The translations under genes and the position numbers were made by a program. The notes beneath the pieces were generated by a model, which was not told the origin of the DNA, made no database searches, and saw only the letters and a list, made by a program, of their open reading frames with translations. Shown here in pieces: positions 1-64,000 of a stretch of 64,000 bases of DNA. The stretch comes from a virus. The stretch is taken from IMG/VR virus record IMGVR_UViG_3300025108_000020, positions 1 through 64,000 of that record, one strand, 5' to 3'. Each line of letters starts with the position of its first letter. Position 1 is the first letter of the stretch.

Positions 1-423
1 CTGAGAGACATTCTTAATAGCAAATGCATCCCAATAATCAGGACCATAAGCACACTCTTCTCTGACTTCCATCTTCTCACACTTAGGACAGAATCTCATA
101 TCTGTCTCCTCAATCAACTCACCTTGCGGTTGATATCCAGCCATTTGTGTGGATGGTTTCTTTTGAGCTAGAGGAGGAAGTTGTGCTCCAGATTTCTTTA
201 AGAAAGCATCCTTCTCATTAGGATTAGTTGTACTTTTCCCTTTATTATAAATCTTACTACCTCTCATAGCACCTTTGTGCCCTGGTCCAATAGTAAAACT
301 TCCCTCTGTAATTTTTACAGAGGAATCGTCAACTTTAGGGGCATCACAGTCTCCTGTAGTGAGAGGCTTTTTTTTCCTCCCTTCTGCTAGGAAGTTAGAA
401 ATATCTGAATATGATAGTGCCAT
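1..423 (-). CDS. Unknown protein with CxxC motif (3' end outside window)
   Basis: The frame opens with ATG at 421-423 and stays open for 141 codons to the window edge, so only the N-terminal part is seen. It begins MALSYSDISNFLAEGRKKK, continues with a hydrophilic Lys/Gly-rich stretch, and near the edge carries FCPKCEKM, a CxxC pair that could be half of a zinc-binding site. A late-type promoter (AATAAATA) lies 28 nt upstream. It follows gp16 and a small membrane protein, the place where T4 has gp17, but what is seen does not resemble a terminase ATPase. I do not recognise the family. Confidence 0.6.
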   Translation of the reverse strand, partial: MALSYSDISNFLAEGRKKKPLTTGDCDAPKVDDSSVKITEGSFTIGPGHKGAMRGSKIYNKGKSTTNPNEKDAFLKKSGAQLPPLAQKKPSTQMAGYQPQGELIEETDMRFCPKCEKMEVREECAYGPDYWDAFAIKNVSQ

Positions 424-450
424 ACCTAAAAGTTTAGAACCTTATCTAAC

Positions 451-458
451 TATTTATT
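451..458 (-). promoter_or_regulatory. T4-type late promoter
   Basis: The minus strand reads AATAAATA, one mismatch from the T4 late consensus TATAAATA, with its near edge 28 nt upstream of the ATG at 423. The same octamer and similar spacing occur before other late genes here. Confidence 0.6.
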
Positions 459-469
459 TAGTACTAGGA

Positions 470-907
470 TTATACAGTTGGTTTTACAGGTGGTTCACTA
501 TCTTTTGTAGTAAACTGAATTGGTGCCTGCTCAATACGAATAGTTTGTGAGGGTGCAGTTTGTGCTGCTTTCTCAATCAATCTTTCCATCTGTTCTTTGG
601 TGATACCACCACCACCATTACCACCACCTTCTCCTGCTTTCTTTGCTGCCTGAACACCAAAAGTAGCTAAAACTCCGGTGAAGACGCTGGCTATAAAAGT
701 GGGATCTAGTTTTTGTTCAGGAATTCCAAGTGCTGGTGGAAGTTTGATGTATGCCAGCGTGAGTATTCCGCCAGACCAAACAAGGATGCCGAGCCTAACA
801 AAAGTAGACAGAATAGCAAGCTGTTCTTCTTTGTCATCTGCTGCCTCTTTAATTTTACCTAAGAGACCTTTCTTTTTAGGTTCTTCTTTTTTGACTTCTT
901 CTGGCAT
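470..907 (-). CDS. Small membrane protein, two TM segments (holin-like?)
   Basis: This 145-aa protein has a charged Lys/Glu-rich N-terminus (about residues 1-28), two hydrophobic segments (about 30-55 and 68-92), a Gly-rich linker, and a hydrophilic tail rich in Gln and Thr. The layout fits a small inner-membrane protein; a holin role is possible but is inferred only from size and topology. It lies downstream of gp16 and a 67-aa gene and has its own late promoter 22 nt upstream of the ATG. It is not recognisable as a named T4 protein. An opposite-strand frame over the same DNA has no supporting signals. Confidence 0.7.
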   Translation of the reverse strand: MPEEVKKEEPKKKGLLGKIKEAADDKEEQLAILSTFVRLGILVWSGGILTLAYIKLPPALGIPEQKLDPTFIASVFTGVLATFGVQAAKKAGEGGGNGGGGITKEQMERLIEKAAQTAPSQTIRIEQAPIQFTTKDSEPPVKPTV

Positions 908-928
908 TGAAAGGAAGCATGGCTCTTC

Positions 929-936
929 TATTTATT
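929..936 (-). promoter_or_regulatory. T4-type late promoter
   Basis: AATAAATA on the minus strand, 22 nt upstream of the ATG at 907. It overlaps the 3' end of the upstream 67-aa gene, so the membrane-protein gene can be transcribed separately from the gp13-gp16 run. Confidence 0.65.
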
Positions 937-1135
937 TTTCAGAAAAGTTATATTCCATTAGCATAGCAAAATACTTATCTTTCATATCCATAAGAAATTG
1001 TTGCTCTTCTACTGGTCTTGCAGGAGACCCAGGCCACATCTTTAATGAATACTGTAAGTGAGAATACATGAACCGTATTTCATCGATCCCGATATTGACA
1101 CTGCAGTACCACTCTTCAGGATCTAACCCGTTCAT
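932..1135 (-). CDS. Conserved-type 67-aa protein downstream of gp16
   Basis: A 67-aa soluble protein starting MNGLDPEEWYCSVNIGID, rich in aromatic residues and Met. Its ATG overlaps the stop of gp16 by 4 nt (ATGA), implying translational coupling in the neck/terminase operon. No domain is recognised. Its position suggests a packaging or tail-completion accessory, but that is only an inference. Confidence 0.7.
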   Translation of the reverse strand: MNGLDPEEWYCSVNIGIDEIRFMYSHLQYSLKMWPGSPARPVEEQQFLMDMKDKYFAMLMEYNFSEK

Positions 1136-1536
1136 TTTTTCTTATTCATTTCTTTCAGCATTTTTTGTAACTCTGCAGTACTACCAACAAACATAGCGTT
1201 GTTTGTTACACTTGAAGGACCTTTTACTTCTTCCTTGACATCCTTAATATCTTTTTGCAGCTTCATTAATTTGTCAGTATTATCGGCAACATTCTTGAGT
1301 AACTGACCAGCAACTTCATATGCTCTAGGAGATTGTGTTTCCTCAGCAAGTTCCATCACACCATTCAATACTTCCTGACCCTTTTCAATCAAAGAATATA
1401 AATTAGCCCTGGTATAACTATAATCTTTATCAATATCATTCTGAGTTAAATGTTCCGGTTTTGGTTTTTTAATCGGAGTAACATCAATAGTTTCACTAGA
1501 TGTATTTAAAGATTCGTCTATTTTTTTGAAATCCAT
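1132..1536 (-). CDS. 16: Terminase small subunit, gp16-like
   Basis: 134 aa, against 164 aa for T4 gp16. The centre (about residues 37-105) is predicted helical, with regular Leu/Val/Lys spacing typical of the coiled-coil oligomerisation core of T4-like small terminases. The C-terminus is short and Lys-rich. Small terminases recognise DNA and regulate the gp17 packaging motor. Identity rests mainly on position: it directly follows gp15 in the T4 order 13-14-15-16 and overlaps it by 1 nt. Sequence similarity to T4 gp16 is not obvious by eye. The large subunit gp17 is not in the window. Confidence 0.75.
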   Translation of the reverse strand: MDFKKIDESLNTSSETIDVTPIKKPKPEHLTQNDIDKDYSYTRANLYSLIEKGQEVLNGVMELAEETQSPRAYEVAGQLLKNVADNTDKLMKLQKDIKDVKEEVKGPSSVTNNAMFVGSTAELQKMLKEMNKKK

Positions 1537-2336
1537 TATACATCCTCTTGTCTGGTGGGACTATAATTTTTACCGTCATCAAAATAAGTACTAGTTTCAT
1601 TAAACCCGAAATCATCTCCAGGTTCTGCAGTAATTGGATCTGGTTCAACAGTATATCTCATTTCACGCTTAGCCGTTTGTCTATTAGTATCAGAATAGTA
1701 ATCAACTTGTACCTTCCGAATCAGTCCATCAGTACTCTCAGCAATAGGACCGAAGAGATATGTCTTAGCGACAAAATTTAGAGTATATGTCAAGACTCTT
1801 CGCGAAGAGAAATCTCCCTCATATTCGTCTGAAAATGAAATATTTTCTAATACAATTGGAATATCTCTTTTTTCTCCAATTGAATTTATTAAATCTACCG
1901 TAATATTAAATGATGGTTGAAAGAATGGTAAAATTTGTTCTACAATTTGTAAAGCATCATCATTTAATTTTGTCATAATATTAAGTTCAAATCCAACATT
2001 ATACGGAACTGGTAGAAATACTTTCTTTACCCTATCTTTATCGTCAACTGCTTTAAATGTTTTTGTTACTGAAGTTTTTCTTGTCGGATCATAAGCTAGA
2101 CTAGTCATCTCAAAAGACATTCTTGGAAGAGTGATAGCAGTAGCCTTTGCTAACTCTTGCTGCTGTTCTATTTTTGCTAGAAATTTAGACCTAGGTCCAT
2201 ATGCTAATGGAACTTTAATATCACTAATAGTTTTCCCACTCTTATCTTCTTTTTGGATATGTACTTCATTGAATAGAGTTCCAAACGAAATCACCGTTTT
2301 GCGAAGGATCTCGTGATAAAAATAAGTGCCTAACAT
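1536..2336 (-). CDS. 15: Tail sheath stabiliser / tail terminator, gp15-like
   Basis: 266 aa, close to T4 gp15 (272 aa). The N-terminus MLGTYFYHEILRKTVISFGT followed by LFNEVHI is the recognisable gp15 opening in T4-like phages. gp15 forms the hexameric ring that caps the contracted-tail tube and sheath and joins the tail to the neck. The gene sits between gp14 and gp16 with 1-nt stop/start overlaps on both sides, as expected for a tightly coupled late operon. Confidence 0.92.
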   Translation of the reverse strand: MLGTYFYHEILRKTVISFGTLFNEVHIQKEDKSGKTISDIKVPLAYGPRSKFLAKIEQQQELAKATAITLPRMSFEMTSLAYDPTRKTSVTKTFKAVDDKDRVKKVFLPVPYNVGFELNIMTKLNDDALQIVEQILPFFQPSFNITVDLINSIGEKRDIPIVLENISFSDEYEGDFSSRRVLTYTLNFVAKTYLFGPIAESTDGLIRKVQVDYYSDTNRQTAKREMRYTVEPDPITAEPGDDFGFNETSTYFDDGKNYSPTRQEDV

Positions 2337-3766
2337 CAGAAAGTACCAAACGGATTAATTTCAGTGAAATCTAGGATACCTTCTGCCTCAACTTCAAACT
2401 CATCATTGAAAGTGGATTTGGTTGTCGTGTCAATTCCACTATGACTTAGAACTTGATACCTGGCTGAAGATGCTGTTCCTGTAATGAATTCACCAGGATA
2501 GAATATGCCATTATTTATTGAGATTTCTAACTTTCTATCATTCTCATTAAATTCTCTCACATATCCTTCAGTCCCAGACAGGGATCCAACCACTCTTTCG
2601 TTGAAGAAGAATGTACCAATTCCAAGAGAAAGTGGGTCTCCGATTGTAACAATAGGTGCTTCCTCATAACCAGAACCAGCGTTAGTCAAGAATATTCTAC
2701 TAATACTATCTCCATCAAGAAAAGAAATTGCAGTTGCTTGTACTTGACCTGCTTTTACACCGACTGTAGCACCTGATGTACCAATGCCAACATCAGAGGG
2801 GTGTTGAATTGTAATAATTGGAGCAGTTACATAATTTGTACCAAGATCTGTAATTCTAATTGATGTGATACCACTGTTTGTAAGAGATGCTGTTGCAGCT
2901 GCACCTACACCAGGACCACCAAATGTAAATGCTGGTGCCTCTGTATATGCAAATCCAGGGTTTTGTAGGACTACTTGATCAACAGAATACAAACCTGATC
3001 TTTCTGTGGTAAATGCGAATGCACCTGCCCTAGAGGAAGTAACACCAGCAGGAGAGGGCTCGATACTAACAGTGGGTGTGGAAGTATAACCATATCCATC
3101 ATCATTTAAGAAAATTTGTTGTAATGCACCTTGGCTGGCAAATGAGTCAACGGTAGCACTAGCTGTGGATCCAATACCTGCAAGAATAACTGTTGTTGTT
3201 TCTCCTTCTTGCATCACTCTTTCATCAACACTAATAACTCCAGTATCGACATAATCATCTTCGTAGCGATAAAGTTCGCATTGAAGTTCGTAAATATAAT
3301 TTTTACCTAACTGATAAAATGGATTCTCAAACTCTACATGCTTAATTTCAAATAACCTTTCACCTAATGGAAAAAATATTAAATCTCCTTCTTTAGGTCT
3401 TTCTCCAAAAACAATATCACTACCAGCGTTTTTTGCGTTGTGGGTTACTACAAAGGGAGCAATAAAATCTTCATACCTCTCCCTAGAAATCGTTAGCGTA
3501 ATTTCATTCTGCAGATTGATACCAAATTTTGTCATGATATCACTGCCCTTAGCATATCCCTCATAGTTATTGAGGTAAGCTTCTAAAATATATGCATCAT
3601 TAAACTTTGACGATTGTACTTCTCCAAGCACATCGTCAGTGACAATCATTTTTCTAGGAATATAATAACAATCAAGTCCAAACATTTTTAGATGTTCGTC
3701 TATTAACTCCTGAATGAGATTTTGCTCGTTAGGAGATCCTTGAAGAAAGAAGGGATTTAACGCCAT
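2336..3766 (-). CDS. 14: Neck protein gp14-like with inserted beta repeats
   Basis: 476 aa, nearly twice T4 gp14 (256 aa). The N-terminal 180 residues and the C-terminal end (EGILDFTEINPFG) look like gp14, a neck component that joins the filled head to the tail with gp13. Between about residues 190 and 440 is an insertion built from four GxGY-type repeats (near 223, 267, 307 and 362), each a Gly-rich turn followed by an aPxVxI strand. Similar units occur in the giant baseplate and fibre proteins of this window. The gene overlaps gp13 and gp15 by 1 nt. Confidence 0.9.
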   Translation of the reverse strand: MALNPFFLQGSPNEQNLIQELIDEHLKMFGLDCYYIPRKMIVTDDVLGEVQSSKFNDAYILEAYLNNYEGYAKGSDIMTKFGINLQNEITLTISRERYEDFIAPFVVTHNAKNAGSDIVFGERPKEGDLIFFPLGERLFEIKHVEFENPFYQLGKNYIYELQCELYRYEDDYVDTGVISVDERVMQEGETTTVILAGIGSTASATVDSFASQGALQQIFLNDDGYGYTSTPTVSIEPSPAGVTSSRAGAFAFTTERSGLYSVDQVVLQNPGFAYTEAPAFTFGGPGVGAAATASLTNSGITSIRITDLGTNYVTAPIITIQHPSDVGIGTSGATVGVKAGQVQATAISFLDGDSISRIFLTNAGSGYEEAPIVTIGDPLSLGIGTFFFNERVVGSLSGTEGYVREFNENDRKLEISINNGIFYPGEFITGTASSARYQVLSHSGIDTTTKSTFNDEFEVEAEGILDFTEINPFGTF

Positions 3767-4587
3767 TATCCAATAAGATCAAGAGGTGGGACTTCATATG
3801 TGGAGAGCATCCTATCTTCGATGCGTTGTAATTCCATTACACCATCCTCATAAATTTGTCTGCCATTCAGTTCAGTGCCTCCTGGAAGTTTAACTCCTTG
3901 AAACTTGATGAGGTTTTGACCCCACTGTTTTTTAACAAGAGATGTAAAATACTTTTTAAGGAAAGAATCATTATAAACACCTGCATAATTTGCAGGATCC
4001 ATAATTCTTTGGCAATCAATAATTATGTATGTTCCTTCCGTTACAGATCCCCAATCGACATCGAGATACAAACGATTATTTCTCTTATTATATCTAATCT
4101 GTTTATTTGTTGTCATTAAGAAATCAATATCTTCAAGATATGTTTTAGTCATCGCATAACTGAGAAGACCACTATATCCAAGATTGAAAGCTACATCATT
4201 TAAAAACAACTGATATTTGAAACTAAACATGTTGTTGGAGATGAAGCTAGAATCAAACAAAAGTACTTTCTCAATTCCAATAACTGAATCTGGGACAGTC
4301 AGATAATTTGTATTCTCCTCAAAGTCTCCAGATGTTGTAGTAGAAGTAGTGATACCAAGAGATTCGCTAGCACCCCTTGCTCGGCCTCTTTTGATGTCAT
4401 CTGCTGTGACCTTATACTTGAGATAAACTCTTTCTACGCCATCAAAATGACGCTCTTGAAATAATTGAAGAGCGTCATCTAAATTATCATCTACCTGCTC
4501 ATCAGCTACATTTATTTCTAAGACAGGATACCCAAGTTGTCTAAGAGCATAATCCTTGAGTTCCTGTCTAGTAGTTGGTTTTGCCAT
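3766..4587 (-). CDS. 13: Neck protein gp13-like
   Basis: 273 aa, against 309 aa for T4 gp13. The opening MAKPTTRQELKDYALRQLGY followed by EINVADEQVDDNLDDALQLF is the characteristic N-terminus of T4-like gp13. gp13 and gp14 form the neck that stabilises the packaged head and receives the tail. The gene follows the large fibre gene with a 1-nt overlap and precedes gp14, matching T4 order (wac-13-14-15-16). Confidence 0.93.
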   Translation of the reverse strand: MAKPTTRQELKDYALRQLGYPVLEINVADEQVDDNLDDALQLFQERHFDGVERVYLKYKVTADDIKRGRARGASESLGITTSTTTSGDFEENTNYLTVPDSVIGIEKVLLFDSSFISNNMFSFKYQLFLNDVAFNLGYSGLLSYAMTKTYLEDIDFLMTTNKQIRYNKRNNRLYLDVDWGSVTEGTYIIIDCQRIMDPANYAGVYNDSFLKKYFTSLVKKQWGQNLIKFQGVKLPGGTELNGRQIYEDGVMELQRIEDRMLSTYEVPPLDLIG

Positions 4588-7500
4588 CAGAATGTACCTC
4601 CATCAATGCTATTGGACCAAATTGGAATGTTGTTTTCATCCGTGGTTAGCATGTAATTGGAGGTTGTCAAGAACCCTACAGTACTAAGACCGCTAACCAA
4701 TCTTCCATCTGCTTCAAAGAATGCGACACCGTTAGGTCCGCTATATCCAATACCAGTTAATCCACCTTGATCTGATCTGTAATATAGACCGTCACGGAAT
4801 GTACCGTAACCGATTATGCTCAGATTGTCTTGGACAGTTACCTGACCAGCAGCAGAATCGAGAACAAGTTCTCCACTGTTAGTATTTATTTTTGTTGATG
4901 AAGAACCAGCGCCAATTGTAATGTCTGCGACTGTAGAAACTCCAGTAACTCTGAAGTTGTTAGTGGTGAGAATACCAGAGACATTAATGTTGATTGCTTC
5001 AACACCAGCAGAACTGGTTACAATTCCTGTAAGAATTGTTCCTTGATCTACAGTCAGAGTGGAGTGGATATTTGCATCAGTAGCAACATCGATTGTTCCA
5101 GTCTGAGTTACGCCACGAACGCTAGCACCAATTGCTAGTGTCTCAAGTTTAATACCATTATTGTAGTGTAGGGTAACACGACCATCAGCAGTAAAGTTAG
5201 CGAGAGTTTCGCCAGTATACTTCTGAAGTTCTATTTGGTTAGAACGGATTGCAAGTGTGCCAGTTCCTGAATCATCAATGTATGAGTTGTTACCATCATG
5301 ATAGATGGAGAGATCATCATCATCACCGAAGTGTAATTTGACATCATCCTTAAAGGATGCAATACCAGTGAATACTGCGTTTGTAACAGCGATACCAGTA
5401 AGTTTGGCATCAAATGCATCAAGAGATTCAGTATCAATTGTGGTAATCGTTGCAGCAGTACCGACAGTATCTGTTACAGCAAGACCAGTAATGTTGACAT
5501 CTTTAGCATCTAATGTCTCAATGTCAACCGTAGTGATGGTTGCGTAAGTACCGACCAGTGAAGTTACAACACCTGCAGTAATCTTTGCGTCAACTGCGTC
5601 AATGCTGAGATTGAAATCAACTCTTTCAGCAAATGTAGATACGCCAGTTACATCAAGTCTTTCAAACTTAGCGGTGTCTAGGACATCTAATCTTTGTCTA
5701 GGTGCGGCAGTGCCGATACCCAACTTCTGATTAGCGTCTAGACGCATACCCTCAACATTATCAGTATTGAATCTGATAGTGCCGTTAGCGCCAGAATCAT
5801 CCAGAGCGATAGAAGTATCGTTCTTCTGGAAGGAGTCAAGTTGGATAGTTGTCGCAGTTAAGATACCCAGGACATTGACATCACCAGTGATGTTGATATC
5901 ACCAGCACCAGCAGGGTCAATGTTGATATCACCTGAGGTAGATTCAATGTTGTTTCCAGAGATCTGGATGTTACCGAATGTACCGCTTGTAGGAGTAACA
6001 GTGCTGCTGTTAGTTCCGTCAGTAATTTGGAGAGAAGAAAGTGCTTGGAGGCTGGTTACCTGCTGTGAGAACGATACAGTGCCGTTTTCTTGATCAACGA
6101 AGAATGCGTCACCAACTCTGAAGTCGCCTCTTTGATCAATACTTACGAAAGATACATCACCGTTGTTCAGTTCAGTGACTTCGTTCGCCTGAATTGCCAG
6201 GTTAGGATCGTTTGTGAAGTCGCCACCAGAACCAACATGGTTGAAGTTCAGGGCAAACATTCTCAGACTTACGCCATCACCATCAGCGATGACACCCTTC
6301 TGACCATATTCAACAGCACATCCGACCGAACGCATGTCCGCACCGAACTCGCTGTAGTCAGCAAGGATAACCTTAGTTGCAGTTCCGATACCGCCACCCG
6401 ATTGAGTGATGCGGATATCTTGATTGCGGATTACATTGTCAGTAGTTGTGGTTACTCCACTTGCACCATTAAAGTCTAGTAAGAGAACAGTGTCCTTATC
6501 GCCAGTATGTGCAGCAGTAGGAGCAGTAAAGTTAGCGGTGTACTTGGCAACTCCTCTTTCAATTCTGAAGTCGTCAATCCAACCAGTGACATTTTGACTT
6601 GCGCCATCAAAATCAGCACCAATTACAATACCTTTAGACGCACCGTAGTCAGTTGTATCTGAGGTCTTGATGCCCCTCTGAGTACCGTCAACGAACAATC
6701 TAGTGTCTGTGCCGTCTCTAGCAAGTGCATAGTGCTTCCAGACGCCTGTAGCGATGCCTGCGCCAGATCCAGTGATAGCGGTGGTAGTACCAACCCGCAT
6801 GTCAACTTCACCAGCAGCCCGATATGCAATACTAATACCTTCAGCATCAGTGCCGTTATCTCTCAAGTCAAAGAGAGTTGCACTAGTTAAACCAGTTGTA
6901 TTTGCGTATGCCCAAAATTCAATCGTGAAGTCTATATTAGTGCCAAAGCCAATATCACCACTAGAAGGAACGCTGATAGAATCATTAGTTCCGTCAAGTG
7001 CTAGTGATGCACTACCAAACTTCTTGACAGTTGTGTCTAATTGAGCATCATCGTTAAATGTAACTGCCTTAGCAGTTCTAGCATTCAGAAGTTCAAACCC
7101 AGTTTGCTTACCAGTTACACCTATGTAAGTGCCATCATAAGAAGCAACAACAGCAGTCGCAACGCCAGTAGTTCCGTCAGTATCAAAGACTGTAATCGTG
7201 TTACCAACACCAACCGTAGTGATACCAGTCAGTCTTAATCTTGTCTCACCAGCAGAACTAATACCAAGAGATCCAGAAGTACCCTTAATTGCTTCAGCAG
7301 CAAAGTAAGAGAAACAGTTCAGGTACTCAGTGCGAGCACCGTTGGTCATAATCAGACCTTTACTGTTCGGTACAATGAAAGTAACTTCATTGAACAGGAA
7401 CGCAGCCTCAAGAGATCCTGATGCTACTTCAGAACCGTCGATGTATGCACCACCACCAGCGATGTAGGAGGAAGGTGCAGAATCAGCAGATCCATAACCG

Positions 7501-10500
7501 TATGGATCACTAGCAGAAGTATTGCTACCTTTGTTGAATACGGTTACGCGCTGAACATAAGGAGATCTGCTTGTGATCGCGATACCAGGAGCATACTTAA
7601 ACGCATAACCCTGATTGCCAGCAGTATCGAAATACATGTTAGCAATCGTGACATCCTCAACAACAGATCTGTCGTTCATCAAGAAGCAGTCCTTCTGCTT
7701 AGTAGCAACGGTAGGACAAATCTTGGTAGCACGGAGACCAGCACCCTTAACCGTTAATCCGGCAGGAACAATAAGTGGGAAGACTTCTTCATACTCACCA
7801 GCGGCGATATTCAATATATCGTTTACGCCGATATTGGAGATCTGAGACAGAGCGTATGCAATCGTTCTGTATGGTCTCTCTGGTGTTCTACCGCGAGATG
7901 CATCACCATCATCAACACCGTTGGTTGATACGAACCATGTGTCCAACTTAGCATTGATTGTGGCAATACCAATCTGTGCAGGTTCGCGCCAGGTGATTGT
8001 GCCATCTGGATTAGTACTCAGCATGTGCTGAGTGTTCAGACCAACAACACCAGTGGAGTCATACAGTGAGGTAATGAAACCAGCTTGCACGAATGCAGAG
8101 GTTGCAATACCAACTGAGACAGTTGCATTCAGAATGTCTGCAACTTCAAAGTCAACCGTAGTGATGGTTGCTGCAGTACCAACAATGTCAGTAACTGCTA
8201 ATCCAGTAATATTTGTTTGCTTCGCATCTAGGGTCTCAATATCGACCGTGGTGATCGTAGCGTAGGTGCCAACCAGCGAGGTTACAACACCAGCAGTGAT
8301 CTTAGCGTTAACGATATCGCCTTCTGTGGCATCAATCGTCGTGATAGTAGCAGCAGTACCGACAATATCGGTGACTGCCAATCCAGTAATATTTGTCTGT
8401 CTTGCATCGAGTACATCGATATCAGCAGTTGTGATTGTCGCATATGTACCGACTGTAGAATCAACAATCAGGTCATCAACACGAGCAACGCCATCGATAT
8501 AAATGTCTTTCCACTCTTTAGTGGCACTGCCAAGATCAAAGGTGTCATCATCGTCAGGAACGATGTCAGAGTCAACTTCACCAGTAAAGACGATGTTGTC
8601 TGTAGTAGAGTCACCAAGACCGATTGTGCCACCATTGAAGGTTACATTACCAGTAAAGGTTGTAGCTCCACCAACTCTGAGGTCACCAGTAATCTCAACA
8701 TCGCCAATGGTGGCAGCAGTGCCAACCAAACTTGTGATGATACCAGCAGTAATCTTAGCATTAACAATATCACCTTCTGTTGCATCAATCGTTGTGATTG
8801 TTGCAGCGGTGCCGACAATATCAGTGACGGCAAGACCAGTGATGTTTACATCCTTGGCATCAAGAGTTTCAATGTCAACTGTCGTGATAGTTGCATAAGT
8901 ACCAACCTGACTAGTAATAATACCAGCAGTGATCTTAGCATCGAGGATGTCAGCAGCATCAAGATGTGCTGTACCATCAATATAAATGTCCTTCCACTCT
9001 CTATCAGTAGTACCAATATCCAGAGTACCATCGGCACTAGGAATAAACTTGAGGTTAGATTCCCAACCCTCTCTTGCCTGATCGTATATGAATTCTTTGT
9101 CAGTTGATCCCTTAAGGATGATACCGCCGTTATCGGCTGTAGCATCAGCATGTCCACCAGTAGAACTGAATCCAAGTTCAATGTTCTTATCGGTAATCTG
9201 AACAACCGTACTCTGAACAAAACTTGTAGTTCCGTTGACTGTCAGATCACCAACAACAGTAAGAGCTCCACCAACACGAACATCGTCTTGGAAGTTAGCA
9301 TCTTGGAAGGTTACATATGTACCTGTCAGTGAGGTGATGATGCCTGTAGTAATCTTAGCGTCAAGTGCATCAAGATTAGCAAAATCACCAACGGTATATG
9401 TTAGACCATAACCAACAATAGATGTTACAACACCAGCAACAGTTTTGAGGGTGTTGATATCACCTTCATTAGAATCGAAGGTTGTGATCGTGGCATAGGT
9501 GCCAACCAGGGAGGTTACGACACCAGCGGTAATCTTCGCATTGACAATATCGCCTTCGGTAGCATCAATCGTCGTAATAGTAGCAGCAGTACCGACGATA
9601 TCAGTAATGATACCTGCAGTGATCTTAGCTGCCTCAATGTCTGCATTTACGAAATCTACATTCGTAATAGTTGCTGCAGTACCAACAGTGTCAGTAATAA
9701 TACCTGACTGAATCTTAGCATTGGTAATTGCAAAGTCAGTTGCTAAACCAGCAGTGACCTTGATATCCTCAACACCAATATCATTAGCATCAATTTGTGG
9801 AACAGATGTTACGCCAGCGATTACTGTGTTACCAGTGCCTTTGTCAACAATTACTACACCACCAACATCCAGCAACCCGAAGGGTCGTGTGGTTCCGATG
9901 CCGACATAACCAAGTTGGTTACCGTCGATCCAATTGATTGTAGAATTACCAATCGCAAGCTGATTGTCACTATCTCCGATAGCAACATTTCGCTCATAAC
10001 CGATAATTACATTACCACTACCAAGAGTATCGTTACCAGCAGAGTAACCAATAGCAATGTTTCTGCTACCGTCTACACTGAATAATGTATATGGACCAAT
10101 CGCAATGTTTTGTTTCTGCTGTCTAGTTCCTGTACCACCACCCAGGAAGCGACCATCCTTGCTGGTTACGCTACCTGTGAGAGTCTGGAAACCAAACGGC
10201 ATGGTGAATGTATCACCAACTTCGTAACCATCGCCAGGGGCCACGATTTCGATGTTAGTAATCAGACCAGTAGAACCAGTCTGCAATCTAACTAAAAGTC
10301 CAACACCAGATCCACTGGTTTCTGTTACATCTTCAGTCTGATCATAATCTGCAACAGCAGTTTGATCGCCAATACTTACGCTGAGAGATACCCCATCAAC
10401 AACAGGGAAAGTCTCACCATACATCGACTGGTTACCCAGAGCAATGTTCTCATCGTTGCCGGGAGAAGATAAGGCAAAACCTACCTTATCACCAATCATC

Positions 10501-11369
10501 AGGTTCTTAGTACCTTGCAGTCTATAACCTGCAAAGTTACCCATGACGATGTTAGATTCTAACTCGTCACTGCTGGAAAGAATACCAGCATATTGCATTG
10601 CGCTGGCACCAATCGCAATATTGCGACGGTTAAGGACTGTTTGTCCAATACCAGCACCGGCAAAGTCACCAATAAAGATGGAAGAGTCAGCACTGCTAAG
10701 ACCTACAGCAGCATCACGACCAACTCTAATAACATCATTAGAGAATGTAATATTACTGAAGGATGATACCCCAGTAATTTCTACATTATTTGCAGTAAGT
10801 GCATGCCCTACATTTACTTCGTAGTAGTCAGCATTTGTACCACTAAGAGTAGTTACAACACCCGCAATTGCACGGAAATCAGTTACACCTAGGGTAGAGA
10901 ATCCAGCAGCACCAACATCTAATGTGGCAGCAGTTGCAACACCAGATATATTCCAGTTTCTAGCATTAGCCTCGTCATAAACGAGGTCTCCTGTTACATT
11001 AAGGTTTCCGCCAACATTAAAGTCGCCAGCGACTGTACCAATACCAGATGTAAAGAAGTCATCGACAACTGTCCAAGAATCAACTCTTCCTTGAGAATCA
11101 AGGATAAGAACTTTAGATGCTTGAGGTTTGCCGTAATCAGCAGGGTTGTCATTAAAAAGACTGGTGTAGTATTCACCACCAATAGGAATTGGTGCTGAAC
11201 CAGGACCAGCAGGGTTACCAATATATAATTTTTTGTAAGACTTACCAGCACCAACATCGCTGGTATCGTATGCATATACAAGTTCGCCAAACGATACGCC
11301 AGTACCAACTGGAGATATATTCGGCGGGGAGGTTCCAAGTGTCCTTTTTAAGAGAATCGTTGCGGACAT
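4587..11369 (-). CDS. Giant fibre/whisker-position protein: repeats, beta-helix, LamG
   Basis: 2260 aa in the place where T4 has gp12/wac. The N-terminal ~110 residues look like an attachment head. About residues 520-1090 hold repeated units ending in ITAGVVTSLVGTYATITTVD or close variants, with further copies near 1920-1990. About 1140-1360 is a right-handed beta-helix-like segment beginning FVSTNGVDDGDASRG. About 1440-1635 is a LamG/concanavalin-like domain (FTIEFWAYAN, WKHYALARDGTDTRLFVDG), a probable glycan-binding module. The C-terminus ends NSIDGGTF, resembling the end of the next 70-aa protein. Role inferred: long virion fibre for host attachment. The T4 identity is unclear, so no symbol is given. 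Confidence 0.88.
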   Translation of the reverse strand: MSATILLKRTLGTSPPNISPVGTGVSFGELVYAYDTSDVGAGKSYKKLYIGNPAGPGSAPIPIGGEYYTSLFNDNPADYGKPQASKVLILDSQGRVDSWTVVDDFFTSGIGTVAGDFNVGGNLNVTGDLVYDEANARNWNISGVATAATLDVGAAGFSTLGVTDFRAIAGVVTTLSGTNADYYEVNVGHALTANNVEITGVSSFSNITFSNDVIRVGRDAAVGLSSADSSIFIGDFAGAGIGQTVLNRRNIAIGASAMQYAGILSSSDELESNIVMGNFAGYRLQGTKNLMIGDKVGFALSSPGNDENIALGNQSMYGETFPVVDGVSLSVSIGDQTAVADYDQTEDVTETSGSGVGLLVRLQTGSTGLITNIEIVAPGDGYEVGDTFTMPFGFQTLTGSVTSKDGRFLGGGTGTRQQKQNIAIGPYTLFSVDGSRNIAIGYSAGNDTLGSGNVIIGYERNVAIGDSDNQLAIGNSTINWIDGNQLGYVGIGTTRPFGLLDVGGVVIVDKGTGNTVIAGVTSVPQIDANDIGVEDIKVTAGLATDFAITNAKIQSGIITDTVGTAATITNVDFVNADIEAAKITAGIITDIVGTAATITTIDATEGDIVNAKITAGVVTSLVGTYATITTFDSNEGDINTLKTVAGVVTSIVGYGLTYTVGDFANLDALDAKITTGIITSLTGTYVTFQDANFQDDVRVGGALTVVGDLTVNGTTSFVQSTVVQITDKNIELGFSSTGGHADATADNGGIILKGSTDKEFIYDQAREGWESNLKFIPSADGTLDIGTTDREWKDIYIDGTAHLDAADILDAKITAGIITSQVGTYATITTVDIETLDAKDVNITGLAVTDIVGTAATITTIDATEGDIVNAKITAGIITSLVGTAATIGDVEITGDLRVGGATTFTGNVTFNGGTIGLGDSTTDNIVFTGEVDSDIVPDDDDTFDLGSATKEWKDIYIDGVARVDDLIVDSTVGTYATITTADIDVLDARQTNITGLAVTDIVGTAATITTIDATEGDIVNAKITAGVVTSLVGTYATITTVDIETLDAKQTNITGLAVTDIVGTAATITTVDFEVADILNATVSVGIATSAFVQAGFITSLYDSTGVVGLNTQHMLSTNPDGTITWREPAQIGIATINAKLDTWFVSTNGVDDGDASRGRTPERPYRTIAYALSQISNIGVNDILNIAAGEYEEVFPLIVPAGLTVKGAGLRATKICPTVATKQKDCFLMNDRSVVEDVTIANMYFDTAGNQGYAFKYAPGIAITSRSPYVQRVTVFNKGSNTSASDPYGYGSADSAPSSYIAGGGAYIDGSEVASGSLEAAFLFNEVTFIVPNSKGLIMTNGARTEYLNCFSYFAAEAIKGTSGSLGISSAGETRLRLTGITTVGVGNTITVFDTDGTTGVATAVVASYDGTYIGVTGKQTGFELLNARTAKAVTFNDDAQLDTTVKKFGSASLALDGTNDSISVPSSGDIGFGTNIDFTIEFWAYANTTGLTSATLFDLRDNGTDAEGISIAYRAAGEVDMRVGTTTAITGSGAGIATGVWKHYALARDGTDTRLFVDGTQRGIKTSDTTDYGASKGIVIGADFDGASQNVTGWIDDFRIERGVAKYTANFTAPTAAHTGDKDTVLLLDFNGASGVTTTTDNVIRNQDIRITQSGGGIGTATKVILADYSEFGADMRSVGCAVEYGQKGVIADGDGVSLRMFALNFNHVGSGGDFTNDPNLAIQANEVTELNNGDVSFVSIDQRGDFRVGDAFFVDQENGTVSFSQQVTSLQALSSLQITDGTNSSTVTPTSGTFGNIQISGNNIESTSGDINIDPAGAGDINITGDVNVLGILTATTIQLDSFQKNDTSIALDDSGANGTIRFNTDNVEGMRLDANQKLGIGTAAPRQRLDVLDTAKFERLDVTGVSTFAERVDFNLSIDAVDAKITAGVVTSLVGTYATITTVDIETLDAKDVNITGLAVTDTVGTAATITTIDTESLDAFDAKLTGIAVTNAVFTGIASFKDDVKLHFGDDDDLSIYHDGNNSYIDDSGTGTLAIRSNQIELQKYTGETLANFTADGRVTLHYNNGIKLETLAIGASVRGVTQTGTIDVATDANIHSTLTVDQGTILTGIVTSSAGVEAININVSGILTTNNFRVTGVSTVADITIGAGSSSTKINTNSGELVLDSAAGQVTVQDNLSIIGYGTFRDGLYYRSDQGGLTGIGYSGPNGVAFFEADGRLVSGLSTVGFLTTSNYMLTTDENNIPIWSNSIDGGTF
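8130..9760 (-). repeat. Intragenic repeats encoding VGTxATITT/ITAG units
   Basis: Many tandem or interspersed units encode nearly identical peptides (VGTAATITTIDATEGDIVNA and variants). Three good examples are near 8305-8376, 8755-8826 and 9535-9606. Their amino acids match almost completely while many third positions differ. This is a protein repeat array, probably a coiled or beta-stranded fibre shaft. Confidence 0.85.
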
Positions 11370-11581
11370 TAGAAGACACCTCCGTCAATGATGGCAGCAG
11401 GGAAATTTTTTGTTGTTTTGAAGGCGTTCGACGCCGCTTCATATACCAGGATTGAACCATCCTGTAAGTCTGATGCATCAACATCAGCAAGCAATGACAA
11501 TCTACCGCCAGAGCCACCCCCAAGGGCACCACTGGCAATAACTTTTACTTGATTTGATGTGCCTATTCGTAATGATGGCAT
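11369..11581 (-). CDS. Small virion-associated protein with IDGGVF C-terminus
   Basis: 70 aa starting MPSLRIGTSNQVKVIASGAL, with a GGGSGG linker and the C-terminus AAIIDGGVF. The end matches that of the 2260-aa fibre protein (SIDGGTF), and the genes overlap by 1 nt. This suggests the two share an assembly interface or that the small gene arose from a fibre terminus. It lies between a putative baseplate protein and the fibre gene in the late operon. Function unknown; a structural role is inferred from context. Confidence 0.75.
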   Translation of the reverse strand: MPSLRIGTSNQVKVIASGALGGGSGGRLSLLADVDASDLQDGSILVYEAASNAFKTTKNFPAAIIDGGVF

Positions 11582-11919
11582 TACCTTGTTACTCCTGCTC
11601 TGACTAGGACCATTCCTTCAACAACCTTATACTTGAATCCGCCAGAATCTTCAAGATTTACATCGTAAAAGTATCGCCCTGGCTTAATATCAGCTGTAAG
11701 CGTAGATGCCAGAGATATCTGGATCTGACCCTGTTCGGGATCGGTAACTGTGGACGCGAATGATACGGCAGTAGTACTTCCCGCCCACTTTCTCATTTGA
11801 GATGTGGCGGTATAGTTTGTTAGATTCAAAAATGTGCCTGTGTCGTTATCTCCTAGACTAAAACCATGTTGAAAATCAACACCTGTATCGACTGAGAGAT
11901 TAGCAATGTAAACTGCCAT
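11581..11919 (-). CDS. Small structural protein, beta-sandwich (baseplate upper-like)
   Basis: 112 aa, beta-rich. It starts MAVYIANLSVDTGVDFQHGF and contains the pattern LTNYTATSQMRKW ... GQIQISL ... PGRYFYDVNLED, which resembles the N-terminal Ig-like domain of BppU-type baseplate proteins. That resemblance is by eye only. It is the first gene after a CTAAATA late promoter and leads, through 1-nt overlaps, into the 70-aa protein, the giant fibre, gp13, gp14, gp15 and gp16. Confidence 0.8.
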   Translation of the reverse strand: MAVYIANLSVDTGVDFQHGFSLGDNDTGTFLNLTNYTATSQMRKWAGSTTAVSFASTVTDPEQGQIQISLASTLTADIKPGRYFYDVNLEDSGGFKYKVVEGMVLVRAGVTR

Positions 11920-11942
11920 TCTTTACATCACGGATTATCCTA

Positions 11943-12104
11943 TTAGGTATTTAGTTTCCTTAATTCCTGTAATACCTGTTGGAGGGTTAATTTAATTTCT
12001 AAAACATCTGTTTTCAGCATTTCCATGTCAGTAGGAGGAATACTTTGAGTATCTTCGGAAGCAAATCCATGATACTTTAAAAACTCAGAGTGTGGATTTC
12101 TCAT
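11943..12104 (-). CDS. 53-aa coiled-coil protein
   Basis: The frame starts ATG at 12102-12104 and ends TAA at 11943-11945. It encodes MRNPHSEFLKYHGFASEDTQ and then a Leu/Lys-rich helix (about residues 28-52) with heptad-like spacing. Its start overlaps the stop of the upstream 67-aa gene by 4 nt. The upstream protein also ends in a predicted coiled coil, so the two may pair. Function unknown. Confidence 0.65.
   Translation of the reverse strand: MRNPHSEFLKYHGFASEDTQSIPPTDMEMLKTDVLEIKLTLQQVLQELRKLNT
11948..11954 (-). promoter_or_regulatory. T4-type late promoter (CTAAATA)
   Basis: Minus-strand CTAAATA lies 28 nt upstream of the ATG at 11919, inside the last codons of the 53-aa gene. It would drive the operon from the 112-aa protein through gp13-gp16. 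Confidence 0.6.
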
Positions 12105-12304
12105 AATTTATTCGCAATTTTAACTAACATAGATTTAATATCATCAATATCCTTTTTCATATCATCAAGTTCCTGCCTTTCATTTTTCTTGGCACTTTTC
12201 TCTCTTTGATAAGCATAATAAGCAGAGTCATCGCCGTTAACGATGGCTCCGGTATCAGAATCTCTCCAGAGATTAGAATGCCCTTCAACGGGAATTAAAC
12301 TCAT
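12101..12304 (-). CDS. 67-aa protein with C-terminal coiled coil
   Basis: Starts MSLIPVEGHSNLWRDSDTGA, followed by a charged helix (KKNERQELDDMKKDIDDIKS) with clear heptad periodicity to the C-terminus. It overlaps the stop of the 2440-aa gene by 4 nt and the next 53-aa gene by 4 nt. The N-terminal pattern around residues 8-25 is seen in small T4-like late proteins, but I cannot name it. It may bridge or trimerise baseplate or fibre components; this is inference. Confidence 0.75.
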   Translation of the reverse strand: MSLIPVEGHSNLWRDSDTGAIVNGDDSAYYAYQREKSAKKNERQELDDMKKDIDDIKSMLVKIANKL

Positions 12305-15300
12305 GCTACAGCAATTACTCTCAAATTCTTAATTACGGGATGTTTTGCTTGATTAGTTCCTGTGAATACAATTTTAATTTGTAATCCGTTGAAACTTGGC
12401 AGGTCATCTACAGAGTATGTATATTCCCTATATTGGGTCTCGTCAGCACCAACAAAGGAATCTGACATACCATCATTTTGGGTTGGATCAATTACTTGAT
12501 CACCAATACCATCTCCATCAGTATCAAGAAGATTTCTAAATCCGGGGAACAATTCAAAATCAGGTGTTACCTCACTAGAGTCTGTTTTCATAATGCTATA
12601 CAGAGCTCTAAATTCACACTCAATCGGTCTACGAGCTTCAAAAATAAGTTTGATTGAAGTTGCAGGATTCTTAGTATAGATCGGTTGCGACATATAATAA
12701 GAAGCATGGGGATCATTGAATCTGGACTTAACTCTAGGATCAGTACGATAATCCAGAACAGGATTATTGAGTCTGTTCTCATAGAATAGTGCGTTAGCAC
12801 CTTCAAGATTCACGGTAGGTGAATTAAATTTGTCTCCACTATTTGCAAGTTCGACTGTGAATGTAAATGACTTGTTTCTTGGTAATGATCCAAGTCTAGC
12901 TGACTCGTTAGTTCTAGCAGCAAGAAGTCTTGTTGTCTCAAGAATGTTATTTCTATTGAGGTTTAAATCTTCAAATCCCTGATCAAGGAAAGATGTCTCT
13001 GAACCGTCAGGAGAAGTACCTGTAACACTTCTCATTTGTAGAGAAATGAAGTCTGTGGGTCCAAAGGTGGAAGCATCTAATAGTGGTCTTACAGCGTCAA
13101 ATTGGATGTTTTTAGAAGCATGTACTTGTTGACCACCACCAGCGGCTTCTTCTTGGAAAGATACCTGAGGAATGTTATTAGAGTTGTCATCAACAGATCT
13201 ACTAGATCCTCTGTCAACTTTTAAATAATATTCGTCAATACCTCTAAGAATGGTTTGCACATCATGCTCAGTATTAATTTTTCTTAAAGAAACCCCATTG
13301 TATTCATACTTGTTCACGATATCATCTTTGAGATGATTCAATGCGTTCGAGTCATCTACACCCCTTACAACACCACCAAGACTTGAAACTCCAACAGTAG
13401 TGTAAGAAATAATTTCACTGTTAATAAACGCATATCCAGTGTTTGCGGCACTAACTACAGCACCTTCAAATGTACTAAATTGTGTAGTTGATGCAACAGA
13501 GATAGAAGTTTCATTTGATGCTAAATTTACGGACAATTCCGTAGGAATAACATCAGATTGGACATCTGAAAGAATTACCTTGTTCAAAGGACTATGCATA
13601 CCATGATTACGATGAGATACTTTAAAGTATTCTCCAGTGTACACACTTCCGGTTGCATTAAAACTAGTAATATCTAAACCAGTTGCGATTATAGAACCTG
13701 AAGTATGGGAATAAGTAGCCTCATTTCCAGCTGAGGTATCAAAAGTTTCTGCTTGAACATCTGTGAGATACAGAGTATCGATACCATTAATAGAGTTAAT
13801 CCCAATACGAACACCAGAACCAGATCCACCAACATCTGCAGTTGTTAGTCCGATTACATCACCAACTTTGTACCCTCTACCAGAAGCAGCAACAGTAACT
13901 GCAGTAACAGCTGAGATGCCAGCACCAATAGTGGTGTTTAAGGTAAGACCTTCTCCGTTACCATTAATATTGTATGTCGTTATTGGATTGGTGGGAGTGC
14001 CATAATTGGAACCACCTGTAAGAATACCGACTACTCCCGTTACAGGACCACCCTTATCTTCAATATATCCATAGCGATATGTAGAGGTTTGTTCACTAAT
14101 CTTACGACCAGCAGTAAATACTGTGCCGATTAGCCCAGCATTTGTTGTTGTTACGATACCAAGTTTTCCTTTCTTAGGAATACCAATGATGGGATCAAAA
14201 GATAATGGGGGAAGAAAACCGTTATTTGGTTCAACTGGTGGGTTGAAGAATGTTAATAGACCCTGCTCCGATGTATAATTCGCTCTGTATAGAGTGAATG
14301 TAAGGTCTTCAAACTGTGTGGGTGTCCAAGTTGCACCGTTTTGTGACTTGAACAATGAACCCATAGCAAATTGCTGAGAGTAAATTTTACCCTTAGCAGA
14401 AGGTAGTGACTGTGCATTCAGGGCTTTCTGACCCATTTCACCACAATATACCTCATACTCATCACTATCTGACAAGATAACAATGGCATAAGACTCGTCT
14501 GGATCTAAGTAGAATGGAGTGTCAAATCTAACATTAGTTGCAACAGAACCATCTGCAGATGTTGTAATATCTGAAGGGCGAATAGTTGCCTGAGCAGCTC
14601 TATCGATAACAAACAGAGTTGGAGTACCCAATTCAACTGTTCTAATTTCAATCCTTACGGGTGTTGTTCCTGCATTCTTAGTTGCAAAGAACAGATCAAG
14701 CGAGGTAATCCAAGCTCCTTCTGGTCCAGTCACAATCGTTTGTGCCAGCGGGTCTCTTCTTCTTACGCGGACAACACGAGTTCTATTAATAACTCTAGTA
14801 CGGTTTCTAATGACCGTTCTAGTTCTATCAATAACTCTTGTATTATTGATGATTACTGGCGGTGGTGGTGGAGGAGGATTTGGAATTGTTCCTCTAATAT
14901 CAATCGTAGAAAGATTGGTAATTGTGGTTGTTTCAAGTGTAGTAATTCTAATATCTGTTTGAACAACTCTTGTTGTACCAGTTGCGGTATAACGAGTGGT
15001 AGCATGAGAAATTAAAGTAGATCCTGGTGCTGGGTTTGCATTAGATTGACTAGATGTCAATCTAAAGTCTCTATTACCAGATCTAATTCTAACTTGAGGT
15101 GTGGGTGTCTGATTAGGATCTCTTAAGAAGATGGAACCAAATAGATCACCAAAGTCATCAGATACTAATCTTACCCCTGCTACACTCGCTTGTGCGCCAC
15201 TTGTAAGACCTCTAATGACCATTCCAGTAGGAGCGAATCCGAAGAACGCTCCCTGCGCTTGAGCAGCAAGTGAAGTAACATCAATGTTTAAGACGGTAGA

Positions 15301-18300
15301 TGCCTGAGAGTAACCGTTTGGAAGAGTAGATGAAGGATCGTAGGGATTTACAGTGTATGTTGTTGTGGGAGCATTGAACGGTCCAATCTTATGATTTGGA
15401 GCAGCCAATCTAAACTCAAAGGCTGTTGCACCAATAGTTCCTCTAATAGTTTCACCTATTTGGAAAGAACCAGAAACATTAGAGACTTCTAGCAACTTGG
15501 GAATAATATCAACCCCACCCTGGTTATCAAAGAAAGGATAGAAATTAGTAAATGGTTTTAATCCAATTGCATTAAATTCAATATTTCTAGAACGGCAGAA
15601 TGGATCAAAAGTTTCCTCTGCAATAAAAGTATTCTCAGATCTAATGTCATCTCTCTGTACAGTTCTACCAGTTTCTCTAGTAGTTACAGAAGCTGAACCT
15701 CCAAGAGCACCACCTCTAGTCAAACTAAAGTTTGCAGCAACTTGGTTATTGAATACAGTAATACCAATAGTATTACGGATAGTATTTTGAGTCTCTCTAG
15801 TATTGATCCAATTATCAATAGAAGGGTTGAGTTTTAATTCGCCAGTGTATGCAACAACATGGAATGGATTAATGTTGTTTACTCTTGTAGCAAACTCTTG
15901 CTTAATATATTCAACTTCTTCATATTTTAGGGACAATAGATTACCAGTCTTCTGAGTATTTCCATCATCAAGTAATAAGAAGTTAGTACTATAATCGATC
16001 TGAGATACTGGTAAGTCGGACTTAGCAGCAACCTGAAGTGCAGAAGACTCAAATTCTCGTAATGGTCTTAGTTCACCAAGGTCCCTATCAATCTCAGCTG
16101 GTGAACTGGGATGCATAAAATCAAAGGTCTTGAAGTTGTCAACAAAGAAACCAGATTTAAATCTTGTAAGACCTTGAGCATCTCTAATTTGTAGAGACTC
16201 TGCGCTCTTTTCTAAGAGGTTGAGGCTAGTAACTACTTCTAAGTTTTCGACTCTATCAGCAAGATCGCCAATATCTCTCATCGTATAACGACGATTATCC
16301 TTCAGATAAACTCTTGCTTCTTCAACATCCTTAAGATACGCAGGAAGAAGAATTGTACCAATCTCCATTCCTGGTCCAGACACTACTGGGGGAATTGGTT
16401 GTCTAGCTGCCTTACCCTTTAATAAGTCAAAATTACCATCAGGGAGGAGAACTAACTTGTCAATTCTAGGTAGATAGAAATCATAATCGAAAGTCATTGA
16501 CTCATTAGGAGTCAAGATTCTATCTGGTTTTCCTACGAAATCTCTAGAGGTATAGAAGAAAGGCGATTCCGAAGCAGAAGCTGGATTATATGTAGGAACT
16601 CTAGGTCTAAAGTCTAAAACATCTTGTGCCTCAATACGCCTCGGTCCAATCTGTGGAATATCATTTTTATATCTTTCTTCATCGTAACTATTAACCGTGA
16701 AGACATCTCCAGTATCTCCACTAGGTACATCATATCTGTTATGAATAATCAAAAGTTGTCTATGAGGAACATATGCACCTCTATTTCTTACTACTCTTGA
16801 ATAATCATAGTATTGGTCTCTTTGACCTTTATCTAGTAGATAACTGGAAGTAATATCTCTATACTTACCAGGAACAAATGCCTGTAAGACCGCAGTAGTG
16901 TTCGACTCTTCAAAAACTAGTGGTTCTAAAACAGAAAACTTATCGCCAGTAAGATAAACGATTGAAATTTCATTACTAGCTGCATCAATAGAAACTACTT
17001 TTGCAATTGCTTTGCTAGTAGTACCAGAAATGTTTTCTCCAATAATGGCACTAGTGAATACATCATCTGTAGATACAAATACTAACTTATCAAGTATAGG
17101 AGCAGAAGTATCTAATGACTCGTAGATAGCGACAATATCTGTAGAATCTGGTTCATGCAAAGAAATGTCTCTGTCCTGAACTCTCAGTCCATACAATTCA
17201 CTATGATTTAATCCATCATTTACACTCGTGGCAGGATCGCTACCAGAGCTCCTATTTGACGATCTAGTGACTGAAACTTGCTGACATCTCTTAAATTCTT
17301 TTACTTTATTTTTAATATTAGCCTTAGTAACTGTGACATTAACTGTCATTCCAGTTTGTGAAGCATCGAGTCCAGTAATTGTAAGTTGTGTTGGACTTAC
17401 TGTTACTTGATCCTCTTGAATTACAGCAATAGTTCCGTTAGAATATTGTGCTTGATATCTCTCTTCATCAAAAGCTGCAAATGATGCATCATCAAGATCT
17501 ACAGAAGAAATAGGAAGAACTAATTGACCAAGTGCATTTGTAGACTCATTTTGAACTTGAGCAGAAAGAAAAAGAGATGATCCCGTAAAATCAACATTAG
17601 AAACATTGAGATCGGGAATAACCGTAATCAAAGATGCATTTTCCGTGCTATTATCTTGCTGACCAATTTTAATTTGACCAGTAAAAGTGGCCACCGAACC
17701 ATCATATAGATTTGAAACCGTGGTCATAGCACCAACGGTCATCGACTGCAAATCAGCAGCAATGGTAACGACAACATTTTCAACTTGAGTTTCTACACTA
17801 CCAATTTTTCTAGTGTATCTAATAATATCACCAGGCTTGAATCTTTGAAAACTATCGATCCTAGGTGCAGTTACTGTTGCAGTAGCACCTGCTTTAACCA
17901 TACTAATCTCACCTGTTCCTAATCTAGGTGGAATTCTGTCAGTTAGTTTCTTATTAGCGACAAAACTGTTACCACTTTGAGCAAACGAGAAAACATCATT
18001 TATACCGTAAGCAGTAACTTCTTCAATGGTTCTTGGAAGTTCATCAGTACCATTAACTAAGATAGTTTCTCCTCTTCGGAACGAACCCGAGGTTTGAGTA
18101 ACTTGAATTGTACTACTACCAGCACCTGCAGATACTGCAAATGCATTAGCACCACTTTCTTTACCGACAATAAACGCCGACTTAATAAGTTCAGTTGAGC
18201 TTACATTGTCACTTAGTTTTAGTGTTGTGTATGTTTGAACATCATACAAATACAGATCAAACTCTGTAGATGCATTTTCATATTTTTGATCTCTTAATCC

Positions 18301-19623
18301 AAAATTATATACCTTAGCATCACCAACTTTTACTGATGTTCCAGGGACATTAGCAGTAGCATTAATATTTGGACCACTAAACAGATCAATTCTGTTTGTA
18401 AATGTAGTGATACCAGTTACATTATTTACAACGAACTTATTTCCCATTTCAAATGGGAACGCTTTACCTTTTACTTCTTGAGTTTCTCTTGGTTTGAAGA
18501 AGTCAATAGTTGTCGGGCCATCAGTGGATACCTCATATCCTTTTACATATGCCTTACCTGCACTAACTTTTAAGCAAGCAAGATCCTCATCCGGTTCATT
18601 GCCATCAAGAGTTGTCTGATCTGAAAAGTATACTCCATTATTACCTTGTCTATCATTAAGACATTCGGTAACATTTAGTAGAAACTTATTGACTGTGTAG
18701 TCACCAGACTCGTCAAAAGTTCTTGATGCAAGGTAATCTCTGATCTTAGAATATTCTGTCTCTCTTTTAATTTGTAGTACTTCGCCGTTATTGATACGAA
18801 GAATCTCTACAAAGTCAGTATCATTAAAGTCTGTCAGATTCTTCTTATCAAGTACTAAAGTGTACTTAAGTCTATCAGCACCAGGAGCAGCAAAATTAGA
18901 AAAACCCTTAGCATTATCATAGAGACTTTCATCTGATTTAGCAGAAACTGTAGTTTCGACTACTTTAAGTCCAACTCTATAAGAAGGTTGTGAACTATAT
19001 TGGTCTAAAACAATTGTTTGCTTATCTACTCGTACAAAATTTCCTCTAAGAAAGAAAATTCCATTATCAATAGAAGCTGAAGATCCGATAGTGCATGCAT
19101 TTAAATCAATAGTAGATCCAAAAGTACCGCCAACATTAATAGTTGTGCCACCATAAGTAAATGACTCTTCTGCAACTAAAACTTCCCCATCGTTGAAGAA
19201 ATTAAAATCTCCAGTAACGGCAGAATTGATATATTTTACGAAGAAAGTGTCGAAATCATTATCAGATTGAGATGCACTAATGAAATTGATTACTTTTGCA
19301 GTAACCCCAGTAGTCTGTCCCTTAATCCTCTTACCAATAACCTTATCGGCATATACTCCGATATCAACACCAAGGTGAGTTGGATTTACTTGAACTGCGT
19401 AGTATTGTCCATCAAATGTGACGGATCCAGGAATAACTATGGATCCTTCTTTGAAGATGTGGCTACCGAATTTTTCTACTTGATTTTGTAGAATAGATTG
19501 TAAGGTAGTAAGCTCTCTGGCTTGTACCGGAAATCCTGGTTTGAACAAAACCCGATGATATCCCTTTTCAGGATCAAAATCATCGTAGTACGGACTTATA
19601 TTGAGGTTAGTCTGTTGTGGCAT
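12301..19623 (-). CDS. 2440-aa baseplate/fibre protein, DUF4815-like N-terminus
   Basis: Begins MPQQTNLNISPYYDDFDPEK and continues with FKPGFPVQARELTTLQSILQ, the signature opening of DUF4815-type cyanophage structural proteins. It occupies the gp9/gp10 position, directly after gp8. Features in order: a long beta-rich body, a polyproline run near residue 1584, an Arg/Thr repeat (RTRTVIRNRTRVINRTR) near 1594-1624, a beta-sandwich-like segment after it, GxGY units, and near 2371 a DTDGDGIGD motif like type-3 thrombospondin calcium sites. It probably connects the wedge to fibres. Its start lies 5 nt from the gp8 stop; the stop overlaps the next gene by 4 nt. Confidence 0.88.
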   Translation of the reverse strand: MPQQTNLNISPYYDDFDPEKGYHRVLFKPGFPVQARELTTLQSILQNQVEKFGSHIFKEGSIVIPGSVTFDGQYYAVQVNPTHLGVDIGVYADKVIGKRIKGQTTGVTAKVINFISASQSDNDFDTFFVKYINSAVTGDFNFFNDGEVLVAEESFTYGGTTINVGGTFGSTIDLNACTIGSSASIDNGIFFLRGNFVRVDKQTIVLDQYSSQPSYRVGLKVVETTVSAKSDESLYDNAKGFSNFAAPGADRLKYTLVLDKKNLTDFNDTDFVEILRINNGEVLQIKRETEYSKIRDYLASRTFDESGDYTVNKFLLNVTECLNDRQGNNGVYFSDQTTLDGNEPDEDLACLKVSAGKAYVKGYEVSTDGPTTIDFFKPRETQEVKGKAFPFEMGNKFVVNNVTGITTFTNRIDLFSGPNINATANVPGTSVKVGDAKVYNFGLRDQKYENASTEFDLYLYDVQTYTTLKLSDNVSSTELIKSAFIVGKESGANAFAVSAGAGSSTIQVTQTSGSFRRGETILVNGTDELPRTIEEVTAYGINDVFSFAQSGNSFVANKKLTDRIPPRLGTGEISMVKAGATATVTAPRIDSFQRFKPGDIIRYTRKIGSVETQVENVVVTIAADLQSMTVGAMTTVSNLYDGSVATFTGQIKIGQQDNSTENASLITVIPDLNVSNVDFTGSSLFLSAQVQNESTNALGQLVLPISSVDLDDASFAAFDEERYQAQYSNGTIAVIQEDQVTVSPTQLTITGLDASQTGMTVNVTVTKANIKNKVKEFKRCQQVSVTRSSNRSSGSDPATSVNDGLNHSELYGLRVQDRDISLHEPDSTDIVAIYESLDTSAPILDKLVFVSTDDVFTSAIIGENISGTTSKAIAKVVSIDAASNEISIVYLTGDKFSVLEPLVFEESNTTAVLQAFVPGKYRDITSSYLLDKGQRDQYYDYSRVVRNRGAYVPHRQLLIIHNRYDVPSGDTGDVFTVNSYDEERYKNDIPQIGPRRIEAQDVLDFRPRVPTYNPASASESPFFYTSRDFVGKPDRILTPNESMTFDYDFYLPRIDKLVLLPDGNFDLLKGKAARQPIPPVVSGPGMEIGTILLPAYLKDVEEARVYLKDNRRYTMRDIGDLADRVENLEVVTSLNLLEKSAESLQIRDAQGLTRFKSGFFVDNFKTFDFMHPSSPAEIDRDLGELRPLREFESSALQVAAKSDLPVSQIDYSTNFLLLDDGNTQKTGNLLSLKYEEVEYIKQEFATRVNNINPFHVVAYTGELKLNPSIDNWINTRETQNTIRNTIGITVFNNQVAANFSLTRGGALGGSASVTTRETGRTVQRDDIRSENTFIAEETFDPFCRSRNIEFNAIGLKPFTNFYPFFDNQGGVDIIPKLLEVSNVSGSFQIGETIRGTIGATAFEFRLAAPNHKIGPFNAPTTTYTVNPYDPSSTLPNGYSQASTVLNIDVTSLAAQAQGAFFGFAPTGMVIRGLTSGAQASVAGVRLVSDDFGDLFGSIFLRDPNQTPTPQVRIRSGNRDFRLTSSQSNANPAPGSTLISHATTRYTATGTTRVVQTDIRITTLETTTITNLSTIDIRGTIPNPPPPPPPVIINNTRVIDRTRTVIRNRTRVINRTRVVRVRRRDPLAQTIVTGPEGAWITSLDLFFATKNAGTTPVRIEIRTVELGTPTLFVIDRAAQATIRPSDITTSADGSVATNVRFDTPFYLDPDESYAIVILSDSDEYEVYCGEMGQKALNAQSLPSAKGKIYSQQFAMGSLFKSQNGATWTPTQFEDLTFTLYRANYTSEQGLLTFFNPPVEPNNGFLPPLSFDPIIGIPKKGKLGIVTTTNAGLIGTVFTAGRKISEQTSTYRYGYIEDKGGPVTGVVGILTGGSNYGTPTNPITTYNINGNGEGLTLNTTIGAGISAVTAVTVAASGRGYKVGDVIGLTTADVGGSGSGVRIGINSINGIDTLYLTDVQAETFDTSAGNEATYSHTSGSIIATGLDITSFNATGSVYTGEYFKVSHRNHGMHSPLNKVILSDVQSDVIPTELSVNLASNETSISVASTTQFSTFEGAVVSAANTGYAFINSEIISYTTVGVSSLGGVVRGVDDSNALNHLKDDIVNKYEYNGVSLRKINTEHDVQTILRGIDEYYLKVDRGSSRSVDDNSNNIPQVSFQEEAAGGGQQVHASKNIQFDAVRPLLDASTFGPTDFISLQMRSVTGTSPDGSETSFLDQGFEDLNLNRNNILETTRLLAARTNESARLGSLPRNKSFTFTVELANSGDKFNSPTVNLEGANALFYENRLNNPVLDYRTDPRVKSRFNDPHASYYMSQPIYTKNPATSIKLIFEARRPIECEFRALYSIMKTDSSEVTPDFELFPGFRNLLDTDGDGIGDQVIDPTQNDGMSDSFVGADETQYREYTYSVDDLPSFNGLQIKIVFTGTNQAKHPVIKNLRVIAVA

Positions 19624-19627
19624 CTTC

Positions 19628-21202
19628 TTAGAATTCTAAAACGATTTTGATGTCTTCTTTTTGACGCTCATTTCTTGTAATAGATGGTCTATTATCAAGA
19701 TAAAGTATCTCACCAGTCCTTTTATTTATTTCCTCTGCAGCAAGACCATTAGTAAACTGCACTCCCAAATCAATAACCTTACCAGAAGGAGTAGTTGTTG
19801 AGATACCGGTAAATCCAGAATCGATGTTTACGCTGAAACCACTTGGTCCAGTAACAGCGTTTCCAGAAGAACTGAATTCTAAAACATCGGCATCTCCACC
19901 AACACCGATACTATCAGTAGAATCGTAAAGATTTGGATTCAAATACAAGTTCCTATCTTGGAAATACTTAATGACTCTTGTGCTAGTGTCATAGGAAGCT
20001 ACATATCCCTTTGCAGTTCCAACTCCCGAAATATCCTGTTGAATCTTAGATCCAATAGCAAGGGTTTGTACTGTATTACCAGTAAATTTTAAGGACTTTG
20101 TGGAGGAGTATTCTGAAGTGTTAATAACCGCAGTAGATCCGGCACCTGCGGAAATTGGATTTTTAATAACACCAATTTGAGCAAATGTAGTGTCAGAAAT
20201 AAAGTCGTATGAAGAGTTATCAAATCTAGAATAAATTAGAACTTTATCAGTTCCTAACTCTTTGTATAAATCAAATCCATGCCCTCTTGATGGAGGAATG
20301 ATTGGGGTAAGTCTTGCAAACTTAGTTGCAGAACTATTGATCGAAGAAAGATTAACTCTTCCAAAACTGTAACCCTGTCCTCCTGCAGTTACAACTGCAG
20401 AAATAATTTGACCATTAGTGTTTGTTTGAACCCTAACCTTACCACCAGTACCATCACCTAAAACATCTAATTCTACTGGAGATGATAAGAACGAATATCC
20501 TTCACCTTGCTCATCGATAGAAACAACCTTAATTTGATTGTTGTTAATCGAAGAATCGCCGTTGTCTCTAACAACTTTAATTTCATTCTCAGAGCTAGTA
20601 GTCCATTGGTTAGGAACTGCTACATATTCGGTTGAGTCGAATTTGACAATATCTGCAGGAGGAACAGTAAATAGATACTTCCATAGATATCCGTCACCAC
20701 TCGTTCCAGCTGCGGATGGTTCTAGGTCAGTAAATGTTGGTTCATCTAGAGAAGCATTTGCTGAAGATGTAATCCCAGCAGAACCATTGTTAATACAAAT
20801 ATAGACTCTAAAGTCTTTATTCATAATGTAATAGTTTGCAGAATAAAGTCTGCTGGAGTTTGATACTAATGATCGGTTATTAGTATCATAATCATGTCGA
20901 TACATATCATATGATGTACCTTTTGTCCACTGAATTTTGCGAATAAGTCTTCTTACATCGGCAGGTAATACCTTCCGACCAAAAAGCATCGTATCGTAGA
21001 CATGATTAATATAGCTAATATTATCAATAGGTGACGGTGGTTGTACCGTTGTACTATTCCAGGTACTAGTTCTCCCATAACCCGTGATAGTTGGGTTTGC
21101 GAGACTCAAAAAAGTAAAGTACGAGTTAGTACCGTCAATTACAGAGTCTACAAAGTTATTTGCATTAATGACCCTAAACTGGTCGGTGATAATGGCTGCC
21201 AT
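19628..21202 (-). CDS. 8: Baseplate wedge protein gp8-like
   Basis: 524 aa, longer than T4 gp8 (334 aa). The N-terminal part carries gp8-type features (FTFLSLANP, YDTMLFGRKVLPADVRRLIR, GDGYLWKYLFTVPPADIVKF). gp8 is a wedge component at the periphery of the T4 baseplate hub, in contact with gp7 and gp10. About residues 225-290 contain two GxGY units (EQGEGYSFLSSP, AGGQGYSFGRVNL), matching the modules in gp14 and the 4048-aa protein. A perfect TATAAATA late promoter lies 34 nt upstream of the ATG. Confidence 0.88.
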   Translation of the reverse strand: MAAIITDQFRVINANNFVDSVIDGTNSYFTFLSLANPTITGYGRTSTWNSTTVQPPSPIDNISYINHVYDTMLFGRKVLPADVRRLIRKIQWTKGTSYDMYRHDYDTNNRSLVSNSSRLYSANYYIMNKDFRVYICINNGSAGITSSANASLDEPTFTDLEPSAAGTSGDGYLWKYLFTVPPADIVKFDSTEYVAVPNQWTTSSENEIKVVRDNGDSSINNNQIKVVSIDEQGEGYSFLSSPVELDVLGDGTGGKVRVQTNTNGQIISAVVTAGGQGYSFGRVNLSSINSSATKFARLTPIIPPSRGHGFDLYKELGTDKVLIYSRFDNSSYDFISDTTFAQIGVIKNPISAGAGSTAVINTSEYSSTKSLKFTGNTVQTLAIGSKIQQDISGVGTAKGYVASYDTSTRVIKYFQDRNLYLNPNLYDSTDSIGVGGDADVLEFSSSGNAVTGPSGFSVNIDSGFTGISTTTPSGKVIDLGVQFTNGLAAEEINKRTGEILYLDNRPSITRNERQKEDIKIVLEF

Positions 21203-21235
21203 TATTATGAACGGGCGGAAGGTCTAACTTTTTTG

Positions 21236-21243
21236 TATTTATA
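21236..21243 (-). promoter_or_regulatory. T4-type late promoter (perfect TATAAATA)
   Basis: Exact consensus on the minus strand, overlapping the stop codon of the 4048-aa gene and lying 34 nt upstream of gp8. Confidence 0.75.
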
Positions 21244-24200
21244 AGATCTTAGGCAATCCTCCAGTTCCTCTCAATCCAGCTCCACGCCTTTGTACAATAG
21301 GATAGTTGGTTAGCTGTGGGTCAAAAGTAAGACCCTTGATGTCAGCATAAACTGCATTCGTAGCGTCTCTAGTGACATTACTAAACTTACCCCATGTGAA
21401 TTCGCAGTAAGGTCCAGCAGTAGAACCAACACCTACAAAATCACTAGTATCTGTATAAGAAGCAATGTTACAAGTAAGAACACCCACGCGACCACCGTTT
21501 CTTGTAGATACCGCATGCACATAATAAATGTTATCACCATTGAATGTACTGATACCGACAATATCAGTATCATGAGTGTCAATAGATGTAACAGCAGCAC
21601 CTGCTGTGTTAATTCCAGATCCGTACAACTTAATTGGTTGTCCAACTAGTAAACCAGCAGTACTATTGCCATCATTTACATAGTCCTGAGCATCAAATTG
21701 AATTTGAAGAGCCAAGTCAGTACCAATACCAGGACAAGTTCCGATTCCAGTCACAACACCAACAAATCCCTGAACATTTGCAACTAGTGGTTCGATACCA
21801 GTAATATTTTCATAGTTGCTACCATAAACGGCTGTTGTTCCAAATCCGACTGGTGCAATATATGCAAGACTAAACGATCCTGTTAGTAGATCATCGGTAT
21901 CTCTAAACAAAGCCGTAGTATCGGTGAATATAAAGGAATCAGTTGTGCTAACAACACCAATTACACTTGCAATTGGATTAATCTGTGCCTCAAGAGAATC
22001 TCTTGCTTTAGATACCAAAGATCCATCAATCAGAATGTCTTTTTTCTGCTTAATCCAATCCATTGGTTTGTAGTTATCATTACTAATACCTACACCTCTA
22101 TAGAATGCTGTTTCTACTGTAGCGGCACTATCAACTCTCTTAACAATTCTATTGGCACTCTGAGCAAGATTTTCGGTGCTTTGATCAACTTGATTCAATT
22201 CAATTTGACTACTCTTTTGAAGTCTCAAGTTGTCACCAACCTTAATAACTTCATTTACATCGAATAAGAAACTATCTTGTCCAATTGTTCCTCTGTAGAA
22301 GAAAATAACAACATTATCTTCGGTAGTAGGAGCACTATTAAATTCAATAACAGAACCGCCGTCAAATGTATAGTTGATACCTGGTTCTTGAATAACACCG
22401 TTAATAAAGATCAAAAGAACTGCAGCAAGATCAATTTCTTTAGAATCTTGATCTCCTCTATCAATTTCAAAACTGACTAGTGATGACTGATAGTAAAGAA
22501 GGAATCTCTTTTGATTTCCATCTTGGAATGGTTGTATATTATCAAGATAATCGATATTACCAAACTGCCAAGAAGATACTTGATCAGTGAATACATCGAC
22601 AACTTCAATTTCAAACTGTCTAAAGTCATCACCTGCGAAAGGATCTGTAGAAAGTCCAGTTACTGTAAAGGTATCTCCCCTCTTAAATCCATATCCTTTT
22701 TTGGAGAACTGGAAATTAGATATTTGGTAATATGTAGATCCAATACCAGTAGCTGTAGATACCCCTGCAATGTCAATAGATACGGAACAACCAACACCAG
22801 TTATAGTTGTATTTCCAAGACCAATTCTAGTAACACCAACAATTGGGAGGTTTTCTCCGTTAGGTTCTGGAGGAAGGATAAGTCCGTTATCTTCAGTATA
22901 ATTTGTGCCAGGTCCAACGACATTGAATACGAGAGATCCACCAGCACCTACAACAGCAGTAATAGTTGCTCCAGTTCCTGTAGGAGAAGTTATGGCAATA
23001 CCAATTGTACCCAGATTGGTATTATATCCACTACCAAAAGTCAATGGATGGAATTCTGCAGCAGTACCACCACTTACATAAGCATGTGGGATAGTAGATG
23101 CACCAACTTGTACCTTGAAGGTTGTTGCGGAAATAATACCAACAACATAGAAAGGATCATTATGATCTGGGAAAATATTAGTCGTAACGCCAGCATGAGC
23201 TGCACCACAAGTGAACGCAAGACCAGACAACTTGACCTGATTCTGGAGTACCAGACCATGAGCAGTTGCTGTAGTAACTGTCATGATACCAGTCTTACTA
23301 GTATAAGATGCAGTGCTGATGTTAACTGCTGTTCCTGATGTAGAAACTCCAGTAACATTAGTAATTGTTCCGCCAGTACCAACCTCAAGACGAACAGCTG
23401 CTCCATTGAATGGTGCATATCCCATTCCGGGAGTAGATGCTACAGAAACAATGATGCCACCTCTTGGGAGTTGGTTTTGATTAATATCATCTTCATCAAT
23501 AATTAAATCTGTGAATCCAACGGATGTAATACCACTAAACTGAACACTAGCAGCGGTAGAAACAGGATCTTCAAGAATTTTAAAGTTAGAAACACCTTCG
23601 TTATTTTTACCAAATGGTGCTTGGAAAATACCGTTAATAAACAGAACACCGTTACCACCTGTAGAACCAATACCTGTTACAGCTGCACCGGTTGCGGATA
23701 AGTTGAAGGTATTTTGAAGACCATCAAATTGGTCTGAGAAATCATCAAACAATTCGTTAGTTTCATAATCATCTCTCAGATATGTTCTACCACCAAAGGA
23801 TGCTCTAGGATAAGGAAGGTTGGCAGGGTTGATAATTCCTAAGTCACCACCAAGAGGAGCTTCTGTAAAGTGAATTTGACTATTAAGGATTTGGAAAGAA
23901 CCTCTATGAATTCTTGCTACACTGCCTGCAGCATGATCAGTTTTAGCTGATCCAACTGCTCCTCTTTCAATTTCAACAATACTCCAAGTACCAATACCGG
24001 TAATAGGACCTTGAGGTTGAGTAGCAAATCCAACAGTTCTTACAATTGAATATTCATCTTCAATTTTTAGTAAATCTCCAGAAGTAACGGTACTCAATCC
24101 ACTAAGAGCAAACGATGTGACAATACCATTTACTGCAACATCAAGATCATAAATGATTGAAGTGAAAGAAATTGGTTTTTGAACGATACCGTTAAGAGCG

Positions 24201-27200
24201 ATGACTGATTTTTCATCTCTCTTATTCATTGTAAATCTGTGCTTATTGCCAGCAGATGTTCCAGGTTGGAATGTTACGGCAATACCCTGTCTAGCATCGG
24301 TAATATTAGTAGAGATGAAGAACTGACTATTGTTATTCTTAACAATAAAGACGGTGGATGGCAATACCGTTGATCCATATCCAGTAACATACTCAAGAGC
24401 ACTAGCAGCAACACCAATAATATTGGAATCTGGTTCATATGTAACTTCTTCGGTATTTGAGAAGAAGTGTTTGAAACTAATTAATCCACTTCCAAAATCA
24501 ATTTGATTGGGGTTTTGTGGATTTAAGTCTCTTTCGTAAATGGGGATTCCCTGGTACTTAAGATCAAAAGTCCTAAGATTTCTATTGTTGATACCTAAGT
24601 AAGTATTTTGAGTAACATTTTCAAATACATTTCCATATCCAAATGAACCAATACCCGCAAGAGTACCGTTAGGATCGAGATCTTTGTAAAGAACTTCGTT
24701 GTATGAATAGATGCTCACCATTCCAGATACACCTGCATCTGGATAGAATTCTAGATTTACATTACTCCCGCTAAATTCTGCTCCAAATGTACCTATACCA
24801 GTAGTTGTACCAATAGCTGCGATTGGTTGTTGAGAAATATAAGTATCTGCTTTTTCTGGATCCGACAGAACATAGATTTGATGTAGTGTCTGAGTTGATC
24901 CATAAGAAACATGTACGGTCGATTTGAATGATAGATTAGTAAAGCTACTAACACCAACAACCGTAGAGATGCCAGTAGTTGCAGATGTTCCTGCAATTAC
25001 TCTAGCAGTTCTTTCTGTGCCTTCTGGAGTAAACTCAAGGTTAAGATGTCTGATAGTAGTTGTACCAAGTCCAACATTTTCAAAAGATACAAACTTAGAC
25101 CTAACTGCAAGTGTAGAACCTTCTTGATGAACATAGTTGATTTTAACAACACCACTTTCTATAGAAGAGGTGAATGTGCCCATAAACTTAGGACCTGAAA
25201 GACCACCAAGACTCTGACGGTTGTTAAATGAAGCCAATTCAGTCAGGTAGGTGTCTGTACCGTCATGTTGTAATGCTAACTCAATATAATCAATTTTGTT
25301 ATCAACATTATCGACTACAAGGAAGTGTCCAATGCCAGCGACATAAGTTGTTGTGCTAAATCCAACAACTTCTGTTGTAGCACCAGAAGAAACAAGAACA
25401 TTAGCCGAAGAATTTACGACATTGCCAGTGGCAGTTGATCCAATACCAATATCAGCAGAAAATCCTTGCTGGAATGTTTTAATGTCAAAATTAGTATCAA
25501 ATGTTTCGTAAGGTTTAATTCTTACCTCAGATACATTATCATTACTATTAAAGAAAGCAAAGAACTCTGCATATCCCGTTGACAAACCAACATTATTGGT
25601 ATTGTTCATATGGGATTTTTGAAGCAAGAATGTATCGCCGTCAACTGCAACTAAAATAACTTCATTAAGTTGATATTGGTTGTTTAGTGGGTTTTCTGCA
25701 TTATGAGTCGTTTGGATTAAATATCTTGCGAAATTTCTTCCGGCGACAGCAGCTGCAATAGTTCTGTCATCACTTAAATCATTAGATTCGTTACTAACAA
25801 ATTCTGGACTAATATCATCGTGAATTAAAACTCTATTTGTTTTATTAAGAATAAAGTCAGCAAGTCTGGTAGATTTAAGTTCTAGGAATTTAGATACATT
25901 GTCGGCAGAGTTAACATCTCTAGAAAGGTCAAACTTGTATATTGCATCAACTCTTAAAGGATCGCCAATAAAGTCAAGAACAAATCCACCAGCATCATCT
26001 GCAGGTTTTGTTGAATCTCCAGCATTACCAACAGATAGAATTTGAGTATTGGCAAAGTTCTTCATCCCAGAAGGATGGACAATATCATTTACATAAGTAA
26101 TGATTTCTTCAAATGTCTTATCACTTTCAATAGCATATGACATATTTTGATAATAATCATTATCCGGCAGGAATTGGTTACTATCTCCAATTAATCCAAT
26201 ATTATCCGACCACCCAACATTTGCATCGATTGTAGAATCAATGTCATAATATCCATCGAATATTGTAACTATATCAACTTCTGCCCGGTCTCCACTATTC
26301 GTACCTACGAGTAGATCATCCGGCTCTAAAGGTCTAGACCCTTCGATGACCATAATTCCAGTATTAACATCGATAGATCTTAAAATCAGATCATTTTGTA
26401 AATCATTATTTCTTCTTAATGGTTCGTTTTTAGAAAAAGGTGAGAAGGCTTTATCGCAACTAAATTGTGCTAAGTTTTCTGCCTTTACAATTTGTCCAAA
26501 ACCAGGAATAACAGTTGCGCCAGTACCAACATTTGTTGTAAATCCAGCGTACTTGAATGATACTTCTCTTGGGTTTACGGCAGAGTTATAGTCATCAATT
26601 ACAAAGTTTGTAAATTTGTAATCTCCAGAGTTAAATCCATCGCCATCACCATTGAATTGAATACCTTCAACGAATACCACTTCTCCAATTACAAAGGGTT
26701 CGTTTACATACCCAAGAATAGGTGTAGTAATTTTACATGTAACTACACCAACATCCGAGAAAGCTTCGATGATTGAAATTCCATTACTATTCTGTAATGG
26801 TGCAACTCCATAATCGTTTCCTGACAAACCCCTGGGTTGTACAACAACTTTTGCTGAGTTAACAGCAGAATCGCTAAGGTCGCATGTAATCAAACCATTA
26901 TTTACAATCTCTCCGGTTGACTTATCAAAAAGAGCCAGTGACGGTGCATTTAGATAAGACTTGCCACCAAATGTAACTTGTACATCAATTACTCTATTTG
27001 CGTTTTTGACCTTTACCGATCTTGGTAAGAAAGCATCCGGTTTTAGTGTATTATCCGAAGGATATCCATAAACATCAGTAGGAACAGTTACATTATTCAA
27101 TTTGTTAATGGAAGGTCCAATTAAATTTAAGTTTGCACTAATTCCACTAGATCCAATAGAGGTAACTGCTGGAATTGATTGATATCCAAATCCATTGTTG

Positions 27201-30200
27201 ATTATGCGAACTTTTGAAATTCCACCGGTTGCACCAATTGATGTTGTTGTGAAGAAAAGATCTTCGCAATCATCCTGAGAATATCCATCCTTCTCAGCAT
27301 CAAAAGCTAGAGTTGCAGTAAATGTGGTATCTCCTACACCAGTTACGGTATATCTACCATTAAATGAACTGTCAATAAAACTAATTTTAGTGTATCCATT
27401 AACCTCGGTATCTGAGGTTGACATGTATCCACCCTTTTCAAAACCATAATACAATTCATTTGTAATGGATTTATTGTAATTAATAGTAACTTTAGATACA
27501 TTACTTGGAGTAGTTGTTCCAAGTCCAACAGTATTAACCCCAACAACTTCTAGTTGATCGGTAGTTCCTGATCCGACAAATTCATTAAAGAAGTTATTAT
27601 CGTAAAAGATCTTTAGTTTACCGCCAAGTAAACTAGGATCATTCATATTGAATACGATATTGTTATTCTTAGTTACTTTAATTGGTGGATTGATTGGATT
27701 GATTGATTGTCCAGTAGAACCAATTCCAATTAGGTTTACAACTTCGGGAGGATCTAAGAATAATTGTGCTCTAGATTCTGATAATTGAAAAGTATTCTTA
27801 TCAACTTTTAAAACAAAATATGTTCTTTGGAATATATTCTCAGGAAGATTTGCCTCATTACCATCAGCACCGTAAGCTAGAATCTTAAATCCACTTTCTA
27901 AACCATGATCAGTAAAAGTGAAAGTATTATCGGAAGTATTGATACCTGTTGTAGGAACCTCAAATGGGTTGAGAATAAGATTCCCATCTAAAAGTTTGAC
28001 AACAACATCTGAATTAGGTCCAAGTCCAGTCGTCAGTCCCGGTCTTACGACTAAAGAAACTTTATCATTAATCGAGAGATTGTGCGATTCACTGGTTTGA
28101 ACGGTCAATTCTCCCCTATCAATATTCGCAGTTTGTTGTGCATAGTTTGTATTGAAGAAGTAATTCCCAATATCATCTCCAGAGTTCGTAAAGAACAACT
28201 CTGGGGCATCAGGAGCGGTCTTAAGTCCAATCGTGTTGGAAGTCTTGCGAACTACATATAGACTTGTTGGAAGAGCACTAGGAGTGGTGTAAGGACTGAT
28301 TGAGTCTGTAGCCGTCAGAGATGTGTTTCCATTTCTACTAAATGTTACTAAATCATTAGTTTTTAAACCATGCTGACCAATGTGAATTGATTGTGCAAGA
28401 ATAGAGCGAGATTTAGTTACTCCATTTAAAGATACATTTACTGCTGTAGAAATACCAACAGTAGTTCCAACGCCAACAGACTCTTTGGGATTAAAGTAGT
28501 AAAGTTCTTGGAATCTAGAATCAACTGGTGTAGTCTCTGTAAGTGGGAAGTTTAATTCACTTGTAAAGTAAGTAACCGCAACTCCTGCAGATGCTGTAGC
28601 AAATCCAGCATATCTTTCTACTCTAAGAATTTTTTCTGTTGGGAATGCATTAATAACTCGTAATGTTTCTGTTCCAATTCCAATAGAATCTCCCGCAGAA
28701 ACATTTGATGGAACTCGATTAACTTTTAAATCAGTAACAATGCCAGAATACCCATCCTGCTCAAGAAATGTGAAGTATGTTGGTGTTGTAATCTTATGAA
28801 AATCTTCAATTCCTTGTACATAAGTGGAAACACCACTAATTCTCACAAAATCATTTTCGCTAAACTCATGATACGGAGAAACTCTGAAAGATACTGATTC
28901 TCTTCCTACTTTAAATGGTACATTTGTAAAGCTAACTTGCTCACTACTTACTTCATTAATATGAACTCCATAAATTTCTTGAACTTCTGCTGAAGCGCCT
29001 CCACCATTAGTTCCAGTATCATCAAAAACTACAGTATCTAAAACGCTATAACCTGATCCTGCAAAATCAACTTCGATCGAAGTAATCGATCCTACACCGA
29101 GGTTATCTGGCGTTGATTCTTGGTTATTAGTTTTGTATGGTTGGAAGACATAATCATATGCTTTGCCGTCACCAAAAATATTATATGGGAAGGTATTTCT
29201 AACTAATTTAGAGTTTTCAAAATCAAAGTTAGTTTGATCAATAACTAAACCTCTGATAGTATTTTCTGGAATAGCAAAACTACGGAAAGTATCTCCAATA
29301 AAATATGGAAATACTGGTGTATTGATATTATCTACAGTTGCAAAGTATGCGTAGACGCCGAGTGGAAAATCAGGAGTTTTGGTAAATTTTCCGTTATGCT
29401 CGTCAAGATCTCCAGATCCCTGATAAGCATAATCAGCAATTAAAGATCCATATGGAAAACTAGATGTGGGAGGTCTATTGATAATTTTATTAGCATCAAT
29501 TTCATAGCTAGACAATTGCCTCTTAACATCGGATTGGATATTATCCGAATCTTTTAATCCATAAGGTCCATAAATTGGATTGCCGTCATATGCCCACCCA
29601 ATAATAGGTGAGTGACTAGATCCATCATCTCCGAAGAAATTTCTAATCGTATTTCCATAACCGATATAATTTACAGCAACACCTACACCATAAGGTGCAA
29701 GGTAGTCTAATTCGTCTGGATCGAGTCCAAAAGACTTATTAATAACTAATGGTCTTAATGCAGCTTCAAGTCTTAGGTTTGTTCCTACTGGTTGAATATT
29801 GATAGTTGTAGTAGAAGAAGCATATCCAACTCCACCAGAAATAACTTTTACTTCTGTGATACTTCCATTGTCGTTTACAATTGCTCTAAGAATTGCTCCA
29901 TTTGCCTCTGAACTGGCACTAGAGACTTGAATCTCTGGGGGACCAGAATAACCAGATCCACCAGCCTGAACAAATGCACTAATAATTCTACCATTAGAAA
30001 AAATTAATCCAATCTGTCCTAAAGAACCTCTGTTAACAGAAATTTTTGGAGGATTCTGGAAATTAATAATAGTGGATCCATAATTTGACCCTCTTTCATA
30101 TAAAACAGCATCAACGATTTCACCCCGAACAATTGGAGTTGCTACAAGCTCTTGTTCCGTCTGATCTTCCGTTAGTACTTTTACAGTACATTCAATTGGA

Positions 30201-33200
30201 GGATACGAAAATTTTTGATATCCTGATCCAGGAGTATCTAAGAATGTATGAATTTTTTTAGTATAATTAGATCCCGATGGTTTTGTGTCACCCTTATTAC
30301 CAACTTCTGCCAATCTAAAACTAGAACTATCAAGTTTCAATACTTGATATTGTTTATCACTACTCAGTCCAGTAATACTAGTAGTATCATATGTGTAATT
30401 TAGAATATCCCCATCAGAGAATCCATGATCCTCAAAATACACATAGTCTCTAAATGTATTGATACCAGTTGGTTTAACAAAAACATTTCTACTAGTATAT
30501 CCTTCACCAGAATTCTCTACACTAATTCTACCAATAGTCTTTTTCTTTTCAAATGTTCTAAAAATGTGCTGACCACTATTAGCACTAGCAGCATCTTCTG
30601 AAATAGCAATGGTGCTAATACCAAGGACAGCATCAGACTTTGAATAATGTAAGAAAACAGAAAGGTCGCCAGATGTCCTTACATAGTAGTCTTGACCACT
30701 CATCAGGGTCAATTCATCTTTTACTCCACCTGTAGTAGCGATACCTAAATTATTGTTACCATTATTATCATAAACAATTCTATTACCAGTTACTAGGTTA
30801 TGTTTCTTGCCAAATGTAAACCTATCATTAACAGCCTCTACATTGCCCCCTGAGATGGTGCTGATGCCTGCAAACTCAATCTGCCGGTATCTTTCCTCAA
30901 GAAGTGCTCTACCTCTTGCTCCAGTGCCATTACCGCCATAGATTTCTACACTGGTAACTTTATCAATATCAAACTCTACAGGATCAACAAATATATTGGA
31001 AACTGTACCTGCGATACTAACGATTGCACCTGCAGTATTAGCTGCACTAACTGTGGAGTCTGTAATGGTAATACTAGGTGGGTTTTGGACATCATATCCA
31101 GTTCCACCACTTAAAATATTAATTGCCTTCAGAGGTCCATAGTAAACTGAATCTTCACCTTTGTAATTAAGAATTTCTAGACCATTGATGAGCATTCCAG
31201 TATTACCATCAGCAGTAATTTCTGAGGTAGTCTGCGCTTCTTTACCACTCTTAAGATCTTGTGCTAATGTAAATCTACGGATAGGTCTAGATGGAAAAAT
31301 TTCCCGCTTACCCTGACTAGCAAGAATGAAATCATGTGTTCCAGCAATACCGGTAGGATTGAAATATTCTGGAAGATTTGCTTTGATAAAAGCTCGCGAT
31401 GTATACAGTTCAATTCTATTGGCAGGACTTAATACTTTTACAAAATAATTTTTTTGCTCAAGACCAAGAATATTAACTGTTCCGGGTGATGGAACATAGG
31501 AAATTTCATCTCCCGTTCTAAATGGAACATCGTTAGTAAATGCTAGGGTAGAGTATGCATCTTCTACACTGTAGTAGTTGTCAAAGTTTCCAAGAGCTAC
31601 AGTAGGATCTACTAATGTAGATTTTAACTTGTCTACAGTAATTAGGTAACTGGGTAGTGAGCTAGAAGCTACATATGCTTCCCTCTTACCTGTTACAGAC
31701 TCATTTTCAGTTTCAATATAAGAATTATTAATGTCTGCCAGTAACTGATTTTGCCCACCTCTAATAGGAACATTAGAAGAATTTGCTTTTAATTGAACTC
31801 TACGAATATCGTAATATAATGTTGAGTTTAATGTGGGAATAGTGCCAGAAAGAGTAATTGTATTTGTGGTGGTGTTTACCGATGCTACGGTCAATCCTGT
31901 GGCTTCTACTAACTCTGAATTTCTATTAACTATTTCTACGGTATCATTTTTTCGGATACTACTCTTATCGATAGTCCCGGTTAAAACAAAACCAGATCCA
32001 GAGAATGAAGAAACCTCATATCTAGCAGCTGTATTGTACATCCAGGAGTTGAAAAATATATTCTCATATCCTTTATTGATTTCTGGGTTTTCAATTAACC
32101 TACCTAAGTTTCTAATCCTAATAGAAGAATCATCATCAAGGTTTTGAAGTGGTTGGTTAGCTAAGAACCTGCTGAGAACACCAGTAACCTTAAATTCTAC
32201 TCTCTTAGATGAATCGCCGTTCTCAAATCCATAAACAGTATTAGGAGCAGAAATATCTGTATTATTTGGAACTGTTGTTGCAATTAATGGACTTACATCA
32301 AAGAATTGAGAAATACTCTTCTGTCCATAAGTATATGTTGTTGCACCAATAGACAGAGTTCCTGTACTAGAGAATCCAATAGTAGAATCTACAGTAATTA
32401 CAGATGCACCAAGTCCAACTTCACCAATATTGCGAGTTTTTCCGGGAACTACAAAAGTACCATCTGTTAGGCTTCGTTCATCAAAACCAGTAAAGAGTGA
32501 GATTTTAAAATAATTGTCTCGAATATTAGAAACTTCGGAAATGGGACCAGATGCCGCATTAAACTTATCATTTAGTACATCGTTATCCTGATATAATGTT
32601 TCTCCGACAAGATTTGAAGGATTCCCGGAAATTAACTCAAGAGAGAGTGTTTTTCTACGAACATAGTTTGCATATGATGGCTTAATGAGATATTTCTCAA
32701 GATCATTGATTTTTGGATCAATGCCAAATAAAGCCTTAAATAAAATCTTAAAAGAATCCTCAGTTCCTTTTGATTCGTAAAGACTTCTAGCCTCTTTAAT
32801 AAAATTATTGACATCTAACTGTGGCGATAGATTTACTCCCTCTAATCCGGGAGCATACATCGCCTTTAACTTTTTATAAAACTCTTTTAGAAAAAGAGCA
32901 CTCACATTTTGAACATTTGTGCCAATAAGGTGTTCAGATGCTGTAGTTTGCTCCCAAACTAAATCGCTAGCATTATTAGGTGCAGTATAGGAACTAATCC
33001 CGCTGAACCCTCGCGTACATCCAATAAAACTAGTTTCAGTCTTGTATTCATATCCAATAATTTCGGCATCAATCTTAATCAGACCATATTTTGAGGGATA
33101 TCCATCTGTATTCTCTACAGTAATGGTATCATCAGTCTCAGAACAAGATCCTGTCAGTTGTGTAGATCCTCTAATGACATCTACAGTAAGATTATCAATC

Positions 33201-33385
33201 TTAATGTAAGCATCAATGTTTTCAGCAATATCTGCAGGTCCACCTTGGTAATCCTGAGAGATATAATACTGTTTCAGGAATTCGGTAAAATTGGGATTTT
33301 CCGAGACCGCAAATTCGGGAATAGATTCCGAAACAGTCTGATAAGTTTTTACTCTTGGACTTAGTGGGGAGTTTGTCTCTATCAT
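21239..33385 (-). CDS. 4048-aa giant baseplate protein in gp7 position, YHYH domain
   Basis: A single uninterrupted frame of 4048 codons between gp6 and gp8, where T4 has gp7 (1032 aa). The N-terminal region (SVSESIPEFAV-like, NFTEFLKQYYIS, FLKEFYKKLKAMYAPGL) looks like a wedge-binding head. Around residues 1255-1345 is a YHYH-type domain (HSPIIGWAYDGNPIYGPYG ... LDEHNGKFT ... FPLGVYAYFATV ... FPYFIGD). Much of the rest consists of beta modules with GxGY and GIGTT motifs; at least ten GxGY units are visible. Role inferred: wedge initiator fused to a long peripheral array. gp7 homology is by position only, so no symbol is given. Confidence 0.88.
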   Translation of the reverse strand: MIETNSPLSPRVKTYQTVSESIPEFAVSENPNFTEFLKQYYISQDYQGGPADIAENIDAYIKIDNLTVDVIRGSTQLTGSCSETDDTITVENTDGYPSKYGLIKIDAEIIGYEYKTETSFIGCTRGFSGISSYTAPNNASDLVWEQTTASEHLIGTNVQNVSALFLKEFYKKLKAMYAPGLEGVNLSPQLDVNNFIKEARSLYESKGTEDSFKILFKALFGIDPKINDLEKYLIKPSYANYVRRKTLSLELISGNPSNLVGETLYQDNDVLNDKFNAASGPISEVSNIRDNYFKISLFTGFDERSLTDGTFVVPGKTRNIGEVGLGASVITVDSTIGFSSTGTLSIGATTYTYGQKSISQFFDVSPLIATTVPNNTDISAPNTVYGFENGDSSKRVEFKVTGVLSRFLANQPLQNLDDDSSIRIRNLGRLIENPEINKGYENIFFNSWMYNTAARYEVSSFSGSGFVLTGTIDKSSIRKNDTVEIVNRNSELVEATGLTVASVNTTTNTITLSGTIPTLNSTLYYDIRRVQLKANSSNVPIRGGQNQLLADINNSYIETENESVTGKREAYVASSSLPSYLITVDKLKSTLVDPTVALGNFDNYYSVEDAYSTLAFTNDVPFRTGDEISYVPSPGTVNILGLEQKNYFVKVLSPANRIELYTSRAFIKANLPEYFNPTGIAGTHDFILASQGKREIFPSRPIRRFTLAQDLKSGKEAQTTSEITADGNTGMLINGLEILNYKGEDSVYYGPLKAINILSGGTGYDVQNPPSITITDSTVSAANTAGAIVSIAGTVSNIFVDPVEFDIDKVTSVEIYGGNGTGARGRALLEERYRQIEFAGISTISGGNVEAVNDRFTFGKKHNLVTGNRIVYDNNGNNNLGIATTGGVKDELTLMSGQDYYVRTSGDLSVFLHYSKSDAVLGISTIAISEDAASANSGQHIFRTFEKKKTIGRISVENSGEGYTSRNVFVKPTGINTFRDYVYFEDHGFSDGDILNYTYDTTSITGLSSDKQYQVLKLDSSSFRLAEVGNKGDTKPSGSNYTKKIHTFLDTPGSGYQKFSYPPIECTVKVLTEDQTEQELVATPIVRGEIVDAVLYERGSNYGSTIINFQNPPKISVNRGSLGQIGLIFSNGRIISAFVQAGGSGYSGPPEIQVSSASSEANGAILRAIVNDNGSITEVKVISGGVGYASSTTTINIQPVGTNLRLEAALRPLVINKSFGLDPDELDYLAPYGVGVAVNYIGYGNTIRNFFGDDGSSHSPIIGWAYDGNPIYGPYGLKDSDNIQSDVKRQLSSYEIDANKIINRPPTSSFPYGSLIADYAYQGSGDLDEHNGKFTKTPDFPLGVYAYFATVDNINTPVFPYFIGDTFRSFAIPENTIRGLVIDQTNFDFENSKLVRNTFPYNIFGDGKAYDYVFQPYKTNNQESTPDNLGVGSITSIEVDFAGSGYSVLDTVVFDDTGTNGGGASAEVQEIYGVHINEVSSEQVSFTNVPFKVGRESVSFRVSPYHEFSENDFVRISGVSTYVQGIEDFHKITTPTYFTFLEQDGYSGIVTDLKVNRVPSNVSAGDSIGIGTETLRVINAFPTEKILRVERYAGFATASAGVAVTYFTSELNFPLTETTPVDSRFQELYYFNPKESVGVGTTVGISTAVNVSLNGVTKSRSILAQSIHIGQHGLKTNDLVTFSRNGNTSLTATDSISPYTTPSALPTSLYVVRKTSNTIGLKTAPDAPELFFTNSGDDIGNYFFNTNYAQQTANIDRGELTVQTSESHNLSINDKVSLVVRPGLTTGLGPNSDVVVKLLDGNLILNPFEVPTTGINTSDNTFTFTDHGLESGFKILAYGADGNEANLPENIFQRTYFVLKVDKNTFQLSESRAQLFLDPPEVVNLIGIGSTGQSINPINPPIKVTKNNNIVFNMNDPSLLGGKLKIFYDNNFFNEFVGSGTTDQLEVVGVNTVGLGTTTPSNVSKVTINYNKSITNELYYGFEKGGYMSTSDTEVNGYTKISFIDSSFNGRYTVTGVGDTTFTATLAFDAEKDGYSQDDCEDLFFTTTSIGATGGISKVRIINNGFGYQSIPAVTSIGSSGISANLNLIGPSINKLNNVTVPTDVYGYPSDNTLKPDAFLPRSVKVKNANRVIDVQVTFGGKSYLNAPSLALFDKSTGEIVNNGLITCDLSDSAVNSAKVVVQPRGLSGNDYGVAPLQNSNGISIIEAFSDVGVVTCKITTPILGYVNEPFVIGEVVFVEGIQFNGDGDGFNSGDYKFTNFVIDDYNSAVNPREVSFKYAGFTTNVGTGATVIPGFGQIVKAENLAQFSCDKAFSPFSKNEPLRRNNDLQNDLILRSIDVNTGIMVIEGSRPLEPDDLLVGTNSGDRAEVDIVTIFDGYYDIDSTIDANVGWSDNIGLIGDSNQFLPDNDYYQNMSYAIESDKTFEEIITYVNDIVHPSGMKNFANTQILSVGNAGDSTKPADDAGGFVLDFIGDPLRVDAIYKFDLSRDVNSADNVSKFLELKSTRLADFILNKTNRVLIHDDISPEFVSNESNDLSDDRTIAAAVAGRNFARYLIQTTHNAENPLNNQYQLNEVILVAVDGDTFLLQKSHMNNTNNVGLSTGYAEFFAFFNSNDNVSEVRIKPYETFDTNFDIKTFQQGFSADIGIGSTATGNVVNSSANVLVSSGATTEVVGFSTTTYVAGIGHFLVVDNVDNKIDYIELALQHDGTDTYLTELASFNNRQSLGGLSGPKFMGTFTSSIESGVVKINYVHQEGSTLAVRSKFVSFENVGLGTTTIRHLNLEFTPEGTERTARVIAGTSATTGISTVVGVSSFTNLSFKSTVHVSYGSTQTLHQIYVLSDPEKADTYISQQPIAAIGTTTGIGTFGAEFSGSNVNLEFYPDAGVSGMVSIYSYNEVLYKDLDPNGTLAGIGSFGYGNVFENVTQNTYLGINNRNLRTFDLKYQGIPIYERDLNPQNPNQIDFGSGLISFKHFFSNTEEVTYEPDSNIIGVAASALEYVTGYGSTVLPSTVFIVKNNNSQFFISTNITDARQGIAVTFQPGTSAGNKHRFTMNKRDEKSVIALNGIVQKPISFTSIIYDLDVAVNGIVTSFALSGLSTVTSGDLLKIEDEYSIVRTVGFATQPQGPITGIGTWSIVEIERGAVGSAKTDHAAGSVARIHRGSFQILNSQIHFTEAPLGGDLGIINPANLPYPRASFGGRTYLRDDYETNELFDDFSDQFDGLQNTFNLSATGAAVTGIGSTGGNGVLFINGIFQAPFGKNNEGVSNFKILEDPVSTAASVQFSGITSVGFTDLIIDEDDINQNQLPRGGIIVSVASTPGMGYAPFNGAAVRLEVGTGGTITNVTGVSTSGTAVNISTASYTSKTGIMTVTTATAHGLVLQNQVKLSGLAFTCGAAHAGVTTNIFPDHNDPFYVVGIISATTFKVQVGASTIPHAYVSGGTAAEFHPLTFGSGYNTNLGTIGIAITSPTGTGATITAVVGAGGSLVFNVVGPGTNYTEDNGLILPPEPNGENLPIVGVTRIGLGNTTITGVGCSVSIDIAGVSTATGIGSTYYQISNFQFSKKGYGFKRGDTFTVTGLSTDPFAGDDFRQFEIEVVDVFTDQVSSWQFGNIDYLDNIQPFQDGNQKRFLLYYQSSLVSFEIDRGDQDSKEIDLAAVLLIFINGVIQEPGINYTFDGGSVIEFNSAPTTEDNVVIFFYRGTIGQDSFLFDVNEVIKVGDNLRLQKSSQIELNQVDQSTENLAQSANRIVKRVDSAATVETAFYRGVGISNDNYKPMDWIKQKKDILIDGSLVSKARDSLEAQINPIASVIGVVSTTDSFIFTDTTALFRDTDDLLTGSFSLAYIAPVGFGTTAVYGSNYENITGIEPLVANVQGFVGVVTGIGTCPGIGTDLALQIQFDAQDYVNDGNSTAGLLVGQPIKLYGSGINTAGAAVTSIDTHDTDIVGISTFNGDNIYYVHAVSTRNGGRVGVLTCNIASYTDTSDFVGVGSTAGPYCEFTWGKFSNVTRDATNAVYADIKGLTFDPQLTNYPIVQRRGAGLRGTGGLPKIL

Positions 33386-33386
33386 C

Positions 33387-35306
33387 CTACTGTCTAATTA
33401 GCGATCCGTTGGAGTAACTGGATGTGATTTGATAACCAATACCAGAAATTTGTTGGCCAGAGGAAATCGTGTCTCTCACGATATTTATCTCCGAATTTGA
33501 TAGATCTAGACTCAGGTAAATATCCTTAAGTCCAATAACATCATTCGACTCTGGGAATGCCTGTACTTCAATAATATTATCTCCAGCTGTAGTAGTGTTG
33601 ATAGTAACTGCATTAAGTAAAATCTCACCTTTTAAATAATCTACAGTACCTGCAGATTTAATAACAACTTCTGCAGATTCTCCTTCTAACTTTGCTGGTT
33701 TAAAAATTGCAATATCGCCATATCTACCATCATCTCTAGGAATATCAGTTAGATATACAAATTCGGGGTCTCCAGCAATCGTAAATCCACTAGACTTAAC
33801 GGTTCCACCACCTGCTAAGATATGGAATTGATTTCCAAAGCATAATTCATATTGTGCAGTCGTATTTACAAGAACTTTAAGGTCTCTACGGATTGTAACT
33901 TTTGTAATATTGGAAGTAATTGAATTATTCGTCTTATCAATAATACTTTGCGATTCAGAATACTTAAATCTACCGCCAAACTTATTCAGATTTGTAGAAT
34001 TACCATAAGTTGTCAATGATTGAATAACTTCTGCCTTTAATTCGTTCGCATCATCAAAAATAGTGTTGTTATAGTAAGCAGTAGTGTCCAATTCAATGTA
34101 TAGAACTTTAAGATCTTCAATTCTTTGGTTAATACCTGCAATAGAATAACTTTTAAGGTCGTTCAGGATGTTCTGCTTAGTAAAATCAGATAAAAATGTG
34201 CCATTTACTGGTTTGATACTTAAAACAACAGTTCCAAACTCTGGAGGATCTAATTCTTCACCACCAACGACAGAAACTGACTCAGTATTGGGATAAATCT
34301 TTTGAATAATAGCTTCATAGTCCCTTGGTGTAACCGCTCTGTTCTGTGCGGAGTACAATCTAGGAGCAAAGTATCGTACAGAGTCAATTGCTTCAATCTC
34401 AGCGCCATTACGGGCAGTCTGAGAAGTAGTTACGCTGATTATATTTGTCGATATTAACGAATTATTTGAATCATCTTGCACATCACCGGAAAAAGTGAAA
34501 TTTTTCCCTTCATTACCAAATTTTCCATCAGTAGTGATGTAATTAATTTCAATTGTATCGCCTTGTTCTAGTTTTGATCCAAAAAGACCATCTCCAAACA
34601 GTAATTCATATGTTTCGTTCGGTGATTCTTGAATTAAGAAGATATTTGAGTCTTTTGTAACATTGATAATGTTATCAACCTTAGAAAATGACAGTCCTGC
34701 AGTAGCTCCAGACTTTTTAACATTCACCGTAAGGGTATCAATATCAACATTTGAGTTTTCAATGATAAATCTTTGATCAGTACTACCGTTTACTACCCAA
34801 GACTTGCCTAATAGGGATCCTTGATAGACTGTAATATTATTAAACGATGCTGTGCGAGGAGGATTTGACCCAACTACGCCTCCAGCATCAATTGGACTCG
34901 TTGCAACGATGTCTTCTGGAATAGAAAAGACATAAGAAGTCTTTTCAACACTACCAACTAATACTAATCCTTTCTTTAAACTAACAGTTGTGCTATTTCC
35001 ATTGAATTTATAGTCAAAACTAATGATCGCTTCTGCTGCTTTACGCGATCTAGGGACATATCCAATGTTTCTTGCAAGAGAAACTACATTTTCTCTTAAA
35101 GTTGCCGAGTCTAAGAAGGATTCATTAGCAACCATGTTGCTGTTGAATGCTGTCAGGTAAGTATTATATGCTAAAACATCAATTAACAGCGAAATATTTG
35201 ACCCTTCAAAGTCAAAATCAGAGAATTCTGAGTTAGACCTCAAATAATCTTTGATCGAACTCTTAATTTGATCAAAATTTAGGTTGGTATACTTAAATGA
35301 TGGCAT
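33387..35306 (-). CDS. 6: Baseplate wedge protein gp6-like
   Basis: 639 aa, near T4 gp6 (660 aa). The opening MPSFKYTNLNFDQIKSSIKD, followed by FEGSNISLLIDVLAYNTYLT and ANESFLDSATLRENVVSLAR, is diagnostic for T4-like gp6, which also carries a Baseplate_J-like fold. gp6 forms the ring that joins the six wedges around the hub. The gene starts 4 nt after the gp25 stop and ends 1 nt before the 4048-aa gene, reproducing the T4 order 25-6-7-8. Confidence 0.95.
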   Translation of the reverse strand: MPSFKYTNLNFDQIKSSIKDYLRSNSEFSDFDFEGSNISLLIDVLAYNTYLTAFNSNMVANESFLDSATLRENVVSLARNIGYVPRSRKAAEAIISFDYKFNGNSTTVSLKKGLVLVGSVEKTSYVFSIPEDIVATSPIDAGGVVGSNPPRTASFNNITVYQGSLLGKSWVVNGSTDQRFIIENSNVDIDTLTVNVKKSGATAGLSFSKVDNIINVTKDSNIFLIQESPNETYELLFGDGLFGSKLEQGDTIEINYITTDGKFGNEGKNFTFSGDVQDDSNNSLISTNIISVTTSQTARNGAEIEAIDSVRYFAPRLYSAQNRAVTPRDYEAIIQKIYPNTESVSVVGGEELDPPEFGTVVLSIKPVNGTFLSDFTKQNILNDLKSYSIAGINQRIEDLKVLYIELDTTAYYNNTIFDDANELKAEVIQSLTTYGNSTNLNKFGGRFKYSESQSIIDKTNNSITSNITKVTIRRDLKVLVNTTAQYELCFGNQFHILAGGGTVKSSGFTIAGDPEFVYLTDIPRDDGRYGDIAIFKPAKLEGESAEVVIKSAGTVDYLKGEILLNAVTINTTTAGDNIIEVQAFPESNDVIGLKDIYLSLDLSNSEINIVRDTISSGQQISGIGYQITSSYSNGSLIRQ

Positions 35307-35310
35307 TTTT

Positions 35311-35709
35311 TTACCTAGTTGGCTCTAAAAGAAATTCAAATTCTTGTCTTTGAAACTCATCACCAATAATATCGTAACTAATTAGGATATCGAAAGCATT
35401 TCCATCAGGATTTGGACTTACTACAACCTTAGTTCCTGCTATCCTACCTTCAAAAGTTTTCAGTACATCAAAGATTTGTTGAGAAATTAGGTTTGCAGTA
35501 CCAAAATCAACAAAATCAAACAACGAGCTATTAATATCTGTGCCAACTGTTCCCCGGAAAGGTCTCTCCCCAGGGATTGTTTGTACTAAATTCCTTACGG
35601 CCCGTTTGATTGCGTCCTCATTCCTTAAAACTTGGATATCACCAGTAACAGGGTGTGCTTTAAAGGACAAACTAATGTCTTGAAAAGCCCGTGAATTGGT
35701 TTCAGCCAC
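35311..35709 (-). CDS. 25: Baseplate wedge protein gp25-like
   Basis: 132 aa, exactly the T4 gp25 length. It has the GPW/gp25 pattern: RNEDAIKRAVRNLVQTIPGE, RPFRGTVGTDI, and a C-terminal FEFLLEP. gp25 bolts gp6 and gp53 together and links the wedge to the sheath. The start codon in the sequence is GTG (rev of cac at 35707-35709). A perfect TATAAATA late promoter lies 24 nt upstream, so this is the probable head of the 25-6-giant operon. Confidence 0.95.
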   Translation of the reverse strand: MAETNSRAFQDISLSFKAHPVTGDIQVLRNEDAIKRAVRNLVQTIPGERPFRGTVGTDINSSLFDFVDFGTANLISQQIFDVLKTFEGRIAGTKVVVSPNPDGNAFDILISYDIIGDEFQRQEFEFLLEPTR

Positions 35710-35732
35710 GAATCGACACTATATATCGATAT

Positions 35733-35740
35733 TATTTATA
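35733..35740 (-). promoter_or_regulatory. T4-type late promoter (perfect TATAAATA)
   Basis: Exact TATAAATA on the minus strand, 24 nt upstream of the gp25 GTG. It lies just past the stop codon of the 49-aa gene. Confidence 0.8.
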
Positions 35741-35741
35741 G

Positions 35742-35891
35742 TCACTCTTGGAGAAGATCAGGTTCTGTCTCATCATTTTTATAATCACCTGCTACTTCAC
35801 GAAGAATTTTGTCTGATTTTTTACGATCAGTCTTAACTCCCCAGGAACCACCGACACCACCGTCCATATTTACAATAAGATCGTCATCCAT
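35742..35891 (-). CDS. 49-aa acidic/Gly-rich protein upstream of gp25
   Basis: ATG at 35889-35891 to TGA at 35742-35744. It starts MDDDLIVNMDGGVGGSWGVK and ends in a charged helix. An AATAAATA late promoter lies 26 nt upstream of its ATG, supporting it as a real late gene although it is very short. Function unknown. Confidence 0.65.
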   Translation of the reverse strand: MDDDLIVNMDGGVGGSWGVKTDRKKSDKILREVAGDYKNDETEPDLLQE

Positions 35892-35916
35892 TTTTGTTAC
35901 TATAATATTGTAAGAT

Positions 35917-35924
35917 TATTTATT
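35917..35924 (-). promoter_or_regulatory. T4-type late promoter
   Basis: AATAAATA on the minus strand, 26 nt upstream of the 49-aa gene, overlapping the last codons of the 217-aa gene. Confidence 0.6.
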
Positions 35925-36573
35925 GCTCTTTCTCTGATTCTGTTTCCCAGAAATATTCATCAGTATCTCCTAGTCTACCCCATCTAACACCATTCTCTAC
36001 CTGAAAGTAATGTGTACTTACTTTGAAGTCTGGTATAAGTGGTTCTTCGGGTGTAATAGACAAGTCAAAGATTCGTGTTCGGTTGTTGGGATACAAGCAA
36101 AATTGACCATTCTCAAGCTCAATACAGTTATGTGACTTATGTTCGTCAGGAATTTCGCTAACATTAGTATTTGTGGTGTCTATGTCTGGATGAAAGTTAT
36201 CTAAGGTGAAGCAGTATTCGCCGTTAAGGGTGCCGAAGTTGCGTGTGCGTACTTGGAAGTCCATTGACCCGATAAACTGCTTCTCAAGGCATCTAACCCC
36301 ATAGTCCATACAGTTCCAGAACTGAAGGTTAGGGAGATCTAGATCAGGCGTCGGCGTTTCGGGACGCGAGCAAAAGGCGGAAATTGGAAGCTTGTCAAAC
36401 ATTGCTGCATACTTAGGTAAGTATGTCTCAAAATAAAAAGCGCGTCCAGGTATCGATTTACACGATACCCAAACGCCCTCTACAAACTCACCAAATCCAT
36501 CTTGGAAATCTCTAAGGTATTCTTTACGAACCCAGACTTTCTGTGGTGGAAGATTGATGATTAATTGACTCAT
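35920..36573 (-). CDS. Unknown 217-aa protein
   Basis: Starts MSQLIINLPPQKVWVRKEYL. It is a soluble, aromatic-rich protein with Cys at several places (CSRPET, FWNCMDYGVRCLE, HNCIELENGQFCLY), probably a compact beta fold. No known domain is recognised. It overlaps the upstream 67-aa gene by 50 nt, more than usual here, and precedes the gp25 promoter. The large size and regular coding character make it a real gene; its cistron order (36870 to 35920) suggests it is cotranscribed with the small proteins upstream. Confidence 0.85.
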   Translation of the reverse strand: MSQLIINLPPQKVWVRKEYLRDFQDGFGEFVEGVWVSCKSIPGRAFYFETYLPKYAAMFDKLPISAFCSRPETPTPDLDLPNLQFWNCMDYGVRCLEKQFIGSMDFQVRTRNFGTLNGEYCFTLDNFHPDIDTTNTNVSEIPDEHKSHNCIELENGQFCLYPNNRTRIFDLSITPEEPLIPDFKVSTHYFQVENGVRWGRLGDTDEYFWETESEKEQ

Positions 36574-36727
36574 TTTCTATTGTCCAACTTGGAGGATGAA
36601 AAGCACAATACTCATTGAATGTGATCTTCATTTCTTTATTAGTTAGGTTAGCATTCCTAGCAGCCTTCGGTAAGTTCCACTTAGCAGAGAATAACATCTC
36701 CATGGATTCACGAGTCTCTACTCTCAC
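36524..36727 (-). CDS. 67-aa protein, GTG start
   Basis: The start is GTG at 36725-36727, overlapping the TGA of the upstream 48-aa gene (GTGA). An internal ATG at residue 9 (MEMLFSAKWNLPKAARNANL) could also serve. The central part, ANLTNKEMKITFNEYCAFHP, looks like a helix-turn-helix-type segment (LPKAARNANLTNKEMKITF), so a small DNA-binding or regulatory role is possible. This is by eye only. Its 3' end overlaps the 217-aa gene by 50 nt. Confidence 0.65.
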   Translation of the reverse strand: MRVETRESMEMLFSAKWNLPKAARNANLTNKEMKITFNEYCAFHPPSWTIENESINHQSSTTESLGS

Positions 36728-36870
36728 TTACCTTGACCCCGATACCTCTTCTTACGAGCGTTCGCGCTCGTGGCGCTAAGTTTTGTATGCTTGCCAGTAC
36801 CTTGACGAGTTTTTTTGGGGGTGGCTTCGATAAATGATCCACCGCTCAATGATTTGCTGATTTTAGCCAT
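36724..36870 (-). CDS. 48-aa highly basic protein
   Basis: ATG at 36868-36870 to TGA at 36724-36726. It begins MAKISKSLSGGSFIEATPKK; the rest is dominated by Lys, Arg, Ser and Thr and ends RKKRYRGQGK. Such strong positive charge suggests nucleic-acid or ribosome binding. It overlaps the upstream 57-aa gene by 8 nt and the next gene by 4 nt. Function unknown. Confidence 0.65.
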   Translation of the reverse strand: MAKISKSLSGGSFIEATPKKTRQGTGKHTKLSATSANARKKRYRGQGK

Positions 36871-37036
36871 AATGATTCAATTCTTTCATAGTGTGTGAAA
36901 TTCTATCAGGATGAGGACGCCCTGTCTGATAATAAGAGTAGGCGTAATCATCCATTATATCTAAGAACTCGTCTTCACTCAAATCGGTGTGCGTCTCAGC
37001 ACCATTGATATAGATTGTGTAGACTGTCAGTGCCAT
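36863..37036 (-). CDS. 57-aa acidic protein
   Basis: ATG at 37034-37036 sharing one base with the TGA of the upstream glycosyltransferase-like gene (TGATG). It encodes MALTVYTIYINGAETHTDLS followed by an acidic helix (EDEFLDIMDDYAYSYY) and a His-rich end. Tight coupling on both sides supports reality. Function unknown. Confidence 0.65.
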   Translation of the reverse strand: MALTVYTIYINGAETHTDLSEDEFLDIMDDYAYSYYQTGRPHPDRISHTMKELNHYG

Positions 37037-37791
37037 CAGATAACACGCATTTTCTCGTGACCAACTCTGATACGAGGATCACACCAGATCTCGATTCCTG
37101 CTTCGATAGCATCCAGACAGAAACTCACATCCTCTCCACACATGTCCTGGACATCCCCAGACTCGAAGACTTGCATCTTGGGTGCAAACCATGGATACTT
37201 CATTTCAGCATGCTCAAAGACGCCGTGCTTGATGAGTACCCATCCGAAACCTGTGTAGTCTACGGTGAAGGGCTTCTTACGCTTGGACATCGTTTCACCA
37301 GTCTCATGATTCATGACACCACCGTTGTTACGGAAGTCGCCTTCATCCAACCAGTGAGCAACAGATGTAGTACGACCATCTTCAGTCATGTACCAACCAG
37401 CTGCAATCTGTTGATCCATAAGAACCAACTGCAAGAACTTCTCAGTATTGAATACAATATCAGAGTCGATCCACAACTGATAGTCATACTTCAGTTTACC
37501 ATCCCAGGGAATCTGGTCCGGTCCACGCAGTACATTTGCTCCAAGACACTTACAACGAGCAAAGTTTACCATGCTGCTGTAGTCTTGTGAAATCTGAATA
37601 CTCGCGCCCATCTGTACTAAGTCGAAACTTAGCTGCAGGAACGACTTCATGAATTGATATGAACAACCCCGACCAGGAAGACAGAATACAATTGCTTTAC
37701 CCCTAAGCATCTCACGGGCAGCATCATAATCCCATTCTGGTTCTTCTTTCTTCTGGGGCGCTTTTGCTTTTACAGTAAATCCTTTAGCCAT
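37036..37791 (-). CDS. Glycosyltransferase-like protein (GT-A fold)
   Basis: 251 aa. After a basic N-terminus come an alpha/beta start (GKAIVFCLPGRGCSYQFMKS), a nucleotide-binding-like half, and YQLWIDSDIVF, where DSD is a DxD-type metal/sugar-nucleotide motif. Later AAGWYMTEDG, DYTGFGWVLIKHGVFE and GEDVSFCLDA match acceptor-side motifs of GT2/GT-A enzymes. It may glycosylate virion or host surface components; the acceptor is unknown. It heads a coupled run of small proteins leading toward gp25. Family confidence is moderate because no search was run. Confidence 0.75.
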   Translation of the reverse strand: MAKGFTVKAKAPQKKEEPEWDYDAAREMLRGKAIVFCLPGRGCSYQFMKSFLQLSFDLVQMGASIQISQDYSSMVNFARCKCLGANVLRGPDQIPWDGKLKYDYQLWIDSDIVFNTEKFLQLVLMDQQIAAGWYMTEDGRTTSVAHWLDEGDFRNNGGVMNHETGETMSKRKKPFTVDYTGFGWVLIKHGVFEHAEMKYPWFAPKMQVFESGDVQDMCGEDVSFCLDAIEAGIEIWCDPRIRVGHEKMRVI

Positions 37792-37837
37792 AACGATTAA
37801 TTACGCTTCATCATTCTAACAGTTTATATAGTCCTAG

Positions 37838-38005
37838 TCAATAGGACGCATCTTGATCAATATCGCCCCTGACCATCTCAACTTCGTGATCTGTCAGGTC
37901 GATTTCACTACTCTTAATCTTTTCCTTAAATTGCTCTGGAGTGAGATTGGCAAAGATACATTTATCTCCTGAATACACATGAAAGATAGTCTCAGTCTTC
38001 GTCAT
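37838..38005 (-). CDS. 55-aa unknown protein
   Basis: ATG at 38003-38005 to TGA at 37838-37840. Starts MTKTETIFHVYSGDKCIFAN; mixed charged helix-rich C-terminus. It overlaps the upstream AbrB-like small gene by 14 nt. No family recognised. Confidence 0.6.
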   Translation of the reverse strand: MTKTETIFHVYSGDKCIFANLTPEQFKEKIKSSEIDLTDHEVEMVRGDIDQDASY

Positions 38006-38171
38006 ATTTTTCTTCTAGGAAGATCCCATCTACATCAAGATTTAACGCAATCTCAGTACCCTCGTACCAATCTAATTCATTGCAAAAAGTCTCTGGCAAA
38101 CTCACGATATATTCATCAGTCACAGGGTCGATCCTTACACTGGATATAATTCTGTGAGATTTTTTTTCCAT
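37992..38171 (-). CDS. 59-aa protein, weak AbrB/SpoVT-like resemblance
   Basis: ATG at 38169-38171 to TGA at 37992-37994. The sequence RIDPVTDEYIVSLPETFCNE followed by LDWYEGTEIALNL has the shape of a swapped-hairpin AbrB domain (a strand, then L-P-x-x-hydrophobic-x-x-x-L-x-hydrophobic-x-x-G). That would make it a small DNA-binding protein. It is the first gene after a 280-nt leader from a good sigma-70 promoter. The domain reading is tentative. Confidence 0.65.
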   Translation of the reverse strand: MEKKSHRIISSVRIDPVTDEYIVSLPETFCNELDWYEGTEIALNLDVDGIFLEEKYDED

Positions 38172-38326
38172 TATGCGAACCTGGGAGTCATTCTTATATA
38201 TCAGAATTTTTTTTTATTCGCTTGATATTGAGAGGTCGAATTCGGTTCGTTGTAGGTTATAAGGACCCATCGAATTTAAACCACTGTGTGATAAGAACTG
38301 TGTGAGTACTAAGTGATACTCAGAGC

Positions 38327-38381
38327 ATCATGATGTAGGTCCCCCTCAGTGATACTCAGAATGCCTCAGAATGCCTCAGAG
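38327..38381. repeat. CTCAGA repeat group 1
   Basis: AGTGATACTCAGA occurs twice about 27 nt apart and is followed by two further CCTCAGA copies 10 nt apart, in the transcribed leader. Confidence 0.7.
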
Positions 38382-38454
38382 CTGTTACATAGTGCCTGTG
38401 AGTGATTGATAGTCAGCTGGCATGTGATTGGTGTTCTTGGTGTGATGCCTCCAT

Positions 38455-38483
38455 ATTATACCATGATACCTGCCATAATGCAA
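38455..38483 (-). promoter_or_regulatory. Sigma-70 promoter (TTGCAT-17-TATAAT)
   Basis: On the minus strand, -35 TTGCAT (38478-38483), spacer 17 nt, -10 TATAAT (38455-38460). Predicted transcription start near 38448, leaving a leader of about 275 nt before the ATG at 38171. Confidence 0.75.
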
Positions 38484-38648
38484 TTGTGTCCTGTCTGTAA
38501 CATAAAAATCCTGATACTTGACAAACTGCGAGTCTCATGGTACGCTCGCTTAGCTAACATCGTGAGAGCACATTTATAAGACTTTTATAACACTTAAAGA
38601 AAACACGCAAGTATATTTAAAAAGGTATTTAATAACTTTCCGCGTACT

Positions 38649-38680
38649 CACTCAGAGGGCACTCAGAGACACTCAGAGAG
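38649..38680. repeat. ACTCAGAG tandem repeats (group 2)
   Basis: Three CTCAGAG copies at 38651, 38662 and 38672, spaced 10-11 nt, about one helical turn. The same motif recurs about 300 nt away. Confidence 0.75.
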
Positions 38681-38694
38681 CACTTAAATAACAC

Positions 38695-38883
38695 TTAGGT
38701 GGACTCTAATCTAATCACATCTTCCCACTGATGAGGGTACACACAGAGGCAACATTTTGTCTCACCGTACTTACTACCAGGAGAGGCATAAGAGTTAAAA
38801 CAAACAGTGATATATGAGGGGTCTATGAAGTTTACATAACCCTCAGTATTACCTATTCTAACTAACTCTCCTTTGGTAAACAT
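38695..38883 (-). CDS. 62-aa unknown protein
   Basis: Starts MFTKGELVRIGNTEGYVNFI; the first half resembles a small SH3/KOW-like beta barrel (GELVRIGNTEGYVNFIDPSYIT), and it has a Cys pair (KCCLCVY) near the C-terminus. Overlaps the next upstream gene by 22 nt. Function unknown. Confidence 0.65.
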   Translation of the reverse strand: MFTKGELVRIGNTEGYVNFIDPSYITVCFNSYASPGSKYGETKCCLCVYPHQWEDVIRLEST

Positions 38884-39044
38884 GATGTTGTTAGTTGATA
38901 GTGTGTTGAGTCTAATAAGTCTGTGATATGTGTTGGTAACTGTCCCTCATCATTCCATTTCATTTTGTACTGTACGATTAGTGACACTAACAGGGAAAGT
39001 TGCTGATGTGATAATTGTACTGTACTGACTGATTGTTGATTCAT
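38862..39044 (-). CDS. 60-aa unknown protein
   Basis: ATG at 39042-39044. The pattern QLSHQQLSLLVSLIVQYKMK followed by LLDSTHYQL looks like the helix-rich small early proteins common in cyanophages. A TTG one codon upstream is a less likely start. It overlaps the alternative-frame 58-aa ORF by 95 nt. Confidence 0.55.
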   Translation of the reverse strand: MNQQSVSTVQLSHQQLSLLVSLIVQYKMKWNDEGQLPTHITDLLDSTHYQLTTSCLPKES

Positions 39045-39126
39045 CAATTTTTAGGGCGGCGATGGCATCATTGCAATTGTAATACTTAACAACCTCTTGA
39101 TAGAGATTATCATCATAGTTTACCAT
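38950..39126 (-). CDS. 58-aa ORF, start coupled to upstream gene
   Basis: ATG at 39124-39126 overlaps the stop of the upstream 55-aa gene (ATGGTAA), supporting initiation here. It encodes MVNYDDNLYQEVVKYYNCND and continues to 38950 inside another gene's frame. The N-terminal half looks more protein-like than the C-terminal half, so the coupling may be real while the tail is unusual. Confidence is limited by the long overlap. Confidence 0.45.
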   Translation of the reverse strand: MVNYDDNLYQEVVKYYNCNDAIAALKIDESTISQYSTIITSATFPVSVTNRTVQNEME

Positions 39127-39287
39127 TTAGAGAGACATTCAAGTTTAATATAAGAGGGAACAGATTCATCCACTGTTGTATCATCAGTTGGGAATTGTTG
39201 CCCATCTTTATTATACCACATATCATCAGGAATGTCATCCATAATTGTATCGATCATGTGGTCGAAGATGAAGTCTAGTTTTGCCAT
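39120..39287 (-). CDS. 55-aa acidic protein
   Basis: ATG at 39285-39287 to TAA at 39120-39122. Encodes MAKLDFIFDHMIDTIMDDIP, then an acidic, aromatic-containing tail. Its pattern DDMWYNKDG is similar to DFWYNED in the 38-aa ORF near 42258. Function unknown. Confidence 0.6.
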   Translation of the reverse strand: MAKLDFIFDHMIDTIMDDIPDDMWYNKDGQQFPTDDTTVDESVPSYIKLECLSKW

Positions 39288-39299
39288 TGATTGTAACCC

Positions 39300-39584
39300 T
39301 TACTCAGAAAGAATTTCTAAATCGATAACATCGATATCCTCTAACATTATATCACAGATCCGGGCGATTTCCTTTTGAGATGATGCACCGAGTCTGAAGA
39401 TATGCTGATTATTGTCAATCCTTACAAGTTGTAGATTGACGAACTCTTCGTATTTAGCGATGAAATTAGCAATAAAGCGAGGATGATCCATAATGAGATC
39501 TAGGGCGATTTCAGCAATTGCTTCAGAGTGAAACTCGATGCCCTGTGCAAGTCTTTCAATTGAAAGTTTTGTGTTGTTTGCCAT
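39300..39584 (-). CDS. 94-aa unknown protein
   Basis: The ATG at 39582-39584 (MANNTKLSIERLAQGIEFHS) is preferred over upstream in-frame ATGs, which lie in non-protein-like sequence. All-helical early part, then NIFRLGASS-like beta segment (HIFRLGASSQKEIARICDIM) and an acidic C-terminus. No family recognised. Confidence 0.65.
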   Translation of the reverse strand: MANNTKLSIERLAQGIEFHSEAIAEIALDLIMDHPRFIANFIAKYEEFVNLQLVRIDNNQHIFRLGASSQKEIARICDIMLEDIDVIDLEILSE

Positions 39585-39609
39585 AATGATCATGTGGGAG
39601 TTAGGCATA

Positions 39610-39765
39610 TCAGTTAGAAGGGAATTGAGCGAGTTTAGCATCAGCAAGAGAGGCAATCATAGTCCATACCATCTCACCGGACATTTTCTCTTGATCACAA
39701 ATATACTCTACATTATCTTCCATCAATTCTAAAACTTCAAGTGCTTTCAATTCGAGATCTGTCAT
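39610..39765 (-). CDS. 51-aa unknown helical protein
   Basis: ATG at 39763-39765 chosen because the longer reading upstream is not protein-like. Starts MTDLELKALEVLELMEDNVE; Leu/Glu/Met-rich helix throughout. Function unknown. Confidence 0.55.
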   Translation of the reverse strand: MTDLELKALEVLELMEDNVEYICDQEKMSGEMVWTMIASLADAKLAQFPSN

Positions 39766-39805
39766 GATTAGAGAAGGATGAGGATTAGGACGATTGAATA
39801 GAAGC

Positions 39806-39833
39806 GGGCATAACATGATGCCCACTCTTTTTT
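39806..39833 (+). terminator. Hairpin with T-tract (plus-strand oriented)
   Basis: Stem GGGCAT/ATGCCC with a 6-nt loop at 39806-39823, then ACTCTTTTTT on the plus strand. On the minus strand, where genes lie, the tract after the hairpin is weak. It may be a bidirectional terminator after the 115-aa gene. Confidence 0.4.
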
Positions 39834-39841
39834 AGTTTTGA

Positions 39842-40189
39842 TCATGCGAAGGTGTAACCATTGACGAAATCGTCAGCGTTGTAAACTTTGCTCTTACCTG
39901 CCTGCCCTACAAACTTGCGGACATACCAAACGAAATCCTTTTGAAATACTCCCTCACCAGCGATGCAGAATTCATCGCAGAGAGCGTTAAGGCGTGATTT
40001 AGTGGTTACAGACTGCCAACCGCCATCGAAGATGGTCATGGTGTCGTCTGTGACTTCTGCGATCTTGTTGCCATGCAGGCGAACGACAGAGGTGCCTGAG
40101 GTCTCATCAAAATAAACTGCTGTATTTCCTGAAGACCAGTTGCGGTTAGACTGGATGGCGGCGTTCATTTGTGATTCGATCTTACGCAT
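39842..40189 (-). CDS. 115-aa unknown protein
   Basis: Starts MRKIESQMNAAIQSNRNWSS. Beta-rich centre (NTAVYFDE, SVVRLHGNKIAEVTDD, MTIFDGGWQSVTTKSRLNAL), then helix and QKDFVWYVRKF. It has a clear soluble-domain composition. I do not recognise a family. Upstream is a promoter-like TATCTTAT near 40243-40250 that shares the CGTGTAT context with the stronger promoters at 41710 and 43172. Confidence 0.75.
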   Translation of the reverse strand: MRKIESQMNAAIQSNRNWSSGNTAVYFDETSGTSVVRLHGNKIAEVTDDTMTIFDGGWQSVTTKSRLNALCDEFCIAGEGVFQKDFVWYVRKFVGQAGKSKVYNADDFVNGYTFA

Positions 40190-40304
40190 GATGAGAGAAG
40201 AGAAGAGAGTTAAGAGGCGGGAGAGGTGCTGTCCCCTCCACTCCTATAAGATACACGATTTTGGGGCGCTGTGCCGTCACCTTGTGACACTTTGGCAACT
40301 GGTT

Positions 40305-40529
40305 TTATTTGCCTGTTCCCATGGGATCGATCGCAGTTTCCTCTAGTTCAGAAATACTATACATCGTTGTGGGGAAATTACGAATAACAGCATCACATAA
40401 TGCTACAATTAAATCCTCTGCTCCATCTGCTGTGTGACCGTACTTTTTCTCTATAATAGATTCAATGTCTTCCATGAGTTGATCTCTTGCATTCATGTTA
40501 GTATAGAGTTGTTGTTTGATAAGGGACAT
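40305..40529 (-). CDS. 74-aa unknown protein
   Basis: ATG at 40527-40529 (MSLIKQQLYTNMNARDQLME). Helical, acidic; the listed upstream start would be TTG, so ATG is preferred. Contains IIEKKYGHTADGAEDLIVAL. Function unknown. Confidence 0.6.
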   Translation of the reverse strand: MSLIKQQLYTNMNARDQLMEDIESIIEKKYGHTADGAEDLIVALCDAVIRNFPTTMYSISELEETAIDPMGTGK

Positions 40530-40553
40530 AATCAATGAGAGAGTGAGTGTTAG

Positions 40554-40802
40554 TTAGTAAGAAACAATTTTATAGTTATTGAGTTCATCTCGTATAACTC
40601 TGTTTATTGGTGATAACAAACTACGCTCTAGTCGTAGTTGCCAACCCTCCACAATATCATTCTCAGCGATAACAGCGAAACCAAAACATCCTGGAGTTGG
40701 CATCATAAAGAGACCATGCTTTTCTGCCTCTTGACTATTAGCGAAACCTCGGGCAGTGATAGTCCAATCTTTACCAAAGTAAGCACAAATAAAATCTCTC
40801 AT
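40554..40802 (-). CDS. 82-aa unknown protein
   Basis: ATG at 40800-40802 (MRDFICAYFGKDWTITARGF) preferred to a TTG three codons upstream. It starts 5 nt after the upstream TGA. A globular composition with AVIAENDIVEGWQLRLERSL; no family recognised. Confidence 0.65.
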   Translation of the reverse strand: MRDFICAYFGKDWTITARGFANSQEAEKHGLFMMPTPGCFGFAVIAENDIVEGWQLRLERSLLSPINRVIRDELNNYKIVSY

Positions 40803-40807
40803 ATCAA

Positions 40808-40960
40808 TCAACCTCCGAACATGTCATCGAATAACTGTTGCCCAGAACGCTCATCTTTCTCTGCTTTCTTTGCATATTGTGCCATGCGTTCTAATGCCTC
40901 CTCACGAGAGATTGACTCGGGAAAGTAATAATGACGACCAGCAGGGTTTGTGTAGCGCAT
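40808..40960 (-). CDS. 50-aa unknown protein
   Basis: ATG at 40958-40960 (MRYTNPAGRHYYFPESISRE) chosen because sequence upstream in the same frame is not protein-like. Then a charged helix (EEALERMAQYAKKAEKDERS). Ends just before the next gene. Function unknown. Confidence 0.6.
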   Translation of the reverse strand: MRYTNPAGRHYYFPESISREEALERMAQYAKKAEKDERSGQQLFDDMFGG

Positions 40961-41001
40961 AGTTTTGAAAATAGAGAGTGAATTAAGTTGTTCTTTAATG
41001 T

Positions 41002-41202
41002 TCAGTTTGATGCCTCCATGAATACATCGTAGAAGCAATTAAATGCAAAAGGATCATGGCAGAATGAAGAGATTCCGCTTTGATCAGCGACCCAATCATA
41101 TGCCATATCAATATCAGCACCGGTCTCAATCACAAAGGATTGCAGACCTTGAAGAGCGGAGATGAAAGCAGAGTTGTTGAGAAGCATTGGTGTTTTGTTC
41201 AT
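41002..41202 (-). CDS. 66-aa unknown protein, possible leaderless message
   Basis: Starts MNKTPMLLNNSAFISALQGL; aromatic/acidic second half (DIDMAYDWVADQ, FAFNCFYDVF). The sigma-70 -10 box ends only 6 nt before the ATG, so the predicted transcript starts at about the initiation codon. Function unknown. Confidence 0.6.
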   Translation of the reverse strand: MNKTPMLLNNSAFISALQGLQSFVIETGADIDMAYDWVADQSGISSFCHDPFAFNCFYDVFMEASN

Positions 41203-41208
41203 GCTGTT

Positions 41209-41237
41209 ATTATGGCAGGTTTTGGGGCGAATTGCAA
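41209..41237 (-). promoter_or_regulatory. Sigma-70 promoter (TTGCAA-17-CATAAT)
   Basis: -35 TTGCAA at 41232-41237, 17-nt spacer, -10 CATAAT at 41209-41214. The ATG of the 66-aa gene begins 6 nt past the -10, implying a leaderless mRNA. Confidence 0.65.
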
Positions 41238-41267
41238 GCGATAGTGGACACTAGCCCAACTGTCACA

Positions 41268-41435
41268 CTAGAATATGTTGGTCCATGCTTGATGTTTAGC
41301 AGAGCTAATCCTACCGTCTTGAAGTAATCCATCACAGACACGACAGAATACTTCAAACTTCTCCAATCGTGTCATGTTAGCATCAACACCAATTGCAGTT
41401 TCACCGACGACTTTGAGAACTTGACCTTTGAGCAT
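41268..41435 (-). CDS. 55-aa unknown protein
   Basis: ATG at 41433-41435 to TAG at 41268-41270. Encodes MLKGQVLKVVGETAIGVDAN and continues with TRLEKFEVFCRVCDGLLQDG and WTNIF. Its end pattern resembles that of the neighbouring 62-aa gene (SYFTDALCKEGYI ... YESWSNPF), suggesting they are relatives. Function unknown. Confidence 0.6.
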   Translation of the reverse strand: MLKGQVLKVVGETAIGVDANMTRLEKFEVFCRVCDGLLQDGRISSAKHQAWTNIF

Positions 41436-41458
41436 GATGTAAAATAGAGGGATGAATG

Positions 41459-41490
41459 ATGAAGCGATTAGAGTGAATTAATCGCTTCAT
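41459..41490 (-). terminator. Hairpin downstream of 62-aa gene
   Basis: Perfect 12-bp inverted repeat (ATGAAGCGATTA / TAATCGCTTCAT) with an 8-nt loop, just after the stop at 41497. No clear T-tract follows on the minus strand. An almost identical hairpin with a T-tract occurs at 42850-42886. Confidence 0.55.
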
Positions 41491-41496
41491 TTAAGA

Positions 41497-41685
41497 TCAG
41501 AAAGGGTTAGACCATGACTCGTATTTCTTCATGGTGATGTAACCTTCCTTGCAAAGTGCATCAGTAAAGTATGACCACTGCAAACGCTTGGCAATTGCAT
41601 CAGTCGCCATTTTTGTGCCCTTAGTATCACATTTCCAGTTGTAACGGAATTGCTCTAGTGCTTGTGCTTTAGTGATGGATCGCAT
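41497..41685 (-). CDS. 62-aa unknown protein
   Basis: ATG at 41683-41685 (MRSITKAQALEQFRYNWKCD); the longer upstream frame runs through the promoter and is rejected. Similar to the adjacent 55-aa protein in its last third. A strong promoter is 25 nt upstream. Function unknown. Confidence 0.65.
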   Translation of the reverse strand: MRSITKAQALEQFRYNWKCDTKGTKMATDAIAKRLQWSYFTDALCKEGYITMKKYESWSNPF

Positions 41686-41709
41686 GGGGTGTTTTCCTTT
41701 GACTCTCTT

Positions 41710-41737
41710 ATAATACACGAAAACAGACCCCGCACAA
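41710..41737 (-). promoter_or_regulatory. Early promoter cassette (TTGTGC-16-TATTAT)
   Basis: -35 TTGTGC at 41732-41737 and -10 TATTAT at 41710-41715, with the downstream leader GAGAGTCAAAGGAA carrying an AAGGA-type ribosome-binding site. A 27-nt block here (41694-41720) is identical to that at 43156-43182. Confidence 0.65.
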
Positions 41738-41783
41738 CCAGGGCTAGACCAGTTCCCCAACTGGATGGAAAAAACACTAAATG

Positions 41784-41984
41784 TTATCCATGGTTCTCCA
41801 TAAATTCATCGAGAGTGTAACCTTCGCCTGTTGATGTTTCTTCAATTAATTGTTCTATTGTGTACGATTCCATCTCTTTACGATATTCTTCTGGTGTTGG
41901 ATCTTGTGGATCGTAATCATCGTGGCAGAGGTAATCCCACTCATGAACAAGTGCATCAATCAATTGTTCTTTAGTGTAGTTCAT
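41784..41984 (-). CDS. 66-aa acidic protein
   Basis: Starts MNYTKEQLIDALVHEWDYLC; acidic, with a second similar helix (YTIEQLIEETSTGEGYTLDE), suggesting two related helical units. Overlaps the upstream gene by 4 nt. Function unknown. Confidence 0.7.
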   Translation of the reverse strand: MNYTKEQLIDALVHEWDYLCHDDYDPQDPTPEEYRKEMESYTIEQLIEETSTGEGYTLDEFMENHG

Positions 41985-42316
41985 ACAAAAAATGCCTCTA
42001 ATCCTGTATAATTAATTTGCATCGAAGTGAAGGAAGTAGTATCCTTAATGCACACCTCCTTTCCTACCTTATTTGAGTTGATGGGGGAATGATAAGTGTG
42101 CGTAGTGCCTCTCTTTGCTGTTGTCTTTGTTTTACAGAATCCCCAGATTGTGCGAACACGATCAGTAGTGTAACTATAAACATCTGGATGAAGTAACCAA
42201 ATACGAAGTAAGTTCTTCTTGTATTCTTCACATTCATATGAATATCCATCTGGGGCATTATGATAGAAACTCGGTGGTAGTTCCATCGGTTGGTTCATCA
42301 TCAGAGGTGTCTTCAT
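41981..42316 (-). CDS. 111-aa unknown protein
   Basis: Starts MKTPLMMNQPMELPPSFYHN; nearby ATG codons at residues 6, 7 and 11 are alternatives. Contains SYECEEYKKNLLRIWLLHPD and TDRVRTIWGFCKTKTTAKRG. Soluble, Cys-containing; no family recognised. Overlaps a 38-aa ORF at its 5' end, so a later ATG is possible. Confidence 0.65.
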   Translation of the reverse strand: MKTPLMMNQPMELPPSFYHNAPDGYSYECEEYKKNLLRIWLLHPDVYSYTTDRVRTIWGFCKTKTTAKRGTTHTYHSPINSNKVGKEVCIKDTTSFTSMQINYTGLEAFFV

Positions 42317-42374
42317 TATACCAGAAATCGTACCAATCGTGAGGTGAGTTTGTTACATCTTCAATGTTATTCAT
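42258..42374 (-). CDS. 38-aa acidic ORF
   Basis: ATG at 42372-42374 overlaps the stop of the upstream 47-aa gene (ATGA). Encodes MNNIEDVTNSPHDWYDFWYN then an acidic tail. The frame overlaps the 111-aa gene. Coupling and the DWYDFWYNED pattern argue for a real gene. Confidence 0.45.
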   Translation of the reverse strand: MNNIEDVTNSPHDWYDFWYNEDTSDDEPTDGTTTEFLS

Positions 42375-42514
42375 TTACAGTAAGATGGTTGAATTTGACA
42401 CAATTTGTCGTTTCTCTTATCAACAACATTTTGCATATTGTCGGCAAGATCAATACAGAGCAATGCCCCGAAAAGACAAATAGAACAAACAAGAGTAACT
42501 CTTAAAACTATCAC
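42371..42514 (-). CDS. 47-aa small membrane/exported protein, GTG start
   Basis: GTG at 42512-42514 overlaps the TGA of the upstream 50-aa gene, and its own TGA overlaps the next ATG, so both junctions are 4-nt couplings. Residues 1-22 are hydrophobic (VLRVTLVCSICLFGALLCI); the rest is polar with three Cys. It may be membrane-anchored or exported. Function unknown. Confidence 0.55.
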   Translation of the reverse strand: MIVLRVTLVCSICLFGALLCIDLADNMQNVVDKRNDKLCQIQPSYCK

Positions 42515-42663
42515 TGGACAATCTCCACTAGTTTATCCATAACTGGTTTAAGATCATGTTCTTCAGCGTCACTCAAATCAATATACATTTGTTCAATACA
42601 CCATAGAATTACATCTGCTTGCGCTTTAGTAACTTCAATTGTACTGAATGTGGAGGTTGTCAT
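42511..42663 (-). CDS. 50-aa unknown protein
   Basis: ATG at 42661-42663 to TGA at 42511-42513. MTTSTFSTIEVTKAQADVIL followed by an acidic helix. Pattern of an N-terminal strand and a single helix, as in many tiny phage early proteins. Function unknown. Confidence 0.6.
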   Translation of the reverse strand: MTTSTFSTIEVTKAQADVILWCIEQMYIDLSDAEEHDLKPVMDKLVEIVQ

Positions 42664-42699
42664 TTTTTTGGAAATTGTGGTCTTTACTATTTAATGAGG

Positions 42700-42831
42700 T
42701 TAACGAACTCTCTCAATTGTTGAGTCATAATAGTTCATCATCTTACTATCACGCTCCGCAAGGAATAGCAGGTAGCATGTGATAGTGACAAAGGCAATAA
42801 TGCCACTTAGAAGAAATTGTGTGCCTCTCAT
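42700..42831 (-). CDS. 43-aa single-TM protein
   Basis: ATG at 42829-42831 to TAA at 42700-42702. Hydrophobic core (FLLSGIIAFVTITCYLLFL) then a polar C-terminus. A typical single-pass small membrane protein, placed after a strong terminator. Function unknown. Confidence 0.55.
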   Translation of the reverse strand: MRGTQFLLSGIIAFVTITCYLLFLAERDSKMMNYYDSTIERVR

Positions 42832-42849
42832 TGTGTTAGATAGAAGGAT

Positions 42850-42886
42850 AAAAAAATGAAGCGATTAGAGTGAGTTAATCGCTTCA
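42850..42886 (-). terminator. Rho-independent terminator
   Basis: 11-bp stem (TGAAGCGATTA/TAATCGCTTCA) with 8-nt loop followed on the minus strand by a run of seven Ts. It lies directly after the stop of the 84-aa gene. The hairpin is a near copy of that at 41459-41490. Confidence 0.8.
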
Positions 42887-42887
42887 A

Positions 42888-43142
42888 TCACCAGCGAGTT
42901 TGAATTAGTGCAGAGTTGAAAAGTTGTGGTTCTGTATGCATATCAGTAACTTCATACTTATAACCCTCAACACGATTCTCAACCTCTTTCTCAAATGATT
43001 CTTTGTTGATATATGACTTAGATTGCATTTTATCGCAGAATGTAACTGTCTTATACATTAGACGCTCGCTGATAGTTCCATCAGCATACTTGACGGGATA
43101 GAAGTCAACTACCATGTGAGCGCCGTTTGCTGTGAGTTGCAT
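42888..43142 (-). CDS. 84-aa unknown protein
   Basis: Starts MQLTANGAHMVVDFYPVKYA; beta-rich first half and a helix (YINKESFEKEVENRVEGYKY). Flanked by its own promoter and terminator, so it is probably a monocistronic early transcript. No family recognised. Confidence 0.75.
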   Translation of the reverse strand: MQLTANGAHMVVDFYPVKYADGTISERLMYKTVTFCDKMQSKSYINKESFEKEVENRVEGYKYEVTDMHTEPQLFNSALIQTRW

Positions 43143-43171
43143 GCTGTGAGGTGTGTTCCTTTGACTCTCTT

Positions 43172-43199
43172 ATAATACACGAGATCGGGGACCGATCAA
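43172..43199 (-). promoter_or_regulatory. Early promoter cassette (TTGATC-16-TATTAT)
   Basis: -35 TTGATC at 43194-43199, 16-nt spacer, -10 TATTAT at 43172-43177, then the same leader with AAGGA site as the promoter at 41710. Confidence 0.7.
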
Positions 43200-43205
43200 C
43201 CGGGG

Positions 43206-43712
43206 CTATGCCACTTCGGGAAGTGGTTGGATAATGGAGAACCGTGATTGATAATTATATGCGAACCGAGTACGATTGCCATGGATACCCCACCCCAACC
43301 AATTATATGCATGTTTCATATAGAAATCTACTGATTGATCCTCACTCCTAAGATAAAGTTCATAACGATTCCATTGAGGTTCGTTTACCATGTAACGCAA
43401 TTGGGTTTCAATACTATCAACATTTCCACCAAACTTAGCAGCAAAAGATCCTAATCCATAATAACGATTGGGAGAGGTCCACTGAATTAAACCAAATCCA
43501 CCTGATTTACATCCATGATATCCAGTCATTGCGCCACCCTCACAAACTAGCGTCTCAAACTTAGACTCTTGTTTAATATTGCCCAACACGACAGCAAGTG
43601 CATTTTGATTGCGAATTCCTCGCTTCTGGAGAAACTCAAGTGTTTTTTGTTCGTTTGTTGTACAATCAAAGCAAACTATAATTGGTGCGGGAGGTTGATT
43701 GTAAGTAATCAT
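43206..43712 (-). CDS. Endolysin-type lysozyme (phage tail lysozyme family)
   Basis: 168 aa. Residues 30-85 contain the phage-tail-lysozyme pattern: NALAVVLGNIKQESKF with catalytic Glu49, then GGAMTGYHGCKSGGFGLIQW (GFGLIQW, 72-78), then TQLRYMVNEP. It likely cleaves host peptidoglycan. There is no signal peptide. It overlaps a small hydrophobic protein by 4 nt, suggesting a lysis cassette. It may instead be a virion-borne lysin, but no structural fusion is seen. Confidence 0.85.
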   Translation of the reverse strand: MITYNQPPAPIIVCFDCTTNEQKTLEFLQKRGIRNQNALAVVLGNIKQESKFETLVCEGGAMTGYHGCKSGGFGLIQWTSPNRYYGLGSFAAKFGGNVDSIETQLRYMVNEPQWNRYELYLRSEDQSVDFYMKHAYNWLGWGIHGNRTRFAYNYQSRFSIIQPLPEVA

Positions 43713-43921
43713 AAGAATAATTTAGAAGAAGAAATAAAGAGTAGAAATGATAACATAAGAACTACATCCCATGACTTAGTTCTTACAAAGTACGGCACTG
43801 ATATTAAATCAGCAACCAACATCATCATAGCACCTAGAGTTGAACTTACATGAAGAACAATGAAGTATGAGATGATAGAAAGGACACTACCAATAATTCT
43901 GGCAGTGACATCAATTTTCAT
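43709..43921 (-). CDS. 70-aa membrane protein, holin candidate
   Basis: Three hydrophobic segments (around residues 9-26, 28-40 and 53-69: SVLSIISYFIVLHV, GAMMMLVADLISV, VVLMLSFLLFISS). Size and position immediately upstream of the endolysin with a 4-nt overlap suggest a holin; this is inference. The C-terminus is very short and hydrophobic. Confidence 0.7.
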   Translation of the reverse strand: MKIDVTARIIGSVLSIISYFIVLHVSSTLGAMMMLVADLISVPYFVRTKSWDVVLMLSFLLFISSSKLFL

Positions 43922-44106
43922 GTTGCTGTCTCTCGTTTGATATTTTTTTCGATCTCTTTCAGATATCTTGCCTTGCCTGGTGTCATCGATGTAACAACAA
44001 CAGCACCATTAGGACCGTGCCAAGTGTAGTGTTTGCCGATTCGATACAAGATGAAATCATAAGATTTCATTAATTTTCGCAGTTCTTTGGGGATCTTGGT
44101 ACTCAT
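43918..44106 (-). CDS. 62-aa HicA-like protein
   Basis: The pattern ELRKLMKSYDFILYRIGKHY followed by TWHGPNGAVVVTSMTPGKAR and a C-terminal helix EIEKNIKR resembles HicA/YcfA mRNA interferases, whose conserved G-x-H motif (here GKH, His26) is catalytic. No HicB-like partner is seen next to it. It heads the lysis-like cassette, with 4-nt overlap. If active, it would cleave mRNA. Identification is from motif reading only. Confidence 0.6.
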   Translation of the reverse strand: MSTKIPKELRKLMKSYDFILYRIGKHYTWHGPNGAVVVTSMTPGKARYLKEIEKNIKRETAT

Positions 44107-44127
44107 GGAGGTGTCTTAACCTTACAT

Positions 44128-44156
44128 ATTCTAGCACCCCACCACTAGAGTGGCAA
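44128..44156 (-). promoter_or_regulatory. Sigma-70 promoter (TTGCCA-17-TAGAAT)
   Basis: -35 TTGCCA at 44151-44156, 17-nt spacer, -10 TAGAAT at 44128-44133. It would drive the HicA-like, hydrophobic and lysozyme genes. Confidence 0.65.
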
Positions 44157-44396
44157 GGTAGCGGGTCCGGTTCGTGAACTGGTTGATTTCTCTAACCTTT
44201 TGCAGAGATTTAAGGCAGACTGATAGTTACGGCAGACCTTATATTGTCTGCCCTGATGTATAACTACGAATTTTTTGCTATTTACAAGCGGGACCGCTGC
44301 CACTAACCCGTTTTTGCTCACATATCCAGAATATCTTAGTTGTGCATCAAGGATGTGAGTATTTGTATGATAGAAGGAACGATAGTTATCAGACAT
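44145..44396 (-). CDS. 83-aa unknown protein
   Basis: Starts MSDNYRSFYHTNTHILDAQL; central beta strands (NGLVAAVPLVNSKKFVVIHQ) and a helix (NYQSALNLCKRLEKS). No family recognised. Its 5' end overlaps the upstream 53-aa gene by 8 nt. Confidence 0.65.
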   Translation of the reverse strand: MSDNYRSFYHTNTHILDAQLRYSGYVSKNGLVAAVPLVNSKKFVVIHQGRQYKVCRNYQSALNLCKRLEKSTSSRTGPATLPL

Positions 44397-44550
44397 TCAT
44401 ATTAACACGCATGATTTGCACATTACCATACTGAGATTCAACGAGTTGTTCTGCACCTTGTTGATCTTGGCACTGAACATTGACAGTTTGCATTCCAGTC
44501 CTAGCAGAGTAGAATGTGACTTCAGCAGAGCGATTGTTGTTTCCGAACAT
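44389..44550 (-). CDS. 53-aa unknown protein
   Basis: ATG at 44548-44550 to TGA at 44389-44391. MFGNNNRSAEVTFYSARTGM then QDQQGAEQLVESQYGNVQIM. The strand-helix-strand shape resembles a small beta-alpha-beta fold. Function unknown. Confidence 0.6.
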   Translation of the reverse strand: MFGNNNRSAEVTFYSARTGMQTVNVQCQDQQGAEQLVESQYGNVQIMRVNMNV

Positions 44551-44564
44551 AATAAAAGAGAGAA

Positions 44565-45830
44565 TTAGGCGAATGAGTGAGCAGGGAGACCGTCAACAAA
44601 GATGAGATCGATGACTCTTTGCAAACGATTGCGTGTTGCTTGTGATGCTTTGCCACACAGAGGGACAGTCACAACACCGTGAGATTTACGGTAATCTGAT
44701 AATTTGCCAGGGATGATTCTACCCTCTGCAATATCCTTTGCATCATCTTTGTGTAGACGGATGACACGACCGATAGTCTGTGCCATCTCAATCACGGGCA
44801 GATTACGCAGTAGAATAGTATGAGTCAAACCAGGGACATTGATACCCTCAGACAGAATGGAGTAGTGAAAGACGATAAACTTTTTGTCATCATCTTTACC
44901 CCACTCAGTGAGGGTTTCAAAGAACTTATCACGACCAACTTTCTGACGATTGACATATGCACCATGCTTTGATGTAATATGTAAGATGTCATATCCCATC
45001 TCATTGAGTGAATCAAGGATATCTGTGCGTGATAGCATAGCCCACAATATGCGAGTATTGGGAGCAGCAACTAGAATCTTTGCAGAACTCTCATCACCAA
45101 GATCATCGATGATATCTAACACCATCTCACGATCTACATCATGTGCATTATGCTTGTTACGCACAAGTTCTGTCTCATGGACAACTAACTCTGGAGGAAT
45201 GATGCTGCCATTGTTGATAAGTTCGGGGGCAGGTACACTCTCCAGAGTATCACCGAAGACGACTTTATTGTTCATCCCAGCAGCATACGGATTGCGTGAG
45301 TATTTGGGAGTTGCAGTAAAGAAATAAGCATTAGATGCTAGTTGTGAAGTAGCAGCAACACCAACAAAGTGATTCTTTTGAGTTGCATTGTGTGCTTCAT
45401 CACAATACAAAACATCGACTTTGATGCCACTGTCAACAATCTTGTGTAAACTGTGGTAGGTAGTGAAGATCAGTTGATGGACAACTGCATTCATACAAAC
45501 ATCATCATGACGCTGAATCTCAGCGACTTTAGTAGTCTTGAAATGAGAAGTCTCACCACTGTGAATATGCATCACAGTATAGTTGTTGTTGTACTCATAT
45601 CCATCAATACCGTCAAGATATTGCATGAACTCACTACAAAGTTGTGAAGCGAGGAGAATACGAGGAGCAACAACAACTACAGTGAGAGGATTGACTGCAC
45701 TGTCAAGTTTACGAACACAATCTTCCATCATGATGACGGTCTTGCCGCCACCAGTAGGAACATAGACACACCCTTTAGTTGCGTTTTGAATAGCATCAAG
45801 AGCGCGTTTCTGGTGAGGTCGGAGTTGCAT
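44565..45830 (-). CDS. SF2 DNA helicase (DEAH-type)
   Basis: 421 aa from the ATG at 45828-45830 (a TTG just upstream is an alternative). Motif Q-like RPHQ, Walker A TGGGKT (26-31), DEAH (144-147), TATP (172-175) and a C-terminal motif VI (QTIGRVIR) place it in helicase superfamily 2. Its arrangement fits the phage/restriction-type ResIII helicase group. It is shorter than UvsW and I do not assign it as UvsW. Likely role is replication or recombination, or branch processing. It has a good promoter 26 nt upstream. Confidence 0.85.
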   Translation of the reverse strand: MQLRPHQKRALDAIQNATKGCVYVPTGGGKTVIMMEDCVRKLDSAVNPLTVVVVAPRILLASQLCSEFMQYLDGIDGYEYNNNYTVMHIHSGETSHFKTTKVAEIQRHDDVCMNAVVHQLIFTTYHSLHKIVDSGIKVDVLYCDEAHNATQKNHFVGVAATSQLASNAYFFTATPKYSRNPYAAGMNNKVVFGDTLESVPAPELINNGSIIPPELVVHETELVRNKHNAHDVDREMVLDIIDDLGDESSAKILVAAPNTRILWAMLSRTDILDSLNEMGYDILHITSKHGAYVNRQKVGRDKFFETLTEWGKDDDKKFIVFHYSILSEGINVPGLTHTILLRNLPVIEMAQTIGRVIRLHKDDAKDIAEGRIIPGKLSDYRKSHGVVTVPLCGKASQATRNRLQRVIDLIFVDGLPAHSFA

Positions 45831-45856
45831 CAAGTGCGTTGCTTGCTTATGGGTTA

Positions 45857-45885
45857 ATTATAGCAGATCCATATCCTTGCGTCTA
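45857..45885 (-). promoter_or_regulatory. Sigma-70 promoter (TAGACG-17-TATAAT)
   Basis: Perfect -10 TATAAT at 45857-45862 and -35-like TAGACG (4/6) at 45880-45885, spacer 17 nt, upstream of the helicase. Confidence 0.65.
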
Positions 45886-46019
45886 TGACCACCAGACGGT
45901 TCATCAACTGTCCTAGTATACTCGTACCATGGATGAGTATACTCTTGTTGCATATTATTCTCTACCCATTTCTTCAGAGATTCGTATCTCGCTTTCCAAA
46001 TTAACGCTTCTTCAGTCAT
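45858..46019 (-). CDS. 53-aa unknown protein
   Basis: ATG at 46017-46019 to TAA at 45858-45860. Encodes MTEEALIWKARYESLKKWVE; then a polar tail. Overlaps the upstream 66-aa gene by 8 nt. Function unknown. Confidence 0.55.
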   Translation of the reverse strand: MTEEALIWKARYESLKKWVENNMQQEYTHPWYEYTRTVDEPSGGHRRKDMDLL

Positions 46020-46212
46020 TTTTGTCTAATACTTCAATGTGTGATAGAAATTGTGCAGGTGCTTGAAACCATAACATTTGTGCATGTTCCCAATTGTCAA
46101 CAACTACAGATTGTTTATTTGAATAAACAATTTTGTAATCATGTCTCTCATAAGACTCGCTAGAAGTTTCTGTGAAATAACGCGGATCGTTACGGTCAAT
46201 CAATTGGGACAT
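46012..46212 (-). CDS. 66-aa unknown protein
   Basis: Starts MSQLIDRNDPRYFTETSSES; beta strands then a Trp/Phe-rich helix (DNWEHAQMLWFQAPAQFLSH). No family recognised. Confidence 0.6.
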   Translation of the reverse strand: MSQLIDRNDPRYFTETSSESYERHDYKIVYSNKQSVVVDNWEHAQMLWFQAPAQFLSHIEVLDKND

Positions 46213-46361
46213 TCTGGTTTGAGTCGATGTCCATATTCTATCACAACTTCATCGTGTTCTGCGAGGTCAGTTGTGACAGTTCTTCGAGTGATTTTATACT
46301 TATCACCAAGCATTTTAGCAGCAGTATGCAAAGCCCATGCTAATTCATTGTCTTTAGACAT
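46200..46361 (-). CDS. 53-aa unknown protein
   Basis: ATG at 46359-46361 to TGA at 46200-46202. MSKDNELAWALHTAAKMLGD, then basic and acidic segments with a C-terminal Cys. Function unknown. Confidence 0.55.
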   Translation of the reverse strand: MSKDNELAWALHTAAKMLGDKYKITRRTVTTDLAEHDEVVIEYGHRLKPECPN

Positions 46362-46551
46362 TTTTCTCCGCTCGTATTTGCTTGAAGTATAGTTTATAAT
46401 AGTTTTTCTTTATAGATTCAATCTTGAGCATATCTTCTTCAAATCCTAAGAATTTAAGCATCTGATATGACCCCTCTAACTCACTAATTAACCTTGCATA
46501 ATTAGCAGAACATCTCTCCTGTCCACCAAATTCATACTTACTCAACGCCAT
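46354..46551 (-). CDS. 65-aa unknown protein
   Basis: ATG at 46549-46551 (MALSKYEFGGQERCSANYAR) chosen because GGAG lies 7 nt upstream; four extra codons are possible from an earlier ATG. Helical, Tyr/Lys-rich C-terminus. Overlaps the upstream gene. Confidence 0.6.
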   Translation of the reverse strand: MALSKYEFGGQERCSANYARLISELEGSYQMLKFLGFEEDMLKIESIKKNYYKLYFKQIRAEKNV

Positions 46552-46885
46552 ATAATACTCCACCTTTGAATGTTAAATATCGTCGCGGAAGTGCTGCATA
46601 GTGCGCGTTCCACTGCGCTGGATATACTTCTATCTCCTTATCTATGAATACGGGACTAACTTTACCATGACAACCATTTGGAACTGGTTTTACTTTCTCC
46701 CATATATTCTCTGCTTTCTCATTGATAATAAGATCTTGTGTTCCTTGATAATTGATATCCCACAATCTACCTAGAGGATCTATCCAATAATGATACATGC
46801 AACACTCTAAGTCCTTGGTCTGCAATTCTTTAGTAAACCCAGCACCAAGATCATAAGAAGATCTTAGAGTATCAAACATGCCCAT
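46538..46885 (-). CDS. 115-aa unknown protein
   Basis: Starts MGMFDTLRSSYDLGAGFTKE; aromatic and Cys-bearing centre (DLECCMYHYWIDPLGRLWDI) and beta-rich C-terminal part. The MGMFDT start recurs among T4-like phage small proteins, but no function is known. The start is 1 nt beyond the upstream stop. Confidence 0.7.
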   Translation of the reverse strand: MGMFDTLRSSYDLGAGFTKELQTKDLECCMYHYWIDPLGRLWDINYQGTQDLIINEKAENIWEKVKPVPNGCHGKVSPVFIDKEIEVYPAQWNAHYAALPRRYLTFKGGVLYGVE

Positions 46886-46886
46886 G

Positions 46887-47591
46887 TTATTGATAGATGT
46901 GAAACATCATACCGTGGTATCCAGAGTTATACTTTTTGCCTGATCCTTTCATCTGAAGATGGAACAGTTTAACTCCACTAGCGGTACGAAAATGTAATGT
47001 CGTATTATTTAGAGTCCACTCTCCATCCTCACATAACTCTCTAAGATATGCAACATCGATGAAGCGCATTTCATCAGTTTTCTTATTACGCCATATCATT
47101 TGACTCACAGGATATCCATCATTAAGACCATGACGCACTATCACATCAAAAATTGCCATCTTATTGGCGTTCATGAAGGTCATGAAGGCGTCTTTAATAC
47201 CCTGAGGGATATTGTCAGCGTACACACGATTTTGACGGATCTCAGCGTCACTCAGAACGAGATCCTTATGGCGTAAACAAACAGTAGACATACCAAAGTT
47301 ATTAGGAACACCAAAGAACAACCTAATAAACAGAGCTGGAAAAGTCTCTTGAAGTCCAAAATACTCAATGAATTTACGAGAGGATAATAATGCTACTTGA
47401 GTATGGTTCTTACTTACATTCTTGACAGAGTATGCAATACCAGAATCGTTGTCATAAACATCGACTTTAGTATCTGGGCGACCATTAACAACATGATCAC
47501 CACCAAATACCTCATTTAAATATGCGGGAAGATCATGCTCATATGCATGACCCTCAAATTTGGCGAGTCGTCCTGCTTCAGTAGCGTTCAT
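46887..47591 (-). CDS. PD-(D/E)XK-like nuclease candidate
   Basis: 234 aa. Residues 38-58 read GRPDTKVDVYDNDSGIAYSV then KN, resembling a PD...D-x(12)-SxK active site: Asp44 and Lys57, with Ser in place of the usual Asp/Glu before Lys. Other conserved-looking positions are RLAKFEGHAYEHDL at the N-terminus and GYHGMMFHIYQ at the C-terminus. If correct it may be a restriction-type or recombination nuclease. TATAAT lies 22-27 nt upstream. The assignment is tentative; a structure search would be decisive. Confidence 0.6.
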   Translation of the reverse strand: MNATEAGRLAKFEGHAYEHDLPAYLNEVFGGDHVVNGRPDTKVDVYDNDSGIAYSVKNVSKNHTQVALLSSRKFIEYFGLQETFPALFIRLFFGVPNNFGMSTVCLRHKDLVLSDAEIRQNRVYADNIPQGIKDAFMTFMNANKMAIFDVIVRHGLNDGYPVSQMIWRNKKTDEMRFIDVAYLRELCEDGEWTLNNTTLHFRTASGVKLFHLQMKGSGKKYNSGYHGMMFHIYQ

Positions 47592-47633
47592 GGTTCCCTG
47601 TCTTATGTCTATATTATAGCAACTAGAACCGGA

Positions 47634-49049
47634 TCATGACTTCTTTTTGGTCCGCTTCTTAAAGTGTCCATCCATCATGGAATCTAACACAATTTCACCA
47701 AATTTCTCACTAGGTTCCCACAATGGTGACATGAGAGGATATTTATCTGCATATGGAGCACCTAAACCATATACTGCTTGACAGAAACTTTGGTAGGGAC
47801 CTAACATTCTATATGGTTCATCTGACTCATCTGTCATTCTTTGACGCAGATAAGTTTTATCCTCTGATTGTGCTTGATGTCTAAAATAATCAAGTCTAAT
47901 GTTCTCTTCAACAGGAACTTCTTCCATCTTCTCATATACTAATCTACGCTCAGTTGAGTGTAGATCTTTATCCTCAAGCAACCTACATGCCGTTTCTCTA
48001 GCGTTAATCCAGAAATCAGATTGACGATACTGTGTACCAAATTGTAGATAGAATGCCATAAAAGCAGCAGCATCGATCTGGTGATCTCTCCACCTATCTT
48101 CAATTTCTAGACGCTGTAAGTTATTGCATGGACTATCATTATCACCAAATATAAATTCTCCTAATGCTTCGCCAACATCAGTCTCAACATAACTATTAAA
48201 CCCAATTAAATCATCGTTCATACCTAGAGCACGACCACATCTTGCATACATTTTATTACTATGAATGCAATACTCAGATACTTTATGATCAGAATCAGTC
48301 TTCTTATATGAGCAATGCTTTTTAACAGCGCAATGCTTATTAAAATCTTCTACTGCCTCTTCTTCAGTTGTAATCTCATGATCATATGAATAGATCCATG
48401 TTTGTGCATCTTGTGTAGGAATACCAGTCAAATATCCATGCTCACATGCAATAAATGCGCTGTAGTCCCAGTCACCAGGAATCTTACGATTAACAGTTAA
48501 TTTTGTATCAGATGGATTGAATAGTGCATCTTTAAATGAAGTCTTATCCCACAGTCCACCTCTTACACAGTCAACGACGAAATCAAACTCCTCACCGTCG
48601 ATATATGCACTATCCTCATCAAATGTAACATCTTTAACTCTCTTATCAACTAAGTTAAGGTTAAAGTGTTGATTTCGTACATTATCCCAAAAGAAGTCAA
48701 CAAACTTACCTTCATCAATATGCATTGATACCTCAGTAGGATCAAACATAACGAAGAAGTTTTTATCAGTACGATTACCAAACCCAATAAACTTTAACCC
48801 AAGTTTTTGAGTCGCATCAAATCTTTTATGAAAGTCGAGTGTACTAATTGTGGTGTTGGTAGCAATAACAGTAAGCCAAAGTGTATTGACTTGCACTCCG
48901 AAGTTGTCAATTTTATGCGAGCAATCCCGTATCCATGTAATTTCGTCATCCTGAAAAATGCTATCTGAATTATCTCTACGAGCAATGAGTTGTGTAACAG
49001 TCGCTACAGCATCTGCACCTGCACCGATAACAGCGATTTTCCTACTCAT
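47634..49049 (-). CDS. FAD-dependent halogenase-like protein (PrnA family)
   Basis: 471 aa. Begins with a Rossmann FAD motif (AVIGAGADAVATV) and has the length and layout of the tryptophan halogenase family, reported in many cyanophages. I see ITWIRDCSHKIDNFGVQVNT in the correct region and DFVVDCVRGGLWDKT in the second half. The classic GWxWxIP motif is not found; WIYSYDHEIT lies roughly there. Activity is therefore uncertain. A chlorinating or other flavin-dependent role on a small metabolite is conceivable. Confidence 0.75.
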   Translation of the reverse strand: MSRKIAVIGAGADAVATVTQLIARRDNSDSIFQDDEITWIRDCSHKIDNFGVQVNTLWLTVIATNTTISTLDFHKRFDATQKLGLKFIGFGNRTDKNFFVMFDPTEVSMHIDEGKFVDFFWDNVRNQHFNLNLVDKRVKDVTFDEDSAYIDGEEFDFVVDCVRGGLWDKTSFKDALFNPSDTKLTVNRKIPGDWDYSAFIACEHGYLTGIPTQDAQTWIYSYDHEITTEEEAVEDFNKHCAVKKHCSYKKTDSDHKVSEYCIHSNKMYARCGRALGMNDDLIGFNSYVETDVGEALGEFIFGDNDSPCNNLQRLEIEDRWRDHQIDAAAFMAFYLQFGTQYRQSDFWINARETACRLLEDKDLHSTERRLVYEKMEEVPVEENIRLDYFRHQAQSEDKTYLRQRMTDESDEPYRMLGPYQSFCQAVYGLGAPYADKYPLMSPLWEPSEKFGEIVLDSMMDGHFKKRTKKKS

Positions 49050-49072
49050 GCGTCTAGAATTATATCTTCGTC

Positions 49073-49079
49073 TATTTAG
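49073..49079 (-). promoter_or_regulatory. T4-type late promoter candidate (CTAAATA)
   Basis: CTAAATA lies 23 nt upstream of the halogenase-like gene on the minus strand, overlapping the stop codon of the preceding 53-aa gene. Weaker than the TATAAATA sites. Confidence 0.4.
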
Positions 49080-49237
49080 TTAAGAACCGGTAGAATATCA
49101 TAGTCTTCAATTCCTTGCTCTTTTAGCACATTAATGTACCAGATTACATCTTCTTGTCTGTAGAATACTGCCTTTTGAAATGAAGAGTATCCTTTCTTTG
49201 GACGCTTCCAACAGAGAGCGAATTTCATTGAACTCAT
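49076..49237 (-). CDS. 53-aa unknown protein
   Basis: ATG at 49235-49237 (MSSMKFALCWKRPKKGYSSF) chosen because the longer upstream reading crosses the neighbouring gene. Basic and aromatic; ends EDYDILPVLN. Function unknown. Confidence 0.55.
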   Translation of the reverse strand: MSSMKFALCWKRPKKGYSSFQKAVFYRQEDVIWYINVLKEQGIEDYDILPVLN

Positions 49238-49271
49238 AGCTATAGTTGTGCTGAACTTCGACAAAGTTAGT

Positions 49272-50450
49272 CTACTTGGTTGCCCAGGTCTTGTCAACCG
49301 TAATGTTGGCAAGACGAAACTCATCGTCAACAAACTTCATCATAGACTTATCGTTGTGGACAACATAACCCTCTGGATTTGTAGGAGTTTGACCGATGAA
49401 TGTCTTGATAGTACCGACTTTGTTGAGTTGATCGATAACCATCTTCTTAGCACTACGAATAGAAATATATGCAGCAACTAGAAAATAGAACTCACGACGG
49501 TGATGTGCAATAAACATAAGACCATCAGATTCCATGTTGTCATACTTTTTCTGAGTGGCAGCAGTCTTCTTCTTACCTTTCTCAGTTTGAATAGCAACTC
49601 TGTAGAATTGTGCAAACTCAGCAACCATTGTCTTTGCATTGACAATGCCACGACCAGCACGAATGCGCTGATTGAAGAACTTCTTAATGAGAAGGTGCAT
49701 CATTAGATTAGATCTACCTTGACCTTGTAAGATGTCAAGAAACTTAGAAGATTGCTTTAGCGCACCTTGTGCGCGATTGATGTGAGCATTGAAAGTATAC
49801 AGATCTCCTTGATCAAACAAAGAAGAACCAGTGGCATCAATAAAATTCGCACTGGCAACAAAAACATCTTCAGTAGAATGATACTTAGGGGCTTTCTTGA
49901 GAGGTACAACTTCCGCAGTCTGTAGAGTATCGCCCTTGTATTTTGTATGAAATACGATTCCAAGTTTGGAAAGATGAACGACAGAACCTGTACGGGAATT
50001 ACGATCAACAGCGTAAGTAATAGTATTAGGAGTGAAACAAATAACTCTGTTTCCACCGATAATGCCGCTTCTCTTATCTTCCGCAGTGAATAATAAGTCA
50101 CCTTGAACGATACCTGAGATATTGAGTTGAGGAAGATACTGCAAGCAATCTTTGAGTTTAGATGCAAGTTGACCAGTATAGAAACGATCTACATCAGTGT
50201 CATCAAAACAGATCTTTGGATTGACTTTGTTGAATACTGATTTAGTACCAACAAAGAAACGACCACTGACAGGTTCTGTGCCACAAATGATAGCTGGAGC
50301 ACCATCCCACTTCGTGGTGATATTTAAGTCACTAGACTTGCCAGACAACATGTCACTGAACTGACGCAAAAATGTGATGACATTGAAACCACCAGCGGTG
50401 CCGCTGTTCAGGATCTCGTCTTCTAGGTGCTCAAGGTGTGTGTTCTTCAT
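49272..50450 (-). CDS. Ligase-like nucleotidyltransferase
   Basis: 392 aa. Residues 47-50 are KWDG in the setting TTKWDGAPAIICG, matching motif I KxDG of DNA/RNA ligases and capping enzymes. Near the C-terminus EGYVVH (360-365) matches motif IV and MMKFV (Lys372) motif V. The ~310-residue gap between motifs I and IV, compared with about 150-200 in typical ligases, suggests an inserted domain. It may be a polynucleotide ligase, end-healing enzyme or protein-modifying nucleotidyltransferase. TATAAT ends 6 nt before the ATG. Confidence 0.75.
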   Translation of the reverse strand: MKNTHLEHLEDEILNSGTAGGFNVITFLRQFSDMLSGKSSDLNITTKWDGAPAIICGTEPVSGRFFVGTKSVFNKVNPKICFDDTDVDRFYTGQLASKLKDCLQYLPQLNISGIVQGDLLFTAEDKRSGIIGGNRVICFTPNTITYAVDRNSRTGSVVHLSKLGIVFHTKYKGDTLQTAEVVPLKKAPKYHSTEDVFVASANFIDATGSSLFDQGDLYTFNAHINRAQGALKQSSKFLDILQGQGRSNLMMHLLIKKFFNQRIRAGRGIVNAKTMVAEFAQFYRVAIQTEKGKKKTAATQKKYDNMESDGLMFIAHHRREFYFLVAAYISIRSAKKMVIDQLNKVGTIKTFIGQTPTNPEGYVVHNDKSMMKFVDDEFRLANITVDKTWATK

Positions 50451-50456
50451 GTCTGT

Positions 50457-50462
50457 ATTATA
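50457..50462 (-). promoter_or_regulatory. -10 box TATAAT giving a possibly leaderless mRNA
   Basis: TATAAT is followed by ACAGAC and the ATG at 50450, so transcription would start at or next to the start codon. The -35 is weak. Confidence 0.5.
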
Positions 50463-50502
50463 GCGCCTACACTGCGTTGTGGGCGGTTTAGTGGACAGTT
50501 CT

Positions 50503-51105
50503 TCATCTGAACCCAGGACCGTTTGCCCAGACCACTAGAGAGCGTCTAGTGCCCCTTGTGACAGGTGTCACACGATGAACCACATAGCTAGGAAACATCG
50601 TAACTATGCCTCTATCATCTGCTGCTGTTTGAATGACACCATTATGTAACTGCAACTCACCACCATCATAATCATCAGGATCAGATAGTTGCACCGACAT
50701 ACTTAACTTTCTGGGTGGCATTTCACCCAGAACCATATTATCTACATGCCAACGATAAAATGAATCATTATCATTGTAAACAGTATATTGTAGATGTTCA
50801 TGAAATCCATGAATATCAAATCTCCAATGCATACCATTCATACATCTAAGAATATTACCCAGTCTGTCATATATCCACTCAGTATCATCATTCAACTCAA
50901 TCCATGAGTTCTTTGACTTTCTAATACTTGTTTCTATTTCGTGCGATTCTTCATCCTGCCCTACAACTGAGTCATGAGGATTTAATGACTCTCCATAAGT
51001 AATAATCTTATCACATTCTTCAGATGTAAATCCATCTTCCCAAGACTCATATAATATTTCCCCCGTACCAAAGTTTGGTGAGGGAGATATGCGATAAATT
51101 GACAT
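50503..51105 (-). CDS. 2OG-Fe(II) dioxygenase, prolyl-4-hydroxylase-like
   Basis: 200 aa, cytosolic. It has a double-stranded beta-helix with the complete iron and co-substrate set: HxD (His120, Asp122 in RWHVDN), distal His177 (VVHRV) and Arg187/188 (GTRRSLVVW). FYRWHVDNM, RKLSMSVQLSDPDDYDGGEL and FPSYVVHRVTPV are typical of the PiuC/prolyl-4-hydroxylase group. It starts 7 nt after the collagen-like gene stop, so that protein is its natural candidate substrate. Binding or activity is not shown. Confidence 0.85.
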   Translation of the reverse strand: MSIYRISPSPNFGTGEILYESWEDGFTSEECDKIITYGESLNPHDSVVGQDEESHEIETSIRKSKNSWIELNDDTEWIYDRLGNILRCMNGMHWRFDIHGFHEHLQYTVYNDNDSFYRWHVDNMVLGEMPPRKLSMSVQLSDPDDYDGGELQLHNGVIQTAADDRGIVTMFPSYVVHRVTPVTRGTRRSLVVWANGPGFR

Positions 51106-51112
51106 AATAAAA

Positions 51113-52753
51113 TCAGTAAACTACTTTAATATCCCCATTATTAGGAATCACTTCATATTTGCTACCCTTAACAGCGCGACCACCTTGACCACCAGCAGCG
51201 CCACCAAATGCAGGTTGACCCCAATCACCACCGGATCCACCGGGTTGACCGGGTTGGCCACCTTGTCCAGGAGTACCAGCTCTTCCAGGGGTTCCAGGTT
51301 GACCGGGTTGACCAGGTTGACCGCTACCACCGGGTGTTCCACGACCACCACGACCACCAGGGGTTCCAGGAGTTCCAGGAGTACCAGCACCACATGATGC
51401 ACCACCACCACGGCCACCAGGAGTTCCACTAGATCCAGGAGATCCACTACCACCAGGTTGACCGCCTCCGCCGCCACCACCTGATCCACCGGGACCGCCA
51501 CCACCACCAGGGGTGCCAGGTTGTCCAGGAGTGCCAGGTTGTCCAGTGATATTGCCCGTCTTATAGTTCCAACCGCGACCGGGAGCACCTACCCCACGAT
51601 AGCCGCCGCCACCGCCAGTTCCATTGTATCCTGAAGGACCACCTGAACCACCGCCACCACCTGAACCACCGCCGCCGCCACCGCCGCCGGATCCACCGCC
51701 ACCGCCTGATCCACCGCCACCACCGGATCCACCGGAGCAATGATGCCGATGTCTCATACTGTTTCTTGCCTGAAATGTATTTCTGCTCTGATAACCTTGC
51801 CTCTCCTGTTTTGGTCCCCTTCTACTACGGGGCCAACCACCATACCGTTTTCTTCTAGATCTTCTATCTCTGTTACTATTTCTATTTTGCTTACCGGATC
51901 TTTGCTGATACCCATGTCTCTGCTGACCGCCACTACCGGGTGATCCAGGACTACCATTTCCACCACGACCACCGGGTGATCCACTACCACCTGAACCACC
52001 GGGTGATCCAGGACTACCAGGAGATCCAGAAGATGCACCGGATCCATTAGATCCAGGAGATCCGTTAGATCCAGTTTTGCCACCACCACCACCAGCATAA
52101 ATGCGAGAGTCTGATCCTTCGCATTCTACAAATACTTTACGAATTGCAGGAGCACCAGGATTAGATATTTCAATCGCATGACCGCCAGGTTGTCCCTGTG
52201 CATTTCCCCCGGCAGAATAAACACCATATGATGGTGGTGCATTATTTACATAGATGTTTAGATTTGATGATGCATCATTAGCAACAACAGCAGGAGATGC
52301 AACACTGGTACTAACAATTCTACCTTTTATCCTTAGATACTTTGATATATTTCTGTTAAGATTTCCATTCCATTGTGCATTGATACTAGGAGTTGATGGA
52401 CTATTTAAATCAGTAACACTAAAGTTTTCTTCTTCAGAGTTAGCTGCCTGCTCAATTACATATTCATCAATAATACCTCTAAGATCTTGAGGTGTGATAG
52501 CTCCACTCGTACCAACACCTACATTTTCAGTTGCATCCAACACATATGGTAGATGAGGAGAAGATGATGTGGCATATTTGCCTGTATTGAAATCATATGG
52601 TGCATCAAGATCTGTGACTCGATGCATCTCAGATGCAGAAATTGAGGCGGAAGTATTACCTACTGCCGCCCTAACATCACCATAAGAAATCTGTGTTCCT
52701 GGTGTACCTGTGAGGAGTTGTTGAGTTTTTGTGCTCCAATCTCCGTAAGCCAT
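51113..52753 (-). CDS. Collagen-like, glycine-rich fibre protein
   Basis: 546 aa. A folded N-terminal head (about 1-225) is followed by Gly-X-Y stretches (GSPGSPGSPGG; GQPGTPGQPGTPGG; GTPGTPGTPGG) where Pro repeatedly occupies the Y position before Gly. Around residues 275-342 is a strongly basic insert, then SGGGGGSGGGGG-type tracts. The C-terminal ~30 residues are a short cap (SKYEVIPNNGDIKVV). Collagen-like fibres occur in phage tails, and polyglycine islands occur in T-even gp38 adhesins, so a distal fibre or adhesin is likely. It lies 7 bp upstream of the dioxygenase gene. Confidence 0.85.
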   Translation of the reverse strand: MAYGDWSTKTQQLLTGTPGTQISYGDVRAAVGNTSASISASEMHRVTDLDAPYDFNTGKYATSSSPHLPYVLDATENVGVGTSGAITPQDLRGIIDEYVIEQAANSEEENFSVTDLNSPSTPSINAQWNGNLNRNISKYLRIKGRIVSTSVASPAVVANDASSNLNIYVNNAPPSYGVYSAGGNAQGQPGGHAIEISNPGAPAIRKVFVECEGSDSRIYAGGGGGKTGSNGSPGSNGSGASSGSPGSPGSPGGSGGSGSPGGRGGNGSPGSPGSGGQQRHGYQQRSGKQNRNSNRDRRSRRKRYGGWPRSRRGPKQERQGYQSRNTFQARNSMRHRHHCSGGSGGGGGSGGGGGSGGGGGGGGSGGGGGSGGPSGYNGTGGGGGYRGVGAPGRGWNYKTGNITGQPGTPGQPGTPGGGGGPGGSGGGGGGGQPGGSGSPGSSGTPGGRGGGASCGAGTPGTPGTPGGRGGRGTPGGSGQPGQPGQPGTPGRAGTPGQGGQPGQPGGSGGDWGQPAFGGAAGGQGGRAVKGSKYEVIPNNGDIKVVY

Positions 52754-52763
52754 ATATCAATCC

Positions 52764-55490
52764 TTATGAAAGCGTGAATGTTACTGAACCAATACCCGCA
52801 ACCGAGATATAAATTTTAGTCGGATCTGATGCGTCCTGCTCAATATTTAGGGCTGAAGTTCCAGATGAAACATATGATCTGAAGATGCTAGCATCTGTTG
52901 CACTCGAACCTTGAGTGGTTGCATATTGGTGCTTATTATATGCCTTGTTATAGGTCATATGTGCAGTACCAAAACCAACAGGAGTTACACCGAACTCAGC
53001 ACCAGGTTGAACAGCATTGTCAACATTAGCCAGGATTTTAGCAGAACGATCAGCATCGCTATCAACAATACCACCAATATATCCAATTTCTTGAATATAT
53101 TCAATAGGATCGTGATACTCACTTAGAACTGTTTTAATACCAACTGCATCAGGACCATTACCTTGGAAAAATAGGTTGTTAACATCAGAATTAGCATCAA
53201 ACCAAAGACATCCAGCTTTAGATCCAACTGGTGTTCCATCATCTGTATTGCAGAGAATAAGACTACCAACAGATTGTGATATATCAATTGTCGAAGAAGG
53301 GGATAATGTATCGAATCCAACTCTAACAAAACTCCCGGTATCAGTACCACCAAGACCAGTATGATTACTGTAGAACTTGGCATTTTTATAAACTTCTACG
53401 GCATTAGAGTCATTTAGACTAACCTTAGTACCGATACCAACACCACCCTCAAAGATTGATTCTCCACCAACAAATTCCTGAGATGCATTTCTTCTCAGTC
53501 CAACATAGAAATCAACATCATCTTGACGCTTACCTGATGTAGTACCAATACCAATACCACCATATCCAATTACAGCAATTTCAGCATTGTCATCCATGCT
53601 GATTCCTTCTTCTACTCTAATACCACCAAGTGTAGTATTAAATCCAACCTTCTTAATTAGTAAGTTAGTGTTATTTCCGTCAGTAATGTCAAGGTCAGCA
53701 ACAGATGTAACACCGACAGATCCAATCATGAACTGACAACTAACCGCTCCTCCTACAACAACACTTGTACCACTAATTTCTCCAGTACCACCATCTAACC
53801 GAATAGATCCAAATGTACTAATACCACCACCATTATAAACAAATGTACTCTGAAGAGTCAAAGACTCTGCGAAAAGTGATGTTGTAGTAATAATACCACT
53901 CAAGTTAGCAAATACTGTACCAGATGCAGAAACTTGTGTTGATAGATCCCCAAAGACTAAGGTATCTGTAAGAATTCTACATGTGCCACCAATATTGACT
54001 TGCTTGAATGTTGCAGAGTCTCCACCAGTTTGAGTAATATCCCCGGTAATTGTTGTGTCATCAAGAGTTGCACTAGATCCTGGTACACAAGAGACAATGC
54101 CAAGTACAACTAACTCAGTAGCAGTAACATCAGAAATATTTACAGATCCGCCAAATGTACCACCGATTGAAAGATCACCACCAATAGTAACATCACCACC
54201 AAATGTACCATCTCCTGAGAAATCAGCACCACCAATAACACCCAATCCCCTACCAAGTGCAGAGGATGTACTACCTACACCAACAAAATTGGATACGATT
54301 ACCTCACCACCAAATGTAGATATGCCAGTGTTTCTAATAAAGATGCTGTTAATTCCAAGAGAATCAATCTGATCAACACTAATATCAGGTACGCCAGTTA
54401 ATCCTTGTGCCAAACCTGCGACACCAGTAATATCACCGATAACATCGCCAATGAATCCACCAGCAGCGCCAACCGAACCGCTAAATGTACCTGTTCCGAC
54501 CACATCGAGATCATAATCGGGGTCAACTCTAGATTTACCAACACCAATCTTACCTTCACTAGTAACAACTACACGAGGCTTATTCTTAATAGCATCTGGA
54601 TCTAAATCATCTTGCCCCCAGAACTCAACTTGTCCGATAGGGGTATTACCTACACCAGTTACGGCACCGTTGAAAAGAATTGCTTGTCTTGGAATAGCAC
54701 CACTAGTTTCAATAAACCTAATGCCATGACGACTGTCTGCGTTAGATACAGTTCCAATGAAAGTAATACTATTCTCATCATTAGTGAATGTCAATCCACG
54801 ATCAGTGCCAATCATGGCACCTGATGCCATATTTAATCCACCAACAAATGAACCGATACCAGTCAGTTCAATATTACCACTACCACTGACAGTTTGAACG
54901 CCAACAATATCACCAACCAGGTTGATGTTACCTTGCTGTGCATTACCAGTAAGTGTAATATTTTTTGCACTCAGTCCTTCAAATGTACCAACACCACTAA
55001 TAGCATCAACTCCAACAAGATCACCAACAGCAAAAGATGCCTGTGGGAATGTTACAGATACACCAACAGGTCTAAATGCATATATTGTTGATCCTACTCC
55101 AGGTGTATCATTATCCCATACAGATGTTGGAAGGTTGGTTAATTGAGATCCATCACCCTCAAACTTGACAGCTCTTACTGTACCCCCAGTGGATATAGTA
55201 ACACCCGTTGTTCCTACACCAACTTGAAATACTGCTTCAGGTACTGTTGTTCCAATTCCAACTGAATATCCTACAGCAACATTAACATTGCCATAATGTG
55301 TTTGATATCCAATTACATTGACATCTCTAAAGTTAGCTTGATTTTCTACAATCAAGTTACCCCGAATATCAAGTTCCTCTCTAGGAATAGTCGTGCCGAT
55401 TCCGACTAGACCATTACTAGAGATTAGATCATCTGCATCAACCTGAATGCCATCTCTAAAGTTGATGATTGTCTTGTAATTATTAGGCAT
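52764..55490 (-). CDS. 908-aa tail fibre protein
   Basis: Starts MPNNYKTIINFRDGIQVDAD, with SSNGLVGIGTTIPREELDIR, a trimeric-fibre-like head used by several proteins here. The body is beta-rich and consists of VGIGTT and similar segments. The C-terminus (about 820-908) has little repeat. There is no S74 chaperone. A GATAAATA late promoter is 29 nt upstream. It probably forms a fibre arm near the collagen-like protein; gp34-37 identity is not clear. Confidence 0.85.
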   Translation of the reverse strand: MPNNYKTIINFRDGIQVDADDLISSNGLVGIGTTIPREELDIRGNLIVENQANFRDVNVIGYQTHYGNVNVAVGYSVGIGTTVPEAVFQVGVGTTGVTISTGGTVRAVKFEGDGSQLTNLPTSVWDNDTPGVGSTIYAFRPVGVSVTFPQASFAVGDLVGVDAISGVGTFEGLSAKNITLTGNAQQGNINLVGDIVGVQTVSGSGNIELTGIGSFVGGLNMASGAMIGTDRGLTFTNDENSITFIGTVSNADSRHGIRFIETSGAIPRQAILFNGAVTGVGNTPIGQVEFWGQDDLDPDAIKNKPRVVVTSEGKIGVGKSRVDPDYDLDVVGTGTFSGSVGAAGGFIGDVIGDITGVAGLAQGLTGVPDISVDQIDSLGINSIFIRNTGISTFGGEVIVSNFVGVGSTSSALGRGLGVIGGADFSGDGTFGGDVTIGGDLSIGGTFGGSVNISDVTATELVVLGIVSCVPGSSATLDDTTITGDITQTGGDSATFKQVNIGGTCRILTDTLVFGDLSTQVSASGTVFANLSGIITTTSLFAESLTLQSTFVYNGGGISTFGSIRLDGGTGEISGTSVVVGGAVSCQFMIGSVGVTSVADLDITDGNNTNLLIKKVGFNTTLGGIRVEEGISMDDNAEIAVIGYGGIGIGTTSGKRQDDVDFYVGLRRNASQEFVGGESIFEGGVGIGTKVSLNDSNAVEVYKNAKFYSNHTGLGGTDTGSFVRVGFDTLSPSSTIDISQSVGSLILCNTDDGTPVGSKAGCLWFDANSDVNNLFFQGNGPDAVGIKTVLSEYHDPIEYIQEIGYIGGIVDSDADRSAKILANVDNAVQPGAEFGVTPVGFGTAHMTYNKAYNKHQYATTQGSSATDASIFRSYVSSGTSALNIEQDASDPTKIYISVAGIGSVTFTLS

Positions 55491-55517
55491 TATCTTTTAG
55501 TGGCAAGACCTTTTTAC

Positions 55518-58500
55518 TTATTTATCCTTTAGTTCATCAACCTGTGAACTCAGGTCTTTGACTGCTTCAATAAGGAGAGGAATTAGTTTGTTATAGTGGA
55601 CACCTTTAGTGCCATCAGGTTTGGTAGATACTGCCTCAGGGAGAACTTTTTCTACATCTTGAGCGATAACGCCAACATCGTGACCTGTATAGCTCTTGTT
55701 ACCTTCCTTCCAATCGTATTCAGTACCACGAATCTGCATAACCTTAGCGAGAGGATTATCAAGTGTGGAAACATTTTCCTTCATAGCAAGGTCAGATGTC
55801 TGACCATAGAAAGCAACAATGTCATCACATACATGGAGTGGACCACCACAATATGTAAATCCTGCACCACTCATGAATACATCACCAGAGAATGTGGTGA
55901 AACCATTGAAGTTAACCTGCTTCTCAAATGTTACAGATGCTGTGTACCTAGTATCAGTTGCGATAGCAACAGCGAATCCAGTTGCAGCATTAAGAACAAG
56001 ATCACCAGATCCAGCAACTGTTCTAATTTCTGTCTGTTGAGTACCAACACCAACCAGAACATTGTTTAACTTAGCACCATTCGGGAAGTTTCCAACAATT
56101 TCAAGACTTCCACCAAGTTCAACAGTACCACTAGTAATTAAGTCATCAGTGAAGTTAACATCGTTGGAGAATGTGACAGGACCATCAAACTGAGATAGGA
56201 TATTCTGTTGAGGACCACCTTCAACAATGATTCTTTGTCTAACAATAACTTCATCAAATACAACAGAGTTACTAGATGCAGATTCACCTGTTACAGTAGG
56301 AATAGGAATACCGAAGGATGATTCTTCACCACTAGAAGAAGAGATTCTCTTGTTACCAATGTAGAAGTCACCTTCATTATTCAGACCAGTATATACAATT
56401 GCACCTGCTGATCTTTCTTGTGCCTGTGACAAATACTCTTCATCATCAGTCAGTGTTCTGTTCTGTACTTGGGGAAGACCTGTTGAATAGTTACCAGGAC
56501 CATATCCAAGATATTCAAATGTGTGTCCAGATGCACGAAGAATCGATGGACGACGCATTTCAATAGCTAAAGGATCGACTTTTCTGATCAATGATCCTAC
56601 ATAATGTTCTGCCGGTAGTGTACCAAGCGCACCTCGAATAACACGAAGACCATCATTACCACCACCAATCAAACCTTTTTCAGATACTCTCATGATCTCA
56701 GCATCAACCTCAACATAATCACCAAGTTGGAATCTTAAATCAGTACCAATACCAGCATTGGGAAGTTGTAGTCTAAGTGTTGTTGATGTTGCATCTAGTG
56801 CATCTTTAGCAGTTGCATGCTCGCCACCATATAGATTGGTATATCTCGATCCAATAGCTTCACTAAGTGGAACTGTCTGATTATTACCATTGAATGCAGT
56901 TTTATACAGTCTATATCCAGCACTATAATTGATATCATTTACTGTTGTAGTAGTAAATGTGTTAATACCTGCAACTGTATTAACCGTAAATTCTCCAAGA
57001 TTGTTGCTACTAGCATCTACAATCTTGAATCTAGATCCTTTACGGAGTCCGTGAGGATAAGATGTTGTGACAGTTGTCAATCCTAATGTGCTATCAAAAT
57101 GAGTTGATGCTAGAGAGACAGAAGGTGTAACTCTGTAAGCATATTGACCTTCAATAACAATAGGATCGCCAGATGTTACTGCAATAGCAATACTATTCTT
57201 ATCTGGTACACTAGTAATTCGGAATAATCCATCACTAGTTGTGCCAATACCAGTAATTGATACTACATCACCAATACATGATGAAATACCAGAAGTGGGA
57301 ACACCAATAGAAGATCCGGGATAATTCTCAATTGTTAATGTTTCTCCACCAGAGAAACCAGAACCAGGAGCAAATACTTCAAATCCAGTAATGGTAGTAG
57401 AACCAACACCTACAGTAACTGTAGCTGTGGCACCATTCCAAACACTACCATTTAGTAGTCTTATATTATGTTGTGTAGTTACAGCATATCCCGTAGAAGA
57501 TACCAAATTCTCGTGAATCTTAAGTCCACCTAAATCATGTTGGTTTTCAAAGGTAACTGTACAGACACCAGCAGAAATACCAGTAACACTGGATACTGCA
57601 TAACCAACATTAAATGTAGTTAAGAACTTATCAACAGTTTCTCTGGTCAAAGAGTTCTTAAGATCATTTACATCAACTTTACCCAAAGGTGAGCGTCTTG
57701 CAAATGATTTTGCAGCTGGTGGGTTAATTAGAACATTATCTCTATCCTGTTGTGGATAGTAAAAAGTAACATTCTGCTCATATTTCTTAGGAGTAAACTC
57801 CTGAGGTGGTGAATAGTCAGCAGAAAGAAGTTCTAAGATGTAAACACCATCCTCCTGTCCAGCGAGATATTTTTCAACAACGGTACTACGATATACTGAG
57901 AAGTTTTTCTTATTATTGTTAATTGCAAATCTAGGCAGGAATAAATTTCTGCTGTTGACAGTAGAGACAAAATTACCAGTGTTTCTTTCTACACCACCAT
58001 TGTCAGTATTGCCATAATTAAATTGATATGCATCAATTAATCCACTAACAGTAAAATATCCATTGTATCCTTTGTTAGCAAGTCCACCAGTATTATTAGA
58101 GTCTTGAACATTCTCTACGAAGATGATATCTCCAACCTCAACCATGTGAGGTAATTCAGTTCTAACAGTAACAACAGATCCTGTTTCACTGATATCAGCA
58201 ATAAACTGATGATTTCTCTTAAAGTTGTTATCGTCAAGAGAAATTGTAGTTGATGACGGATCACTAGTCTTAGCAAATCCAGTGAGGCTAGAGTTTTGGA
58301 TGATGAAACCATTTACAGGGTCTCTAGAGTTTCCTGCCTCTTTAGGAATAACATATCTTACCTTATACAACTTATCTTCAATACTTCTCTTATCTTCAAA
58401 TCTTCTGATGAAACCAATGTTAGTTCCAGCTCCAGCGTCTAAATTGATATTTGTTTGAATCTGAGGATAGATTGTATTACCATCCTCTACATGCAAGAAC

Positions 58501-60752
58501 CATTGTTCCTGGTTAATATCCCATTGAATTGGATGACCAATATCACCAGTTTGCTTATCAGATACTGTACTTTGAACTCTTAATGATGAACCACCAAATA
58601 ATTCAATGGGGATACCATTAATAGCATTGGAGAATGTAGTTGCTACTTTTAGTTCGGTTGGAGAATCTACGATAGCATAATATATTCTATTAAATTGAAG
58701 ACCTTCTGGGAGATCACCATCATCACTGAAGATTCTAATCTTCTCACCTGTTACCAAACCAATAGCAGTATTGGTCATTGCAAACTGACTATTTGGAACA
58801 GTTAGACTGCTATTTTTAGACCCAGTTTGATCACCAAGGATTGCTGTCGCAACACCAGACAGAACATTCTCTGACATACGAACATCAGCATTATATTCTG
58901 TACCACCAATAGAGACATATAATTTTTCTGTATTATTGGCACCAATTCTAAAACCCTGAGAGAGTGATAGAGGTGGTTCATCCTGACGATCAAACCCGAA
59001 GATATACAGGTGACTGGATAAACCAACATTTTTGGTCTTACTTACATCTAACTGGTAGAAACTTACAGTATCAATTTTAGATGCTGATGTATCTACATGC
59101 TGAGGTGTGGTGATATGTGTAATATATCCTTGATCATCTCTTGGGAATGCTGCATCTCTAAATCCATCTGCTAATAGAGCAAATTGACCAAAGTTAGAGT
59201 TTGAGTTAGTAATAGATGCGTCAGCACCACTTTCACCAACAAAGTGAGCATTGTAACCAATAGCAAAAACAGAAACGACTTGAACAACAGCGTTTTCTGA
59301 GATCTTGATATGAGATTGTTCCCATCCTTGTCTATAAACTGCACCAGAGTCTAGGTGATAAACAGTGGTGGCATCAGTAGATGAAGATTCTGCTGAAAGC
59401 GTAGATCCAGATACTTTTTGATATGCAATACCTTCGTAGAGTCTAGATTGTGAGTTGTACTTAACAAATGCACGGTCATCTTTTTGTAGACTAATTCCAG
59501 TGAATTGAGCCACAACCATTGAACGGAAACCAGTAGCTTTACTACCATCCGTATGCATCCCATTCATGCCAAAGACAGAACGCAATGAGATATTAAAGAT
59601 ATATGGAGATGCGCCAGTTACCGTATCAGATTCAATAGTAACAACAGCACTTGTAATGTTAGAAGGTGTTGCTGGTAAATTATTTGGAAAGGTTGCAAGG
59701 CTATATGTAAATGTAGTAGCATCTACAATAGATTGAACAATTGTTGAGATATTGTATTGTGATACATTTACACCACTAATCTTAATAGGAGTACCGGCAC
59801 TTAATCCGTGCTCCAGTTGTGTCGTAACAGTGATCTGAGATGTAGGACTTAAACCATCACCAGAGATGATACTTGCAATCTCTAGAGGGTCAGTACCAAG
59901 AGCACCAACGATCTCATTTTCTTGACGAACTGCTTCAAAGTCACCTTGATTTTCAGGCCATTCGTATGAAATAGCACGACCAGATGCTTCTTGGAAAGCA
60001 TATGTCAGCTTGTAATAATACATGCTGAGGTCAGTGATACCATAACCTTTGACATCATTCTTACCATCAGCATACTCAAAACAAGTAAGTTTGTGGTGAG
60101 AAAATGCTGGAAATGATCTATTGTCGTCATTAAATTGCTGGTGATCAGTAAATACTAATCGATCACCCACTCCATCGAAGAAAGAGAATTGCCAGAAGTA
60201 ACAGTTACCAGTAATTCTGAAAATACTACTTGCAGGAACATCATCATCTGTAGGATTAGGTACATACAGAGGACGAAGTTTAGTCTTTCTAAGATCAAGT
60301 CCAACAACGGAAGTACCACGAGGTACAATTACACCACCGTTGACGGAGTTGAATCTATATAATTGATTGTTTTCTACGGTTAGATCAAATTCACTTGTCA
60401 ATGACAAAGAAAATTCAGTTGTGCCTAATGTTTCTGCACCGATTGGAGATACGCCAACCGCCCTAGTCGGATCACTGGGATCTTTTTTAATAGCAAAACC
60501 AGGACGATTGTCGATGAAGTGATCACCGGGAAACAAGAGAATAGTTGTCTTGTCAGTAATATCGTTATCGAATCCAGTTTGATACGAGAATCGTGCAGAT
60601 TCTAATAATGCTCGCTGAATAGTTTTGAAGGGTTTTGTTAAGGAGTTACCCTGGTTCGTGATACTATCAGTGGCATCAAGATCGTTAGGGTTAACATAAA
60701 GAATTTTACCTTCAGTATTCTTGATGAAATTCTCTAGCTTATTAAGTGGCAT
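55518..60752 (-). CDS. 1744-aa tail fibre with C-terminal S74 chaperone
   Basis: Begins MPLNKLENFIKNTEGKILYV, with a beta-helix-type GKILYVNPNDLDATD...KPFKTIQRALL segment comparable to the one in the 2260-aa protein. The body is beta-rich. The C-terminal ~90 residues (from about 1655) read SDLAMKENVSTLDNPLAKV, then GTEYDWKEG, DVGVIAQDVEKVLPEAV and YNKLIPLLIEAV, a typical peptidase_S74 intramolecular chaperone that trimerises and self-cleaves. The Ser and Lys of the dyad are present. The role is host receptor binding. A late promoter lies immediately upstream. Confidence 0.92.
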   Translation of the reverse strand: MPLNKLENFIKNTEGKILYVNPNDLDATDSITNQGNSLTKPFKTIQRALLESARFSYQTGFDNDITDKTTILLFPGDHFIDNRPGFAIKKDPSDPTRAVGVSPIGAETLGTTEFSLSLTSEFDLTVENNQLYRFNSVNGGVIVPRGTSVVGLDLRKTKLRPLYVPNPTDDDVPASSIFRITGNCYFWQFSFFDGVGDRLVFTDHQQFNDDNRSFPAFSHHKLTCFEYADGKNDVKGYGITDLSMYYYKLTYAFQEASGRAISYEWPENQGDFEAVRQENEIVGALGTDPLEIASIISGDGLSPTSQITVTTQLEHGLSAGTPIKISGVNVSQYNISTIVQSIVDATTFTYSLATFPNNLPATPSNITSAVVTIESDTVTGASPYIFNISLRSVFGMNGMHTDGSKATGFRSMVVAQFTGISLQKDDRAFVKYNSQSRLYEGIAYQKVSGSTLSAESSSTDATTVYHLDSGAVYRQGWEQSHIKISENAVVQVVSVFAIGYNAHFVGESGADASITNSNSNFGQFALLADGFRDAAFPRDDQGYITHITTPQHVDTSASKIDTVSFYQLDVSKTKNVGLSSHLYIFGFDRQDEPPLSLSQGFRIGANNTEKLYVSIGGTEYNADVRMSENVLSGVATAILGDQTGSKNSSLTVPNSQFAMTNTAIGLVTGEKIRIFSDDGDLPEGLQFNRIYYAIVDSPTELKVATTFSNAINGIPIELFGGSSLRVQSTVSDKQTGDIGHPIQWDINQEQWFLHVEDGNTIYPQIQTNINLDAGAGTNIGFIRRFEDKRSIEDKLYKVRYVIPKEAGNSRDPVNGFIIQNSSLTGFAKTSDPSSTTISLDDNNFKRNHQFIADISETGSVVTVRTELPHMVEVGDIIFVENVQDSNNTGGLANKGYNGYFTVSGLIDAYQFNYGNTDNGGVERNTGNFVSTVNSRNLFLPRFAINNNKKNFSVYRSTVVEKYLAGQEDGVYILELLSADYSPPQEFTPKKYEQNVTFYYPQQDRDNVLINPPAAKSFARRSPLGKVDVNDLKNSLTRETVDKFLTTFNVGYAVSSVTGISAGVCTVTFENQHDLGGLKIHENLVSSTGYAVTTQHNIRLLNGSVWNGATATVTVGVGSTTITGFEVFAPGSGFSGGETLTIENYPGSSIGVPTSGISSCIGDVVSITGIGTTSDGLFRITSVPDKNSIAIAVTSGDPIVIEGQYAYRVTPSVSLASTHFDSTLGLTTVTTSYPHGLRKGSRFKIVDASSNNLGEFTVNTVAGINTFTTTTVNDINYSAGYRLYKTAFNGNNQTVPLSEAIGSRYTNLYGGEHATAKDALDATSTTLRLQLPNAGIGTDLRFQLGDYVEVDAEIMRVSEKGLIGGGNDGLRVIRGALGTLPAEHYVGSLIRKVDPLAIEMRRPSILRASGHTFEYLGYGPGNYSTGLPQVQNRTLTDDEEYLSQAQERSAGAIVYTGLNNEGDFYIGNKRISSSSGEESSFGIPIPTVTGESASSNSVVFDEVIVRQRIIVEGGPQQNILSQFDGPVTFSNDVNFTDDLITSGTVELGGSLEIVGNFPNGAKLNNVLVGVGTQQTEIRTVAGSGDLVLNAATGFAVAIATDTRYTASVTFEKQVNFNGFTTFSGDVFMSGAGFTYCGGPLHVCDDIVAFYGQTSDLAMKENVSTLDNPLAKVMQIRGTEYDWKEGNKSYTGHDVGVIAQDVEKVLPEAVSTKPDGTKGVHYNKLIPLLIEAVKDLSSQVDELKDK
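55519..55526 (-). promoter_or_regulatory. T4-type late promoter
   Basis: GATAAATA (one mismatch), overlapping the stop of the 1744-aa gene and 29 nt upstream of the 908-aa fibre gene. Confidence 0.55.
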
Positions 60753-60784
60753 CTCTCTTCAGACTGAGAACTGTGTGCTCTGAC

Positions 60785-60799
60785 TATTTAGACTAAATA
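60785..60799. promoter_or_regulatory. Palindromic divergent late promoter
   Basis: TATTTAG-A-CTAAATA is a perfect 7+1+7 palindrome. The left half reads CTAAATA on the minus strand, 33 nt upstream of the 1744-aa fibre; the right half reads CTAAATA on the plus strand, 27 nt upstream of the 192-aa gene. One site can thus serve both. Confidence 0.8.
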
Positions 60800-60825
60800 A
60801 GCAGTGATCTCTGCGGCTAATTTTC

Positions 60826-61404
60826 ATGTCTGATATTAGACCGATTAAATGGGTAGCAATTGGCACGGGCACATTGTTTGCTATAGCGCACATTGGTGTT
60901 CTTGGACATTTAATCAATACAACAAAAACGCCAGAAGTTCCAATTATTAATTTACCCAGAGGAGATTATTCTTCTTACAAAATTGAAGCAAGTAAAGACG
61001 GATATAGTATAGAGTATAAAGCGAACGATCCTGCTGTTCTTAATTCTGAAAGATCTCTTGACTTAGATAAAAATAAGAATGGATTCTTTGGTGGTAATAG
61101 TAATGAAAGGAGAACTGAATATCGCCGTGATGAATACACAATGGACGGCACTCGTAACTTAGGAGGTGCTGGATTAGACAGCGAGGGAAAGTCTGCAAAA
61201 GAAGTAGAGTGTTTGATCGCGGACGCTGGAGCACGATCACAAGGTGCAATGGCAGGAACTAGCATTGCTGCCGGTATTGGTGTTCCTGCTGTGATTGGTA
61301 TTCCATATGTTGGATGGTTAGCAGCTGGATGGATTTCACTTTTGGGTGGTAAGATTGGATCCGAGGCAGGATCTACAGTTGGATCCGTATTTAATGATTG
61401 CTGA
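60826..61404 (+). CDS. 192-aa membrane-anchored protein with Gly-rich C-terminus
   Basis: N-terminal TM/signal anchor (WVAIGTGTLFAIAHIGVLGHLI), a polar middle with charged repeats, Cys129-type residue, then an Ala/Gly-rich C-terminus (AGTSIAAGIGVPAVIGIPYV; GGKIGSEAGSTVGS) similar to glycine-zipper membrane segments. It likely sits in or spans a membrane. It is one of only two plus-strand genes here and shares a 3-nt stop/start overlap (TGATG) with the next gene. Function unknown. Confidence 0.8.
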   Translation: MSDIRPIKWVAIGTGTLFAIAHIGVLGHLINTTKTPEVPIINLPRGDYSSYKIEASKDGYSIEYKANDPAVLNSERSLDLDKNKNGFFGGNSNERRTEYRRDEYTMDGTRNLGGAGLDSEGKSAKEVECLIADAGARSQGAMAGTSIAAGIGVPAVIGIPYVGWLAAGWISLLGGKIGSEAGSTVGSVFNDC

Positions 61405-62207
61405 TGGCCGAAATACCTAACATTGATCTTTCAGTTCGGCAAATTAATATTAACTCACTAGGTATACCTGATGTGCCTAAATGGTTGACATCTGAACCAC
61501 CTCAGGCTATACCAATCTATCCACCAGTTACTTCACAAATTGGCACACCTATTATAAACATGCCAGGATGTGTTGAGTCTCATAGAGATAGTGGTGAGAA
61601 TCAAACACTCAAGGAAGAAGATAAAGATGGTGTCCAGATATTTTGTGATGCAGGAACACCTAGTTTTAACCCAATAGATTATGATCCAAATAAGTTGGAG
61701 ATAACAACAGAGTCTCCACCACCTCCACCCATTACACCTCCTGAGAAAGAAGATACTAAAACAGATACCGAAGCACCACCACCTCCTCCACCGCCTGCAA
61801 AGGCAGAGTGTCCTACAAGAGAGCAGCAGTTAAAGAACCCTGTAGGAAAAGTATTACAAAATGATAAAAAAATTACTAGGTATGAGACAGTAGGAAAAGA
61901 ATGTCTCCCCGTATTTGAGAATTTAAATATACCAGATCAGATTATTGCTAACCTACCATCTCCAGGTGCTGTAACTGTTACCGCCTCAATTGCTGTAGTC
62001 GCGACGACATCTGCACTGCTTGCAAAGCCTCTTGCTGATCTTTTGTTAAAGGTTGTGAAACCGACTGTGAAGAAGGTAATGAAGAAGATTGCGACCTTAC
62101 GGGGTAAGACGCCCCCGGTACTGTCTGCGTCTGAGAGGAAGGCTGAGCAACGGGATCGGAACCGGGCGATAAAGATTTTACGGTCGGCACTGAAACCGAA
62201 GGGATAG
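61404..62207 (+). CDS. 267-aa proline-rich membrane protein
   Basis: ATG at 61404-61406 overlaps the stop of the upstream gene; an upstream in-frame TTG is not needed. N-terminal polar region, proline-rich runs (ESPPPPPITPPEK; EAPPPPPPPAKAE), then a hydrophobic segment (VTVTASIAVVATTSALLAKP) and a very basic tail (KVVKPTVKKVMKKIATLRGK). The Pro-rich stalk could span a periplasm, as in spanins, but this is inference. Its last 230 nt are antisense to a minus-strand gene. Confidence 0.75.
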   Translation: MAEIPNIDLSVRQININSLGIPDVPKWLTSEPPQAIPIYPPVTSQIGTPIINMPGCVESHRDSGENQTLKEEDKDGVQIFCDAGTPSFNPIDYDPNKLEITTESPPPPPITPPEKEDTKTDTEAPPPPPPPAKAECPTREQQLKNPVGKVLQNDKKITRYETVGKECLPVFENLNIPDQIIANLPSPGAVTVTASIAVVATTSALLAKPLADLLLKVVKPTVKKVMKKIATLRGKTPPVLSASERKAEQRDRNRAIKILRSALKPKG

Positions 62208-63003
62208 TGTGACGATGTTGCTTAATACTATTAACATTGTTAACTACGACATCCGCACATATTTTTCTATAGGGGCTGCGTGGGTGGAAACTAATTCCTG
62301 CCTTCATTAATTCTCCACAATTCTTAAGTCTGGCTAGCTCAAAGTCTAACCTCTTATTGGCAAGCATTTGACCTTGAAGTGCATTTTGAGTATCTGCTGC
62401 TGCCTTACATCGTTCCTGTAACCCACCATCAAGTGGGAAAGAAATTGTTGCAGATAAACCAATACTGGTACTATAGTTTCTAGTATCGCCAGTTCTCACT
62501 GGTTTCTTCCAAAGTTCACGACCTGGATTATCAGGAACACCGTCTCCAGCCATTTCCATGGTGGTGATAGTCATGTCTGCACCATCTTCAAATGCACGAA
62601 CAGTCTCACCATCTGAGTTGGTATATGTTCTATCATCATACCAAGATTCCCATGGCCAGTTCTTGACATTTTTTTGAGTCTCTACCATCTGACCTTCAAA
62701 ATCTCTATTGTCATACTGAGGTTCCATATAATATGTGGAGAATGGATCCTTCTCATTACGAGCATGAGTAATGAATGGTGTGATATTAGCAGTCGGTCCT
62801 TGACATGCAATACCCCCACCATATTGGTTGGTTATATATGGTCCTTGTAATACCTGAATAGCTTGGTTCGTAACTGAGCCTGAGCTATTTGCGATTGGGT
62901 TTGCTGTTGCACTTACACCCCCTACATCCGCTGCATGAGCAGGGGCAGCTACAACCACAGTCAGAACAGATAGACATAAGGTTTTTACTGGGTAAAGATA
63001 CTT
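61978..63003 (-). CDS. Exported protein, about 341 aa, no canonical start codon
   Basis: The coding frame ends TGA-type stop at 61978 and continues upstream through a signal peptide (TLCLSVLTVVVAAPAHA, cleavage AHA|AD). Downstream is a conserved-looking domain: DVGGVSATANPIANSSGS, then VTNQAIQVLQGPYITNQYGG and a Cys-bearing C-terminal half. No ATG, GTG or TTG lies in frame near the signal peptide, so the true start or a frame change is unresolved; the start given (63003) is approximate. The tail is rich in Ser, Gln and Pro and is antisense to the 267-aa gene. Confidence 0.6.
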   Translation of the reverse strand, partial: KYLYPVKTLCLSVLTVVVAAPAHAADVGGVSATANPIANSSGSVTNQAIQVLQGPYITNQYGGGIACQGPTANITPFITHARNEKDPFSTYYMEPQYDNRDFEGQMVETQKNVKNWPWESWYDDRTYTNSDGETVRAFEDGADMTITTMEMAGDGVPDNPGRELWKKPVRTGDTRNYSTSIGLSATISFPLDGGLQERCKAAADTQNALQGQMLANKRLDFELARLKNCGELMKAGISFHPRSPYRKICADVVVNNVNSIKQHRHTIPSVSVPTVKSLSPGSDPVAQPSSQTQTVPGASYPVRSQSSSLPSSQSVSQPLTKDQQEALQAVQMSSRLQQLRR

Positions 63004-63428
63004 GTTGTGTCGGTTACGCTTGTGACCTCGGTCAACCTTTGGATCACAGTTTGATTTGAAACCCCTGGACCGCTGTAAGTTTGAGTAAACTGAAAAGCCG
63101 CACCCGGATTTGTTATCTTGAAGTTTTGATTGGACATACTCAATGCTGAGTTGTTGCTCGTTATCTGCCCTTCTGTACCCCCAAGAGGATTTACTATCAC
63201 AGAGTTTGTTGTTTGTGATGGAGTCAATGATTGTCCACCATTGTCCACATTTGTTCCGCTTACTGAATACTGCCATCCTGTTGCATAATCTATGGAATTA
63301 ATCGTTTCAGTCACCTTCGATGTTGTCTCAGTGTGACTAGACATACTACCCTGAGTAAAATTTGGGACCACAGGGACCGCCATTACTGGAGATCCCATTA
63401 GTATGGTCAAGAGAAATATCTTCCTCAT
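62985..63428 (-). CDS. 147-aa exported protein, paralogue of the 165-aa gene
   Basis: Signal peptide MRKIFLLTILMGSPVMAV, likely cleaved near residue 17-18. The mature part contains YATGWQYSVSGTNVDNGG and repeated Ser/Thr-rich strands. It shares the G-x-x-YS(I/V)SG(S/T)NV core with the next gene upstream. Beta-rich, probably secreted or virion-associated. Function unknown. It overlaps the following frame by about 19 nt at its 3' end. Confidence 0.8.
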   Translation of the reverse strand: MRKIFLLTILMGSPVMAVPVVPNFTQGSMSSHTETTSKVTETINSIDYATGWQYSVSGTNVDNGGQSLTPSQTTNSVIVNPLGGTEGQITSNNSALSMSNQNFKITNPGAAFQFTQTYSGPGVSNQTVIQRLTEVTSVTDTTSIFTQ

Positions 63429-63436
63429 GATAAACC

Positions 63437-63934
63437 TCAGTCAATTACAGTGATTTCACTTACAAATTGACCAATTGCTGTACTACCAGCTCCGCCAGCC
63501 GTCACCGTAAGAGCACCAGTAGTGCTAACAGTACCTGCTAGACTACCAGCAGTTCCTGCAGTGTAAGAAGTTACATTAGAGAAGTTTGGAGTTGTTCCTG
63601 TTGTTACTGCTGCAGTTGGGACTGCATCACCTTGAAGGTAGGAAGTACTGAAAGAGAATGCCTCTCCTGCAGTTGCTTGAGTTGCAGAAATATTTCCAGG
63701 AGAATATATTCCACTCGAAATTGTTCCAGCAGAAACAGCACCTGCCGTAGTTCCGTCTGTAGTATTTACATTGGAACCAGAGATACTATACTGGGACCCT
63801 AATCTTGTTGCTGAACTTCTAGCAGAGTCCACAGTCAGTTGGACACTAGAAGACATTTTATGAACTAATCCGCCAGCGTTTGCTACACTAGCGGTCATCA
63901 ATAACATTCCAAAAGCTAGTAAAGCTTTCTTCAT
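63437..63934 (-). CDS. 165-aa exported protein, paralogue of the 147-aa gene
   Basis: Signal peptide MKKALLAFGMLLMTASVANA, cleavage ANA|GG. The mature part is rich in Gly, Ser and Thr with LGSQYSISGSNVNTTDGT and long TTTG/TVTAGG-like stretches, suggesting a small secreted beta protein or fibre-like adhesin. The core motif is shared with the downstream 147-aa protein. No family recognised. Confidence 0.8.
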   Translation of the reverse strand: MKKALLAFGMLLMTASVANAGGLVHKMSSSVQLTVDSARSSATRLGSQYSISGSNVNTTDGTTAGAVSAGTISSGIYSPGNISATQATAGEAFSFSTSYLQGDAVPTAAVTTGTTPNFSNVTSYTAGTAGSLAGTVSTTGALTVTAGGAGSTAIGQFVSEITVID

Positions 63935-63966
63935 TTTTATTTGATTGTAGGAGAACCTACATTATA

Positions 63967-64000
63967 TAGGAGTAGGGAGACTTGAACTCCCACGAGATTA
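63967..64000 (-). tRNA. Partial tRNA, 3' end (5' part outside window)
   Basis: The minus strand shows a T arm (GGGAG-TTCAAGT-CTCCC), a 7-nt acceptor end (TACTCCT) and discriminator A; CCA is not encoded. The anticodon region is outside or at the edge, so the isotype is not assigned. Confidence 0.7.

Follow-up and report, generated by a model that had tools for sequence, protein, structure and literature searches.

Solved adhesins of the gp38 type fold as a polyglycine-II sandwich (PMC12892980, accessible part), and packed glycine-rich lattices are reported for gp38 of phages PP01 and S16 and for gp24 of cyanophage Pam3 (accessible parts of PMC12892980 and PMC9608196). The collagen-like EPclP proteins of phages, annotated as tail fibres, consist of Gly-X-Y triplets with a preference for proline in X, which the available part of one account explains by the lack of prolyl hydroxylases (PMC3368898). 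Among prolyl hydroxylases, the P4H of Bacillus anthracis is reported to hydroxylate (PPG)n peptides (PMC8968730, accessible part). 2OG-Fe(II) oxygenases are numerous in cyanophages, and proposals for what they do include nitrogen metabolism and DNA repair (PMC3037559, PMC2984593, both in their accessible parts).

The locus considered here touches each of these systems. With gp38 of Salmonella phage S16 and E. coli phage PP01 it shares a glycine-rich domain with variable segments and the presence of fibre genes upstream; it differs from them by its many x-Pro-Gly motifs and by an oxygenase gene directly downstream, and we infer its membership of the gp38 type. Like the EPclP proteins it has Gly-X-Y triplets, but while those favour proline in X, the present protein has it in Y and comes with an enzyme. 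The oxygenase has a predicted prolyl-hydroxylase fold in common with vCPH of PBCV-1 and the B. anthracis P4H, yet it belongs to a tailed phage, is paired with a probable receptor-binding tip and carries an arginine rather than the lysine of those enzymes. PiuC and other PKHD-type enzymes (3dkq, 9ghl), its best matches by sequence profile, have arginine at the same place, but their partners and context differ and the NCBIfam score is far under the cut-off. A pairing of a glycine-rich or collagen-like phage fibre with a prolyl hydroxylase was found in none of the titles and abstracts covered, subscription journals being mostly outside that coverage; the preliminary description of this DNA, which knew of no such fibre-maturation module, agrees. 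The reading that we favour, with a probability of roughly 0.57, is that the glycine-rich protein is a gp38-type adhesin of the long-tail-fibre tip and that the enzyme encoded downstream would be its dedicated protein prolyl hydroxylase.

A fibre locus of a T4-like phage

The window, that is, the whole stretch of 64,000 nucleotides analysed, corresponds to bases 1-64000 of a virus record of 112306 bases that has DNA matches to T4-like cyanophages. Its source is an uncultured T4-like phage, probably one of marine cyanobacteria. The genes of interest are given here in their order of transcription.

55518-60752, minus strand: fibre protein of 1744 aa whose C-terminus carries a Peptidase_S74 chaperone domain (PF13884, 56.7 bits)
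52764-55490, minus strand: tail protein of 908 aa, encoded just before the adhesin (phrog_3269, E 1.1e-17)
51113-52753, minus strand: 546-aa glycine-rich protein, putative adhesin (open reading frame; 25 relatives in IMG/VR viral contigs; a relative in S-SRM01 named 'adhesin tip complex')
52094-52753, minus strand: family-defining N-terminal part of the adhesin, aa 1-220 (conserved in 18 aligned sequences)
51116-52093, minus strand: glycine-rich part, aa 221-546, with the proposed substrate sites (134 Gly in 326 residues; 27 G-x-P-G)
51740-51925, minus strand: Arg/Gln-rich segment, about aa 277-338, within the glycine-rich part (similar in pattern and in frame in relatives)
50503-51105, minus strand: 200-aa 2OG-Fe(II) oxygenase, prolyl-hydroxylase-like (PF13640, phrog_61, alignment and model)
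49272-50450, minus strand: DUF6267 protein of 392 aa, the next gene after the oxygenase (PF19782, E 1.2e-115)
47634-49049, minus strand: tryptophan-halogenase-like flavoprotein without WxWxIP (phrog_2928, E 5.4e-16; PF04820 at 19.3 bits, below the cut-off of 21)

The adhesin gene adjoins tail fibre genes, the tail protein and the Peptidase_S74 protein being encoded immediately upstream. As the preliminary description had it, the oxygenase follows in the same direction, its start separated from the stop of the glycine-rich gene by 7 bp (51106-51112).

The glycine-rich protein and its proline repeats

Over its full length the 546-aa protein holds 33 G-x-P triplets. The first 220 residues form an ordinary conserved region, and the glycine-rich part that follows contains, besides its 134 glycines, 32 prolines, arranged in 27 GxPG and 30 GxP motifs against 2 GPxG and 3 GP. 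In 5000 residue shuffles of this part the counts of GxPG, GxP and PG were never reached, the mean being 5.4 for GxPG and 5.4 for GPxG where 27 and 2 are observed; the asymmetry of 27 to 2 has a binomial p of 1.6e-6. The repeated Gly-X-Pro triplets with proline in Y, noticed at the outset, are therefore a genuine property of the protein. The motifs that are candidates for hydroxylation are mostly T/S/Q-P-G, and many glycine positions of this part are invariant in the 18 aligned sequences.

The Arg/Gln-rich segment is possibly an exposed variable loop. A frameshift origin was considered for it and rejected, because the segment is in frame and has a similar pattern in relatives; a search with the +1 reading gave a best E of 1.

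Such repeats could make a true collagen module, in which the protein would form a trimeric triple helix and the enzyme would hydroxylate its Y-position prolines, raising the melting point. Proline is indeed almost solely in Y wherever the GXY phase holds, and Pfam Collagen is matched by four unrelated proteins that accompany related enzymes; a profile of the adhesin family also scores collagens among PDB sequences, a match driven by composition that was not used as evidence. However, the longest strict GXY runs have 17, 16, 12 and 11 triplets and many triplets are GGG or GGS, so that the protein is 'collagen-like' only by composition and short runs. The segments outside the GXY phase are conserved among relatives, and no Pfam family, Collagen (PF01391) included, matched the adhesin at E 0.001. 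The relatives point elsewhere. A tblastn search with the whole protein, its low-complexity filter on, gave no matches. The search of a phage collection yielded a single relative of the adhesin, gp053 of S-SRM01, named 'adhesin tip complex' (two records of one phage; E 4e-3; 33% identity over 80% of the query). The AlphaFold2 model, for which 18 sequences were used, is of low confidence (mean pLDDT 46, with 85 residues at 70-90), and its comparison by Foldseek with 350,542 PDB chains gave two weak matches (E 0.015 and 0.057), both of them chains of the PP01 gp38 receptor-binding domain. On account of the named relative and of these weak fold matches, a gp38-type adhesin of the fibre tip, with a predicted fold, is a better reading of the protein than a collagen. 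We consider a true collagen module unlikely: what remains of the initial label is the composition and the short runs, and what goes against it is the broken GXY phase, the lack of a Pfam Collagen match and the gp38-type relative and fold matches.

The oxygenase

The 200-aa protein matches PF13640 at 53.1 bits, for a cut-off of 27. H120, D122 and R187 are invariant in 22 aligned oxygenases and H177 is kept in at least 90% of them; H120, D122 and H177 are presumably the Fe ligands, and R187, presumably, binds 2OG. The complete HxD...H...R dioxygenase announced in the first reading of the sequence is thus in place. Its model (pLDDT 85) aligns best with the Pseudomonas putida prolyl hydroxylase 4iw3 (Z 20.2, rmsd 2.9, 178 residues), PHD2 6yw3 (Z 19.8, rmsd 3.0, 180 residues), PBCV-1 vCPH 5c5t (Z 19.1, rmsd 2.5, 167 residues), an algal P4H, 3gze (Z 18.8, rmsd 3.3, 169 residues), and PiuC 9qn4 (Z 17.9, rmsd 3.2, 162 residues), Z scores within 1 of each other counting as tied. 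By sequence profile the closest solved proteins are PKHD/PiuC, then vCPH, but the best score with the NCBIfam PKHD-type equivalog models is 57.3 bits, below their cut-off of 143. The 2OG-binding position is lysine in collagen P4Hs and arginine in PHD2; with Arg187 in place of lysine, the oxygenase is not classed as a collagen P4H. Of a 'PiuC/P4H type', as first proposed, one keeps the prolyl-hydroxylase-like model and the PKHD/PiuC sequence matches, and gives up a firm assignment to the PKHD type or to the collagen P4Hs. By prediction the enzyme resembles prolyl hydroxylases, with a beta-helix fold that does not by itself fix the substrate.

Two further PF13640 matches lie in the same record, at 64057 and 105563, and a GxPG-rich open reading frame was not found in it outside the adhesin; these two therefore have no such neighbour, and the enzyme family must have other jobs too. 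For cyanophage 2OG enzymes a metabolic role, the consumption of 2-oxoglutarate tuning nitrogen signalling, is proposed in the accessible part of Sullivan 2010 (PMC3037559), and DNA repair is an idea for phage Syn9 reported in a 2010 review (PMC2984593, accessible part). For the enzyme of the window, however, either role would leave its linkage to x-Pro-Gly-rich adhesins unexplained, and the predicted fold is closest to protein prolyl hydroxylases. We hold both to be very unlikely here.

A conserved gene pair

A search of IMG/VR with the N-terminal part of the adhesin returned 25 loci, and in all 25 the oxygenase gene comes 3-9 bp after the adhesin in the same orientation, with adhesin identities down to 56%. 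Together they hold 23 distinct adhesins, some a few residues apart, every one of which has 24-50 GxP against 1-6 GPx in its glycine-rich part. Starting from the enzyme, 31 loci were found. In 15 of them the enzyme is 66-100% identical to that of the window, and the adhesin is upstream in 13, the remaining two (L004, L010) being cut upstream. At 39-42% identity lie seven loci (L018-L024), among them several copies, and in all seven the enzyme comes after an unrelated glycine-rich protein that has 20-26 GxPG. The other nine loci (L025-L033) have mixed neighbours, with no glycine-rich open reading frame directly upstream of the matched enzyme among the eight listed, which include L025-L031, L028 being cut. 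Among the loci from bacterial genomes, L556 carries the window's own type of pair, on a contig of a Rhodobiaceae MAG that is probably a phage contig. That relatives keep adhesin and enzyme together suggests that some phages chemically modify their host-recognition tip.

Sister adhesins and halogenase-like genes

S-SRM01 gp053 and 42 IMG/VR loci of its type resemble the window's adhesin (hereafter, with its relatives, the home clade) in the N-terminal region and in having a glycine-rich end. They differ from it in carrying 0-8 GxPG, in a shorter glycine-rich part (mostly 169-187 aa, against about 320-440 aa with 24-50 GxP in the home clade) and in having no oxygenase next to the adhesin in any of the 42 loci, three of which (L402, L404, L421) break off within the adhesin gene; in two of the 42, an oxygenase lies 1.7 kb or more away. 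This contrast is a single clade-level evolutionary event, and near-duplicates are numerous among the loci.

In the same sister clade, 16 of the 42 loci have a halogenase-like gene no more than about 320 bp from the adhesin. Its WxWxIP motif is kept in 14 of these 16 genes, one being cut and one without it, while the motif is present in 0 of the 35 halogenase-like open reading frames listed for the home clade (24 of 25 loci, some cut). The tryptophan counts of the glycine-rich half, after clustering, are 7, 7, 2, 2, 2, 8, 6, 4 and 8 where the halogenase-like gene is present and 3, 5, 3, 1, 1, 1, 1, 1, 1, 6 and 4 where it is absent. They are higher in its presence, with p=0.017 by a statistic that ignores kinship; the comparison dropped cut adhesins, gene-less loci with less than 1.6 kb upstream and L401, which has a motif-less halogenase-like gene and 5 Trp.

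Glycine-rich partners of related oxygenases

A wider search with a profile of 22 enzymes gave 595 loci. In the best 80 of these, any open reading frame of at least 100 aa with more than 20% Gly within 4 kb of the enzyme was counted as glycine-rich. Among these best 80, such a frame is present in 64, directly upstream of the enzyme in 17, and one with at least five GxPG is present in 43. Ten of the loci (L065-L074) are near-identical. When the set is collapsed to 71 distinct enzyme C-termini, 55 have a glycine-rich frame and 34 one with at least five GxPG; when the four loci of the home family are excluded, the figures are 60 and 39 of 76. As a control, 37 segments of 8.6 kb were tiled from 20 stretches (370,924 bp) of 15 of the same records, away from listed PF13640 sites, and they contained 0 glycine-rich and 0 GxPG-rich frames; one glycine-rich frame (158 aa, 0 GxPG, at the end of L542) is in control DNA outside the tiles. 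At the enzyme loci of the 19 long records, a glycine-rich frame was found in 14 and at least five GxPG in 8. The control segments do not come from tail-fibre regions, and part of the signal of 64 in 80 may therefore reflect shared location. In L075, L076 and L094, enzymes at 42-46% identity directly follow a protein that matches Pfam Collagen; four unrelated partners match that family, so that related enzymes also occur with partners closer to collagen.

Bacterial genomes gave 143 loci, among the best 80 of which an open reading frame with more than 20% Gly was found in 17, many in high-GC DNA, and at least five GxPG in 4. In the phage collection, 14 regions were read, out of 358 records with a match: 11 named isolates, the single-cell marine virus records L644 and L646 and the seawater phage record L643. 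A frame with more than 20% Gly occurs in 5 of the 14, S-CAM8 having one with five GxPG, and none of the 14 has a glycine-rich frame with more than five GxPG within 5 kb. The preliminary description had asked whether the two genes co-occur across cyanophage genomes: they do at 25 of 25 IMG/VR adhesin loci, but no partner with more than five GxPG accompanies the enzyme in these 14 regions.

Near their tail genes, the collection phages encode several 2OG oxygenases that have no GxP-rich neighbours, as might be expected of an enzyme whose target is a host protein such as EF-Tu, or a different protein of the phage, and which is simply expressed along with the late genes; the best fold match of the window's enzyme, from P. 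putida, was itself solved in complex with EF-Tu. Yet a target of this kind appears improbable when one and the same adhesin is paired with the enzyme in 25 of 25 loci, when the enzyme co-varies with x-Pro-Gly content and when related enzymes recurrently pair with unrelated glycine-rich proteins.

Position of proline in the repeats

A pair of mirror-image DNA patterns, (G-[ST]-P)x3 and (G-P-[ST])x3, gave at least 120 stretches each. Those with an in-frame run, no less than 15% Gly, 10 or more motifs and a fourfold bias were retained, which left 22 GxP-run and 79 GPx-run proteins. PF13640 lies within 3 kb of 17 of the 22 GxP-run proteins against 8 of the 79 GPx-run proteins (p=2e-9), and outside the home family of 6 of 11 against 8 of 79 (p=0.0014). 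In two of the 17 (L236 and L250, both of the home family) the enzyme was missed by Pfam and found by a custom HMM, and its position was entered approximately. Counted by Pfam alone, 17 of the 22 GxP-run proteins have a match somewhere in their record and 15 have one within 3 kb (p=1.5e-7), the 6 of 11 being unaffected. The custom HMM, which also served for the S-SRM01-type loci, was built in three rounds, and its seven matches in the GPx set are all among the 12 Pfam-positive records. The Pfam search of the records missed the window's own enzyme, which a profile of its relatives found; Pfam misses are thus not absences. Of the other GxP-rich proteins, L190, L227 and L242 had no PF13640 match found in their record, and L243 had one 32 kb away.

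An unbiased scan for GXY repeats gave at least 120 stretches, those falling in earlier loci being left out, and 110 new loci, of which the 108 with an in-frame run of at least 10 triplets were used. Records with PF13640 numbered 4 of 50, 4 of 50 and 2 of 8. No link emerged in this sample: where proline dominates in Y (at least three in Y, and more than in X) the family was present in 1 of 8 records, against 9 of 100 others (p=0.55). Strong Y-bias is nearly absent from the sample, and the sole positive record among the eight, L470, is also the sole extreme one, with 1 proline in X and 35 in Y.

Phage fibre modules are exchanged as units. The two genes might accordingly travel as a fibre cassette without any biochemical relation, and many of the phage regions read do have an oxygenase gene close to genes for fibre or structural proteins. 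Mere hitch-hiking, however, would not lead one to expect that the enzyme is absent beside the proline-poor sister adhesins, nor that it is enriched beside GxP and not beside GPx repeats, and we give it hardly any credence.

A possible chemical maturation of the fibre tip

To return to a fibre-tip adhesin served by its own prolyl hydroxylase, the sequences make it most likely that the enzyme would hydroxylate the x-Pro-Gly prolines of the adjoining adhesin. With Fe(II), O2 and 2-oxoglutarate, it would act on proline in the G-x-Pro-Gly motifs of the nascent or assembling protein, and its place right after the adhesin gene fits a modification before or during assembly. The resulting hydroxyproline could yield stiffer polyproline/polyglycine-II strands, and its extra hydroxyls on the tip surface might affect stability or binding; stiffness, hydration or receptor contact are the candidate benefits. 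Hydroxylation by the phage of its own fibre, as first imagined, is in this manner retained as a putative pairing of enzyme and substrate, favoured by adjacency, by co-variation with x-Pro-Gly content and by the unrelated glycine-rich partners; the collagen triple helix that went with it is not supported.

More tentatively, and with doubts that we think should prevail for the time being, some aquatic phages may tailor their receptor-binding fibre tips after translation, using prolyl-hydroxylase-like oxygenases with x-Pro-Gly-rich adhesins and, in the sister clade, halogenase-like flavoenzymes with Trp-rich loops. If true, such tailoring would be a chemical, and not only a genetic, route to varying adhesion, and it would give phage 2OG oxygenases and viral halogenases natural substrates. 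As for the locus itself, a conserved candidate substrate encoded next to the enzyme makes the role of a cyanophage 2OG oxygenase directly testable. Should our reading hold, the pair would depart from the published rule by which collagen-like proteins of phages and bacteria do without Y-proline for want of prolyl hydroxylases (PMC3368898, in its accessible part), and chemical maturation of the host-recognition tip would prove to be within the reach of a phage.

Flavoproteins near the adhesins

In the S-SRM01 phage, as in 16 of 42 IMG/VR loci with adhesins of its type (L380-L421), the gp38-like adhesin is adjoined by a tryptophan-halogenase-like gene, and the window has a halogenase-like flavoprotein of its own:

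L059:6418-8999, S-SRM01 gp052-gp053, neighbouring genes for the tryptophan-halogenase-like protein and the gp38-like adhesin
47634-49049, minus strand, halogenase-like flavoprotein of the window

Among clustered adhesins, tryptophan is more abundant in the Gly-rich half when the halogenase-like neighbour is present than when it is not (p=0.017). QhpG, LodB and GoxB are protein-maturing flavoenzymes; the S-SRM01 enzyme matches their NCBIfam models weakly, below cut-off. As the tryptophan halogenase motif WxWxIP is absent from the window flavoprotein and from the listed copies accompanying relatives of the window's adhesin-oxygenase pair, the former is probably no canonical halogenase.

Variation around the oxygenase and the Gly-rich protein

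L066:3285-4001, phrog_7084 protein, 238 aa, function not assigned
L094:3992-5178, two tandem 2OG oxygenases, both PF13640
L131:3372-4534, two tandem 2OG oxygenases, one PF13759 and one of the family that the enzyme profile matches
L149:1-6900, GxPG-rich ORF of at least 2299 aa, running off the locus edge
51740-51925, minus strand, Arg/Gln-rich segment inside the window's Gly-rich adhesin

At viral locus L066 the phrog_7084 protein lies between a Gly-rich, Collagen-positive protein and the oxygenase; ORFs of similar appearance occur in L064-L091, the phrog match having been scanned in L066 only. The Gly-rich proteins of L094 and L131 each adjoin two different oxygenases, which perhaps divide residues or positions between them. 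The L149 ORF carries 373 GxPG against 0 GPxG motifs, with a PF13640 oxygenase about 2.7 kb away. The window's adhesin-oxygenase pair also recurs on a contig assigned to a Rhodobiaceae MAG (L556); this contig probably comes from a phage and was sorted into the bacterial bin. Aligned with its relatives, the adhesin's Arg/Gln-rich segment varies and yet stays patterned, with QxR repeats; it may form an exposed receptor-binding loop.
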